Source of the DNA: Sporopachydermia quercuum
Lineage: Eukaryota > Ascomycota > Sporopachydermiomycetes > Sporopachydermiales > Sporopachydermiaceae
Assembly (NCBI GenBank): GCA_001599295.1
Contig: BCGN01000001.1
Location: 62,001-126,000, forward strand
Length of the DNA: 64,000 bases
Reading direction: 5' to 3'
Both the position numbers and the translations under genes were made by a program. This document shows, piece by piece, positions 1-64,000 of the stretch (position 1 is the stretch's first letter; the number at the start of each line of letters is the position of its first letter). The notes beneath the pieces are model-generated. The model had not been told where the DNA came from, did no database searches, and saw nothing but the letters and a program-made list of their open reading frames with translations.

Positions 1-1041
1 TGAAGCTGAAGCTTCTAATAAAGGTGTGATAGTATCTGCAAGACTAGGTACAAGAACACGAGTGAGGCCTAAGAATCTCGCTAGCACTGCTTTGAATGAT
101 CGTTGATCGTTATTACAAGAATTATATGGTTGGCATACTTGTTCGTACATGACATCTTCTTGGAAAAAAAGATTAGCCGCCGAATTCACTAAATTGGTTG
201 TAATAGTTTCCCATTCTGTATCATTGGTGAATTCAGTTAAATAAGCAGCACCACCAAGAAATAGGGCATAGTTGTACGTCCATTCGTTTACTGACATATC
301 AGTACAGTTATCATCAACTCCTGCACCATCATAAACTTTCATATCACTACCGGTTCCTGAAATAAACCCAACTCCTGTTATCCAATCCCATACTTTATGA
401 GCTGTGTCCACATAAGTAGTGTTTCCTGTATAACGCGCCAATCTGGCGGCCANGTTGAATAAACATCCTGCAGAAACAGTGTTTTTATAATCATAACCGT
501 TATTCCAAGTAAAAATCTGCCAACGTAAACCTCCGTTGCAATATTCCATATCCCAACGAGCATCAATTGTATTATAAACAGCCTGGGCAAGGTATAACCA
601 TTGAGGCTCATCATCGGCAGGATTGGTAAAATTCCTTTCAACAGCTTGCATTGCTGCAAGCCCCCAAAAGCCTTGATCATCATTACCTTCAGTAGTTGTT
701 TGATTGGATGGCATATAATTTCTTCCTGATCCAACTTGGTAGAGTAATGATTGCATCAATATGTCTTCATAAGTAGTATTTCCAGTCAAGTACCAGAAAT
801 CAATCATGCCTCCCCATGCTGAACCTGCTTGCCACCAATAATAAGGAGGAATCATCATGCCAACAACACCACCGTAAACAGATCCCCAATAGTAATCCAT
901 AAGACCTGTGGAAATATACGCTAAGGCCGATTTAATGGATGTAGGATCGTTGACATCAAGGGGAAGACCATTGGCATGACCACTGAACTGAGAGAACACT
1001 ACTAGCAAGCTCGCTAGCCATGAAAAGGAGTTTAATTTCAT
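1..1041 (-). CDS. GH76 mannan endo-1,6-alpha-mannosidase, DFG5/DCW1 family (3' end outside window)
   Basis: Reading leftward from the ATG at 1041, the frame stays open for 347 codons to the window edge, so the C-terminus is missing. The start MKLNSFSWLASLLVVF is a secretion signal of about 23 residues. It is followed by features of glycoside hydrolase family 76: an aromatic-rich PPYYWWQAG stretch, the EGNDDQGFW motif with the paired catalytic aspartates, and several N-glycosylation sequons (NTT, NQT, NFT, NCT). Family members Dfg5 and Dcw1 are GPI-anchored plasma-membrane or wall enzymes thought to process GPI glycans and attach mannoproteins to the wall glucan. The GPI-attachment tail would lie to the left of the window and cannot be checked. 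One N falls inside the gene without breaking it. Which of the two yeast paralogues this is cannot be decided from the sequence alone. Confidence 0.9.
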   Translation of the reverse strand, partial: MKLNSFSWLASLLVVFSQFSGHANGLPLDVNDPTSIKSALAYISTGLMDYYWGSVYGGVVGMMIPPYYWWQAGSAWGGMIDFWYLTGNTTYEDILMQSLLYQVGSGRNYMPSNQTTTEGNDDQGFWGLAAMQAVERNFTNPADDEPQWLYLAQAVYNTIDARWDMEYCNGGLRWQIFTWNNGYDYKNTVSAGCLFNXAARLARYTGNTTYVDTAHKVWDWITGVGFISGTGSDMKVYDGAGVDDNCTDMSVNEWTYNYALFLGGAAYLTEFTNDTEWETITTNLVNSAANLFFQEDVMYEQVCQPYNSCNNDQRSFKAVLARFLGLTRVLVPSLADTITPLLEASAS

Positions 1042-2240
1042 GATAGGTGATAAAAAAGAGGACTGGATCGCTCGTGAATGTGAGTTAATAGATTGGTGTC
1101 TAATAGACTTTTAATTTGTAAATGTGTCTGACGAGAATACAATATCAGATGAATCTGTTGCAATACCAAATAACAGAACGCTGTGGTTGATTGCCAGATT
1201 TCTATGCTAGGCAAGTTGTATCATTAGACAAAAAATAACAAAGACTCAGTAGCCACTAGATATGAGTGCGTGTCTATGTCAATATGATCTAACAACAAAT
1301 CGCCGTTATAAACAAAAAGATGGAGACAATGACAATGCTATGACGACAAGATACCAAATGATGAGATATATCCTGTAAAACTGGAAACTCAAATCAATTT
1401 TCTGTTATTTTTCCTTAAATAGATTGTAATTTATTTGTTGTTTTTATTTATTGTCTAGTAAGAAGACATATATAGCTAGAAAACTGTCAGCAAAAGATAC
1501 ACACTTTGAACNATCGCTGTGCATCAGAAGGAGAGAGACAAAGGGTTTGTTAGGTATGGTGGTTAAAAATACAAAAATAAGTGATGAGGATGCTGCGGGA
1601 AAATGCGAGGCAATGCAAGTATTAGGGAGATGCATAGATGTGCGGGAAACTTCATTCTAATTATAGAGGCAAACAAACAAAATGAGCGTTTACATGTAAT
1701 GAGAGTATTCGTATTCATTACTTCTTGATTTATTATACGTTTTATGTAAAATACCAACANAGAAATATCAAAGTCCAGAGGCCTGAATATGAGTAAATTT
1801 CACTGTTCCATAGCGATCAATTCTNCTCGTACTTTAATCTCTATTCCTANTTAAAGAAAATCACGAGTCAGAATAAGTACATCTCGCACCTACTAGACTA
1901 CAAGAAGTTAACTGTCCCATGGATTATTGGAGTAAAATTGTCCTAATCATAACACAAATAGAATTAAGAAGCAGCAGGTTGTTTACATTAGAAATAAACT
2001 ATAACTAATTGCCCATCGATTTTCATTATTTTGCAACTCTTCATAAATTAATGTTCAATATCTATATTTACATTCACAATACACACATACATACTTCTCG
2101 TTGCACAGCCAAGACACTAAATATCATGCACGCCCTGGCATAAAGTATATACATAAAAAGTGGGCATTGTGCGAAACACACTTCATCTCAAGCACTGTCT
2201 TACCAGCTTCACTATTTCAACATCCTAGAACCAACTTATA
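1042..2240. other. Intergenic region upstream of the GH76 gene
   Basis: This 1.2 kb AT-rich spacer holds the promoter of the GH76 gene (minus) and the 3' flank of the HAD gene (minus). Open frames of 60-90 codons in it overlap each other on both strands and show no protein-like composition. I see no RNA gene or repeat here. Confidence 0.6.
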
Positions 2241-3380
2241 TTATACACCAAATAATCTCTTTAAAGCTGTGAAATGGCGTATCACAACTTTAAAGTTGAA
2301 AGGACCTTCATCTTCTGGATCAGCTAACAGTAGTATATCATCTGTGACAACAAATAACTTGTTCCCCAGGCTATCATAAATCTCTTCACCATCTTTCAAT
2401 CTCTGAACAATTTGTAGGTTTGCATCAAAATATTTACCCTTATTAACACCAGAATGATCAATTAGTATAGCACCGCAACCAGGAACTCGAGATGCTCCTT
2501 CTAAGTCAAATTTTGGGTCATCGCCAACATGCCAAAATATAGGTAGATGTATCTTATCATCATCTACAGGATGTTGTGATGCTTCAATAAAAGATTGCAC
2601 TTCAGGTTTTAGTTTGGGGTCTAGAAATCGTTCTTTAAACATCGTGTCAATCATTAAATCAAACGCTTCTCTCTGAGGCTTTTCAAGTCCTGTTTCGTAA
2701 GATACAAATACATGTTTGAAAGATGATTCCAACTTAAGCTCTCGCAAAATGTTATGTACTCTTGAATCAGCATTGCTTAATACTGTAAGACATATATTAG
2801 CACTATCAAGACACTTTAACGTATCAATGAGATCATCTGTAATTGAATATGCATCTTTTCCNCCAAAATACTTCAGAATATGGTCTACGCACTTTTCTTC
2901 ATGTTCTGACATATTCTCATCGAATTCGAGCGACTGCCGCACCAACTCTCTCCACCACCAGATTAATGGTTTGCCTACTTTTCTACCAAAATTTGGGTAC
3001 TCATTTGCCATCCTCTTATAGACTGTGTTGCTATTAGTATTTGAATTTTAATTAATTTCATAGAAATTTACAATATACTTACCAGTTTTGAAATTNTGTC
3101 TTATAATTTCCTCTGATACTGGATATCCATATTCATTTGCTATGTCAGTATATAGTTCTGATACGGACTTAGTAGGCTCATACAAAGTTCCATATGCATC
3201 AAAGCTGACCATTAGAGGCTTTGGCAATGGCAGGTTCAAAACGCCATAGCTGTTCACGTCAGGATATGCATTATTATGAATCGAACGTCGGTGCAGATAA
3301 TATGATAGGCAAGGATATGGAGATTGCTTAGTGCTGGTGAACCGGTACAAGGTTCTTGATAGAGGGTTAGTCACTGGCAT
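2241..3380 (-). CDS. HAD-superfamily hydrolase, DPI35 (YMR130W)/HDHD3-like, probably mitochondrial; one intron
   Basis: There are two exons, 3380-3083 and 3022-2241, with a 60-nt intron (3082-3023) that starts GTAAGT, carries TACTAAT and ends ACACAG. The splice joins FKT to VYKRMANEYPNFG with no frame break and gives 359 aa. HAD motif I is VSFDAYGTLY (around residue 60; D nucleophile, D+2 acid/base). Motif II is the SNAD segment, motif III the lysine in GLEKP, and motif IV is HVGDDPKFDLEGA. The WWRELV segment after the PNFG motif matches the cap region of the HDHD3/DPI35 group. The N-terminus is rich in R, S, T and Y and poor in acids, which suggests a mitochondrial presequence, consistent with yeast Dpi35. 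The substrate of this group is not established. One N lies in exon 1. Confidence 0.85.
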
Positions 3381-4232
3381 TCTTTCTGCATAGCAAAAAA
3401 AGAAATAAATAAACTGGACTCTGGATTCTGAATGTAATGATTTCGTTATATTGAAAGTCTAATCAAAAATATCATCAATTGTCATTATTAATGCCTTGTT
3501 ATTTCTTTTAAGTGAAGAGGAGGAAATGTTAGGATATTTTCCTTCTTGGTATTAGAGTTTGGAAATAATTGGGAGTTACTTACTATGCCTAGTTGATAAA
3601 GTCTATGGGCAAGTATATTGCTTAGAGGGTACAAGTCAGTAGAAAAAAGAAAAGAATAATCAAAAGAAGAAAAGAGTTCTTATGCACTCGTTAATGACTA
3701 ATTCTTGTAAAGCTTGTTCCGTTGCAATCAACAAGAAATGGAATGAAGTGAAAGAGAATAGTTAATGGCAATTGTAATCATCTATTTAAGTTTATTTTAA
3801 TCATGCATCAAGTAGGCAGATAAGTAGATAGTGTGATACAGTATCAAAGACAAAAACCTCGTTTTATGAATATTGGGACCGTATAGATGTTTGACAATAG
3901 TTAGAAACTAAGGAAGTTTAATTTTATATANTAAAATTTTTCGATAATAGTTGAAATCAAATGTTTTAATTACAGCTAAGTCCTTGAAAAGTATAGCTAA
4001 GCTGACACATTATACAACATATACTGTTTGCTGGTTAGATGTGCCTACCNCGCGCAGCCAGTTTTAACTTTCCATATTGACTCTGTGCACAGGATTGGAT
4101 AAAGGCGCTACCTCCTGCTACCCAAACCTCCAACAATATATAATCTTCGAACTACAGTCTCATCTACCTCGTATTTACCACAGGTATCATAATTTCTTTC
4201 TCTAAAATAAATACATACAGAATAATGAAACA
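3381..4232. other. Intergenic region upstream of the HAD gene
   Basis: This 0.85 kb AT-rich spacer lies between the HAD gene start and the Zn-cluster gene stop, both on the minus strand. I see no gene, RNA or repeat in it. Confidence 0.6.
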
Positions 4233-7200
4233 TCATCCAAGTAGAATCTCCCATCCCCAATCTTTCATTACTGTACTCCAGTGAGTCCAACTCTTAAACT
4301 TCCTTTCTTCCAAATCTTCCTCTTCAATCATATTACCAGTAGCAACAGCAGCTATATGTGCTATATGGCTTGCTATCATCTCCTGATTTCTGTTGCTATT
4401 GCCCAGCCCTGCTTCTCTTCCTATCATCACGTCATTATCATGGCTCCCTTTCCGCTGTTCAGATCTCTGTTTCTCTCGTTTATTCTTACGATAGATATCT
4501 TTTCTTTTCCAAACTTCTTCAACGACTTCAACTGCTCTTTCAACATTTCCAATCCACATTGAATCTGTCAAAAGTTTCCATCTGTTTCGAACAAATTCTC
4601 TTTCCTCTCCTGGTTCTGCTTCGCAGCCCGCTAAAAGCAGTGGATACATATGTACGATAGAAGTTCGCGAAGACGAAGGGATTGATGCCAATAACATGAG
4701 AACTTTTTCTGCTAATTCGTGAGATGTAGAAGATGGTATTTCTGGTACTGCCTGATGAAGATATAGTAAAGTAGCATATCTATAAGCTTCTGCTGTTGAT
4801 ATACAAGCTGATAGATCCAAATAAGTGGAGCTTCCGCCACTGTTTCCTTTAGAGCTAGAGCCTCCATTCATATTGTTGCCATTATTAATGATTGTGGGTT
4901 TCCAGTTTTCTAATTGCTGCTTCAATTCAACTCCAGTAGATATTATTGATAAAGAGTTCTTAGGCTCCTTTCTTACTCTATTAACCAAAGTTGCAACTCT
5001 ACCAATGACTGGAAACAATGTTTGAGAACACCCGAGTAAAGGATCAATTTCTGGGAAATTAATGTTCATAGAGTCGAGCTCATGGACAATTTCTCTGGTA
5101 GTTACTGGCTTCTTTTTATGAGAAGAGGTATTAGAATTAGCACGAGACTTGGCAGAATACTCTGAATTGTCAGAAGACACCGAAGATGCAGAGCTAGTTG
5201 ACTCAGACCGTTTGGTTTTAAACAATGAGTTGATAGAATGTCCATTGCTATTGCCAGAGATATGTTCATTGATAGTGGATGAGATAGGTACACGAGAGGC
5301 AGATGAAGAGGATTCCAGGTTAGGATTAGCACCATTAGAACCAGGACCGGAACCAAGGCCAGAGGAAAAGTTTGGATTTTTAGTACTATTAATTTCATTA
5401 TCAGCAGTAGCATTAATATCATTGATATTATTGTTATCAGTACTATAGTCATTATTTCCATTGTCAATTCCACTGCAAGTTGAAGTTTCATTCAAGGACC
5501 ACATACTTTTGGACTCATCATTGGTCTCTGAAGTGATTCTTGCCATTACATCGAAATAAATCCATGAATTGAATAAAAACTGCAATTTCTCGGGTACTTT
5601 CCTCACAATTCTATTTCTCTGACCCCCTTCTTCATTCCCATCTAAATAGCTCTCAATCACTTGAGTAATCATTGTCTTGGCTCCTTTCAGATGAGCAATG
5701 CCTGTCGAAATAGTTCTCTCCCAGCATTCAGAACATGCTAATGCTAAACAAGCTACTAATGCAACATCAGGCTCTATAGTATTATCACCGAGACCTTTGG
5801 CTAACTCAATTATTGCCTGTTTCATATGTCTAACTCCACAAGCTTTCAACTCTTCTGAGCCTCTAGCAATATGAAAACATGTCATAGCGGAAATTGCATG
5901 AAGAACGGTTGAATTATAGAATGCTAATGGTCGAATATACGTTCTCCAAGGATTTTCATTAGGCCCATCTTTAATTGACATGATAGAACATGTATAGTTA
6001 TCAAAGAAGTGTAAAATCCTGGAAAACTCTTCGTTCAATGTTATACTTGGTGGAATAGGTAGGAAGGAGGATTGCAGTTGTTGAATTTGTCGTAATTGAG
6101 ATTCTGTCATCGGCATGAAAGGATTCTTCTGCTGATAAGGATTTGAGATGATATCTCGAAAGAATGTCTCAGATCCTGCAGAAGAACCTCTAGCTGGTGA
6201 TAATGTTATAGTTGATAGAGCAGAATTCGTAGAACCTGAGCGAGATCTTATACNGGAAGCCGAAGGTGGACGGACAACGGAACCACCAGGAGACATTGAA
6301 ATCTCAGAGTTGGCTCCCACGTTGTCATCGTCCTCAATTGCGCTTCCAGTCCCGCTTTTACTTCCACTGAGTACCATAGCATTGTCGGAACGGATCATTT
6401 CCGGAGTGTGAACAAGCCGAGAAAACAGATCGGCCGTAGTCCCGCTGATTGGCGACATTGCAGAATCTTCAGTAAAAGCTTTAAGCATAGCAGAAACACT
6501 AGGAGATCCCGGAGAAGGCATTGTAAAGGAATTCAAATAATTTGGTATCATATTACTGACAGAATTACCATTGGAAGAATTACCATTAGACAAGTCTAGA
6601 GCATCTGATTCCATATTGGAGAACAATTCCGATACTTGATTTGCAGGTATTGAAGGCAGAAAGTTTGGAGACGTTAGGAAAAATTGCGTTAAAGACGAAG
6701 GAGAAAAAGGGGTGACTCTCTTTAACATTTCTGTATGATCATTTGATTGAGGATTTGCTTGAGACAAGCTTTGAAGTAATGGAAAAGAAACTGGAGATTT
6801 GATATCAACTGCAGAGGTTGATGCACTCCTATTCATTTTCATTCTCTTACTATTCTGACTCTGGTTACTTGATAAATCCGAATGCTCGTGATCGGCTGTT
6901 GAAATGTCTGAAGGTTCTGTGATAATGCAGGTTGAATTCACATGTCTTTTCAATGGTGAATTAACAATAGGAATAGGACTTGGAGCAACAGGGGTCGCTG
7001 AAATTCCATTACCTGTTGTGCTCGTGCCATTGTTAGGAGTCAGAATTGGATGCTCTAATCTTTCTCTGTCTTCATTTAGTTCTTCTACTGTTTTTCCTAC
7101 CATTGAAACAGAAGCTGCATCAATAGCTTTCCTTAGTATATCATCTGTACTACCACCAATGCTTGTACCACTAGAAACATCCATAGCACCACTAATTACA

Positions 7201-7478
7201 CTGGCACTGCCATTNCTGCTACCCTTATCTGAAGCAGACCCCGGAGAAACACTTGCCAATTTCCCTTTTGTCATCCCAGTGGTTTCTTCAAAGGATTTCC
7301 ATTTAAACGAAACAGCATATCCTCCACAAGCGATATTTCGCTTAGTACAATTGAGACATACTGGTTTTGTCTCATCGCACTTTAGTCTTTTCTTCTTGCA
7401 TGTGACGCAACCTTTCCTCGATTTGAATTGTTTCTTTTTACCATTTGGTTGAGACGTAGTTGTGGTAGTTGGCGTCAT
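4233..7478 (-). CDS. Zn2Cys6 transcription factor with Fungal_trans_2-type domain
   Basis: A single 1081-codon frame. Residues 24-51 form a complete binuclear zinc cluster with spacing C-x2-C-x6-C-x6-C-x2-C-x6-C (CVTCKKKRLKC... CLNCTKRNIAC), followed by CGGYAVSFKW, the short linker typical of the UGA3/LYS14 kind of regulator. Residues 80-440 are low-complexity S/N/G/T sequence, as in many yeast activators. From about residue 500 a helical region (SRILHFFDNYTC, ... AFYNSTVLHAISAMTCFHIA, ... ACLALACSECWERTIST) resembles the PF11951 regulatory domain. A second long S/N-rich insert (about 670-790) interrupts it. Its target pathway cannot be read from the sequence. The 2.7 kb gene-free upstream region suggests complex regulation. 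The long open frames on the opposite strand are composition shadows. Confidence 0.88.
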   Translation of the reverse strand: MTPTTTTTSQPNGKKKQFKSRKGCVTCKKKRLKCDETKPVCLNCTKRNIACGGYAVSFKWKSFEETTGMTKGKLASVSPGSASDKGSXNGSASVISGAMDVSSGTSIGGSTDDILRKAIDAASVSMVGKTVEELNEDRERLEHPILTPNNGTSTTGNGISATPVAPSPIPIVNSPLKRHVNSTCIITEPSDISTADHEHSDLSSNQSQNSKRMKMNRSASTSAVDIKSPVSFPLLQSLSQANPQSNDHTEMLKRVTPFSPSSLTQFFLTSPNFLPSIPANQVSELFSNMESDALDLSNGNSSNGNSVSNMIPNYLNSFTMPSPGSPSVSAMLKAFTEDSAMSPISGTTADLFSRLVHTPEMIRSDNAMVLSGSKSGTGSAIEDDDNVGANSEISMSPGGSVVRPPSASXIRSRSGSTNSALSTITLSPARGSSAGSETFFRDIISNPYQQKNPFMPMTESQLRQIQQLQSSFLPIPPSITLNEEFSRILHFFDNYTCSIMSIKDGPNENPWRTYIRPLAFYNSTVLHAISAMTCFHIARGSEELKACGVRHMKQAIIELAKGLGDNTIEPDVALVACLALACSECWERTISTGIAHLKGAKTMITQVIESYLDGNEEGGQRNRIVRKVPEKLQFLFNSWIYFDVMARITSETNDESKSMWSLNETSTCSGIDNGNNDYSTDNNNINDINATADNEINSTKNPNFSSGLGSGPGSNGANPNLESSSSASRVPISSTINEHISGNSNGHSINSLFKTKRSESTSSASSVSSDNSEYSAKSRANSNTSSHKKKPVTTREIVHELDSMNINFPEIDPLLGCSQTLFPVIGRVATLVNRVRKEPKNSLSIISTGVELKQQLENWKPTIINNGNNMNGGSSSKGNSGGSSTYLDLSACISTAEAYRYATLLYLHQAVPEIPSSTSHELAEKVLMLLASIPSSSRTSIVHMYPLLLAGCEAEPGEEREFVRNRWKLLTDSMWIGNVERAVEVVEEVWKRKDIYRKNKREKQRSEQRKGSHDNDVMIGREAGLGNSNRNQEMIASHIAHIAAVATGNMIEEEDLEERKFKSWTHWSTVMKDWGWEILLG

Positions 7479-8201
7479 TGTTATGAGCAGAATATGGTGT
7501 ATTGAAATAATATGTTTCTGCTGTGTATGTGGTGCAATGACGATTAGGTAATAAAAATCATTTGTTACCTGAAGTCAGGCGTGCTACTGTTGAGGTAGCA
7601 GACTAGTCGATAGTTGAATANAATAGTAGTTATTGTTGTTGACACTAACATAAGAAATTTTCAAACCAGTTCAGAAAGAGTTTAAGGATGTAACAATTGG
7701 CAATGACATTCATTAAAAGAGATTTTATTATTTATGTGTCGATATTCAAGGAACTAGTGAAAAATGTTTAGTTCATTGGTACTAATTGGTAAAATAAGAT
7801 AAAGGGAGTTGGTGAATGCGATGTGTTGGAGGGTCTTTAGAGAAAATAAGTTTATAGATAAGACAAAGTTTGAGGGTCTTGGGAGGTTAGTGTTCAACAG
7901 TTATGTTAAATACATGATGAGAATGGGAATTTTAATTGATAGGTGTACTTAAATTTAGCTCAAGGTTCTGTTAATGCCTGAGAACTGGGGTATTAGTAGG
8001 AGAGGCTGCAGAATTGATATCTGATTGGATTATAGCCTGTGTAGGTTTTTAGATGTAAACTAGTTTATCTTTTCATATGATAAGTGCTTTATTACAACTG
8101 TTACTTCTAGTTGACAAGTTTCCTGTTGGCTTATAGTTTGACTTCCTTTCTTTATCATCTGAAATAAGTAATAACCGTTAAACTTCCAACCAAAAGGAAA
8201 A

Positions 8202-8218
8202 CGCCCTAATTTAGGGCG
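8202..8218. promoter_or_regulatory. Exact palindrome with inverted CCCTAA/TTAGGG cores
   Basis: CGCCCTAA and TTAGGGCG are perfect 8-nt inverted arms around a single central T. CCCTAA is the core recognised by Tbf1-type Myb proteins in yeasts, although the usual ARCCCTAA flank is not matched. It lies about 725 bp upstream of the Zn-cluster gene start. A binding site is inferred, not shown. Confidence 0.4.
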
Positions 8219-9736
8219 ATTAATGCGCAGTAATTAAGGTAAATATTAAACTTTAAAGCATATCTATAACCTTATTCTTCCTACTAATCCATCTTTTCAA
8301 TGATTGGCGAGACGTTTTCTATTATTTTGGACTTCGAAGAAGAATATTCCAAGAATAACATCAGTCCAATCTAGATGTAAGCGAAAACACAAATTGTAAA
8401 ACTGCTGTGGTTTTTCCAATGCGTCGACAACTGGCCTTACGAATGACTAGGCTTNTTTTGTTCAAGAATACTTCACTTCTTTTCTATATCGTCGAATATA
8501 TCTCATTTGCTGTAACTGTAATGANACAGCTTACACCATATACTATCTGTTTTGAAATTATCAACCAGTGAATTGGTTCAAATGGCGTACAAGTATGTAC
8601 ATTTGAGTCTGATCTACTTTGTTTTCTGATTCATTGTCTGAAACTTTTTTTATCACTTGTCTTCAAATTGAGACCCTAGCTCTTCGGTCAANGATGCAGT
8701 ACCCGATCCAACCGATAGTTACTGTCTGCTACAGGACATGTTCATATTTCAGTGAAGTAGTGAGCATAATGTGACCTGAATGTTCAAAACAAGCCTTGAA
8801 TTGATGATTCGTAAAAATCTGTAGTGATGTTCTTGTTATCTCTAATCTGGTAAGATAGCGAATACCTCATAGGCCCTGAATAACCATTGGACATTAGTAG
8901 AATTTTTCTCCTTTTAGATTACTATTTTGGTAGACTCGTTTCTTACCGTCATAATCTTAAATATATATATATAAACGTGAACTACTTAAATTTTCATCTA
9001 TGGCTGATTAACTTATTAACACTCTTTTTTTAGTATATCATTCTTATATTGAATTAGGTAGGAGTGTCATATCATGAGGATTGCCAGCTAGACAATATCA
9101 TTTTCTTAATAAAGCAGTAAATCTCTATGGTGTGAAATATAACTGTGAGTACTTTTTTCTATTATGGAACTATATAAAAATTGGTGAGAATCCATCATAT
9201 TCCTGTAAGAGCAATGTAGAAGCTTCAACTAACTTCATATCATGTTCAGTGATCCACCAGACTCCAGCAAGCATCTAAAATTTCGTCGAAAGGTCGTACT
9301 ATTTTACAACTCAAACTTGTCATAGACCGTAATGTACTATCACGATAATACCCATTATAATTCAACTAACAGATATNTCTACAAAGTTGTAAAATANCTT
9401 TACACATCTAACATAAATATCCGTCAGCTTGTCGTACTTCAGGCATTCAACTCTTCTATCTTCATGTTGTAATAGACAATTAGAGTGCAACATTCTGCGA
9501 TTTTCATGCATGTTTAGACTAACGTTTAGTTGGTTTTTATCGTTCTCGAAACTCTAACACTTCTGCAATTGATGCATCATACTTTACCTTTGGTTTATCA
9601 ACATGCGATAGGCAATTCGTAACTATAGACCCTTCAATCTTATTTCAGTTATTGATTCAATGTTGTTCCAGTCTTCAATTTTTCACTCAAGCCTTCATTA
9701 CAGGTCATTATTTTGCACGCAGATGGATCTAATCTG

Positions 9737-9748
9737 TCACGTGAGTCA
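9737..9748. promoter_or_regulatory. Overlapping Cbf1/Pho4-type E-box and Gcn4-type site
   Basis: TCACGTGA (9737-9744) overlaps TGAGTCA (9742-9748). The first is the palindromic bHLH site used by Cbf1 or Pho4, the second the exact Gcn4 bZIP consensus. A GGCGGGAAAA stretch follows about 10 bp later. The site is 2.26 kb upstream of the Zn-cluster ATG and about 460 bp past the HNM1 stop, so its target gene is uncertain. Confidence 0.4.
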
Positions 9749-10202
9749 TTGAAGTTTGGCGGGAAAAGTGACAGGGATCATTTTACTTAATTTGGATGGA
9801 AAACCCGATAAACAAAACAATTGCACAAGCTAACATTGGACTTTTGCCTGTCAATTGCTGCTTTTCATATGAAGAATGAATCATCATTAGTAGTTGATAA
9901 ACCGTTATATTAAATTATCAGCTATGAAAACCAGTAGTTAACCGAATTCAAGGTAATAGTTAGTATGGCGTGAACAATTTATTGTTTCACTTATACTGAG
10001 ACAGGGTCGAGAAGTGCAAAGTGACAACCTTTCTCTATAGTACAGTTATGTGTTATAAAAAAGACTACTATGCCAACAAACTGGTCTCTATAATAACAAT
10101 ATATATTCTAGAACAAGATAAAGGATGCCTAATCTATAGGCACCAATTATATTAAGTAGAAAACAAAACAAAAAGAATTTTCTTCTCACACCCGGTCGAA
10201 CA

Positions 10203-11834
10203 CTACTTCTTTGACTTATGACTGAAAACTTGAACCAAATTCTCAGCTTCTTCAGCCCTCATAGTACTTGTCTTGAACTTGTGCTTACCTCTGATAAACC
10301 AGTATACAATAGCATATCCAATAAAGAACACAATGACAACTGATGCATAATTCATATCATTTGGTGCCACAGGCATAGTGAATGGGAAACAGAAGAAAAC
10401 AACTGCAAATATGGTCCAGCATATTAATACAATGTTAGCAAATAATCCCAGTTTTCCTAACCAGAATGGACCGTGTGTGATGTTATTTCTTCCTTTGATC
10501 AATAAGCAAATGGTAGGAACGCAGTAAGACATAAGTAAAAAGGTAATACAACCTGTGATCATTGCATTGAACGCTGTAGTGGAACCCATGTATAAAGCAC
10601 CTAAACATGCAACCCAGAAACATGACATCAAATGTGCATTTAGTGGTACTCCAAGTGTAGGATGGATCTGTGACCAATATGTGGAACCCCAGATACCTCC
10701 ATCTCTGCTGAATGACCAACATAATCTTGCTTGCCAAGTATGGCATGAAATATTGCATCCAACAGCAGTTAAGAAGATCAACACCTCCAAGCAGACAGCA
10801 CCAGCTTTTGATTTGGTAGCTTGGTAGAAAATATCCATGATTGGTACCCCAGTGTTGGAATTCATTATAGCATCTAAATTATTAATGGAGAAAAACATAG
10901 CAATTGAGTATGCAAAAGATGTAACGAATCCAATTGCTACTGTAGACATAATTGAGATAGGAATCTTTCTCTCAGGATTATTGATTTCCTCTGCCATATG
11001 GGTTGCACAATCCAAACATGAAAATGACCAGTTAGGATTAATCAAACCAACAATGAAAGCAATTCCTGATGATGACCAACCAGTAGCATTTTCAAACCTA
11101 ACGAAAACAAAATCTGCACTTTGGAAATTTGGTGATGCGCATGCAAGAACTGTTATCGTAATTATAGCAAATGAAGCTAATGATGTGTATAAGGCTGCTT
11201 GTGAAATGTGTGGTAAGTACTTTTCATAGCAATTGAACAATAAAATGAAAATGTTTACTAACTCATAAGTGACGAAAATAATCCAGTTATGGACAACAAA
11301 ATCAGGTCCTCCAGCTGTTAATGTATACATTCCCACAAGAGAGAAGGCAATGGCAAGAGTAACCGAAGCAGAAGTGAAAACCGAGCCAAACCAAGCAAGA
11401 GAACCGCACAAATAAGCAAGAAAAGCAGAGTACTTCTTTGGTGCTAATACACTGGTCCAGAAATATTGTCCACCAGAATTTGGGTATGCAGAGGCAAGTT
11501 CTGATAATGTGATTCCAATAAATGAAGAAACAAATGCAATGATAAGAATACCATATACAACAATAATAGGACCACCAGAAGCGATACTGGTAATCAAAGA
11601 AGCAGAAATACCGAACCAAGAATTAGTTAAACCAAAACCAACTCCAAGTAAAGACCAGATTGAGAAATTTCTTCTTAATTCTGGCTTGTAACCCATTTCT
11701 GCCAGCTTCAAATTATCATCATCCAAAATGATTGATGAAACATCACCAACTTCTGCTTCATTATCCGACGAAGTGAAAGTATCGTGTTGTAAACCAAGGT
11801 CTTGAACCTTGGATGAGATTTCTTGTTTCTCCAT
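10203..11834 (-). CDS. HNM1: Choline/ethanolamine transporter of the APC superfamily (Hnm1)
   Basis: A single 543-codon frame. A hydrophilic N-terminal stretch of about 55 residues is followed by roughly 12 hydrophobic segments. Conserved blocks match yeast Hnm1 almost continuously: WSLLGVGFGLTNSWFGIS in the first membrane segment, SGGQYFWTSVLAPKKY, GLINPNWSFSCLDCATHMA, TWQARLCWSFSRD, VPLNAHLMSCFWV and HGPFWLGK. Hnm1 imports choline (and ethanolamine, carnitine) at the plasma membrane for phosphatidylcholine synthesis by the Kennedy pathway. The length is close to the 563 aa of S. cerevisiae Hnm1, and the start chosen is the only ATG before the first membrane segment. A TATATATT element lies 117 bp upstream on the same strand. 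In S. cerevisiae the gene is controlled by inositol/choline elements; I did not find an unambiguous one here. Confidence 0.9.
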   Translation of the reverse strand: MEKQEISSKVQDLGLQHDTFTSSDNEAEVGDVSSIILDDDNLKLAEMGYKPELRRNFSIWSLLGVGFGLTNSWFGISASLITSIASGGPIIVVYGILIIAFVSSFIGITLSELASAYPNSGGQYFWTSVLAPKKYSAFLAYLCGSLAWFGSVFTSASVTLAIAFSLVGMYTLTAGGPDFVVHNWIIFVTYELVNIFILLFNCYEKYLPHISQAALYTSLASFAIITITVLACASPNFQSADFVFVRFENATGWSSSGIAFIVGLINPNWSFSCLDCATHMAEEINNPERKIPISIMSTVAIGFVTSFAYSIAMFFSINNLDAIMNSNTGVPIMDIFYQATKSKAGAVCLEVLIFLTAVGCNISCHTWQARLCWSFSRDGGIWGSTYWSQIHPTLGVPLNAHLMSCFWVACLGALYMGSTTAFNAMITGCITFLLMSYCVPTICLLIKGRNNITHGPFWLGKLGLFANIVLICWTIFAVVFFCFPFTMPVAPNDMNYASVVIVFFIGYAIVYWFIRGKHKFKTSTMRAEEAENLVQVFSHKSKK

Positions 11835-11950
11835 GGTTGTTCTGAACGATGGATTCTGATGTTGCNCGGTCCAAATATATGATGTATTCTAAGGTATTGA
11901 ACTCTACTGCTGGTCTAATGTTTTACCTTCAGAATGACCGGATTCTCCCC

Positions 11951-11958
11951 AATATATA
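11951..11958 (-). promoter_or_regulatory. TATA-type element of HNM1
   Basis: TATATATT on the minus strand, 117 bp upstream of the HNM1 ATG, a normal spacing for a yeast TATA box. Confidence 0.4.
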
Positions 11959-13022
11959 AGCAAGATATAAGGGAAAGGAAGATTGTTCAATAATTACAAT
12001 CAGCTTATCCTATTCTTTAGTAGTAGCAAATAACGACCAATCGTAACATATATCAGTAATGAGGACTTACGTAGCTTAGGTCTTCTGTTCTGTGTTTTCT
12101 AACGTTTTTTCACTTCCCGCGTCAAAACTACAAGCAAGACTATCGACATCTATTTATAATCTCAATCATACAGTTGAAAAGAATGAGTAATGGTGTCATT
12201 TAATATAAATTTTATGTGTATTAGTTTCATTTTTTATACATACTTCCATTTATTNTATCGATTGTAAGTAAAATTACACTCATGGAAGACACTTCACCAC
12301 CATCTATAGTTCATTGCTCTGATAAGTGATAAAGGAACTTACTTATTATGTGTGCAACATAAATCTGTCATGATTATCTATACGGTAATCGGAATAAAAT
12401 TTCTGAACTAATTCGCTACTCGCATTTAGTTTCAAGCTTTAATAATAATAGTTCATAGAAGTAACACATTTGTCTTCGGATAGTCCACTTAAAGATTGTT
12501 GAACGGTAATTGTTACTCAATTCATGATATCTTGGGCAGAGACGGGTAAATAACCTTTAGAGTTTAGTAACTGTGAGAGGTTAAATCTGGATGAAGATAA
12601 TTATTCACCACGTAATCAGTTCTTCTAGGTGTAAATTGTTCATAGCTTGGAGTTGATGAGTTAGAAGATTAGATATTGATTTGGAGAGTACGGCTTATAC
12701 TCGATGGTATTTGATAAAAGAGTGTAGATAAAGACTAAACAAAAGTGTTAAACTTTAACTCTAACAAGAATGTTGAATGGAAGGAAGGTAATCAAAAATA
12801 GTTGAATGTATCTGTAATAACACACTAGACAGTTAGGAATACTTTTAGTTATTTATTTTTGTAAGTAGATAAATATATTGTACTAACAGACAAAAGATTT
12901 TACATTTAAGNTGACTTGCTTTTGCTGTATTGATACCATTTCCTCTCAGCGCTATGCCGGTTTATACCGAAGATCATTGAGGATGGAACGGCATTAGTGA
13001 AATAAAGTTAGCTGCTTGTTTA

Positions 13023-13041
13023 TTAAGGTTGGAAACCTTAA
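13023..13041. repeat. Perfect 8-bp inverted repeat with 3-nt spacer
   Basis: TTAAGGTT and AACCTTAA are exact inverted arms around GGA, in the desert between HNM1 and MSB1. It could be a dimeric factor site or a small RNA hairpin. Nothing nearby decides which. Confidence 0.4.
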
Positions 13042-15893
13042 ATTAAGTAAGGAAAATTAGTCCTGTTATCTTTACTGCTCCACATTTCAATTACCCTTTT
13101 CGTAGAACATGTATTCCCGTTATCTTCACTTCAATTCCAGCCAGTCAGATAACTGGATTTTTTTTACTTGTTGAATGAATGGAATTAGTTATCTGATAAA
13201 AAGGCACATCAGGATCATTGGACTCGAATTGTGATGAGATTGAAATTCTATTGTGAGTAAAAGTAAGGCTTGACAGTTCTCTGTATCTTGTTATCAAAAA
13301 AAATTCATATTGTGGAGTCAATATAAAGTAGATGTACCAGAGATGAGTCCTACTGTATGTATTTCAGTGCCTATGAACCTTGCATCGCGCTGACAGAGCT
13401 GGCTCGTTTTGTAACAACCTTGTCAGTTGAGATTAATGAGGNCGACCGTTGAGTTGTTTTCTCCCAANGGTGCATAGATAGTAGAATTTCGGTTAGGGCG
13501 ACAACTACATGGAAGAACCACGTTGCTCGCACAATAGTGGTAGGCTAGAAAAAACAATAGTTTCGGATTAAATACTAGTACTATTGCAAGCCAAGCTTTT
13601 CTATTATAAAATGCCAAGTAATGATATATTATTAGATCGTTCCATAGGAGGAGAGCTAAATCTGTAGTAGGTGGATGTTCTAACGTTCACCAGAGTTCCA
13701 TCTCACATGATATTACTGCAACTAAATTTAATACTTTTTTATGGTCCTTCAACAACTATAATGGCTTATAAAAGACATCCAATTGCGAGAAATTCTAATC
13801 AATCAAACATTGAAATCCTGAAATACTGAGATGGACGTGGTTCGAAAGAAGCAGCAAATAAGTATTTATGATGATGCATAGTTCTGCATGATTAACCTAA
13901 ATTCCTGCAATCCCAAATTGATGTACTAAATAGATAGATAATAAGTTGATATATTTATGATATGGTAACAAACGAAAACTGTTCTCTCAAGTCAAAAATA
14001 AATATATTGTTTATATATTTTATTTATACCAAATATGAGTAATAAAAGGTATGTACTAGAGATACACTCAAGACAGATTTGTTGAAGGGATAAAGCCTGA
14101 TCGCCATGAAAATTCAACAATTAAAAGCAAGATGCATATGAATCCCAATATTACTACCTTCATCTCCTTCCATTCCAAATAACCAAAACAAACAAAACTC
14201 CACAGTCAGGAAACATACTTATCTCAATTTTAAAGAGACACTTTATTTCTAGTTTCTATTCACAAACTTAATGATTCCCAATGTGTGTATTTAAGTATAT
14301 ATTTGACATATTGAGCAAAGGAAGATTCGACAAGCGGACATAAAGTTCAAAATCAAAATCAAGCTAGTTATGGATTAACCCAATCTAGGAAAAGATTCAT
14401 CGAACTTTATTTTCTTAGTAACGTCCTCGAACATAACTTATTACTAGTATATCTTCCTAGAAAAGGAAGAGCTTTTAAAGCTCACTGCTACTTCTTATGT
14501 TATTTATTAGTGCATTACTATTAGGTGACAAAAATTATTATCTCCTATTATCAATTGGTCGATAAATACTCACTCTCATATTTCGCTACAGTCTTGGAAC
14601 CGTCAGTCTTCGGACTCATTTCCAACTTTATAGTTCTTGATCCAAAATTAAGCATTTTAGATCTTCAAACTTAAACTTTTAGTCCCCAATTTACTTCCGA
14701 ATTTGTTCGATAGCTATCATACCTACAACTTTTATACCATTTTCAGTATTATTAATATGAGTTTTAAATACAGTTGCTCTATTTCCTGAGCTTATTTCAT
14801 CTACTTAACCCTTCTTTGTCTTAAACATGAACTCTAGCAAACCTGCAAAGACATTGTTATATCGACTAATTGCTACTATCTTCCTGCATTACAAGAAACG
14901 GACAACCTATGAACGGCTATTAGTGGAACTTGTGATTTGTTATTTTCATTCATCAGTTTGTCGTTATACTAAACGAACAGACAAGGTTTTCTAAACTTCA
15001 TCGCGAAACTGAATGACAAGCAGTAGAACCTAGGTGTAAGATATACATCTATCTACTTTGGTTATTTATCTGATGCACTTGAATTGATTCTACTTTATAC
15101 CAGTTATTGTATAAGTATGTATAGACGATTCTGCGATATAAGATAAAGCATTGTAGATGAAATTCTCATTTATATGGTTAATGCTTTCATAATATTTCAT
15201 CTTTTTTATCACATAGTGATATAATAATCAAACAAATAGCAGCTGAAGTAGATTTGAGTGTCTTCATTAATTAGTTATTATAATTATTGTAACGGCTATA
15301 ACTGCTGCAATAAGAGACCTAATCAAGGCGCCTATATTAGCTTTATACCTAGAAAGTAAATGTACCAACTCCATAGAGTCAGTAGAGTTTTATCAGTAAC
15401 TTATCAAATAGTCCTATAGATATAAATATGATAAGCATTAGGTAACAGTGTTTATTTTTTTCAACATATTGTAAATCTCACCATTATTCACGTCCATCTA
15501 GTATAATTTCTCCATTTAGACATAAAATACATCTCTGAAATCAATAGGAACTTCATATCCGATTTATTCAGAGAATGGCTCCTCATCTTTAAGAAGTAAA
15601 AAGTGTTGCAAACTTTGCACTTTCGATTTCGATAGTTGATAACACATTTCACACACATTTCACGTATTTTCACCAACTATTATGGCTGGTTTCACCTAGT
15701 TCAATCGCAAGAGAAATTCATCATAGTAATTGCTGTGAAGTTTACTAACACACGTTCACTTGAACAAACCATCAAAGGTATTATTGTTATTACAGTCANA
15801 TCATAATAACTATTACTATTGCTATTAATACTATTAGCTAACTAACTATATCAAGTAAAATATAAAAGTAAATAAACGAATTTCAGGATAAAC

Positions 15894-18800
15894 CTATAAT
15901 TGATTTGCAGAAGTGTAGCTTCCATAATCTCTATCAACTAGCATCCTTTCAAGCATTTTTCTTTGATTCATTTTGTTGCTCCTAACTCCATTCGGTATTG
16001 TAGTAACATTATTTATACTATTCATAGAACTACCAACATTATCACTCATAGTATTGATATTATTGATAGTATTGTTCATGTTTTTCATACCCCTGATATT
16101 ATCAGTATTATTACTATCACTAACAATATCATATCTTTGAACATTCTTATGGGCATTAATAGGAACAGCAATAACTTTCTGAATAGTAAACTCTTCAATA
16201 CTTGTAACACTCGAACTAGTAGATTTACAAGAGTTTGATGAGTTATTACTATATGTTGCTTGTGACGATGTTGTTTCTGGTGATGAATCAGTTGTGTTGT
16301 TGTTTCGCTCATTGGTTGAATTCTGTTTTTGACCTGAAGTGGACACTGAAGAAGGCATTGAAGCAGGCACAGGCCGACGACTAGCGTCAGTTTTACTCTT
16401 ATGGTAGAGCTGATTTTGGAAAGATTTCATATTTAATTGCTTGATCTGATTATAATGATGAGTTGGTTTAGGGATACTAGGCATGTTAGACATGGGCTTA
16501 GAGATTGATCTGTTAGCCAGGGAACCCGTATTGCTAGGCATAGTATGCACATCATCAGCAACATTGTTTGCCTCAGTAATTACCGCATTATTCCTAGAAC
16601 CATTATTATAGCCATTACTAGCAGTTCCACTACTAGCATTGGCATGCTGTAAACTCAGCGGCAATGAAGGTAAACTTCTACCGTTATAGTTATCACCTAA
16701 CCCATTATCATTAGCGCCATTTCTATTTGATTGAGCATTTAAGAAATTCCGTTTGGGGTTTCTAATAGGTAATGCATACAATCCAGTAATATTAGTATTG
16801 TTGAAATTACTAGTATTGTTAGTACCNGCTTTATAATCAAATCCTGGTAGTAACTCTTTCGACTCTCCTTTCTGTTCACCTTTAAGGCTATTATCATTAC
16901 TGCCAATGCTACTATTGACAGGAACAGTTAGTGGACCTTGTTGAATAGAACGATCAGGGTGATATGCAATAGTATTGCTTTGAACGTAACTTAATGGTAA
17001 ACATTCTGATGATTTCGAAAGATACTTTAACGGTTCAACAGGTGAGAATGAGTTATTATCCATTGGGCGGACATTGATAGGTGGATGAACAGTTACATTA
17101 GCATTAACGTTGTCGACATTGATATTGACATTGCCAGTGCTGCTAGTTTGCAAGTTGGCATTAAGCAGATTAGCAGTATTAGCACTACTGCTAGTATTTG
17201 TCATACTAATATCGTTAATATTTCTAACCGGTGTCCTTGACAATGGCATCGAATTATTATCAGTAGGCACACTCGAATCACAACCTGCATTGATTCCAGC
17301 ATTGTTTGCTGTGACGCTTCCATCCTTTGGATTCCATGCTTTCTCTTTCACATCGACTAATGGCGGCAGTATTTTCTCGACTGATGCTCCAGTCGTGGTA
17401 TTCTCAGTATCAATTGACAAAGGTGACGGTTCCTTGGTGTTTCTAGTACCGGCATTAATAATATTTGCTTTGACTCTACTGCCTGAGTTGTTTTGACTCT
17501 TTATACTAGAATCATACTTGAATGCAAACTGCTGGCTGTGGTTGTCCTCAACGTTGTTTTCATTATTTCCCACATTGTTATTTTCATTTTTGTAACTTTT
17601 GTCATGTTTGTCCTGTTTGTCAGCAACAATTGGAGCATCATTAATTCCACGTTCATTTCTAGAGCCTTTGTCAGACAATTTCTTATGAACAGCTTTTTGT
17701 AACGTTTTTCTTAATAGCAATTGGAATTTGCTTGGCTTCTTCCGCTTCGAATTATTTGAATTGTTACTAGTAATAACATTTAGATTAACATTATTTCTAG
17801 TAGAATTATTATAACTATTATTAGTGCTAGCATTAATTCCATTGCCACGATCGGTTTCCTCGTACATCAAAGAAGTGTTTAAACAGGAATCAAAGTACGA
17901 AACGCTTGCTGAATCAGCATTGTTGATGATTTGCGCATTTGAGATACGGGAGGCTGAATTGAAATTTGATCCCGATGATGTGTTGAATTCAACTGATTGA
18001 ATATGAGGATTAGCAAGTGAAGTAGTGTCAATTGAATCTGTTGATGGGTTTGTTACTATTGACTCATGTGATATTATAAGGTGATTAAGAGTGTTAGAAG
18101 TAGTAGCAACATTGGTACTATTCATATAGTTGTCAGTGCATATATCACTGTTATAACGATCAAAGGACGTATTGGATTTGTTGANCCTAATTGAGTTGTC
18201 TGTATTACTGGCCAAGTAAACGTTCTCATTAATTCTACTGCTAGCAGTAGTTGATTTAACCAATCCTTCAGTTGTTTCAACCTCACGTAAGTAAACAGAT
18301 GTTTTATTCTTCCTTAAGCTATTATCGCTGCCATGATCATAATCATCATCCTGTTGCTTATTGATGACTTCATTTTCAAATGTTTCTTCGAGTTCTTCCT
18401 CGGTTCCACCATTTTCGATAAATGTTAAATATAAGGAATAGTCAGCCAAAGACATTCTTTTGACATTAATTGAGGATTTACTAGCTCGTATAGCTTTGTT
18501 GGGAACATTTCCAGCACCGTTTCGAGTATATTTAGCTAAAGTTGTAGCATCGATTCCAGCAGTTGCATTAGTTGCGTTGGTTGTATTAACCGTATCTTCC
18601 TTGTTCATTTGCTCAGCTTTCATTAACACTTTTCTATCTATTCCTAGTTGTTTCATTTTCTCTTCTTGAGCTTTAGGATCCAAAATAGGGCCAGGAACAC
18701 CAAGATAGTTATAATGATAGCTGACAGTGTTGACCAATGTTTTTGAATTATTGTTCATAAAGGGATCAAGCGTTGGTAATGAATTTGAATTAATAATTGA

Positions 18801-21800
18801 AGCAACTGAAGGATTTCCACTTGAATTTTCGACTTTATTCAAACAGTTTGGATCCACCGTTTCATGATTGAATAACCAATTGTTCATATGTCCTTCAATG
18901 ATTGGATTTGATATTATTAAAGTATGATGATGCTGACCTTCTTTATGATTCTTCTTGATAAATTTCGATTTCAGTCTATCAATAACATTATGTGTATCAT
19001 AATGCTTATTATAGCTATCACTAGAATAAATTCTATCTTCAGCTTCCTCATTTTCATCAATCGTTTCAAGAGGGTTTTCCTCATTGATGATTTCTTCTAT
19101 TGCTAGCCATTTATTAGCATCAACTTTATCATTACTGTTCAAGCTATCAAATTCATCATTTTTCAACCACTGGCTCTCTAATTCAAGGAAAAACACATTT
19201 GAAAGAATGTACTTATTGCTTAGTGGCTGTTCATGGTTGATCATTAAAAACCAGGACCAAATATGCAGTTTAGATATTTTGATCTTTCTGACATCAAGTT
19301 GATATCTATTTCCATTGCCATGAAGATCATTGCTATTATCATTGCCATCTTCATTATTATTATTATTGGCAGCAAGCAAATTCAAGTTGTGCATTGATTG
19401 TCTTGAAGACAAGACAGAGAAATCAACATCCCAAGCAATTGTCTCATCAAATGGAACATTAATACGACTCATACGATGCGTCTCTCTCTTTTTCAGTAGC
19501 TTTTTGGCTTGAGAAAGTTGATTCAAAAAGTATAATGATTTCTTAGAAACCATCTCGGTAATCATTTCCGGTTCATTAAAACAGGTGAAGATCAAATCAC
19601 GATCAGCTTGATTAAATGTGGATGAATTACTGAAAGAAACATTCTTACAGTCAGCAATGGTTCTTAGAAAGGACTCACCAGAAGAACAGAAGTTCATCGC
19701 AGATGATTTTTTGTTAGTTGCACTGTTGTTAATCAAGGTTATTAATGACATTTCCATTCCAGATTCTGACTCCGATAGAATTGATGGAAACTTTGATGGG
19801 GTGTAAGGAAATTGATCTATCAATTGTTGAATATTATTTGGTAGCTTGAGATATGAGAATGATGAGTTTTGATTTGATTTTTGACTTGTATTATTGATTG
19901 CACCAGGCAATGAACGAACATAAGCAAAAAACAAATGAAAGCTTGCAGTGAAACATTTATTCCATTCGGCAACAGTTTCTGTTAATCGGGGCGGTGAGGA
20001 TTTATCGCCAATTGTGTCAAAAGACAAAGGAAATGCATAAATCCCAGCAATAAATGCAAAATCTTTGCCGTATAGATTAATAAAATTATAATTAACAGTA
20101 TTAATCTCGCTTTCTTCGGCTACAGCTTGGTACACCAAACGGAAGAAATCAGTTGCAATTGAGTAGGATGCATCATCTTTGAAGCATTCAGCAAAATGTT
20201 GATTAAACACTTTACTGCTGTATTCCATCTCCTTTTCAATATCGACATATTTATTATAAGCATCCCATGTTATTATACCGTTTGGTAATCTACTCCATAA
20301 CCATCTCAAAGCGCCCATTAGAGTTACTTCATCAGCAATTAGGATCTCTCTTTTCAAGGAAGGACCTGTTAATAAAGTGTTTGAGTTTATGACCACAGAC
20401 TGAAGAAAATTTCTTATGTGAATTGTATGAGATGAGTCAGTTAACGGTAAGAAAATTGATGAGATATTTGATTCATAGTTTAGTAGTTTAATTGTTATAT
20501 CATTAATCAAGCTACTAAGTAATGACGGAGATAACTCGTTTATGGAGAATATAGACATTGTAGCTAATTGTTGTAGTAAAGGGTTTTCGGTGAATGGGGA
20601 ATCAAATTTGGCAGGCTGCTTTGACTCAAAAAGTTGAGACGTAATATTTTGTTGAGAAAAAAACGACAAACGTNTTGCAAAAGGATTTGATAGATTCTTG
20701 TTGATTGTGATCTTTCTTTTTAATGCTGCGCCTAAAGAAAGTCTTTTAGTCTTGTTAGCAATAGAACGAGAAGCGCTAGAAGGAATAGGACGTGAGGAAG
20801 TAGTCAATACTGAATTTCTAAATAAGTTTTCATCAATCTCAAATGATAGCTTCAGACCATTTGAATGTCTTGATCGAGAATCAGTGAGGTCGGCTGAATT
20901 GATACCGTTAGCAGTAGAAATGTTATGACTGGTAGTAAACCACTTATCTGTTATAGCAAGTAAATCACTAGAACAAGAATCATCAAGAACGGTATCAATT
21001 TGATTGTAACTCTTGTTAATTCCAGTAACACTAACAGGATGGCTAATAACTCTTTTCCTCTTCTGATTAGATTCCAGTTGTTCCTTTGTTTGGAATTCAA
21101 ATTGAAAGCCGTTGTCAGAGAGTAACAATTCATTTGATAGTAAAGAACAAGATGAAGGTGATCTGTCTCCATTGAATGAATCAAGAGAATAATTCGATTT
21201 ATTGCAAGAGTCACGGTTTTTCATAATTAAGGAAATATTTGAACTTTCGCGGCTCATTTCAATTGATTCTTCATGATTTAAGTTCAATGAATTAATGTTT
21301 GGATGGGGTTTCATTGAAATAGGCTTGATGTCGCGCTGGGGATACGCGTTTTGAGAATTAGAGTTAAACCCAGGGGTAATATAGGTGTCGTGTCCTGAAA
21401 TTGAATCCAAAATTAGGCCAATATTAGAATTTGGAGAAACTTTGTTTCCTTCACTTGCATAACTTATGCATGAAGTTCTTTGAAAATGTTTCCTTTTCCG
21501 GGAAAACCATTTCAACGACCGAGTAAATGAGGAACGAGTTTTGGTATTAATTCTGGTATTTCCTTCTATTTTGTTTCCAGATGGAACGTAGGGAATATTA
21601 TTTGGTTCCAGGGAAAAGACGTTGGTGGAATTTAAACCAGCAAAATGCATTGGCTCTTGTGTATTTGGAGAATGTTTAGCATTTAATGATTTAGCATCGT
21701 TTGAATTAAGGGAACCAATGCCATTGTTGTCGAGTAGAGAAAACAACTTCGAAGATGTTCCCTTATATTGATTTTCTGATTGATTGATGCCTTTCGTTGT

Positions 21801-22007
21801 TGCTGATTGATCGTTTGATGATCCCGGCGGAGAATTCTCTACTGAGTTCTCAGTACCTTGGTTATGGTTGAATCNTCCCAGCTGTTTAACTAATCGCAGT
21901 TGTTGAGTTCTTGACTTATCCTTGCCTTTATAATTGGTTGATGGTTGAATCAATTTTAANAACAGATCACTGCCGAGTAAGAGCTTCCATTTCCACGCAT
22001 CTGTCAT
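15894..22007 (-). CDS. MSB1: Morphogenesis protein Msb1 homologue, exceptionally long
   Basis: A single 2037-codon frame. The recognisable part is the Msb1/Mug8 (RhoGAP-like) domain at about residues 480-1000. It contains RWLWSRLPNGIITWDAYNKY, FFRLVYQAVAEES, the FHLFFAYVRSLPGA segment, and LHIWSWFLMINHEQ followed by a VFFLELE strand, each with a clear counterpart in S. cerevisiae Msb1. The last residues (QRKMLERMLVDRDYGSY) also resemble the Msb1 tail. Msb1 works at bud sites downstream of Cdc42 and Bem1 with Rho1/Pkc1 signalling. This protein is nearly twice the 1137 aa of S. cerevisiae Msb1. The excess is Asn/Ser/Thr-rich low complexity, both before the domain (1-450) and in about 900 residues after it, with runs of AAT/AAC codons. 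Basic RSLKWFSRKRKHFQ (near residue 170) could bind membrane lipids. Four N bases lie inside it. Confidence 0.82.
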   Translation of the reverse strand: MTDAWKWKLLLGSDLXLKLIQPSTNYKGKDKSRTQQLRLVKQLGXFNHNQGTENSVENSPPGSSNDQSATTKGINQSENQYKGTSSKLFSLLDNNGIGSLNSNDAKSLNAKHSPNTQEPMHFAGLNSTNVFSLEPNNIPYVPSGNKIEGNTRINTKTRSSFTRSLKWFSRKRKHFQRTSCISYASEGNKVSPNSNIGLILDSISGHDTYITPGFNSNSQNAYPQRDIKPISMKPHPNINSLNLNHEESIEMSRESSNISLIMKNRDSCNKSNYSLDSFNGDRSPSSCSLLSNELLLSDNGFQFEFQTKEQLESNQKRKRVISHPVSVTGINKSYNQIDTVLDDSCSSDLLAITDKWFTTSHNISTANGINSADLTDSRSRHSNGLKLSFEIDENLFRNSVLTTSSRPIPSSASRSIANKTKRLSLGAALKRKITINKNLSNPFAXRLSFFSQQNITSQLFESKQPAKFDSPFTENPLLQQLATMSIFSINELSPSLLSSLINDITIKLLNYESNISSIFLPLTDSSHTIHIRNFLQSVVINSNTLLTGPSLKREILIADEVTLMGALRWLWSRLPNGIITWDAYNKYVDIEKEMEYSSKVFNQHFAECFKDDASYSIATDFFRLVYQAVAEESEINTVNYNFINLYGKDFAFIAGIYAFPLSFDTIGDKSSPPRLTETVAEWNKCFTASFHLFFAYVRSLPGAINNTSQKSNQNSSFSYLKLPNNIQQLIDQFPYTPSKFPSILSESESGMEMSLITLINNSATNKKSSAMNFCSSGESFLRTIADCKNVSFSNSSTFNQADRDLIFTCFNEPEMITEMVSKKSLYFLNQLSQAKKLLKKRETHRMSRINVPFDETIAWDVDFSVLSSRQSMHNLNLLAANNNNNEDGNDNSNDLHGNGNRYQLDVRKIKISKLHIWSWFLMINHEQPLSNKYILSNVFFLELESQWLKNDEFDSLNSNDKVDANKWLAIEEIINEENPLETIDENEEAEDRIYSSDSYNKHYDTHNVIDRLKSKFIKKNHKEGQHHHTLIISNPIIEGHMNNWLFNHETVDPNCLNKVENSSGNPSVASIINSNSLPTLDPFMNNNSKTLVNTVSYHYNYLGVPGPILDPKAQEEKMKQLGIDRKVLMKAEQMNKEDTVNTTNATNATAGIDATTLAKYTRNGAGNVPNKAIRASKSSINVKRMSLADYSLYLTFIENGGTEEELEETFENEVINKQQDDDYDHGSDNSLRKNKTSVYLREVETTEGLVKSTTASSRINENVYLASNTDNSIRXNKSNTSFDRYNSDICTDNYMNSTNVATTSNTLNHLIISHESIVTNPSTDSIDTTSLANPHIQSVEFNTSSGSNFNSASRISNAQIINNADSASVSYFDSCLNTSLMYEETDRGNGINASTNNSYNNSTRNNVNLNVITSNNSNNSKRKKPSKFQLLLRKTLQKAVHKKLSDKGSRNERGINDAPIVADKQDKHDKSYKNENNNVGNNENNVEDNHSQQFAFKYDSSIKSQNNSGSRVKANIINAGTRNTKEPSPLSIDTENTTTGASVEKILPPLVDVKEKAWNPKDGSVTANNAGINAGCDSSVPTDNNSMPLSRTPVRNINDISMTNTSSSANTANLLNANLQTSSTGNVNINVDNVNANVTVHPPINVRPMDNNSFSPVEPLKYLSKSSECLPLSYVQSNTIAYHPDRSIQQGPLTVPVNSSIGSNDNSLKGEQKGESKELLPGFDYKXGTNNTSNFNNTNITGLYALPIRNPKRNFLNAQSNRNGANDNGLGDNYNGRSLPSLPLSLQHANASSGTASNGYNNGSRNNAVITEANNVADDVHTMPSNTGSLANRSISKPMSNMPSIPKPTHHYNQIKQLNMKSFQNQLYHKSKTDASRRPVPASMPSSVSTSGQKQNSTNERNNNTTDSSPETTSSQATYSNNSSNSCKSTSSSVTSIEEFTIQKVIAVPINAHKNVQRYDIVSDSNNTDNIRGMKNMNNTINNINTMSDNVGSSMNSINNVTTIPNGVRSNKMNQRKMLERMLVDRDYGSYTSANQL

Positions 22008-23339
22008 TTTTTTTTGTTTTTGTTCAAATCGTATTTTGTCTGGGGTAAATTATCAATAACAGCAGTTTGATAGTTCGTGCTGGTTATAATTGTGATGCGA
22101 AGAAGTCTGGCAATTTATCGTCAATCATTCTTCCGTACCCAGATTATCAAAACAAAAACTTGAATCCAATCTATTCAGTTATTTACAATACCCTTTTCTC
22201 AAGAACCATCTTCTTTTATATACTAAATGAACCTGCAACCAACATTTCTTAACCGCTGAGATCAAAGATGACATCAAACATACTTGAAACATAGAATGAA
22301 CATTCCTCTTTCATTCTAATATTTGGCATATATTTCATACTGATTAATAGAGGAGTCTAGTCTTAAGAAACTCCGGCAAAATTATTGAAACTCTGATGTT
22401 GATGTGGTAATTAACAGAGCTACCAAAAAAAGATACTAATAAAAGTAGNTNATCATGTCGATTTTTCCATCTGTCAACTCCACCTACGTTAGACTGAAAG
22501 AATAATAGTCTCTAATTAATTTAATACTTGACTGATAAGTAAATCATACCGGATAAACTCCAAATATAGAAAAAGTATTTAATGACTAATGTGAGTTGAT
22601 TTATTACTCGATAACGTTTCAACATTAATGGCCATTCAGGTATATTTAATTACTACTCGTCCTCCTTATCTGCTTTTAGGAAAGTAGTGAGAAGACGTTT
22701 CTATGAACCATCAAACATCACGTCCCACTATGATATGTACAATCTACAAGAACCTCTAAACGTGAGTGAAATCGCAGCAATATTCTATTAATGAGTATCA
22801 GCAAAATAATTGTTGTTTTCCGTTAATAACCATACAATTTCTACACAATTATCATAAACAACTCTTGCAGGATTGCTCAAAGATTTGGCTGATTTTCTGT
22901 CTAGAGGTGTCCATTTTCGATTGTCATTATTCCCTAATTGTTCCAATCCCAAACGCATTTCAAACTCGTTTAGGCGATACCAATAAAGAAGGTTTAAGAG
23001 TGTAACCATTGAAGTGAGACAGGAGATAAAATTGCACAATATAATCATAATGAAGAATTATATTTAGGTTTTTCATAGTAAGGTTAAACGATTATGTGAA
23101 CAATATATATATATATGTAGTACTTGCATGGCATGCATATTAATGCAGTGAAAATTCTCTTTCAAATGCCGAGAGCCTCAACCTGCCCACACAGTTCGTT
23201 TTTTTTCTTTCTTATCTTTTACATAACATAACTGCTTTACAAGGCGTGACATTGTTATATTACGAGAATCAGAACGAGTTCAAAGAGTTGTTCTTGGAAT
23301 TGTATTCTCTGCTCCAGTACAGGTTTTGCATAGAACATA
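22008..23339. other. Divergent intergenic region MSB1/SMM1
   Basis: This 1.3 kb shared upstream region of MSB1 (minus) and SMM1 (plus) contains only overlapping chance frames and a TA dinucleotide run near 23105-23115. No RNA gene was seen. Confidence 0.55.
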
Positions 23340-24738
23340 ATGATTGAATATTCAGGAAAGTTAGTTTTGGCTCCTATGGTAAGTTCTTGATTTAGTGCAA
23401 GGGAGTAAAGGAACATTATCTATATAGTATTGCCTTGCCTTGATTTATGAATATACTAACCCTTTTTGAAGGTTAGGATAGGTCATCTTCCTACACGTCT
23501 GGTAGCTTTGAAGTATGGAGCAGATTTGGTTTGGGGACCGGAGATCATCGACAAAAAACTTGTGAAATGCCGAAGGGTAGTTAATGGTATGTTAAAAAGA
23601 ACTTTTTGTTATTATCTTTTCTAATATTCATACTTGGTACTAATTCAGGTTTCTTATAGAGCAACTTAAAACTATAGATTTCATAGAACCCGGGGAAACA
23701 ATCAAAAATAATGTTGCTTTCCGCACAGCTCGTGATATGGAAAAAGGAAAGCTAGTATTTCAATTAGGGACTGCTGATCCTGATTTAGCTGTAGAAGCAG
23801 CCAAAGTTGTAGCACAAGATGTTGATGCTATTGATGTGAATTCGGGATGTCCCAAACATTTTTCTATTCATTCAGGAATGGGAGCAGCACTATTGCGAAC
23901 ACCAGACAAGCTTGTTGCAATTCTAAGAAATCTCGTTGAACATGTGGGAATTCCGTATAAAATACCGATCTCAGTGAAAATCAGATTATTAGAAGAGAAA
24001 GAGGCTACATTGGCTTTGGTAGAAAGACTTGCTCAAACTGGTGTGCAATGCATAACAGTGCATTGTCGTTTAACGGAAATGCGAAATCGACAAATCCCTA
24101 TTAGACTCTACCTGAAAGAGATTGTAGATGTGTGTCATAAATTCAATGTCTCCTGTTATGTCAATGGAGGTGTAAGAGACAGAGTAGACTTTGAAGGATT
24201 AAAATTAAAGTATGGAGTCGATGGTGCAATGATCGCTAGCTCAGCTGAGTTGAACCCCTCGGTGTTTGCTCAATTAACTGAAGAAGAAAAATCAAAAATA
24301 GAAGAGCTATTTAAAGAGCAAGAAACAGGTAAATACGACTATGAATTACATCCTACTATCCGGAACATTCAGCCTTGGTGGACAGTAGCTGCTGACGTAT
24401 GCAAAGAGGCTATCAAATACGACAATTTCCCTGCAAATACAAAGTATTGTTTGACAAGAGTCGTTCCAGGTAAAGAAGCGACTTACAGAAATGTCGCTCA
24501 ATCGAAAAACAACGAAGAAATGTCCAATGCAATATCCAANTTTATTAAGGATATCAAACAAGAAGTGCAGGAGGATCAGAAAACTCAAATGCAAACAACA
24601 GATTTTAATGACAATAGTGATGTCCAAACCGAAAGTATTGGTGATAGTAAGATTCATGAAGATGAAAGCATATGTGAAATGAAAAGACCACTAAGTCCAG
24701 AAACTGAAATTTCAGTGGATAAGAGAATTCGAGTTTGA
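23340..24738 (+). CDS. SMM1: tRNA dihydrouridine synthase Dus2 (Smm1), three exons
   Basis: Exons are 23340-23378, 23472-23586 and 23660-24738. Intron 1 (93 nt) is GTAAGT ... TACTAAC ... GAAG. Intron 2 (73 nt) is GTATGT ... TACTAAT ... TTATAG, skipping an earlier CAG that would leave a stop. The spliced product is 410 aa and starts MIEYSGKLVLAPMVRIGHLPT, colinear with S. cerevisiae Smm1. The enzyme is an FMN-dependent reductase that makes dihydrouridine at position 20 of cytoplasmic tRNAs. The catalytic cysteine is C115 in NSGCPKHFSIHSGMG. Other family motifs are KIRLLEEKEAT, TVHCRLTEMRNR and VNGGVRDR. The C-terminal 60 residues are charged and probably disordered. A conserved Leu (PTRLVAL) is encoded by CTG at 23499-23501. 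It converges with TIM23, 149 bp between stops. Confidence 0.93.
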
Positions 24739-24887
24739 TGGAACTAGATGTAACATATATAAGTGCATATACATAATAGAACAAACCAGGTAAAGGAAGG
24801 TTAGATAATTGTAAAATCAACGTTACTATGTACATAACTAAAAAAGGAAGAATCTTGAGGGAAATAAAACCTTACATTACCATTTAA

Positions 24888-25529
24888 CTAATCCCTGGAG
24901 CTGATAATAGCTCTCTTCAATCCACACCATCCAGTAGCAACCGCACCAATAACAGCTGATGAAATAGCCATTGGCCGCAGACCTTTAGTACTTCGGAAAA
25001 TGGCTCCCGAAATAAAACCAGCAGCAATAGAATTAAGATCATCATGTTTACCTCTAAATCCATCAATAGCACTGTTAACTAGATTGTAGATCATAGCACA
25101 TACACCAGCGCTGTTACCAATGAAAGGACCACGTCTAGTGATAGAGTTGAGCACAGTATTTATCTTCAGCTTGGTTGGTTGACCAGCTTTGATTGCAGAC
25201 AAACCTTCTGTTAAACCATAAGCACCACCAGTACCCAATCCCAGTAAATAAACCGTACCAGTACCGTAACAAAGATCATCGGTCCAACCTCTCGAAGGGA
25301 TGATAGCGTCATGTCCTTGTAATGTTGATAAACCATCATCTTCTAAATCCAAAAACTCTAAATCTTTGCCAACTCCTGCTAAAGGATGCAATTTTTCAAA
25401 GTCAACAGATTGTGAAAGAAATGAGTTAACATCTTGAACTGCTGAAGGATCAAATCCTAATGCTTGTGAAGACCCTGTTTCAGAGATGGTCTCTTCCTTC
25501 TTTTTACTACCGCCTAAAAGCCACGACAT
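24888..25529 (-). CDS. TIM23: Mitochondrial inner-membrane translocase subunit Tim23
   Basis: 213 codons, close to the 222 aa of S. cerevisiae Tim23. The hydrophilic intermembrane-space half (residues 1-95) has the conserved LHPLAGVGKDLEFLDLED segment and a helical stretch (VQDVNSFLSQSVDF) used for dimerisation and presequence binding. The C-terminal half has about four hydrophobic segments of the Tim17/22/23 family, with the GxxxG-type TGGAYGLTEG and RRGPFIGNSAGVCAMIYNL signatures. It forms the channel core of the presequence translocase in the inner membrane. The start is the only ATG and fits the family N-terminus. It faces SMM1 tail to tail. Confidence 0.95.
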   Translation of the reverse strand: MSWLLGGSKKKEETISETGSSQALGFDPSAVQDVNSFLSQSVDFEKLHPLAGVGKDLEFLDLEDDGLSTLQGHDAIIPSRGWTDDLCYGTGTVYLLGLGTGGAYGLTEGLSAIKAGQPTKLKINTVLNSITRRGPFIGNSAGVCAMIYNLVNSAIDGFRGKHDDLNSIAAGFISGAIFRSTKGLRPMAISSAVIGAVATGWCGLKRAIISSRD

Positions 25530-26754
25530 CTTGTGCCTATTCTATATTGTGTGTTGTTGTATGTATGCTAAATAGGAAAAAATCCCTTATGATGGAAATT
25601 TTCAATCTGGCGTATTGGTTCCGTTTGATCAAGCTCGTTGAATGCAAAGTTCGCTTCCTTTATTGTCTATATTCATCTATCCGTAGAAATACTGGCAACC
25701 CTGTCCACACAACCGGCAGCGTATCACTATATCACATAAATCAAGCAAGTTCTTCTAAAGTAAGACTTCGGTGCTATGAACACTTAAATCAGTATATTTG
25801 AATATCGTTAATTTTGCTAATAGAGGGACCAACAATAAGTATATTTTCCTCCTTTTCCGGTTCTGAGGAAAGCGAAAAATTGAANAAAGTGAAAAATTGT
25901 TATGTCAGGACAAGACTGACAAGACATATCACTGATATTCTATTGCCACAATAACTTACCAAGAAACGTGACTTAATTTTCTGATGAGATGAGTCTTGTA
26001 GACAAAATAGTATGACATATGACATATAGGTGTATGGGTGATGTGTACTTAATAATTTTTCAGTCCTGAAGATTAATGGAAGAACTTCCGTAATTAGGTT
26101 ATTTGGAGTGAGCTGTCATGTTAGAAAGATGGTAGGTAATGAGACTCAACGGGTATCTAATTCAGGNGGGCTGATCGTGAGATTTAGGGAAGAAACTGCT
26201 ACTGGAAAGTTCAAGAGATTGTTGAGTTTTTAAAAGCCGAAGTTTGAACTTAATATACCAGAGTAATCATGTCAAAAGCCGGAAATTGACTCTGATGGCT
26301 TAATGGGTGAATTGTCTGTATATCTTAAAGAACAATCAAGCTGAATGAAATTGGGCTGTAAAAGAAGATTCGATGGGTAAGGAAAGGTGTGCTAGAAGAA
26401 GGAAGACATGATGTAGTTCAGAAAAATAACAATGGTTAATTCAAGATTAACTTGGTACATTAATTGTAGTGTTTAGTTACCTTAAACCGCAAAATAAAAT
26501 TCGAATTTCAGTTTAACTGTTTGTGTAGATGGCTTATGATGATAAATTGACTAATGTTACTATTGTATAATGGCTTCTTAATTACAGGTAACTAATGATA
26601 AGTAACTATGTTAGACATGGAATACCAAACGTGAAGATCATGATAAACCTTGGACTACAGAATCAACCCAATATATGTCAGAGTTGTANTTCAATCTTAC
26701 TTATTACGATCCAAGTTCTAAGTACATTTACGTCTCGTATTAGCGACGTCTCAT

Positions 26755-26861
<107 letters not shown>

Positions 26862-28550
26862 CTCAGCCCTAGCTAATCAGACAATCTAGATTCACTTGTC
26901 AATCTTGACACTAGCGATCTTTCCCTATAAAGCTGGTTTTATTAGAAACGCATATATCCTCTCATCACTGGAAATTAATACCCCAGTTTTACGGCTCCTG
27001 CCTTTTGATACAAGATCTCGTCTTGCTTGAATGATGATGATTCCCTTGAACAATTTAGTTTTTTTTCAGTACTTGTAGTTTTCACCAAAATGTGTTTTCG
27101 ATCCGTCTGTACAAATCTAATTGAACGATCTTGTATTAAATTTCCAATTCACTTAACACATCATTATTTAAGATTATCTATCTGCCCTTGATTTCTAGCA
27201 TTATCTACTCATCTCTTTCAATTACTTGGTAATATTCTCTTTATCGCCGATTCGTTGGGCATAAATTATAAGAGAAAATGTTGGGGTCCTAATAACGGAC
27301 TCTGTCCGAGTGTCCTAATAGTAGTCCTGTTTAACTTGGTGTTGCGTTTGACTAAGCGGGGAAAACTGCATAAAAAATAGAAAATGCGATTATTTTGTAT
27401 GAGTTTGGTTATTTATAATATAAGATGTGCCTACTTTGGGAACTATTCTACTATTTAATTAGAAGCAAATAATGCTGAATGGTTAGGAAACAGTATAACA
27501 TATTTACATGAGGCTATTATTAACGGTTGTGAGCTTTGCTTTGAATAAGATGCATGTGGGAATATGTGATGTTGAAAAACATGCATAATACTGCATGCTG
27601 ATAAAAACGGAGATGTCATCTAGAGACTACTATAATAACAACAACGAGACACCAAAAACAATTTTTATTTCACACTTTTTTTAAATAGGTACGAATATTA
27701 TCCCTCTAATAAGGAGGTGCNATAATTAATACACCCCAATATCAACAATTAGATCAACTTCTACCGACCAAACCCTTTGAATTCGACACGCCCTCCAGAT
27801 TCGTCTAGTGCTGTCCTACATATCATGCATGAAATCCTAAACCCAATTCATATTTCCAGTCTCCAGTATGCCCCCTATAGATTCTTTCAGTTCTTCATAT
27901 ATCTCCATCTTCACACCACATACAACTAGTTACTGCTCTTCATACAATCTCCTCTTATTCCATTAATCTATATTTCCACTTTCAATCTTGCAACAATTTT
28001 ATTTCACATCTTCCTTTTTTCCTTTCGTTGCCTATAAAAATCTGTTCGACATTCATCCCACCACTCGTATATCAAGCTGCCAAACTCAATTTCTGTTGGC
28101 TCTCCATGTAATTGTTAAAGTTGATTTCCCGGTTTTTGAAATACATTTTATTCCGTACACATACCATTTCGCAATCGTTTATTTACAGCATTTCTTCAAA
28201 AAAACGTCATCAACAGTGTCAATTTCTACTATATTTCTCNTGTTTGAGGAGAATTGTCTCTAGAGAATCAGCTCTGTATTGCCCTAATTTCAACCTAATG
28301 AAGACATAAGAAGCCGGGCTGCGCTTCATTGTACCTTAAACACTCCTTCCGTTCACTCTCTTCCTATGTAACCAATACGGTAAGCGTAAGCCTCCCATTT
28401 CCTCACGCGTCCGTTAAGCGTTTCATTAAGTTGGTTTCGAGCGACACGTAAGAATGAAAAATATGATATACGGGAATAGAAACGTAGTTTCACTATAAAC
28501 AATCTTTCCAGCTAACAAGTAATGTATTATTGGATTAATTGCTACAGTTT

Positions 28551-28558
28551 TATATATA
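28551..28558 (+). promoter_or_regulatory. Candidate TATA element of ACC1
   Basis: TATATATA lies 140 bp before the start of the AUG-less extension (28691) and 520 bp before the first ATG (29078). With usual yeast spacing, transcripts would begin before 28691 and so include the whole extension. Confidence 0.35.
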
Positions 28559-28690
28559 CTAAGACTAGTACTGTACTTGTTGTATTCTGTTCGTCTTCCT
28601 CTATATCCAGGTTGTATCACAGGTTCGATAGCTTTTCCGTTCTCATTTCTCAACACATCTTACTGTTGGTGTTTTCCCATTGTCCATTAA

Positions 28691-29077
28691 ATTACCTTAG
28701 ACTGTATCAAGTTGTTGTTTGACAAATCATTAAACGCAACGCGATACTTGAGCCTTTACAAGGTTGGGATTAACAATAGAAATAAAAGTGATTCTACGGT
28801 GCTAAGAAGGAAACTGCATGATATCGGGTTGACATTGTATTTCAAAAGTTCAGTACCAGTATCAGTATCAGCATCTTATTTGCATTGGTTCAATATTGGA
28901 AACCTGAGATTGAAATCGACATCATCAACATCGAAATCAATATTAACCGCAAGATTACCATTTGTATATAACTATAGCTATAACTATAACTTGAAGGGTA
29001 ATTGTCTCAGCAGTCGATTTGGAACCCCATCTAATAACCATTCAATCCACACAACACCTACAACACAAGCAGCAAAT
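28691..29077 (+). other. In-frame AUG-less N-terminal extension of ACC1 (candidate mitochondrial presequence)
   Basis: Between the in-frame TAA at 28688-28690 and the ATG at 29078, 129 codons are open in the ACC1 frame, with no ATG among them. The translation is rich in S, N, Y, L, R and K and poor in acids (for example [12 protein letters not shown], then [13 protein letters not shown]), like a mitochondrial presequence. Possible starts are ATT at 28691, TTG at 28712 (A at -3), TTG at 28715 and ACG at 28742. S. cerevisiae HFA1 reaches mitochondria through a comparable non-AUG-initiated leader. I see no convincing branch point and 3' splice site that would attach an upstream ATG exon. Confidence 0.6.
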
Positions 29078-32000
29078 ATGGCTTCAGTGATTTACTCCCA
29101 CGATAAACTGCCTCCCCATTTCATTGGGTTGAACACTATTGATCGGGCTGAACCAGGACCAGTTCGTGAATTTGTTCAGTCTCATGGCGGTCATACTGTT
29201 ATCACCAAGGTTCTTATTGCGAATAATGGTATTGCTGCTGTTAAAATGATTCGCTCAGTTCGAAAATGGGCTTACGAAACATTCAATAACGAAAAAGCTA
29301 TTCAATTTGTCGCCATGGCCACTCCTGAAGATTTGGAAGCCAATGCCGATTACATTAGAATGGCTGACCAATACATTGAAGTCCCCGGTGGAACTAATAA
29401 TAATAATTATGCTAACGTTGAACTTATTGTTGACGTTGCTGAAAGAACCGACGTTAATGCTGTTTGGGCCGGTTGGGGTCATGCTTCAGAAAACCCAAAA
29501 TTGCCAGAAATGCTGGCCGCTTCTCCAAAGAGAATCCTNTTCATTGGTCCTCCTGGTTCCGCTATGCGCTCTTTAGGTGATAAAATCTCTTCTACTATTG
29601 TTGCTCAGCATGCCAAGGTCCCCTGTATTCCATGGTCTGGTACTGGTGTTGAGGAAGTTTTAGTTGACGAAAAGACTAATCTAGTATCAGTTACTGATGA
29701 GGTATATCAAAAGGGATGTTGTACATCTCCACAAGATGGTTTGAAAAAGGCCAAAGAAATTGGTTTTCCTATTATGATTAAAGCCTCTGAAGGTGGTGGT
29801 GGTAAAGGTATTCGGAAGGTCGAGAGAGAAGAAGATTTTTTATTAATGTATGATCAAGCAGCATCCGAGATTCCTGGTTCACCGATTTTCATTATGCAGT
29901 TGGCTGGTGATGCCCGTCATTTAGAAGTACAATTACTTGCTGATGAATACGGTAATAATATTTCCTTGTTTGGTCGTGACTGCTCTGTTCAAAGAAGACA
30001 TCAAAAGATTATCGAAGAAGCCCCAGTAACTATAGCCAAACCTGATACTTTCACAGCTATGGAAAAAGCTGCAGTTAGATTGGGTAAATTAGTAGGCTAT
30101 GTTTCTGCTGGTACTGTCGAATACCTTTACTCTTATAAGGACGACAAGTTTTACTTCTTAGAGCTGAATCCTCGTTTACAAGTAGAACATCCTACTACCG
30201 AAATGGTCACCGGTGTGAATTTACCTGCCGCTCAATTACAAATTGCCATGGGTATCCCGTTACATCGAGTAAGAGACATTAGATTGTTATATGGTGTTGA
30301 TCCTCATACTGCTACCGAAATTGACTTTGAATTCTCCACTGAATTATCTAAGAAGACCCAAAGAAAACCTGTGCCCAAGGGACACACCACTGCTTGTCGT
30401 ATTACTTCTGAAGACCCTGGCGAGGGATTCAAGCCTTCTAGTGGTATGATGCATGAGCTGAACTTCCGATCGAGTTCTAACGTTTGGGGTTATTTCTCTG
30501 TCAGTAACCAGGGTGGAATTCATTCGTTTTCTGACTCACAATTTGGTCACATTTTTGCCTTTGGTGAAAATCGTCAAGCCTCTCGTAAACATATGGTTGT
30601 AGCTCTAAAGGAGTTGAGCATTAGAGGTGATTTCAGAACTACTGTCGAATACTTGATCAAGTTGTTAGAAACACCAGCTTTTGAAGGGAATAAGATCACA
30701 ACTGGTTGGCTTGATGAATTAATCTCTAAGAAGCTCACCGCTGAAAGGCCCGACTCACACTTGGCAGTTATTTGTGGTGCAGTCACTAAAGCGCACATTG
30801 CTTATGATGAAAGCATCAAAGGCTATATTAACTCTTTAGAAAGAGGTCAGGTATCACCTGCAGACACTCTCAAGACGATTTTCCCGGTGGATTTCATTTA
30901 TGAAGGTGTTAAATACAAGTTCACTGCTACCAAGTCATCCTTAGATACATATACATTATTTGTCAATGGAAGTAAATGCCAGGTTGGTGTTCGAGCTCTT
31001 GCTGATAGCGGTTTATTGATATCCATTGGTGGTAAGTCCCATAATGTGTACTGGAAGAAGGAAGCTGCTGGCACGAGATTGTCTGTTGATTCAATGACCT
31101 GTTTATTAGAAGTTGAATCCGATCCAACCCAGTTGAAGACACCATCTCCTGGTAAGCTGGTTAAGTATTTAGTAGAAAATGGTGATCATATCAAGGCAGG
31201 TCAACCTTTTGCTGAAGTGGAGGTGATGAAGATGTTCATGCCTTTAGTTGCTCAAGAAGACGGTATTGTCCAGCTAATCAAACAGCCAGGATCAACTCTG
31301 AATGCTGGTGATATATTGGCTATTTTGGCTTTAGACGATCCTTCAAAGGTGAAACATGCTTTGCCCTATGAAGGCACCTTACCGGAATTTGGAGCTCCTA
31401 AGATTTCTGGTGATAAGCCTTCTCAGAAATACAGATTGTTATATTCTACTTTAGAGAACATTCTTATGGGTTTTGACAATCAAGTCGTGATGAAGCCAAC
31501 ATTAGCGGCTTTGATTGAAGTATTAAGAGACCCTGAATTACCTTACTCATCATGGCTTGCAAAAGTGTCTGCTTTACACAGCAGATTACCGGCCGAGTTA
31601 GATGCCACTTTGAACAGTTTAGTGGAGAAAGCAAGCCACCGAAAGGTTGAGTTCCCCGCTAAGCAAATATTAAAAGCCATTAAGAAGTTTGCTGCTGAAC
31701 AAAAAGTGGATCATGCATTCAAAGATGCTGTTGCACCATTGATTGAAATCGCCGAAGAATTCTCTGAAGGTTTACTTGTTCATGAGTATAAAGTATTTGC
31801 TGGCTTACTAGAAGAATACTATAAAGTTGAGCAGTTATTCTGTGGACAAAATGTTCGTGATGACGATGTTATTTTGAGGCTTCGTGACGAAAATAAGGAT
31901 GATCTATTCAAGGTTGTGTTGACAGTGTTATCACACTCTAAATGCAGTTCAAAGAACAACTTGATTCTTGCTATTCTTAATGAGTATCAACCATCAAAAA

Positions 32001-35000
32001 TTAATCACGGTAATGTCTCAACATACTTCAAACCTGTGTTAAAGAAGTTTGTTGAACTAGAATCTCGATCGTCAGCTAAAGTTGTTTTNAAAGCAAGAGA
32101 AATCCTTATTCAATGCGCGTTACCTTCTTTGAAAGAACGCAGTGATCAATTAGAGCATATTTTGAAATCATCAGTGATGGAAACGAGCTATGGATCTGTT
32201 GGTTTATCTCATCGATCACCTGAATTCGAGGTGCTGAAAGACGTTATTGATTCCAAATTCACAGTTTTTGACGTGTTATCGCAATTCTTAAACCATTCTG
32301 ATCCTTATGTAGCCATTGCTGCTATGGAAGTGTATGTGAGAAGAGCTTACAGGGCTTATATCGTTAGTGATATCAAGTATATCAATGACGATGAAGGTGC
32401 CCCTGTTATCAACTGGAAGTTCAAGTTACCAACGTTAGCTGCTGCTGCTTATAATGCAGTTGCTCCTAATGCTATTCGAACTGGTCAAGGCAATATGGGA
32501 AGAGCATTATCGGTGTCGGATTTGACTTATGTTAGTACTGGTAATAAGTCCGATAGCGAGCCAATGAGAAATGGTGTTATTACTGCTGCTTCTCATATCG
32601 ATGAGTTGGATGAAGCTCTATCAAGGGCTTTGGACGCTACCCCGAAGAAATCGTTGTCTATCAATGCTGTTCGCAACAATATTCTGAACCCAAGAGATNC
32701 TCGTGACAATTCGCCTCCTATCAGTGCTAAGGAGCTGACGAATGTCTGTAATGTTGTTATTAGTAGTATTGATGGTTATGAAACTGACGCTGATGTGTTA
32801 GATAAGATTCAAGAATTCATAAAGGATGCTAAAGATGATTTACTTGCTGGCTCCATCAGAAGATTGACTTTTGTTCTAGCCAATGATTTAGGTAAATACC
32901 CNAAGTACTATACTTTCCGTGGTCCTGAATACAAAGAAGATAAGGCAATTAGACATATTGAACCAGCTTTGGCGTATCAATTGGAACTTCGAAGACTTTC
33001 CAACTTTAACATCAAGCCAGTTTTTACTGACAATAGAAACATTCATGTATATGAAGCTGTTGCTAAGAATTCCAGCACTGATAAGCGGTTCTTTACTAGA
33101 GGTATTGTTCGACCTGGCAANATCCGTGATGACATTACTACTGCTGAATATCTTATTTCTGAGGCTGATAGATTGATGAGTGATATTTTGGATGCTTTAG
33201 AAGTTATTGGCACAACCAACTCTGATCTTAACCATATTTTCATCAACTTCTCTGCTGTGTTCAGTCTTGTTCCTGAAGAGGTTGAAGCTGCTTTTGGTGG
33301 ATTCTTGGAAAGATTTGGTAGAAGGTTATGGAGATTAAGAGTCACTGCTGCTGAAATTAGAATCATGTGTACTGACCCTGCCACAGGTGTTCCTTTCCCC
33401 TTAAGAGCCATGATTAACAATGTATCTGGTTATGTTGTAACCAGTGAATTATACGTTGAAGCCAAAAACTCTGATGGAGAATGGGTTTTCAAGTCTCTCG
33501 GTAGGCCTGGTAGTATGCATATGAGAAGTATCTCAACTCCTTATCCTACAAAGGAGTGGCTACAACCCAAAAGATACAGTGCTCATTTGATGGGGACCAC
33601 TTACTGCTATGATTTCCCTGAATTGTTCCGACAGGCTGTTTTATCCTCTTGGCATAATTACAACTCCAAAGCTAAAATTCCTGATGATTTTTTCTCATAT
33701 AAGGAATTAATTCTTGAGCAAGGAACTGAACTTTCTGAAGTNTCAAGGGAACCTGGGGCCAATACTTGTGGTATGGTTGCTTGGAAGTTGTTCATGAAAA
33801 CACCGGAATACCCACGGGGAAGAGAGATTATTGTTGTTGCTAATGATATCACTTTTAAGATTGGTTCCTTTGGTCCCGAAGAAGATAAGATGTTCAACAA
33901 GGTAACTGAATTCGCTAGAGAGTTAGGAATTCCCAGAATCTACTTGTCAGCGAACTCCGGTGCACGAATTGGTATTGCCGATGAGCTTATCCCATTGTTC
34001 TCAGTTGCATGGAATGATGCTGAAAACCCTGATAGGGGCTTCAGATACTTATACCTTACTCCTGATGTAAAGAAGAGTATGGATAAGCAAAATGTCACTT
34101 CTTGTATTACTACTAAGATTGTTGAAGATGGTGAGGAAAGATATAGAATTGATGCTATNGTTGGTGCTGAAGACGGTCTTGGTGTTGAATGTTTAAGAGG
34201 ATCAGGTCTTATTGCTGGTGCTACTTCTCGGGCATACAAAGACATTTTCACAATTACCTTGGTCACTTGTAGATCTGTTGGTATTGGTGCTTATTTAGTC
34301 AGATTAGGTCAAAGAGCCATTCAAATTGAAGGTCAGCCTATTATCTTGACTGGTGCTCCAGCCATCAATAAATTATTGGGTAGAGATGTATATAGTAGTA
34401 ATTTGCAACTGGGTGGCACCCAAATCATGTACAGAAATGGTGTTTCTCACTTGACTGCTAATGATGATTTAGAAGGTGTTGAGCAAATCGTTGAATGGCT
34501 GTCTTATGTTCCTTCAAAGAAGGGTATGCCTGTTCCCGTGTTAGAATCAGAAGACACTTGGGACAGGGATGTGGACTACATACCTATCAAAAGTGAACCT
34601 TATGATGTCCGTTGGTTAATTTCTGGCAGAGAAACTGAAGATGGATTTGAATATGGTTTGTTTGATAAGGGATCCTTTAGAGAAACATTAGGTGGATGGG
34701 CTAAGGGTGTTGTGGTTGGCCGCGCAAGATTAGGTGGTATACCTATTGGTATAATTGGAGTTGAAACTAAGACAATTGAGAACTTATCACCTGCTGATCC
34801 TGCTAATCCCGGCTCAACTGAGAATCTAATTCAAGAAGCTGGTCAAGTTTGGTATCCTAACTCTGCTTTCAAGACCGCCCAAGCTATCAATGATTTCAAC
34901 AATGGTGAGGAGTTACCATTGATGATCTTAGCCAACTGGAGAGGTTTCTCTGGTGGTCAAAGAGATATGTACAACGAAGTGTTAAAATACGGTTCGTTTA

Positions 35001-35785
35001 TTGTTGATGCCCTCGTTAACTTCAAGCAGCCAATTATGATTTATATTCCACCCACTGGTGAACTACGTGGTGGCTCATGGGTCGTTGTTGATCCAACCAT
35101 TAACCCTGATATGATGGAAATGTATGCTGACTATGAATCAAGAGCCGGTGTCTTGGAACCAGAAGGAATGGTTGGTATTAAATATAGAAGAGAGAAGTTG
35201 ATTAGGACAATGTCCAGATTAGATGCAAAATACAAGGAACTGAAGAGCAAGATTGAGAACAGTGAAACACCTGCTGAAGAACTTTCTAAATTAAAGGCAG
35301 CCCTTGTCGAAAGAGAAAAGGAATTGTATCCTATTTATCAACAAATATCTGTTCAGTTTGCTGATTTGCACGATAGAGCTGATAGAATGGTTGCCAAGGG
35401 TGCTATCAGAAAGGCTCTCAAGTGGAGAGATTCTCGAAGATTCTTCTTCTGGAGATTGAGAAGACGTTTGAATGAAGAATACTTGTTGAAGAGAATTGCT
35501 ACTGCTTTACCTAGATCTACTAGACTCGAAAGGGTTGCCAGACTCAAGTCCTGGTATCCTGGTAAAATCGATCTCAATAACGACCAAGAGGTTGCTCTAT
35601 GGATCGAAGAAAATCATTTGGCTATTGATGACCTTGTCAAGAGCTTGCAATCTGATTCTGTTCATCAGTTCGTTGAAACCTATGTTCGCCTGAATAGAGC
35701 CAATGCCCTTGAAGGTCTTGCTAAGGCCTTGAAGAATTTCAGCCCTGAAGAACAAGAAGAATTGTTCAGAGCTGTGCAAAACTGA
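29078..35785 (+). CDS. ACC1: Acetyl-CoA carboxylase (biotin-dependent, multidomain)
   Basis: From ATG 29078 the product is 2235 aa, against 2233 for S. cerevisiae Acc1, and colinear with it. It carboxylates acetyl-CoA to malonyl-CoA, the first committed step of fatty-acid synthesis. Biotin carboxylase (about 1-560) shows [15 protein letters not shown] and [16 protein letters not shown]. The biotin carrier motif EVMKMFMP has the biotinylated lysine near residue 718. The central region keeps the Snf1 site context [10 protein letters not shown] (Ser near 1145, equivalent to Ser1157). The carboxyltransferase halves follow (about 1480-2170), with [13 protein letters not shown] and [20 protein letters not shown] codons at 29513 and 30164 encode conserved Leu. 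The open frame continues upstream for 129 codons without an ATG (see the extension entry), which would give a longer mitochondrial form. Six N bases lie in the gene, all silent as to frame. Confidence 0.97.
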
Positions 35786-36351
35786 TTGCACTTTCTTTCT
35801 CCTTTACTCATGTCTCTACTTACATCCGAATCCTATTTGTCATTCCCTACCTTTTAATTGTTTGACCTTGATTTATATTTAACTCACCTTTTATAGATGG
35901 CATCGTTGTGTTGTCCAATGATTTTTAATTGATTGTATACGTTTTAATATGATGTCTTATGTTTATTGATAATGTGAAATAGTATTTCTGATGTTTGTGG
36001 TTAGTTGATGTAAACAAAGCATTCACGTTTGTGATAATTGGATAGATTACCTTTTGAAGAGTTTGTATTCCTCAACCTGTTTGATGACATTTCTACTTGT
36101 TTACGACGGGAGGAAGTTTACAAAATTATTTTTGTATTATAAATTATGACATTATGACTGCTACTTACCTGATTACTCTTGTTCTTTAATTGTTAGTCGG
36201 AAATTACCCTTTATATGCCGATTCAAAAGTGATTTTTCATTGGTGAATAACTACAAAGCTGAAAACTGATTTGGTATATACTAAAAGGATAGAAAAAGAG
36301 AGTTAATTTGGAGACAAAGAGCGAAGAGTAAATGATAGTTTGTTGTTCAAG
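35786..36351. other. Intergenic region ACC1 to subtilase
   Basis: This 566 bp spacer contains the ACC1 terminator and the subtilase promoter. TATATA at 36275-36280 lies about 72 bp upstream of the subtilase ATG, and a short upstream frame (ATG 36332, 7 codons) precedes it. Nothing else was seen. Confidence 0.5.
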
Positions 36352-37696
36352 ATGATCATGGTATACAAGTTGATATGCGTATTGGGTCTGTTCTCAGGAT
36401 TGGCATTTGGAGAAAGACCAAGTCATGTTATTCAGCTTAGAGATAATACAGAATTGAGTCAAGTGCTACCAATGTTTGCTGATTTGTTGGGATTGGCCGC
36501 CGACTTTACTGGATATTCGTTTGGTAGCTTCAGGGCTTTTGCTGGAGTATTAACCAAGCCAATGCTTCAAATATTAGCAACAAATCCACTGGTAAGATCG
36601 CACAAAGGAGAGCTCCCAAATGGAACATTAAAGTCAATATATCGATGAAATTAACAAGAGTTATCAGGTTGAAGAAATATCTCCCAACATTGATGTCTAC
36701 ATTGCAGAAGTACAGGCTGAAGCACCTAGACACTTGGCGAGAGTATCCTCAAGAAGACCCATCAGACAAACCCCCTATAAATATGTTTACCATGAAGATG
36801 GCCTAGGAGTAAATGTATACATTATCGATACTGGTATCAACAAGGATCATGTTGAGTTTGAAGGAAGAGTGTACCAAGAGATAGATTTCACAGAAAGTAG
36901 AGACGGATTGGGTGATAATCATGGACATGGTAAGAGCTAACCATAGAAAAGAACATAATAGTTATCCTGAGCTTGTGTTTGAGTTAACATCAATTATAGG
37001 CACTCACGTAGCAGGGCTAGTTGGTTCAGCAACATACGGGGTTTCCAAGAAAGTTACCATAATTGATGTTAAAGCGTTAGGTGATAATGGCGGTGGGTCA
37101 CTAAGCTCTATTTTGAGTGCATTAGACTATGCAGTTAACCATTACAAGGAAAGTAATAGACCAGGTATCATTAATCTTTCGTTAGGTGCACCAAGAAATA
37201 ATGTTTTAAACCATGCAGTTAATATGGCAGTTAATTCTGGAGTTATCGTTGTCACAGCTGCAGGCAATAACAACCTGAATGCCTGTGGAATTTCACCTGC
37301 AAGTGCCCAAAAATCGCTTACTGTTGGTGCTATTGATGACAGAACAGATTCTGTCGCTTCATTTAGTAATTGGGGTGAATGTGTTGATATTTTTGCTCCT
37401 GGTGTCAACATTGAGAGTGTTGATAGAAACAGCGGTATGAATACTTACCCAAACTAACTATTCATTACTCCCAATACTAACATAAGCAAACAGAACAATC
37501 CTTAAAACTATCAGGCACATCAATGTCCTCACCAATTGTAGCTGGTATCTTGAGTACTTTTCTTGGAGCAGGTTTATCTCAATATGATGCCATAGCAAAG
37601 CTCGCTGATATCGCAACACAAGATAGTATCCCCAGATACTCGATGCTTCTCAGGCCTTATACCCCTAACATGATTGCCTTCAACGGCTACGAATGA
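36352..37696 (+). CDS. Secreted subtilisin-like serine protease (S8, proteinase K/cerevisin type), four exons
   Basis: Exons are 36352-36591, 36668-36929, 37000-37434 and 37515-37696. The introns (76, 70 and 80 nt) begin GTAAGA, GTAAGA and GTATGA and end ATCAG, TATAG and ATCAG; the third has a perfect TACTAAC. Splicing gives 372 aa with a complete catalytic triad: D134 in YIIDTGI, H167 in NHGHGTHVAG and S315 in NSGTSMSSP, plus the oxyanion N257 in TAAGNN. Residues 1-20 are a signal peptide, and about 22-95 an I9-like inhibitor propeptide. The protein is short next to Prb1, Ysp3 and Rrt12 (478-635 aa) and lacks a C-terminal extension. After the catalytic serine it has Ile where SPHVAG is usual. 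Without splicing the frame is broken three times, but every break coincides with a proper intron, so I regard the gene as intact. Which yeast subtilase it corresponds to is uncertain. Confidence 0.88.
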
Positions 37697-38439
37697 GAAA
37701 AAAGAAACCATGAATAAAAATAGACCTTTGCTTGATGTTTGCTTTATCTCGGTAGGTTGATTGCATGAAGTTCTTAACATCTCTCATTGTTAATAAGAAT
37801 TACCTATCAACGAACCAAACAGTTGAAATTGATTATGTAAACAAATACATATGTAACTTTGTGGGAAGAGATACCCAATTTTTCAATTATACTTCCTAAT
37901 TAGTTACTGAAACTGAAGATTAACCGAATTCAGTAAAGTAATTGATGATTTCAGAAAGAATTTCGAAAGCTTGGACTAACTTTATTTCACCTCTTCTTTT
38001 TTAGTTTAGCTGAATGAATGGATTTACCTACTTAAATATAAACTAGCAACTCAATCATATAACTTGAAGTATGTGGTTGAAACACTTTAGGAAACTATTG
38101 AAATGGTACATAAAACATTTTGTATTAACGTGACTATTGGAAGTTGCACGTATCATCCTCTACTTAGGCAACTATATGATTGACACTATGAATTCTATTT
38201 CGAGTAATTCTATCACAGCTTTCTAAAGACTTATCGTCGTATATTCAAATACCTCTTTCCAGGTCTAATGATAATCTAATTTAAACTATTATTATCCAAA
38301 CTCATTCAAAGCTTTCAGCATTTTTCTGTTCCTCTCGATAGTCTTGCAATATCCGAACAATCAACTACCTAAATGTCCGGTCTTGTGAGGTTGTGCTCTC
38401 TACCTTTATGTTCTTAATTGAGTCCTTACACTCAGTCGC

Positions 38440-38456
38440 CCTGCACAGGGTGCAGG
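38440..38456. repeat. Perfect 6-bp GC-rich hairpin
   Basis: CCTGCA and TGCAGG flank the loop CAGGG. It stands out as GC-rich in an AT-rich desert. Function unknown. Confidence 0.35.
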
Positions 38457-38628
38457 TGTTGTCCGAATAACCTTCACTCATATGTTGACTATACACTGTC
38501 TACGAAATCCTCACAATCAATCAACAGAAATAATCAAACGATGTCATATATTAATATATCATGCTAGATGAAATTTTAAACTTGGTAGAACTACGTTTCA
38601 AGAGTGAAAAGAGAACAAGAACACGCGT

Positions 38629-38662
38629 TTCATCGTGAGCACTTTGTCCCATTCACGATGAA
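38629..38662. repeat. Perfect 10-bp inverted repeat with 14-nt loop
   Basis: TTCATCGTGA (38629-38638) and TCACGATGAA (38653-38662) are exact inverted copies. It could fold as an RNA hairpin or bind a dimeric factor. No adjacent gene explains it. Confidence 0.45.
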
Positions 38663-41600
38663 TCTACCTCCCCTCTTGTACTCAATTCCGGGTTCACATG
38701 TCAACTCTGCTCAAGTAGGAATATCTTTGTCTTGAAAAATCTGTCAAGTCATGATAATGAACTGTCCGTCCTGTCATGTAGGGTCAAACACACATCTAAC
38801 TCAACGATTCTCAATTTTCCTTCTAGATTCGTTTGAGATGTCCAGGACAAGTTTCCTATGATATTTAAACAAACAACAGAAGCTTAAATCGTATTGGTAC
38901 TCACATGCTACGATTTTTGAATAAAAGCAAGTAGCTTATGACGGAATACAAGAACGGAAGATTTGTTGTCAGTTGGCATGTAAAAATAGGGAACTAAAAA
39001 AGTGAAAATATCAGACTGTAACAATCATTAGATTATAAGTATAATAAATAGGTTACTGTTTCGTGGTTCAACTATAATTCTAACATGAAAGCCCCGAAAC
39101 TGACAAATAACGAAAATTGTTTTCAAAAGAATGACACAAAGTTTTAAGCCAATCATGTAGATAATGTGTTCATATCTACTATCTTCCCACTGGAACTAAT
39201 AATCATATATTATCCCAACTCCAGCTCCAGCTGGAACTTATNCCGAATACTAAACTTCTTCTATTGGAAATTGCTTGAAACAATATGCTTGTCAGTCCTT
39301 TCCCAATCAACGGTCATTAACCATAAATATACCATATACTCACACTGGCATACAACACATACTTCAGCCATACTCAACGGACAAGCCTCATTCATCGGGC
39401 CGATCGATCGTATGGCGGACAAATCGATCCTAAATTGCAACTAACTAATGTATTGATTGTATGTAGTAATTTCATATCCACCTGTCAACATTGTTCGATA
39501 GTTTATATAATGATAATAATATTTAGTGAGAAAATAATTAGACAAGTCGTGTTTTGATTATAGATCTGTCCAGAATAGATTTGGATTATTTATACACATT
39601 AATGGAAGAAGGCAAATCGGACGAAATTGCTTCAGTAGCTTACTGGAGGCTAACAATTAGAAAAGAAAGAAATTATTTCATTTGAAAGTATCATAGATAC
39701 ATTGCAGTTAGCGTAGTTGCTACTTTCTGTATGGAATAATAACTCATTCGTACTGCTAGATGAATTTGATGGATTTGATTCAGGCTTGAGAGGTACACTT
39801 TATCGATGAAATGTAATGCCTTCCAATTGGAATTAACCTTCATTTTCATGATTACTTGACGCTCTGATTACTCCATGCAATGCCAATAGCCTGTCCTGTG
39901 TCTATTGTACGTAGCTGCATCGTTTGATCTGTATGATAGTCTGTCTAGGATAGGTGGACCGAATTGGTTGTCATAGAAAATGATGGATCACTAAAGATTG
40001 TCCTGAAGGGTTTTCTGGATGAGATACTCGATGGGGTCTGGGGACTCAATGTCTTATTGATGCTGAGCTGAGTTTGCGTGGTTGGAGACAGATCGTAGCA
40101 ATAAATAATACAAGAGATAGTTACTGATCTTTTGGTAGTAAGGACGAAGTACTGTGAATTAGATAGATCTGATGTAGCTATGGAATAATTTCGAAAAATT
40201 GAAATGGTTAAATGGATTAGAATTGTAGTGGTACCAGTAGTATGATAGTACCAGTAGGACTTAAGAGAACATTCTTGATACTTGTCTTTCTGGACAGCTG
40301 GTAAGAAAGGACATGACATTAATCTGTCATATGATCTAATCAATCTCTTCTCCTTGTCCGGAAAAATATTGGCAGGGCAATTGTTTCATTCTTTCTTTCA
40401 ATCGCTTCGTACTGGACTGAAAAGTTGTTACATTATAGTAACCTCTGTTACCTGGGGAAAGAGCTTATTATTTTATAAAAATAGCTCTCTATACACTTTC
40501 ACTCATGCTATGATTTAACCGCATATTAAGATTCTTTCTGTATTAACATCCACAAATATAATCCATTTTCTTAATGGACAATCAAATTGTGGTTTAGTCG
40601 CAAACATCTACTCAGTATACTGATATATGATGAAGTATATAGATAGACATAGTTGTAACAAATAATAATCATATTTCTTTCTATACTTTTGCTATTCATT
40701 AGTATATCACAAAGGAACGTATGGTTCTTGTCTTTTCTTTGATTGGTGATTTATATTAGAGGATTTGCAAGTTATTGAAGACCGTAGCTTGGTAGAATAT
40801 CATCCTTTGTCTGCACACCTTTCAGAGGATCAAATAGCAAGAGCTAGATCAAAGGATACAGATGTCCCTACTGAGTTACTGTAGTATCTTGCTTGTTAGA
40901 TAGACGAAAATTCATGACTGGACCATATTCACTGTATTTTCTGATTTAGAGCTGGCTGAGAATCAATCCAAACGACCTTTCTTAGTATTAAAAAACTAGT
41001 GCGTCTGCTCAATTACTATTGTCCCTTGATCAGTTGAGAATCTTTGCTACTGGTAAGCCATTGAAATAGACAGAGGCTCATTGATATAACAATTCTAGTA
41101 GCTCTTTAATGAAACTGAGCATACACTAATACTCGACTCATGATTAAATTATTCAATAAGTAAGTATCACCTTTGAATCTATACAATTGGTATGTGCTAT
41201 GATTGATTAATGAGATGATTCGGGTCTATACTCAGTATGAGATAGATAAAATGAGGGACAAGCGGTTGATGTATTTCCAACCGTTTGATCCTGTTTTTCA
41301 TGAATTCAGTACGTTTCTTTAATTAGGGATCTCTTTTTATTTTCAAGTCGTTTTACGTTATTCTATCATGCCTTGTTGCCATTTACTGTTTGTCCCTACT
41401 ATCTACACATCTTCTCCTTATAACGTTGAAGATCAGATCAATAGGGTCTTCATTTCTCCATACCACAGCTCTTTTTCATTTTCATCCAAATCAACTCACT
41501 ATCCCCAAACACATTCAACGTGTTCTTCAATCTTTCTGTCTCCAAAAGTACCAAGCAATACCCTCCTGTTATACCTCCTATCGATTATCATTTCTATATC

Positions 41601-42706
41601 TCCCTTGCTATCTCATGGCTACTTATCAACTGTGCTCAATCAACTCAACTGTCCGTTGCCTATGTCCTACGAGTCTTTATGACAAAGCCACAAACTCAAC
41701 TCAACCGATTCACAAAATCACCCCCACCTACAATCGTTCTCAGTACTGGACTGTGACTCAAGACAAACCCTCGAATGGGACAGTCCAGGTCAGGTCCATC
41801 GGTATGTCTCGACAAGTAATAAAATGATTCCTTTGGTTCTGTCTTTCCGTTCTTATGAAAAGCCCTTTTTTCTTCCTTCGAAAAAAAAAAGAATCATAAT
41901 CATTTACTTGATTCTCATTATGTTTTTCTTACCCTTAAGATAAGCACTTTTGTTTGTTGTTATACAAGTGGGACAATATCATAATCAAACCGTCATTGAA
42001 GTTAATCAGTAGTTATTAGTTGATTGGTTAGTTAGTTGATTGATTCATAGGCTATACTCATTATAGTCTATAATTTACTGCTACTGTCCTATCTACTCAA
42101 CAGGCGAAGAAGAGCTTTTCAGCCACTACTTACTATACAGACAATCACTATTGCTGTAGTGTAGTGTATCGTACTGTATTGTGGTTGAACTGTATTGACA
42201 ATCCAATCAAATGAATAAGAATCTGCTGATTTTGTTTATTTGATTTGATTTTGATTATAGTTTTGTTGTCTTGCATCATTTGATTAATAACCATTGGTTC
42301 AGTTGAGTTGAGTTGGACTGTTGATTGGCTTTTCACAGCATTTACATTTTCATTTGCATATCTTATTTCTGTTTATCTGTCATTATTAATTTCTTGCTTG
42401 CTGGGTTGTTGGTTGGGCTTCTTTCATTGTATTTTCGTATTTTTCCATATTCTCATTAATTCGACGTCAAACTTGGGAAAGACTTCTTACTAGCAAATGC
42501 TATTATCCTTGTGATTGATCTACTGCCACTATTGCGTTGGTCGCACATCCGGATTGCATTTTGCTAACTGTATTATTATTATATTATTATCTCGTCTTCT
42601 CTTATTACTTCATTGTACACCATATTAGTGCTTTTGTTGGTTAGGTCTGGATCAACATATCTTTTATCTAAAGGCATTGTATATGCATGTTAAAGTTCAA
42701 GTTCAA

Positions 42707-42743
42707 TACTAACNAACTACCTGCTGAAGCTATTACTCATTAG
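42707..42743 (+). promoter_or_regulatory. Possible 3' splice signal in the PUF 5' leader
   Basis: A perfect TACTAAC (42707-42713) is followed by AG at 42729 and by TAG at 42741-42743, just before the first ATGs of the PUF gene. A matching 5' site GTATGT occurs at 41802. A leader intron of about 0.9 kb is therefore possible but not demonstrated. Coding frame is unaffected. Confidence 0.35.
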
Positions 42744-42749
42744 GAGATA

Positions 42750-42794
42750 ATGAAACTATGGCAGACTTCTTTGAATCATCGAACGAATATCTGA
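42750..42794 (+). promoter_or_regulatory. Upstream ORF overlapping the PUF start codon
   Basis: ATG at 42750 opens a 14-codon frame that ends with TGA at 42792-42794, past the PUF ATG (42758) in another frame. Ribosomes must bypass it by leaky scanning to make the PUF protein, which could lower its translation. Confidence 0.4.
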
Positions 42795-45700
42795 AAACTA
42801 TGAACGCTGGAAACGACTTAATGGTCCTCCCTGATGGATCACATGATTCAAGCAATATATCAGGGCCCCCTTCAGTGTCGGGATCAAGGTCCAATGCTTT
42901 TGGTTCAAGCAAATTATCACCAAACCATCAAAACACCTCTTCTATTGGTAGCACTGACATCTCGATCTCCGAACCATTGACTCCTCCTGAAATGAGAGAC
43001 TATTCCACTACATCTATCCCATCAAATGACTACATGGCTACTCCTTTATCAGATGGTTCAAACTTTCAACCTTCACGACATCATGGCATTGGCTCTCCTT
43101 CTATTGGAAAAGAGTCATCTTTAGTGAATTCTACTACTACCTCGGGTTCAAGGCTTAGTTCTGTCTTGACTTCGAATTCTGTTTGGAGCATGCCAATGAC
43201 AAACTCCTCTGTACCTGGTTCTGGTTTCCCTATCACCGAAGGAACATTTCCATCAGGCATAAAATCTCCTTTACTAGGCAATGCAGTGACATCTTCTAAA
43301 CGTTCAGATACTCGTTTAGATCGTCTGGGAGTGGATTTCTCTTCTTTACACATAAATTCTGAAAACGATATTATGAACAACTATCGTTCCAACAAATCAG
43401 TTTTCCCTGGTGCTGATTCATTGGCCTTATCATCTCCAATGCAATATTCTGGTAAAAATCATAGCAATACCGGTGCTGGTAGTGCTTCTGCAGCTCCAGC
43501 TACTTCTGCCGGACATGTGTCTACCAGCCAAACGTCTCCCGTGAGCTCGCTGGCTGGAACTCCTGGGCATTATATCGATGCTTCTCAACCTGCTACACCT
43601 ATCAGCTCCTACTCTCTAGGTGGAGCTACCAATAACCGGCGCTACAGAGATGCTACCTCCGGATCATCAAGCTGGTCCGAAATGTCTAATCAAGGACAGC
43701 CAGTAGATGGGTTTATTGTTGGAAACCCCAATGCGAATGGTTATAGCGCTCGAAATAGTCTCTCGGGACACCAACATTCTACTTCTGACGTTGCAGGTCT
43801 AAGCATTGAATCGTTCAGACAAGATCGTCAGGACTCTTCCGTGTCATTGAACAACGCCGATTACTATCCAAGAGCTATTGGTCAACAGAACAGATCTAAC
43901 CATAGAATGAACTCTTCTTTATCTAAAATTGATTATAATGGTGTTATTCCTCAAGTAGGATTAAATGATCACTACCAATCCACAGGACATAGCAATACGA
44001 ATAGCAACAACTCGGGCAAGGCTTCTGACGATCATCGGGACAGAATCTCCGGTCCAAACAGAAATATCTCTAACAACAACAACCGTGAAAGAAAATTGTC
44101 TCAGAATGCTAAGGCAAACTCAAACAACAATAACAGAAGATATAGTGAACGTGAGTTCGCAAGATTAGCATCGGTACCTTTAGCGACATTAGCTAATGAC
44201 ATTCCAGCGTTATGTACGGATCAACATGGCTGTAGGTTCCTACAAAAGAAGTTGGAAGAAGGCAACAAGGCAGATGTAGATTTGGTATTTTCTCATACTT
44301 ATCAACACGTTGTTGAGCTTATGATGGATCCTTTTGGCAACTATCTCTGCCAGAAGCTGCTAGAGTTTGCCAGTGAATCCCAAAGAACTATATTAGTACG
44401 TACAGCTGCCCCAGAAATGGTGAAGATTGCTTTGAATCAACATGGCACTAGGGCATTACAGAAAATGATTGAATTTGTTTCCACACCTGAACAAGTTCAA
44501 TTGATTGTCGATGCCTTGAAGTCAAATGTTGTTGTTCTTATCAAGGACTTGAATGGTAATCATGTGATCCAAAAGTGCCTCAACCGTCTTTCAGCCAAAG
44601 ATTCTCAGTTTATTTTTGATGCTGTTAGTGCCAATTGCGTTACTGTTGGTAGTCATCGTCATGGTTGTTGCGTATTGCAAAGGTGCATAGACCATGCTTC
44701 TCTCAACCAAAAGAAACAGTTGATCAACGAAATCGTTGCCAACGCTTTGACTTTAGTTCAAGATCCTTTCGGTAACTACGTGACTCAATACGTATTAGAC
44801 CTCAATGAATATCAATTTTCTTACCCTTTGATGGAGAAATTTTTGGGGCATATTTGCTTTCTGTCTATGCAAAAGTTTTCATCGAACGTTATTGAGAAAT
44901 GTCTTAGAATCTCTGCTAACACTGAACAATGTAATTTGATGGTTGAAGAGCTAATTGTATCTAACCAATTAGAAACGTTGTTGAGAGACTCATATGCAAA
45001 TTATGTTATTCAAACGGCCCTTGATTATGCTGATGATAGTGCTAAGCGTCGTTTGGTAGAAGCAATGAAACCTATAGTTCATGCTATAAGATCTACACCT
45101 TATGGAAGACGTATTCAGTCGAAGATTGTCTCTTTAAGCTTAGATGATATTGATGACAATGCCGAAAGTAGTATTAATGATCAGAGTAATACCGATTCTC
45201 ATGGGTCATTAGCTTCCAATACTGGCTCTGGAGATAAAATCAATTCTTCTGGGTTCAATGGTAAAGAAGCATCAACCTTATCAAGTGGCAGGCAAAGAAA
45301 CAAGAATGAAGACACCCGTGGGGATGTAAATAACGTGGAAGTGTTCCGGGGAGGACCATCTAAGGGCCAACCAGCACCATCCGGACAACAATCTGATTTA
45401 TTGATACGCAGTAATAACCATGGAATTGTTGATTATAACAGTAGGCCTCCTATGGCTGTGTATGATGGTAATCCTCCAAACAATAATATTCCAATGAACA
45501 TTCCTGTCAATATGAATGGTATGAATATGGGAATGAACATGGCTAATATGAACATGGGGATGAACATGGCTAATATGGGTATGAACATGAATATGGGAAT
45601 GAATATGAATTATATGAACAACATGGGTTTGAACATGGGTTTGAACAATCATCAAATGAATGGAGGAATGAACCCTGTCATGGACTCTGGATTCAATTCT

Positions 45701-45844
45701 AACACTAACCAAGCGCCTGTTCATCCTAATATGAAAATGGATATGGGAATGTATGGTAATAATGGCATGGCTATGAACAATTATGGACCTCCTCATACTG
45801 GAATGGAAAATCCTGGTCGATACAACAACTATCAATATATGTAA
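42758..45844 (+). CDS. Pumilio-family (PUF4/PUF5-MPT5 class) RNA-binding protein
   Basis: A single 1028-codon frame. Residues 1-465 are S/N/G-rich and disordered. Eight Pumilio repeats occupy about 467-790, with typical cores such as DQHGCRFLQKKLEEG, DPFGNYLCQKLLEF, NQHGTRALQKMIEF, DLNGNHVIQKCLNR, HRHGCCVLQRCIDH, DPFGNYVTQYVLDL, QKFSSNVIEKCLRI and DSYANYVIQTALDY. PUF proteins bind UGUA-containing 3' UTRs and repress or destabilise mRNAs through Ccr4-Not. Repeat sequences fit yeast Puf4 and Puf5/Mpt5 about equally; the FSSNVIEKC repeat and the Asn-rich tail lean toward Mpt5. The C-terminal 230 residues are Asn/Met-rich, including a Met-Asn-Gly repeat. The start chosen is the ATG at 42758; another ATG eight bases earlier is out of frame. 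Confidence 0.9.
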   Translation: MADFFESSNEYLKTMNAGNDLMVLPDGSHDSSNISGPPSVSGSRSNAFGSSKLSPNHQNTSSIGSTDISISEPLTPPEMRDYSTTSIPSNDYMATPLSDGSNFQPSRHHGIGSPSIGKESSLVNSTTTSGSRLSSVLTSNSVWSMPMTNSSVPGSGFPITEGTFPSGIKSPLLGNAVTSSKRSDTRLDRLGVDFSSLHINSENDIMNNYRSNKSVFPGADSLALSSPMQYSGKNHSNTGAGSASAAPATSAGHVSTSQTSPVSSLAGTPGHYIDASQPATPISSYSLGGATNNRRYRDATSGSSSWSEMSNQGQPVDGFIVGNPNANGYSARNSLSGHQHSTSDVAGLSIESFRQDRQDSSVSLNNADYYPRAIGQQNRSNHRMNSSLSKIDYNGVIPQVGLNDHYQSTGHSNTNSNNSGKASDDHRDRISGPNRNISNNNNRERKLSQNAKANSNNNNRRYSEREFARLASVPLATLANDIPALCTDQHGCRFLQKKLEEGNKADVDLVFSHTYQHVVELMMDPFGNYLCQKLLEFASESQRTILVRTAAPEMVKIALNQHGTRALQKMIEFVSTPEQVQLIVDALKSNVVVLIKDLNGNHVIQKCLNRLSAKDSQFIFDAVSANCVTVGSHRHGCCVLQRCIDHASLNQKKQLINEIVANALTLVQDPFGNYVTQYVLDLNEYQFSYPLMEKFLGHICFLSMQKFSSNVIEKCLRISANTEQCNLMVEELIVSNQLETLLRDSYANYVIQTALDYADDSAKRRLVEAMKPIVHAIRSTPYGRRIQSKIVSLSLDDIDDNAESSINDQSNTDSHGSLASNTGSGDKINSSGFNGKEASTLSSGRQRNKNEDTRGDVNNVEVFRGGPSKGQPAPSGQQSDLLIRSNNHGIVDYNSRPPMAVYDGNPPNNNIPMNIPVNMNGMNMGMNMANMNMGMNMANMGMNMNMGMNMNYMNNMGLNMGLNNHQMNGGMNPVMDSGFNSNTNQAPVHPNMKMDMGMYGNNGMAMNNYGPPHTGMENPGRYNNYQYM
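45512..45648 (+). repeat. Imperfect Met-Asn coding repeats in the PUF C-terminus
   Basis: Diverged copies of ATGAACATGGGAATGAACAT-like units encode runs of M, N and G (for example MNMGMNMANM). The reverse strand reads as a His/Ile-rich frame purely as a consequence. Confidence 0.7.
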
Positions 45845-47015
45845 GAGCATCGTTGGGATGTATGGGAGATGAGTTTACTGTGATGTTAACATAGCAACAG
45901 CAGATGAGTTACGTGCTCTTTGTTGATCTATTAATTGTTTTTCAAGAAAATGGACAACCATCGTTCTGTTTTCTTTTGTATTTTTTATGTTTTATTCTTA
46001 ATTCTTGGATGATAGCCTCGGGTGTGTGACTTGGACAGCCCTGTGTATTTATGCTTGTTCCCTTGATCATTTACATTAGGGATTCAAGATATCTCTTGTA
46101 TTTATCTTTGTATTCTATTTATTGCTATCTCTATACGACTAAAGAACGTAATTGCTAATGAGAATGTTGTGTTGATTGTAGTTATCGTGGTAAGTGTCAA
46201 GTGAATTCCAGTGAACCTACTTCGGAAAATTGTAACGGTAGCATGAAAGTAATAGCCTATTCTGTTTACAAGTATTATTATACTGTTTCATCAGGGATGA
46301 TTTGTTTTCATGAATGATCATCACTTTCGTATGGTAGCTTTGCCTTCCATCATTTGGACAAATGCTCTCTCTTATTGGTTCAACTATAATGATAATGTCA
46401 AACAAGTAATCACATGAGGCAGTTGAGGTCTCAACTCATGATACTTTCTTTTCACTTTTCAGGTGATGAGAATGGAATTTTTCACTTATATTTCCTTTTT
46501 GGGAATAGAATAAATAGTAAATTTCTCATACAAATCAAAAAATTTGACGTGTTTGATGTCTCGGGACGCGTCTGATTCGTGTTTGATTGTCCGGTTAAGT
46601 CAGTTATCTGTAATGGACAACGTTGAAGTGAGATGTATGGTATGAATGGTGGATGAATGGAATGAATATTGTTATATTCATTGACAATTTGATTTGGTAG
46701 ACTGATAAATCAACGAATAAGATAAGAAGGTATACTAATTAATAGAAAGTGTTTTCTTCAGTAGGTAAAATTTTTCGCGTCATAGTTTACATGTTGCAAG
46801 AAGTTGTTTTCCGTTAGCTTATTCAAACGTTAGATCGTAAATAATGAGTGTATGAAAAATTGACTCTCAATCCATTGGGAACAGAACAAGAATAGATTTT
46901 AGTATTTGAAACAATGAATAATTATCTGGATATAAAAATCTTGCATTATGGAGTTCTAAAGTAATGAAGAGTCAAAAAGCAAAAAGAATAATTTAAAACA
47001 AAGGAAAAAAANTAA
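45845..47015. other. Intergenic region PUF to tRNA-Leu
   Basis: This 1.2 kb spacer contains the PUF 3' UTR; such genes usually end in a long T-rich 3' region, as seen at 45940-46000. An ACGCGT occurs at about 46566. No gene was seen. Confidence 0.5.
47005..47011 (-). terminator. Pol III terminator of tRNA-Leu
   Basis: On the minus strand a run of seven T begins about 5 nt after the tRNA 3' end, the standard RNA polymerase III stop. Confidence 0.7.
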
Positions 47016-47098
47016 TGACAACCCTGGGATTCGAACCCAGGCCTCCGAAGAGATCAGGACCTTAACCTGACGCCTTAGACCAACTCGGCCAGATTGCC
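47016..47098 (-). tRNA. tRNA-Leu (anticodon AAG)
   Basis: The 83-nt gene folds as a class II tRNA. The acceptor GGCAATC pairs with GGTTGTC through two G-U pairs, and the discriminator is A. The A box is TGGCCGAGTTGG. The anticodon stem TCAGG/CCTGA has the loop TTAAGGT, so the anticodon is AAG, read as inosine-AG for CUU and CUC. There is a long variable arm (TCTCTTCGGAGG), a T stem CTGGG/CCCAG and the B box GGTTCGAATCC. There is no intron and CCA is not encoded. Two N bases lie 11 nt beyond the 5' end. Confidence 0.95.
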
Positions 47099-48199
47099 GG
47101 TATGTGAGNNAGTTGAAATGTTTTCATTTATATACTTCTGAATAACAGCTAATATTGTTAGACGCGTTTAGAACCAGATTCACATGAAAAGCTCCTTAAT
47201 TAAGGGCAACTAATGAAAATATAATTAACTGATTACTATGCTAAAGTAAACTTATTTTGCTTATAGATGATGTATCGAAAGAGCATGCAGAGTCATCAAC
47301 TACTGACCAACGGCATGAACAGACAGCAGGCCAAATCAGTAAAACCCGCGACATATTTTCTTTCTTTGATTTAATGATTTCCTCCCAATTCATGAAACCT
47401 TACCTTGTTGAAATAATAGTGGTATGCATTTAGAGATTGTTGGAATATCAATACATATAATTCATCACAAAAGTATCATCTAGTCATTTGGATTTTTCCT
47501 ATCATATGTTGATGAAAAAAGCAATTGAATATAGTTAGATCCCAAGTTAAAACATTCAGTAACTTGACAACCCTTAATAATTCGTTACGAGATGCTGAAA
47601 GAAATCTTGTACCATAAAAATGCTGTCTTGTTCTGATTAGGAACCTCAAATATATTCATTACTAGAACATTTATTCAATTAGAGATGTGTTCAGTTCGTT
47701 AAATAGATGAAGAAATGAGAGCACAGAACTTCTAAAGTTAAGGTTTGCAATTGAAATTTAAGATTAAGACATACGGAGAAATTTACGCCAGGTATGTATT
47801 CTGCTCCAATTTTCTTTAACTTTTCTAATGAGAATGAACTATATATATCGTAACAATACAGCCATATATAAACGGTCAATAGACATATAGTTTATTGAAA
47901 AAGGTGTATCAACAATAATGTTCATGATGTTAAATAGTGAATTCTAGTCCATCCTCGATCTGATCAGTGCTAACGGTGGTGCAGTTTTAGTCATAAGGTA
48001 TCTTCGTTCGGATTAAGCTATATCATTGTTAATGACAAAAGGTCTCACGGGAACACTCAGAAATTGAAAATATAAAGATTCGAAAGCTTTCATAAATAAA
48101 TACGCAGATGAAATAGAGTGAAATATTGAAATGTTCTTTTCAGCCCTTCAAATTCTCACAAATCTGTCAAACAATAATGCTAAACAAGAAAATATCCCT
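47099..48199. other. Intergenic region tRNA-Leu to LCP5
   Basis: This 1.1 kb AT-rich spacer covers the tRNA 5' flank and the LCP5 3' flank. It includes ACGCGT at 47162-47167. No gene was seen. Confidence 0.5.
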
Positions 48200-49303
48200 T
48201 TATATTCTTTGTCGCTTTTTTGTTCTATCCCACACACTTGATGACTTATTCTTTCTCGATGTTGACTTCTTGATATGATCATTGTCATAATTGAGAACGT
48301 TCCAATCTTCCCCAAAGAAAGTATCGTTCTGTCGTTTACGTAGACGTGCATTCTCCTTCTTCTTGGATTCACCAGGCAAACGAACAAAGTTGGATTCTTC
48401 GTATCGTTGAATTTCTTTCTCCTTCTTTCTATCAGCTTCCGTCTTCGAACCAAATTTACCACGAGCAAGAATATTGCTTCCAATAGATGGTTCTGCCAAA
48501 GGAATACCAGAGCTTTCTTGCAAATATTCTTCCATGGCGGCCACCTTCCTTCTTCTTGTAGATTTAGCTTTATCAATCTTATCTGGATCAACATTATATT
48601 TAACAGCAGATATTTTAGGTGGTTTATATTTCTCAACTTTACCAGTCCTCTCAGATGCTTTATCACCCTCATCTTCAGATTCTTCATATCTATGTATCTT
48701 AGCTTTTGGTGGTTTTTTCGTTGTTGATACTAAACTCAATGGGTTAGGTCTATAAGCTAAAGCATCCTCAACTTCACTATCACTATCACTACCACTCCGG
48801 TTTTCATTACCACTATTACTTGCAGCTTCTTTTCCGAAATTTCCATCATTTTCTTCATCAGGGACAGATCCTTTAATGGCCTCATTTTCTTGGTGATTCT
48901 CTTCGTCAGCTTTAACTTTCAAATATGACTTAACCATCTTATCAATCTGATATGATACTCTTGACTCCAAACCTTTGATACCTCTTTCTAGTGTCACCCT
49001 TTGTGTGATTGTCCCCATAATAGCTTTTCTTCTCAGTTCTTCTAATTTTCTCATCTCAACACCATCTTTTCCATCTCCTTTCTCTGACCTTTCTAGCTGT
49101 GCCAACACCACTATTATCAGATTATGTAAGTATGACAGCAAGGCATTATTTTTCAGTGCAAACAAAGAAATTCCCTCTTCTTCTTTGTGACTTTCATCCT
49201 CAAGAAAAGCATCTGGTCCCAGTTCAAATTCTTTCTTAGCTTTCTTCACAGCTGCTACCGTCTCACCCGATGCTGATACTATTGTCTTCAGTATTTCATC
49301 CAT
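48200..49303 (-). CDS. LCP5: U3 snoRNP/small-subunit processome protein Lcp5 (Sas10/C1D family)
   Basis: 367 codons, against 357 aa in S. cerevisiae Lcp5. The Sas10/Utp3/C1D domain (about 45-125) has the typical ISLFALKNNALLSYLHNLI helix and TLERGIKGLESRVSYQIDKMV. An acidic linker follows, then the family block AYRPNPLSL, YKPPKISAVKYN, the AMEEYLQESSG segment and a basic tail ending RKRQRI-like (SSVWDRTKKRQ). Lcp5 acts in the nucleolus in early 18S rRNA processing. It is transcribed divergently from NSA2, with 546 bp between the start codons. Confidence 0.93.
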   Translation of the reverse strand: MDEILKTIVSASGETVAAVKKAKKEFELGPDAFLEDESHKEEEGISLFALKNNALLSYLHNLIIVVLAQLERSEKGDGKDGVEMRKLEELRRKAIMGTITQRVTLERGIKGLESRVSYQIDKMVKSYLKVKADEENHQENEAIKGSVPDEENDGNFGKEAASNSGNENRSGSDSDSEVEDALAYRPNPLSLVSTTKKPPKAKIHRYEESEDEGDKASERTGKVEKYKPPKISAVKYNVDPDKIDKAKSTRRRKVAAMEEYLQESSGIPLAEPSIGSNILARGKFGSKTEADRKKEKEIQRYEESNFVRLPGESKKKENARLRKRQNDTFFGEDWNVLNYDNDHIKKSTSRKNKSSSVWDRTKKRQRI

Positions 49304-49849
49304 TCTGATGTATATTTACTTTCTGAAAAACAACCAATAATTTCTATTTTTCTAGTTTTACACTCGTACTGCCACCAAACCAACATCAACATTCACCGAG
49401 AGGTTCTTAACGATTATTCTCACTCCAAATTGTATATCCCTCGATGCCATTTTCTTCAAACCATACATTGAAAAATGTGATAAGAGAAAAAAATGTTTTC
49501 TATGTACATGTGAAACACACTCAAATTAGGAAGCTAAAATTCTTTCTCTTGCCAACTCTGTAGACCCTAAAGAGAATATGGGGGTTGGGTGTATGTTTTG
49601 TGACATAGATAAAATTTTTTTGATTTGTGTTAGATAGATGAGTGAGATTGTGTAACGCACTACTTACTATGTTTTGGTTCTAGTTATGAAAGATATAGAA
49701 CTATAGAACGATAGAAAAAAAGAAGCGGCTATTTCTACTGTAGATCAATTGGAAGGGCAGCTGGAATCGAAGAGAATTCTAGGTTGGTGATTGTTTGGAA
49801 TTGAATAAGGGAAGAAAGCAAGGCTAAAGGACCAAGAATCTGTTTCACA
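49304..49849. promoter_or_regulatory. Divergent promoter of LCP5 and NSA2
   Basis: A 546 bp bidirectional promoter between two ribosome-biogenesis genes. It holds adjacent RRPE-like and PAC motifs near its middle (listed separately). No frames of interest. Confidence 0.7.
49611..49642 (+). promoter_or_regulatory. RRPE-like and PAC elements of the ribosome-biogenesis regulon
   Basis: AAAATTTTTTTGA (49611-49623) resembles the RRPE consensus TGAAAAATTTT bound by Stb3. GATGAG (49637-49642) is the PAC core bound by Dot6/Tod6. The close spacing and this order are typical of yeast rRNA-processing gene promoters and would serve both LCP5 and NSA2. Confidence 0.55.
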
Positions 49850-50727
49850 ATGGTAAGTCAAAATGGAGTGGTGAATGGCGGAGATCAGCAAAATAGAGTG
49901 AATTGACAAGCATTTTTATAGAATCATATACTAACGTGTTGTAGCCTCAAAACGAATATATTGAAAGACATATCAAGCAGCATGGTAGAAGGCTTGATCA
50001 TGAAGAGCGTAAGCGAAAGAAGGAAGCCCGTGAAGGCCATAGAATTGCCAAAGATGCTCAAAACTTAACCGGTTTCCGAGCTAAGATGTTCGCTAAGAAG
50101 CGATACTCTGAAAAAGTGGCCATGAAGAAGAAGATTAAAGCTCATGAGGAATCAAAGGTCAAAGGACCAAGCAAACCAACCGAGGATAATGGGGAAGCTT
50201 TACCTACATATCTTTTGGACAGACAGAATACCAACACTGCCAAAGCATTATCAACTTCTATTAAGCAAAAGAGAATGGAAAAAGCTAGTAAATTCAGTGT
50301 TCCTTTACCCAAGGTCAGAGGTATCAGTGAAGAAGAGATGTTCAAAGTTATTAAGACCGGTAAGAAGAAAACCAAGAGTTGGAAGAGAATGATCACCAAA
50401 CACACTTTTGTTGGAGAAGGCTTCACCAGAAGACCAGTAAAGCTTGAAAGAATTATTCGTCCTTCTGCTCTACGTCAAAAGAAGGCCAATGTTACACACC
50501 CTGAGCTCGGTGTTACTGTTTTCTTACCNATTTTAGGGGTAAAGAAAAATCCTCAAAGCCCTATGTATACACAACTAGGTGTTTTGACCAAAGGTACTAT
50601 TATTGAGGTCAATGTTAGTGAATTGGGTTTAGTCACTGCTGGTGGTAAGGTTGTTTGGGGTAAATATGCTCAGATCACTAATGAGCCTGATAGAGATGGA
50701 TGTGTGAATGCTGTCCTTCTTGTTTGA
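49850..50727 (+). CDS. NSA2: Pre-60S ribosome biogenesis factor Nsa2, intron directly after the start codon
   Basis: Exon 1 contributes only the ATG (49850-49852). The 92-nt intron (49853-49944) is GTAAGT ... TACTAAC ... TTGTAG, and exon 2 (49945-50727) continues [14 protein letters not shown]. The spliced protein has 261 aa, exactly the length of S. cerevisiae Nsa2, and is nearly identical through [18 protein letters not shown] and the C-terminal [15 protein letters not shown] (an eS8-like beta domain). It acts in the nucleolus and nucleus in 27SB pre-rRNA processing. If the intron is retained, the ATG frame runs into a stop inside the intron after 18 codons, so expression requires splicing. 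One N lies in exon 2. Confidence 0.96.
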
Positions 50728-51787
50728 AACTTCTTTTTATGTCTTTTTTTAATTTTTCAATTTTTCAACATTTTGATCATTCCATTATGTGATTGATTTC
50801 CTATTATTTACTAGTTCGAAATTCATTCATTTAATTCCTTTTGTTTCTATAAAATTCATTTTTGCTTGGGCGGTTTACATTTGGGTTACTGATTCTTTCT
50901 GCATTGTTATTTATAGCATGTCTAAATCCTTGATGTTGGTTGATAAACCTATAATGATGAACTTGTTGTTGTAGGACGTAAATATTGTTCCATTGATTCG
51001 ATCTTGTGTTGTAAAGCAAGTTTCCTAACAAGTACCTTAAATAATAGTCACAAGGCAAATAGAGATCGCAATCAATGTATCTATTACACAAGAATGCAAC
51101 TCTTGGCCTTTTCGCAGTCTTCTATTTCAACTATTTTCAAACACCAAAATACTCTATACCAAAGTAAATCTATCTATATCTCAAAATAATACTTATCAAC
51201 AATTGTTATATCACATTCAACGACAGATAACAAGAAAGACAGACCAGGTCAATAAACTCCTAGCCATTTCAAGTCTCCTCCTGGGTTTTCTCCTGAACTT
51301 GAAACTACATTGTTTTCTCCACAACTCTAATTATTATTACACATTACCTTAACTTTAACTTCAAAGACATTTCCTTAGTACCAAAGTTCAATTAGAAAAG
51401 CGTGGGGGTAAAATCTACTTCACTCAGCCAAATTTCTCCATCTTTCTCCATTTTTCTCCATTTTTCATCACTATTCATACGGTAACATTCTATGAAATCT
51501 CCACATATCATTGGTGAACGACATTTCATACCCAATGACGCATCAAAGATTTGCCCGGATAATTTCCTATGATCTTGGAACCGCTTCTATTACATCTTGT
51601 GGACAGTTTTCTTTCTTTCTTGTTTGCTTTTTTTTTTTTTTTTTTTTTTTTTGATATATAACCTTTGTAACGCGCATTTGCTTTGCTGAAGACATTTTTC
51701 AAAGTAAAAGCTAGTTGATATCTGGTGTACGATAAAGATTTGGAAAGAAACAGAAAAATTTTATACGTCATAGACTGAGCATCGACA
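50728..51787. other. Upstream region of the C2H2 regulator
   Basis: A 1.06 kb spacer after NSA2. It includes a tandem CTCCATTTTT-type repeat at about 51438-51465 and a 25-nt T run at 51628-51652. No gene was seen. Confidence 0.55.
51628..51652 (+). repeat. 25-nt poly(T) tract
   Basis: Twenty-five consecutive T about 135 bp upstream of the C2H2 regulator, likely a nucleosome-disfavouring promoter tract. Confidence 0.8.
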
Positions 51788-51823
51788 ATGAACGAATGTC
51801 GGAACAGAGAGAAGAACGGTTAA
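51788..51823 (+). promoter_or_regulatory. Upstream ORF overlapping the C2H2 regulator start
   Basis: ATG at 51788 starts an 11-codon frame ending TAA at 51823, across the main ATG (51796) in another frame. It can dampen initiation at the regulator. Confidence 0.4.
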
Positions 51824-54800
51824 CACACGGAACGGAAAGAAACGTAGAAAAGACCAATCCAGATCAGACAGATGATAGTATAATGACATCGGAATCAAAC
51901 GAGAGCGATGACCGCTTGAATTCAGATAAGAGAAGTTTCGGAACTATATCGGCCTCGGCCTCGGCATCTACATTAGGAACAGTAGTAGATAGTAGGCAGG
52001 AAGGAGGAAAAAGCACTAATAATAAAGAGGATCCGCAGGGAGATAAAACGAAACCACCTAAGCGCAATCGGAAGAAACAGGAAAAAAACTTCATATGCGA
52101 TGTGGAAAATTGTGGAAAACAATTTTCAAGAGCAGAACATTTAGTGCGACACCAACTGAATCATAACCCAAAAGCCATCTATAAATGTACTTGGAAAAAT
52201 TGTACCCGAGAATTTGTTCGGATTGATTTATTGGAACGTCATATTCAGCGGCATCAGATGCGGAAGTTGAAAGCAGCGGAAAATGACGGCACGATCAACC
52301 GGAAGAATACTAGCACACTAGAGGTTCATAAGAATAACGTTAAGATCGTGACGGATGTTGCCAAGGAGATTATGAATGCTCCTATACGACCAGATATAAT
52401 AGAAGCTTTAGCACTAAAACCGAGACGGAAACGGATGAAAACAGAAAATTCAGCTCTTGGGAGTAAAATTGAACCTGGTAGTGGATCGGAGATAGTTGGA
52501 TTGGAAGTAGACCCGGAGGTAGAATTNGCGTCGGAAGAAATTCAAGAAACCGGACCGGATATCAAAAATACTCTGAAAAGGTTAGAATACCAGCAAATAT
52601 CAGACACCTTTTTTCTACCGTTTCATCGGCAAAGCTCTTCGGAGAATCTCCTAAATCGGGATTTAGGCACTATGGACACTATAAATATGGGTTTCGTGTA
52701 TGCCGATACCTTGGCCGACCGGAAGAGTCAGGCAGCAACTAGCGATGGTTCGGAAATAACCGATGTCAATTTAGGTTCTGGCTTTGACGATCAGTTTGGT
52801 AACACCCCTTCCCCGTCGGAGTTAATTTCATGGCTTTTTTCCGATACGGCAACCACGGTAGTAGACGGAACAGATAAAAATCCTTATAACTCCAATCTAT
52901 TTCAGGCGTTTGATCCGTTTAATCCCGATCCTCTGAATAGTTTCCTGCATCCGGCAACTTTGAACTTTTCCTCTTCGGCTAAATCTCCTATAGTGGCAAC
53001 CCCGAACCCACTTCCCGCTGAGCTACAGTCACACATACATTCAAATGCAATTACATATTCNCGTGCTTTTCCCCTTACTGCTGCACCACCAATGCCATCG
53101 GAGGTTACCTCTATTTCTTCACTTTCAGCCTCCTCAGGCTTCTCAGTGCCATTAGCCCAGACACCGGTTCCGCAAATTCCTCTAACTCCTGTCACACTAG
53201 CCACAACAACTTCGGAATATCTCCAGTTTTCGTCCGCAGTGGCTTCAGTTCATTTCAATAACCTTTTCACTTGGAATATNTTACCTTATGAACTAAGCGC
53301 AGGAAAAATTCAATCTCTTTACACTACTTTGCCTTGTCTTGCGGCATCTAAACCAGCTGCTCACATTCTACGATCCTGCATAGAAGCATATTGGATGTGG
53401 TTTCATCCCCAGTTTCCTATTCTTCATAAAGGAACGTTTAAAGCTAATGACTGTCCAGATGCTTTATTATTAGCTATTATCTCCGTTGGAGCTTTCTATA
53501 ACCATGAACATAAACTTGCTTTGGAAATGGCAAATGGATTACGTTGGGTTTTGTTCAGCTTGCCTGAATTCAGGGCTCCAGCGCCATTATGGATAATCCA
53601 ATCATTAATACTATTGGAAGTCTTTGAAAAGAACATGGGCGATAGAGAAATGCACGAACGGGGATACTTACATCATGGGACAGCTATACAATTGATCCGT
53701 AGAAGCAGTGTTTTACTAGTTGACTATGAGACTAATTCTACGGCAGATGAGAATAGCGGTAAAGACGATTTGAGCAAATGGATTAATAACGAAGCAATCA
53801 AAAGAGCGGCATTAATGGCTTTTCTATTGGACGTTATGGACTCTGCAATGTTCCATCATTCAATGGTTTTAAGAGCTCATGAAATTGGACTCCCTTTACC
53901 GTGTAGAGACGAATTATGGGATTGGCCAGTTAAAACTAATGTTCTGGACGGAAGTCTAATATTTGAAATAGGAGTTGACGAAGAAGAGAAAAGAGTTCAA
54001 TTACAAAACGAATTAGAGTATAAATCCGGGTTGTTTCTGAATGGATTGAAAGCGGTTCTAAATCGAGAGAAAATAACCGTTGGAGCATTTGGTAAGAAGA
54101 TATTGTTGGCAGGACTTGTTGCTATTAGTAATGAGCTTCAAGAAAGAGATCTGCAGATTTCCAGGCTTGGATTTGATGATATTCGCGATAAATGGCGAGA
54201 TATGTTAACTCCAGCTCTCGATTTTTGGCGTTGGGAGTTAAGTGAAAGCTGTACTAGTTACAATTCATTGGTAGCAATGCCCAATAATACTAAAACATTG
54301 ACACCAACAACAACAGCACGTTTAACGAGTAATGATGATGATAATTATGGTAACAATAGCTATGGCATAAATACGACTAATGGCGCATTTCATTCATGTT
54401 TAATGCCCTTATATCATATAGCGCATTTAACTCTCCGGTGCAATGTACACGATCTGCAGATTTACGCTGGCAGTCAAACTATCTTGAATCAAAAGGTTAC
54501 GAAAAAGATATATATAGAAGCCAAGAAAAGAATTGGAGTTTGGGCCACTGGTACTGGAGGAAGAATATCAGTTTTTCATGCTTTAATGTTTCTATGTGAG
54601 ATTTATTTACAAGAAGATCATGACACTAGTATTAATGCGATGAATGGAATGAATGGTACTCATAGAGTAAACAACAATAGGGATATTGGTGATAAATCGA
54701 TTAATAGCAGTAATGGAAGTAAACCATTCTGCGGATTTGATGAAGTACTATTCCATGATAATTTCACATTGGAATCTATTAAGAAGAGACCAAATAACAA

Positions 54801-55329
54801 TAAGAAGCTGATTGAATATAATGGATCAAATGATAAAGTGTTACAACGAGAACACGTTGTATTTGTAGCAGGGTTGGCGATTTGGGCGTTCGGTTACTGT
54901 TTAGAAGGACCAGAATCATTTTCAGAAAAAGAAAAAGGAATTGATGTTGAATACAAGCATAGATCGAGTAAAGAAAGTGGGATAGAATATTTGCAAAGGT
55001 TGCGAAACTTTTTAGTTAATGTTAAAAGGAAATTGTATAACGATTTGCTAGCCAAACATGCAGAGACAACATCATCAACAATTGAAGCTCAAGAAATGGT
55101 TTTGAAGAAATTAAATGGATTTTCAAATCATCAACTGTCGTTAATATATTCCTCTGTAATCAATCAATTCCCAACCAAGAATCAAGTTGTTGGGTTATTG
55201 AGATTGATCATTGATAGCGTCAAGGGCTCTGATTGGCAGATAATGAATGAACATATTGATTTGCTGAATAATTGTGTTGATAGAAGTTTAGGTAAGGAAA
55301 CTGTTGGAAGTTTTGACGTTGATAGTTGA
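51796..55329 (+). CDS. C2H2 zinc-finger regulator with fungal-specific transcription factor domain
   Basis: A single 1177-codon frame. Two adjacent C2H2 fingers lie at about 101-155, both C-x4-C-x12-H-x3-H (CDVENCGKQF...H and CTWKNCTREF...H), preceded by a basic KPPKRNRKKQEKN stretch. From about residue 495 a PF04082-type regulatory domain follows: CIEAYWMWFHPQFPILHKGT, LLLAIISVGAFYNHEHKLA, WIIQSLILLEVFEKNMGDRE. This combination is that of the yeast Rsf2/Tda9/YPR022C/Adr1 group. I cannot choose a member, and the target genes are unknown. Inserts near 835-860 and 950-1000 are Asn/Thr-rich. Three N bases lie in it. A 12-codon upstream frame overlaps the start. Confidence 0.87.
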   Translation: MSEQREERLTHGTERNVEKTNPDQTDDSIMTSESNESDDRLNSDKRSFGTISASASASTLGTVVDSRQEGGKSTNNKEDPQGDKTKPPKRNRKKQEKNFICDVENCGKQFSRAEHLVRHQLNHNPKAIYKCTWKNCTREFVRIDLLERHIQRHQMRKLKAAENDGTINRKNTSTLEVHKNNVKIVTDVAKEIMNAPIRPDIIEALALKPRRKRMKTENSALGSKIEPGSGSEIVGLEVDPEVEXASEEIQETGPDIKNTLKRLEYQQISDTFFLPFHRQSSSENLLNRDLGTMDTINMGFVYADTLADRKSQAATSDGSEITDVNLGSGFDDQFGNTPSPSELISWLFSDTATTVVDGTDKNPYNSNLFQAFDPFNPDPLNSFLHPATLNFSSSAKSPIVATPNPLPAELQSHIHSNAITYXRAFPLTAAPPMPSEVTSISSLSASSGFSVPLAQTPVPQIPLTPVTLATTTSEYLQFSSAVASVHFNNLFTWNXLPYELSAGKIQSLYTTLPCLAASKPAAHILRSCIEAYWMWFHPQFPILHKGTFKANDCPDALLLAIISVGAFYNHEHKLALEMANGLRWVLFSLPEFRAPAPLWIIQSLILLEVFEKNMGDREMHERGYLHHGTAIQLIRRSSVLLVDYETNSTADENSGKDDLSKWINNEAIKRAALMAFLLDVMDSAMFHHSMVLRAHEIGLPLPCRDELWDWPVKTNVLDGSLIFEIGVDEEEKRVQLQNELEYKSGLFLNGLKAVLNREKITVGAFGKKILLAGLVAISNELQERDLQISRLGFDDIRDKWRDMLTPALDFWRWELSESCTSYNSLVAMPNNTKTLTPTTTARLTSNDDDNYGNNSYGINTTNGAFHSCLMPLYHIAHLTLRCNVHDLQIYAGSQTILNQKVTKKIYIEAKKRIGVWATGTGGRISVFHALMFLCEIYLQEDHDTSINAMNGMNGTHRVNNNRDIGDKSINSSNGSKPFCGFDEVLFHDNFTLESIKKRPNNNKKLIEYNGSNDKVLQREHVVFVAGLAIWAFGYCLEGPESFSEKEKGIDVEYKHRSSKESGIEYLQRLRNFLVNVKRKLYNDLLAKHAETTSSTIEAQEMVLKKLNGFSNHQLSLIYSSVINQFPTKNQVVGLLRLIIDSVKGSDWQIMNEHIDLLNNCVDRSLGKETVGSFDVDS

Positions 55330-55876
55330 AAGAGGTTATAAGGGTCAATTCTTACATTGGATTGGATTGGTATAACGACAGGCGCTTTATAATGCAATCA
55401 AGTACAGATAGAAATCGTAGTAATGTAACATAATAGAGATTAATGAAAGTTACTAATTCATGAGCGCAATGAACCAAAACTAGGTGCAATACTATTCTGT
55501 AATGTAAATTGTTTGTTTTGGTTCTGTTAGTTTTAACATCAGATAGTCAGGAAAGCCAACATTTAGCTTCTCCGGAAATCAATTAAAATTACGAAGGAGA
55601 GATAAATAGTGACATTTTGAAACTATTGTGGGATCGAAATAAGAAGAAGCAAAGCAATTGGAATCGTAATAATAATAATGCATAATCATGCACATATGTA
55701 AACCTAAAAAGTTTAAATTTGAACTGGCCTCGGCTAAACCAGAAAGAGAAATTTCAAATCTTCCTACACATTTAACATGAAATCGTTCCAATTAGCACTA
55801 TGAACTGAAATTTTGTTTAGCAAAACCAACCAAAAAACCTTCAAACCTAAAACTAACTGAGAACATAGAAAAGAGG
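55330..55876. other. Spacer after the C2H2 regulator
   Basis: 547 bp. It includes CTAAC followed by ACATAG about 15-25 bp before the next ATG, a possible 3' splice site for the small gene that follows. Otherwise nothing. Confidence 0.4.
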
Positions 55877-56098
55877 ATGGAAGACGAATATTCATTCACC
55901 TTCTTAAAACAAATTAAAGATCAATACAATATGCAGGGATATGCATTGTTGGGATCTTCGCGTACTGATTTGGTTGAATCTTCTCATACCTTCAACCATC
56001 GTTTAACAGGGGATATCAAGTACGTCTCCGAGCCTTTTCATGAGATGTTTGACAAACATACTATTTGGAAAGCATTCACTCACTTTGAAAGCTACTAG
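55877..56098 (+). CDS. Possible small protein of unknown function (73 aa)
   Basis: An ATG-started 74-codon frame whose composition (balanced charges, patterned hydrophobics, few low-complexity residues; begins MEDEYSFTFLKQIKDQYN) looks more protein-like than other short frames nearby. I do not recognise a family. A CTAAC branch-like motif and ACATAG just upstream could mean an upstream exon or leader intron. It is equally possible that it is chance. Confidence 0.35.
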   Translation: MEDEYSFTFLKQIKDQYNMQGYALLGSSRTDLVESSHTFNHRLTGDIKYVSEPFHEMFDKHTIWKAFTHFESY

Positions 56099-57686
56099 CT
56101 TTTCATTCGCTTTCCCCGGTTTAAACGAGTCGAAAGCTTGTGAATTAGTCCGACGAAGGTGTCCAATAAACAGCCATCGGACAGTATTATCCTTTAGGAA
56201 ACTTATCCTAGGATTGTATAATATTCATTCATAAGAGAAAACTGGAAAATTTTCCTAATCATAGTTTAACTCTCCCCAGTACTGATTGATTGATCCAATG
56301 AATATATCGAATAAATGGTTCTAATTGACTTCTTAGTTTTGCACAATAATATCAATCAATATTCTGGTGATTTTTATAGTTAAATGCTTGAAAGCTGGAA
56401 ATATTAATTCATTCTCTATGTCAAAACTCAACCATATGTTGCCATCTTATATCTTACGGTTGCCCCTTGCTCACCACTAGGGCCAATGTAAAATAAAGAT
56501 AGGTATGGTAAATCCATCCATTTGTCATTCCTATACAAGTATTTCCGGTAACCCAACCGTCAAGAAAAAACGGGTTGAAATTAGTTAATTANAATGAACT
56601 AACATAATAGTTAGTATTGTTGTTAACATATCAACAAAGAACTCTTCAACAAAACTAATAAAACTATCAAATCATATATCCTAGTAGTAAATAAGTCCTT
56701 CCACTATATATAATTGAATTAATCATCAATCATATTCAGATCCACTTGGAAAGCATACCCATTGCACACGGCAATTGACTTCCTTAAATATCTTCGGAAA
56801 AATATCACCCATAAGAAAATAAGAAAATGGGGGAGAAGAGTAGGAAACCATTCTTATCTCATAGTTTTAACATTAGTCAAGGTCCAACTAAGCACTATAT
56901 GGGGGATTATGGAGAATAAGATAGTTGAAGATAATAAATAAAATATCCGTTTTGAGCCAAAGTTTGAATTATCCTCTGTTCAGTTTTCTCGATCTGTTTG
57001 AAGCTTTATCCGTGTTTCCAGTTCANTTCGATACAAAAAACTGTCAATATCACTTAAAAAGGCAATTAAAATGTTAGGCTGAAACCATTTTTGAGGTTAC
57101 AAATATCTTTGTTAGGTTCGACTCGAGACATACCTCTAGGTGCATACTCATTGACCTAGCTTTTTACCAATGATTTTTTCCTTTAAGCTATTAGCAAATA
57201 AATACATCAAATCATAAAACTAAGGAGGATGAACTCGGTAAATAATATATTCTGAAAATGCATAAACTTTCCATAAATTTTGATTGATACTTTCTACAAT
57301 CGCTCCATAGTCAACTATTCTCTCTTTTCTATCTTGCAGTCTTGTGGTGTACGCTCCCCGCCTTCCTTTTCTAGTATACGTAACGCAACTCAATCAAATT
57401 AGTCATACGTACGGGGAACTCAAATCCAAGTGAAAAATTTCTGTACCAAACGAGTTCTTTTCTCACAAACTCCAATTTTCCTTCTTTCACGGTTCCAGAT
57501 GTGTTTATTTCATTTATTTATTCATCAGAGTCATAGAATGATGGTACCAGGTGACATCAACACTTTTATCTCATCAATCACCTTTAATCAAATGATAGCA
57601 ATTAATCAGTATAAACTCATTGAAAGAATATTTCAACTAGAGAATTAAGATCTTGAAAGAAAAAAGTCACAACAGCCTCAAGAACA
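56099..57686. other. Upstream region of AGC1
   Basis: 1.6 kb, AT-rich. It contains several ATGs shortly before AGC1 (for example 57538 and 57592) that could form short upstream frames. No gene was seen. Confidence 0.5.
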
Positions 57687-59819
57687 ATGGCTCCTTTATT
57701 TCTTGACCCCCCGGAGAAAACATTCACGAAATATGCTTCTCTCTCTTTACCAAGAGAGGAAGGAAAAGTAATGTCACCAGCAGATTTTGTAGATGCTATC
57801 GCTCCACCTTCAATGAACTACACCAAAATTCCAAGATCATCATTCGCCCTTCTATTTGCAATTGCCGATAAAACTGGTAAAGGATATGTCACATTAACTG
57901 AATGGCTATCATTTGAATCATTGCTTGACAAGCCTGACGCTGATTACGAAATCGCTTTCAAGTTCTTCGACAAATCAAGTAAAGGAAAAGTTTCTTATGA
58001 TGACATTATTCGTCTCTATAATGAGCACAAATCTCCTGCTGCTTTACCTTTTGATTGGAATGCATCTTGGGTTTCCCTTTACTTAGGTGATAACAAACAT
58101 AGACATGATTTATCATATCAGGACTTTTCTCAAATGTTGACTGGTCTCGTTGGTGAAAGAGTTCGCCAAGGGTTTTTCTATTTTGATAAATCGAAAACTG
58201 GTTTAATTTCACCGGAGGAATTTCAAATTCTCATGACGAAGATCTTGTCTCATAAGCTATCAGACAAAGTTTTAGCTAATTTGAACAAACTACCTAATAT
58301 AACCAATTCACCTTATATTTCCTATTCTGACGTTCGTGCTTTTCTGAACATTATCAATCATTCCGATTTTATTGATGTGTTGGTGAAAAAAGCTTCATTA
58401 AAAACTCTTGATGGTAGAATCACAAAACATAATTTAATGGCTGAAGTTTCTCAATCAACAAGATTTGTTTCATTATCACCATTAGAAGTCGATATTTTAT
58501 TCTTTTTTGCATCTTTGAACAAACAAGAACAACAAAATGTTCAATCAAAACCTTTGGATAACGATACTTTTTCATTAGATGATTTCCAGTCAGTTATTGA
58601 TCCTTCTTATCAAGATCCCTCAACAAGATATATCATCTCTGAACAACAAAAGATTGCTGCTGCTAAGAATGTCGTTAGCGATCCAAAATCTTTCTTCCAT
58701 CAGGTTTTTGAATCAGCTTATAATTTTGCTTTGGGATCTGTCGCTGGTGCTTTTGGCGCTACAGTTGTTTATCCAATTGATCTTGTAAAAACAAGAATGC
58801 AGAATCAAAGAAGTACTACCCCTGGTCAACAATTACTATATAAGAACTCATGGGACTGCTTCAAAAAGGTCGTTGCAAGAGAAGGATTCAAAGGTTTATA
58901 TTCTGGTTTGGGACCTCAATTGATTGGTGTTGCTCCTGAAAAGGCTATTAAACTAACAGTTAATGATCTTGTTCGTGGTAAAGCTGCCGATGCTAATGGT
59001 AATATTACTTTACCATTTGAAATTCTAGGTGGTGCATCAGCTGGTGCTTGTCAAGTTGTATTCACCAATCCTTTAGAAATCGTTAAAATTAGATTGCAAG
59101 TCCAAGGTGAATTATTAAAGTCGGTTTCTCCAACATTAGAAGGATCAACAATTCAATCAGCAGTTGCAGCTGCAAGTAAACCTCAAAGGAAATCTGCTTT
59201 AACTATTGTAAGGCAGTTAGGACTTTTTGGGTTATATAAAGGAGCAACCGCTTGTTTGTTACGTGATGTACCATTTTCTGCTATTTATTTCCCCACTTAT
59301 GCTCATTTGAAGAAGGATTATTTCGGTGAAGGACCTAACAAAAAGCTTGAAATCTGGCAGTTGCTTAGTGCTGGTGCAATTGCTGGTATGCCTGCTGCTT
59401 ATTTAACAACTCCTTGTGATGTTATAAAGACTCGTTTACAAGTTGAATCGAAGAAAGGTCAAACTACTTATAATGGGTTAGTTCATTGTGCAAGAACTGT
59501 TTTTAGGGAAGAAGGTTTCAAAGCTTTCTTTAAAGGTGGTTTAGCACGTATTTTAAGATCCTCTCCTCAGTTTGGTTGTACTTTAGCTGCTTATGAATTA
59601 CTACATAGTTTATTCCCATTATCTAATCATCCAAAGACTGAAGCTGGTTATTTTGCACCAAGTTCTGAGTATGTTAGTGATCTTAATGCTATTGGTGGCG
59701 CGCCTGGCTTGAAGTATTTAAGAAGCAGAGCTGCTTTACGGTTGTTATTGGATATTGATCACAGTTTTGGTAAAGTAGATCACGATGTTTTCAGGAGAGC
59801 TCCAATTCCTGGTAAATAG
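57687..59819 (+). CDS. AGC1: Mitochondrial aspartate/glutamate carrier with EF-hand domain (Agc1, citrin/aralar type)
   Basis: 710 codons with the full citrin layout. The N-terminal half has EF-hands: a canonical loop DKTGKGYVTLTE at 61-72, a degenerate one near 95-106 (DKSSKGKVSYDD) and another DKSKTGLISPEE near 168-180. The C-terminal half has three mitochondrial carrier repeats with signatures PIDLVKTRMQ (about 362), PLEIVKIRLQ (about 461) and PCDVIKTRLQ (about 577). It exchanges aspartate for glutamate plus a proton across the inner membrane and supports the malate-aspartate shuttle and nitrogen metabolism. S. cerevisiae Agc1 (902 aa) has a divergent N-terminus without working calcium sites, whereas this protein looks calcium-responsive like the animal carriers. 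No introns. Confidence 0.93.
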   Translation: MAPLFLDPPEKTFTKYASLSLPREEGKVMSPADFVDAIAPPSMNYTKIPRSSFALLFAIADKTGKGYVTLTEWLSFESLLDKPDADYEIAFKFFDKSSKGKVSYDDIIRLYNEHKSPAALPFDWNASWVSLYLGDNKHRHDLSYQDFSQMLTGLVGERVRQGFFYFDKSKTGLISPEEFQILMTKILSHKLSDKVLANLNKLPNITNSPYISYSDVRAFLNIINHSDFIDVLVKKASLKTLDGRITKHNLMAEVSQSTRFVSLSPLEVDILFFFASLNKQEQQNVQSKPLDNDTFSLDDFQSVIDPSYQDPSTRYIISEQQKIAAAKNVVSDPKSFFHQVFESAYNFALGSVAGAFGATVVYPIDLVKTRMQNQRSTTPGQQLLYKNSWDCFKKVVAREGFKGLYSGLGPQLIGVAPEKAIKLTVNDLVRGKAADANGNITLPFEILGGASAGACQVVFTNPLEIVKIRLQVQGELLKSVSPTLEGSTIQSAVAAASKPQRKSALTIVRQLGLFGLYKGATACLLRDVPFSAIYFPTYAHLKKDYFGEGPNKKLEIWQLLSAGAIAGMPAAYLTTPCDVIKTRLQVESKKGQTTYNGLVHCARTVFREEGFKAFFKGGLARILRSSPQFGCTLAAYELLHSLFPLSNHPKTEAGYFAPSSEYVSDLNAIGGAPGLKYLRSRAALRLLLDIDHSFGKVDHDVFRRAPIPGK

Positions 59820-60491
59820 GTGAAAAGTCAAGAAGTGAAGACGGAAGAAAAGATAGAGACAAATAGATTCATAACTCTTAAATAGCATGAAAAGAGAGTA
59901 ATAGAATATAACAAGAAGAAAACTGTCTAGCAAGTTCAACAAATATACTGAACAATAAGGAGAAAGTATTGAAGAAAGTATGAACGCTAGTACTAATGTA
60001 TTAAAACAAAATTCTATATAAATGTCAATTGTTTACATTGAGTAGTTTACGAGAGTTCATGAATCAACCATATCCAAAGTCCATTGCACACGGTGAACAA
60101 TTATTTGATATGCCTATTATATTGTTAATGCTTTTTCAACGTTCTTTAGCTCTATCACTTTAAATGCCAGACAAGGCAACCATTTCCTGTGAATCAATAT
60201 AATGCTGTAAATACGTGTATTTCACTGTGTCATTTTTCGCCTACCTATCACTGGTTTGGCGATATAATACAATAGATGCGATATACATAGGTAGTTGAGA
60301 TTACAATCTATGCAGTTTTTCAGCTAGTATACATGTATTCGTTACCAAATAACTGAATTGATGATAATAAAATATAGTGTTCTTGTTAAGAATGAGAATT
60401 AGCAAAAAAGAGAAGAAAATGTGTCTTTTGAATCAGAATTGATTGATTTTGTTACAAAAAAAGAAAAAAAACTATGGCGAAAAATCATCAA
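59820..60491. other. Convergent spacer between AGC1 and the coiled-coil gene
   Basis: 672 bp of AT-rich 3'-flanking sequence shared by two convergent genes. No gene or repeat was seen. Confidence 0.5.
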
Positions 60492-62726
60492 TCAAAGCAA
60501 ACCTGCCTCTGGTTTCCAAAATTCCGGAGGAGTTGTTGCCAAATCTGCGTTACCATTATCGTTATTATTGCAGTTTTGATTATATCCATTAATTGCACCA
60601 TGAATATCAATACCACTCTTATTAGACTTATTCTTCTTGGTCCTTTCCAGCATTTCCCTTTCACTGATTTTTCTTGTTTTGTTATTTTTGTGGTGATGAC
60701 TTTGATTCTCATTCATTTTCTTGTTTTTGCTTAGTTGAAATTTATTGATGTCATTTTCCTTCCCATTCTGTCCTTCTCTGTTGTCGTTATTATTATCATT
60801 GTTACTAATATCGTTAAAATCGTCATAATCATCAAAATCAATTATTGGACTGCTTGGGACTTCTTCCTGCCATCGTGGACCTCTTATTTCTACTCCGGGG
60901 CCTGCCACTCGAATTAACTACATGGTTTTTGTTAGTAAGAGCAAGAGGGACAAAGAAAGAACAAAAGGAGGAGAAAAACAGTTCATATTTTCACCAATTT
61001 CGAACACTTCTAAAGACGATTCTTTCATTTTTCATTTATCTTACAATAGTAAAATTGGTTGTTTTACTTATCAATAAATGCAGAATGTGAAAGTTTTCAA
61101 TGAATGCTAATACAGACAGGTATCGTAGAATCTGCTGGGAAGATCAGTGAAGTATCCTGTGTTGATCCTGTCCGAAGAAGTTGGGAGGTATTTGAGTAAA
61201 TACCCGCTCACCATTGTAAAGCATAGTCGTTCAAACAAAAGCAAACATTATTGATTGTATTGCAATTCGTACCTCAAACATCAGAACCATTCAGGAGANT
61301 TCCTGCCTTTCCATTTGGATGCAAAAATGAACCAATTGAGATATGTAAACAAACCCAAAAAATGAATCAAAACAAATAATTAAACTCGCCTTTGATAAAG
61401 CATCTTGAGATGTGCTAATGTAATGTGGTTTTGATGGTGTATTTATGTCGTGTGAATTAGTATTATTATTTTTTGAATTATTGTTGGAATCCGCACTATT
61501 TTTGTATAATGATTTTCCATTAGATCTGATTTCTGTTAGTACCTTAATAGCCGAAAGAGCAAAAAGAGGATGTTATTCATGTAATAATAATTGCAAGAGG
61601 GAACCGAAAAGACTTAGTAGAGAGATAGCAAAAAAAAATTTGACGAAGTATTGAAAAAAGAAAAATTGCATGTGAATATTGCATCAGAATGTACTAACGT
61701 TCTCTTCCCTTTTGTTGTAAACCAATCAAATCATAGCATATAATTACATCCTTTTTCATTAAGATCTCCCTATCTTTTTCCAAAACACAACAAAAAATTG
61801 AATACATACCTTTCATCAAATGGATAAATCCTTTTCAATGGTTTCATAATAGAGATTGGAGTTATCATATTCGGTTCTATAAATTCATTTTCGGGTTTTG
61901 CTTGAGTCTCAATAGATTTTGCTTTCGTTTTTGATCTCCTTTTTGGAGTGCGTTTCGGTTTCGGTTTCTGGTTCCGCTTTTGATCTGGAATTTCTACTGC
62001 AAGATCTATCGGGATATGTCCATCAGAAGANAGTACTATCGGATCATCGGATAATTGATAAGGAACGTTCAATGGGAGTTCTCGAACATCTCGATCGCTG
62101 AGTAGATCAGTTGATGTTGATATATAAGCTTTTTGGGCATACAACGTTCTAGGGCTTTGAGTCAAATCAATATCTTGATCATCGGGTAAATTCGATTGAG
62201 AATTTTCAGAGTTTGGCTCCGATGGTATATCCGGTAGCCGTATGGCGGCGGAAGGTTCATCCGACGTCAAGTGTAGTTGGGAGGTGGCCGTCGGAAGTTT
62301 GATGTCCAGTTTCTCCTGTGTCAACGTATATTCTTTGTTCAATGAGATCGCCGAGTCGCAACGGATCACACCTCTCGAGTNCCCTGTTACCCCGAGTTCT
62401 GAAATTCTCCCTTTTAGCATATCATTCTCCTGTATTAATCGTGAATTGAACTGTCGCACAGCCGATAGAGCTTCTTGCAGAGATTCCCATGTTTTCTCAT
62501 GTCTAGCGTACAACTGAACCATTTCCTGTAATCTCCGCACTCTTTCTTCGGCCAATAGACATTTTGTAACAGCGGCAAGACTTTGGAATTCAGTGCTTTC
62601 CATCATATCTCCCAGAATCACCGAGATCAATCTCTTGAAGTACGCGTTTTCCTCAGTCGCGGCTGAATTGAGATCCTTATTTAGAGTCACTTTCTCGGGA
62701 ATTTTCTGGGATTGACACGTGCCCAT
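60492..62726 (-). CDS. Unrecognised three-exon gene: coiled-coil protein with N-myristoylation-like start
   Basis: Proposed exons are 62726-61810, 61525-61390 and 60917-60492, giving 492 aa. Intron 1 (284 nt) is GTATGT ... TACTAAC ... AATCAG, and this AG is the only nearby one that keeps the frame. The last exon has no ATG and is entered through TACTAAC ... ATGTAG in phase 0. The best phase-0 5' site is AAG/GCGAGT at 61389, a GC-AG type; an undetected extra exon is possible. The start MGTCQS fits the myristoylation pattern G2/S6, with C4 as a possible palmitoylation site. Residues about 30-110 form a helical coiled coil (LLAEERVRRLQEMVQ, FNSRLIQENDMLKGRI). Then come a Ser/Asp-rich part, a basic KRTPKRRSKTKAK cluster, Asn-rich sequence and an acidic then Asn-rich tail. 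I do not recognise the family. A shugoshin-like role was considered but the C-terminal signature is absent. Two N bases lie in exon 1. Confidence 0.6.
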
Positions 62727-63602
62727 TTTGATAGAACTTCAAACTACACGCTACTTAGTAAAACATCACGTTAAGGCGCAGAAAATCAGTTAAATTTTTA
62801 TGGTATTTATGATAGCATAATGATTAGTCCAATATTCATCATGATTCAGTTTTCGGTTAGAAGTAAATAGAGGATCATATCGGATCTCACTACAGAGTTG
62901 TTGGCATCGGAGTGATATTTTATGTGTCTGAATGTAATGGATTACATGATCAGTAAAGGACAAGTAAAAGGAAGAAAAAATGATGATCTATATAGACACA
63001 AAAATACCCTACAAGAAAATAATAGAGGATTGTATTGGTGTATTGGAGTTTAGTGGTAATTAAAATATTTGAATATGCTAAGATTAGGTGATATCCAGTT
63101 TTAAAGTGAGGGATCAATTCATTGGAGTATTTCAATGGCAAGTCGACATGAAGTTCGATTAATAGATTCACAGTCAAACAACTTTGGGTTTCACATCAAA
63201 ATTCTAATGATATATATGTACATTATTACCCAAGTTTTTACAGAACAATAGACGATATACTTACCATTTTGTCTAAAACTCCTTACCTTGTACCGATGAT
63301 TCTTTCGATACAAATAGATAGTTAATAAGCATCTTCATCCCTAACACATTTACTCTAAACCTAACAGAAAATATATGATCATATAATCACCAATCACAAA
63401 AATAGTAAGTAACGCGAAGGACATTCATTAATTATCTTCCAAATTACGCAAAGAAACAGATACCTCAACACATAATGAACTGATTATTACATAACACAAT
63501 ATTCTGTAATCCTATCCGTAAACCTAATACTAGTTTCCACAAAGAAGCAATCAGATCCCCAGAAACTCAGGACACGAACCTCTTTCCATTTCATACCCCG
63601 CA
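62727..63602. other. Divergent spacer upstream of BUD13
   Basis: 876 bp shared upstream region of the coiled-coil gene (minus) and BUD13 (plus). Frames are short and unconvincing. Confidence 0.5.
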
Positions 63603-64000
63603 ATGCCAATCAATGATTACCTGGCAAAACACTACTTGAATGATGGCAAATCAAAGAAAAAGAAGCATTCTGACAATAACAAATTGGTGGTAGAAGATGA
63701 TCTGCTTGGCTGGGAAGACGATGATTTNATGACTCGTAACCCGAGGGGAAACAGAAGCGGAAGGAAAACGGAAGGGGGATTCAAGAGGATCGGCACATTG
63801 AAAGAGCATAGAAAAAAGCACAAAAGTGGGAAAAAAAAGAAGGATACCGGAAACGATGAAGGAATTGTTAGCGGTATTAACAGCGGAAGCGATATTGGAA
63901 TTTCGCGAGAGGTTTCGGAAGATTTTATCGGAGGTTTAATAACAGCAGAACAACTAGAAAAGCATACTCAACAGAAAGAAACGGAACAAGAACAGTCACA
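63603..64000 (+). CDS. BUD13: Pre-mRNA splicing factor Bud13/Cwc26 (5' part, runs off the window)
   Basis: From the ATG at 63603 the frame stays open to the window end (132 codons). The start MPINDYLAKHYLNDGKSKKK followed by KLVVEDDLLGWEDDD matches the conserved N-terminus of Bud13/Cwc26 proteins (DYL-K-Y, lysine cluster, acidic DD-W motif). Bud13 is part of the RES (retention and splicing) complex with Snu17 and Pml1, needed for efficient splicing and nuclear retention of unspliced RNA. The basic KKHKSGKKKK stretch is typical. The C-terminal conserved region lies outside the window. One N. Confidence 0.75.
   Translation, partial: MPINDYLAKHYLNDGKSKKKKHSDNNKLVVEDDLLGWEDDDXMTRNPRGNRSGRKTEGGFKRIGTLKEHRKKHKSGKKKKDTGNDEGIVSGINSGSDIGISREVSEDFIGGLITAEQLEKHTQQKETEQEQS

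Follow-up and report, generated by a model that had tools for sequence, protein, structure and literature searches.

We analysed a window of 64,000 bases (G000:C1:62001-126000) from a yeast genome of 16.39 Mb in 12 contigs; positions at the ACC1 locus are counted from the first base of this window. On the forward strand, an open reading frame (ORF) of 2235 codons runs from ATG 29078 to 35785 and encodes ACC1, an acetyl-CoA carboxylase (ACC). Its match to S. cerevisiae acetyl-CoA carboxylase (PDB 5csk) scored 3526 bits and covered residues 137 to 2362 of the 2364-residue query. The biotin carboxylase, BT, biotinyl, ACC central, and carboxyltransferase domains all lie in one chain, and with these domains ACC1 is a fungal multidomain acetyl-CoA carboxylase. 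Reading of CTG as serine was ruled out: at 9 of the 13 CTG codons in ACC1, at least 11 of 12 aligned yeast ACCs carry leucine, so CTG reads as leucine here. The window contains 58 single N positions (e.g., 29539, 32089, and 33742) that look like masked heterozygous sites, and six of the seven inside the ACC1 ORF fall at third codon positions. A gene of the Tim17/Tim22/Tim23/Pmp24 family occupies 24888 to 25529 on the minus strand, 3.2 kb upstream of the ACC1 extension described below.

Using the N-terminal 307 residues as a query, we found one full match in the genome, i.e., one ACC gene, in a search that scored only the best candidates of a possibly incomplete assembly. Eight other matches were 28 to 47% identical and covered only parts of the 307-residue N terminus. 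The genome also holds an MCT1-like gene, a 415-amino-acid frame that scores far below the cutoff of the bacterial fabD family. Two genes resembling ACP are present as well and score above their cutoff. Because of these three genes, mitochondrial fatty acid synthesis probably runs in this yeast, and it needs malonyl-CoA. With one ACC gene found and genes of the mitochondrial pathway present, a single gene probably serves both compartments.

Upstream of ATG 29078, the ACC1 frame is closed by a TAA at 28688 to 28690. The 387 bases that follow it (28691 to 29077, forward strand) form an in-frame extension of 129 sense codons with no in-frame ATG, just as the initial annotation had described, and we propose that this stretch is both a cryptic mitochondrial presequence and the 5′ leader of a cytosolic form. 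When these 387 bases were put through 20,000 dinucleotide shuffles, frame 1 stayed open in a fraction of 0.0003, and at least one of the three forward frames did so in 0.0009. The two remaining forward frames of the extension contain 9 and 13 stops.

ATGs are scarce here in every frame. The extension contains one ATG in any frame, whereas 5,000 shuffles averaged 8.1 (P = 0.0002), and from 28558, the end of a possible TATA element, to ATG 29078 the count is one compared to 9.3 (P = 0.0004). The sole ATG opens an out-of-frame ORF of four codons (28818 to 28832, forward strand) and has a T at −3. One ATG or fewer per 387 nucleotides (nt) was found in 18% (7/38) of the regions upstream of other ORFs' ATGs, compared to 0.4% of 225 coding windows and 3% of 32 coding windows without an in-frame ATG. 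Since scarcity of this kind is more frequent upstream of ATGs than in coding sequence, the extension looks scanned by ribosomes, as a model with two start sites needs.

The same scarcity, being common upstream of genes, also suits a rival explanation in which the extension is a long 5′ untranslated leader, open by chance, and no mitochondrial form is made. Codon usage points the same way. The codon-usage score of the extension was −0.066; 4% of 46 coding N termini scored equally low, while 23% of 12,516 overlapping intergenic windows scored as high, a result that is inconclusive to negative and not coding-like. A homologue search with ACC1 residues 1 to 150 returned nothing at an E value of ≤10 among 422 candidates, which is likewise in keeping with an untranslated leader. 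Set against this rival are the open frame (P = 0.0003) and the finding of one ACC gene in a genome that nevertheless has genes resembling those of mitochondrial fatty acid synthesis. We consider it improbable that the extension is only an untranslated leader. A search for a second copy of the extension in the genome returned only the extension itself. DNA of relatives was also sought in bacterial genome contigs, and the two matches were both bacterial loci and were discarded.

The initial annotation had called the leader basic, hydroxylated, and acid poor. Its composition bears this out, with 16 K/R, 4 D, no E, and 31 S/T among 129 residues, but the bias is modest compared to that of shuffled sequence (net charge, P = 0.15; acids, P = 0.05). 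All four acids lie in the first 45 residues and none in residues 45 to 129 (the last 85), giving an acid-free run of 93 residues when the start of ACC1 is included. Among translated intergenic frames of 85 codons or more, from which ORFs of at least 300 codons had been excluded although shorter genes surely remain, 6 of 148 had an acid-free run of at least 85 residues, as did 3 of 46 coding ORFs.

To place these values, we used the leaders of ACC homologues, defined as at least 25 residues ahead of the presumed cytosolic start. Such leaders were present in 27 of the 120 homologues listed out of 3943 (25 after removal of near duplicates); they were 38 to 98 residues long, K/R rich, and acid poor, and were taken with the M start as given in what are mostly predicted proteins. 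On average, the 25 leaders contained 17% K/R, 1% D/E, and 18% S/T, compared to 12%, 3%, and 24% for the extension. The composition score of the extension was 0.013, lower than that of any of the 25 leaders (mean, 0.149; standard deviation [SD], 0.070). Translated intergenic frames, from which ORFs of at least 300 codons had been removed but which surely still contain shorter genes, averaged −0.188 (SD, 0.151; n = 801), and 6.6% of them scored as high as the extension. The last 58 codons, counted from CTG 28904, scored 0.156, like a homologous leader, with a cut chosen after the data had been seen. The maximal hydrophobic moment of the extension, 0.46, sits at its very start and compares to a mean of 0.48 in the 25 leaders. 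These comparisons suggest a presequence character that is moderate only, and this also leaves some room for the untranslated leader.

Ahead of the extension, the forward strand carries TATATATA at 28551 to 28558, a possible TATA element. The initial annotation had used it to set the transcript start before the extension. Its position, 140 bp upstream, is correct; as promoter evidence it is weak, since the octamer occurs 10 times on the forward strand of the window. This element lies inside an ORF of 66 codons in another frame, which starts at ATG 28522, ends at 28722, and so runs into the first part of the extension. In principle, that ORF could be linked to the extension by frameshifting, by an allele not seen here, or by an indel that escaped detection, and the single N positions do suggest a heterozygous source. 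We regard such a link as very improbable. The codon score of the 66-codon ORF is −0.305, strongly noncoding, the possible TATA element falls within it, and there is no N in 28691 to 29077. For HFA1 of S. cerevisiae, Suomi et al. found frameshifting unnecessary (PMC4263661).

For initiation within the extension itself, four near-cognate codons on the forward strand are candidates. ATT 28691 (28691 to 28693) is the first codon of the open frame; it has a poor context, with T at −3, and the best amphipathicity of the upstream candidates. TTG 28712 (28712 to 28714), which is followed by another TTG at 28715, is the first near-cognate codon with A at −3 if AAG is set aside. An ACG with G at −3 lies at 28739 to 28741; the initial annotation had given correct positions for ATT and both TTGs but had put this ACG at 28742, which reads CGA. 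CTG 28904 (28904 to 28906), with A at −3, is the alternative start of a 58-residue acid-free leader. Over the first 25 residues, the maximal hydrophobic moment is 0.46 from ATT 28691, 0.23 from TTG 28712, 0.26 from ACG 28739, and 0.17 from CTG 28904. Thus, context favours TTG 28712 and CTG 28904, while helix amphipathicity favours ATT 28691 and not TTG 28712. RNA hairpins that might promote a start near these codons were sought by folding, and the folds were ordinary compared to those of shuffles (z, −1.4 to 0.1). In S. cerevisiae ALA1, TTG, CTG, ACG, and ATT were reported to give about half of ATG activity, with TTG among the better non-ATG starts (PMC2909995).

The main rival to a non-AUG start is splicing, because this yeast has introns. 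Here, the extension or its last part would be an exon joined to an upstream exon that carries an ATG, and the mitochondrial form would start at an AUG. The initial annotation had named such an exon as grounds for rejecting its own proposal. We examined the splice signals of this genome in six introns of actin-family genes, inspected by eye. The donors, identified for all but the intron of actin itself, included GTATGT, GTAAGT, and GTGAGT. The branch motif was CTAAC in four introns, TTAAC in one, and probably CTAAT in one, followed by YAG.

We then compared ACC1 to an ORF sample drawn from the window and 20 stretches of 10 kb (264 kb in all), which contained 46 nonoverlapping ORFs of at least 300 codons, 40 of them with a closed 5′ end. 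ATG-free extensions of at least 40 codons preceded 8 of the 40, and seven of these eight carried CTAAC followed by YAG at a distance of 3 to 45 nt; ACC1 was the one without. The signature was present in 2 of the 32 ORFs with shorter extensions, and its chance rate was 0.23 for a 387-nt window of intergenic sequence and 0.16 for a coding window. Although the motif came originally from the actin-family introns, the count was devised after the same extensions had been viewed. By the CTAAC motif, ACC1 is the exception among the long extensions. Since seven of the eight bear the signature, long ATG-free extensions in this genome probably often represent a 5′ exon that is spliced, and introns close to the start of genes may be frequent in this yeast. 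The count covered the branch and acceptor signals of the seven ORFs (L024, L029, L012, L011, L015, L023, and L020), of which only L020, L024, L012, and L015 resemble second exons on visual inspection. The sample also bears on the untranslated leader, in that, among the other 39 ORFs, every ATG-free extension of at least 40 codons carries the CTAAC signature.

A relaxed branch motif (CTAAC, CTAAT, or TTAAC) changes the picture. With it, all eight ORFs with long extensions have an acceptor, so ACC1 no longer stands out; its own three acceptors end at 28779, 28977, and 29072. Strict CTAAC is absent between 28517 and 29078. The only copy in 27600 to 29078 is at 28512, and it is unable to supply an in-frame ATG because its YAGs, 31 and 52 bases downstream, precede TAA 28688. 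We also enumerated models in which an ATG exon is spliced in frame to the extension. None was found with intron-like donors or close variants (sets A and B) in a run from 27600 on with introns of up to 900 bases, and none with the strict and medium donor sets in a run from 27000 on with introns of up to 1,200 bases. Allowing any GT[AG]N[GT] donor yielded nine models in the former run and one in the latter, with donors GTACTG, GTAATT, and GTATTA.

Yarrowia lipolytica, which we take to be in the same broad group as Nadsonia, also bears on the splicing alternative. Its ACC1 (YALI0C11407g), a single ACC as in the yeast studied here, has a putative mitochondrial targeting sequence (MTS) that, unlike the leader proposed here, lies inside the annotated ORF (Table 4 of PMC4263661), and the tagged protein was described as punctate and partly overlapping mitochondria (PMC5210315). 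An AUG-started mitochondrial form would have a parallel there, and the introns of this genome, the CTAAC signature of the other seven long extensions, and the relaxed acceptors in ACC1 all lend the splicing alternative some weight. It is disfavoured by the lack of a strict branch motif, by the need for a donor as loose as GT[AG]N[GT], and by an ATG scarcity that is unlike that of a plain coding exon. On balance, we judge splicing of an ATG exon into the extension to be unlikely, although less so than an untranslated leader.

Taken together, the open frame, the scarcity of ATGs, and the single ACC gene are best accounted for by one gene with two starts, as the initial annotation had proposed. 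In our view, ACC1 probably gives rise, from one mRNA, to a putative mitochondrial form that begins at a non-AUG codon and to a cytosolic form that begins at ATG 29078. We infer from the sequence that the region is transcribed, that translation starts within it, and that the longer product is imported. Scanning ribosomes would occasionally initiate within the extension at a near-cognate codon, which would be TTG 28712 if context decides or ATT 28691 if the helix does, with ACG 28739 and CTG 28904 as further possibilities. ACC1 made in this way would have a mitochondrial presequence at its N terminus. As AUG is nearly absent from the leader, the remaining ribosomes would continue to ATG 29078 and produce the cytosolic enzyme. 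The mitochondrial form would then supply malonyl-CoA for mitochondrial fatty acid synthesis and, through it, for lipoate.

The initial annotation had invoked HFA1 and the use of a single gene for both compartments in other yeasts as precedents. Initiation of HFA1, the mitochondrial acetyl-CoA carboxylase of S. cerevisiae, was mapped to an AUU at −372 (Suomi et al. 2014, PMC4263661). HFA1 and the ACC1 gene studied here are alike in having an in-frame leader before the ACC (124 codons from the AUU compared to 129) and upstream in-frame ATGs that are ended by stops (28454 and 28463 here). They differ in that HFA1 is a mitochondria-serving paralogue with an experimentally mapped start codon, whereas here one gene is proposed for both compartments and the start codons are candidates from sequence. 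Another close system is K. lactis, whose ACC (KLLA0F06072g) rescued an hfa1 deletion with its leader and failed without it (PMC4263661). As in K. lactis, we find one ACC gene and an ATG-free, in-frame open stretch, a cryptic upstream leader, ahead of the cytosolic ATG. Rescue of hfa1 was shown for K. lactis; ACC1 here is known from its sequence and groups with the ACCs of Nadsonia, Blastobotrys, and Trichomonascus. Suomi et al. also predicted cryptic leaders for other yeasts with a single ACC, and upstream leaders for K. waltii, A. gossypii, and P. pastoris (PMC4263661). Two products from one gene had been proposed by Turunen et al. in 2008 (PMC2704937).

In a FastTree phylogeny of 37 ACC proteins (ACC1 and 36 chosen from the 120 listed homologues), ACC1 grouped with Nadsonia, Blastobotrys, Trichomonascus, and two further sequences with a support of 1.0, as sister to the other five. 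Nadsonia ACC begins with MASG, and the alignment places this start 10 residues further upstream, so it supports ATG 29078 as the cytosolic start only weakly. Cryptic mitochondrial proteins were reportedly treated by Monteuuis et al. in 2019. The two-start ACC mechanism is already described in other yeasts, and ACC1 here is a further candidate case. A literature search returned no report of this case; it was run without a species name and is therefore no test of novelty.

ACC must be biotinylated by BPL1. We examined BPL1 together with the glycyl- and alanyl-tRNA synthetases (GlyRS and AlaRS), all three picked from the literature. The BPL1 gene (L042; G000:C7:621001-626500) has an ATG-free in-frame extension of 52 codons, from 622562 to ATG 622718, and MNVLVYNG, which we take to be the conserved BPL1 start, is at codon 67. 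Neither the CTAAC nor the relaxed motif gave an acceptor in the BPL1 extension, and its composition score of −0.106 is several SD under the mean of the homologous ACC leaders. A cryptic MTS was predicted for S. cerevisiae BPL1 (Tables 5 and 6 of PMC4263661). In GlyRS (L049; G000:C8:1101601-1102250, minus strand), an ATG-free extension of 103 codons precedes MSATSV; none of the frames contains an ATG in these 309 nt, and the relaxed motif gives one acceptor where CTAAC gives none. The S. cerevisiae genes GRS1 (TTG) and ALA1 (ACG) each have two start sites, of which the upstream is non-AUG (PMC2909995; PMC4263661), a layout like that proposed for ACC1 but in different enzymes. The GlyRS leader here is ATG free, while the 41-codon AlaRS leader has an in-frame ATG. 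Splice signals aside, an ATG-free layout in two of three genes is only mildly unusual because 5 of 39 other ORFs have at least 52 ATG-free codons. The mitochondrial forms of ACC1, BPL1, and GlyRS might all arise from non-AUG starts and be tuned together by start codon stringency, as an ancestral regime and not as separate accidents, although we hold this broader idea to be doubtful at best.

To what is already described, this analysis adds a candidate case in the Nadsonia-Trichomonascus group, parallel layouts in BPL1 and GlyRS, and a splice control from within the genome that is clear with CTAAC and blurred with the relaxed motif. If the two-start reading of ACC1 is correct, the hidden mitochondrial leader of ACC extends to a yeast that groups with Nadsonia, Blastobotrys, and Trichomonascus, and annotation from the first ATG would overlook the mitochondrial isoform. 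This would lend support to Suomi et al., who regard a single gene with two starts as ancestral (PMC4263661), and, considered with Yarrowia, would suggest that the mitochondrial start shifts between AUG and non-AUG codons among related yeasts. Should the broader idea hold as well, mitochondrial malonyl-CoA, biotinylation, and glycyl-tRNA charging would be tuned together by the stringency of start codon selection.
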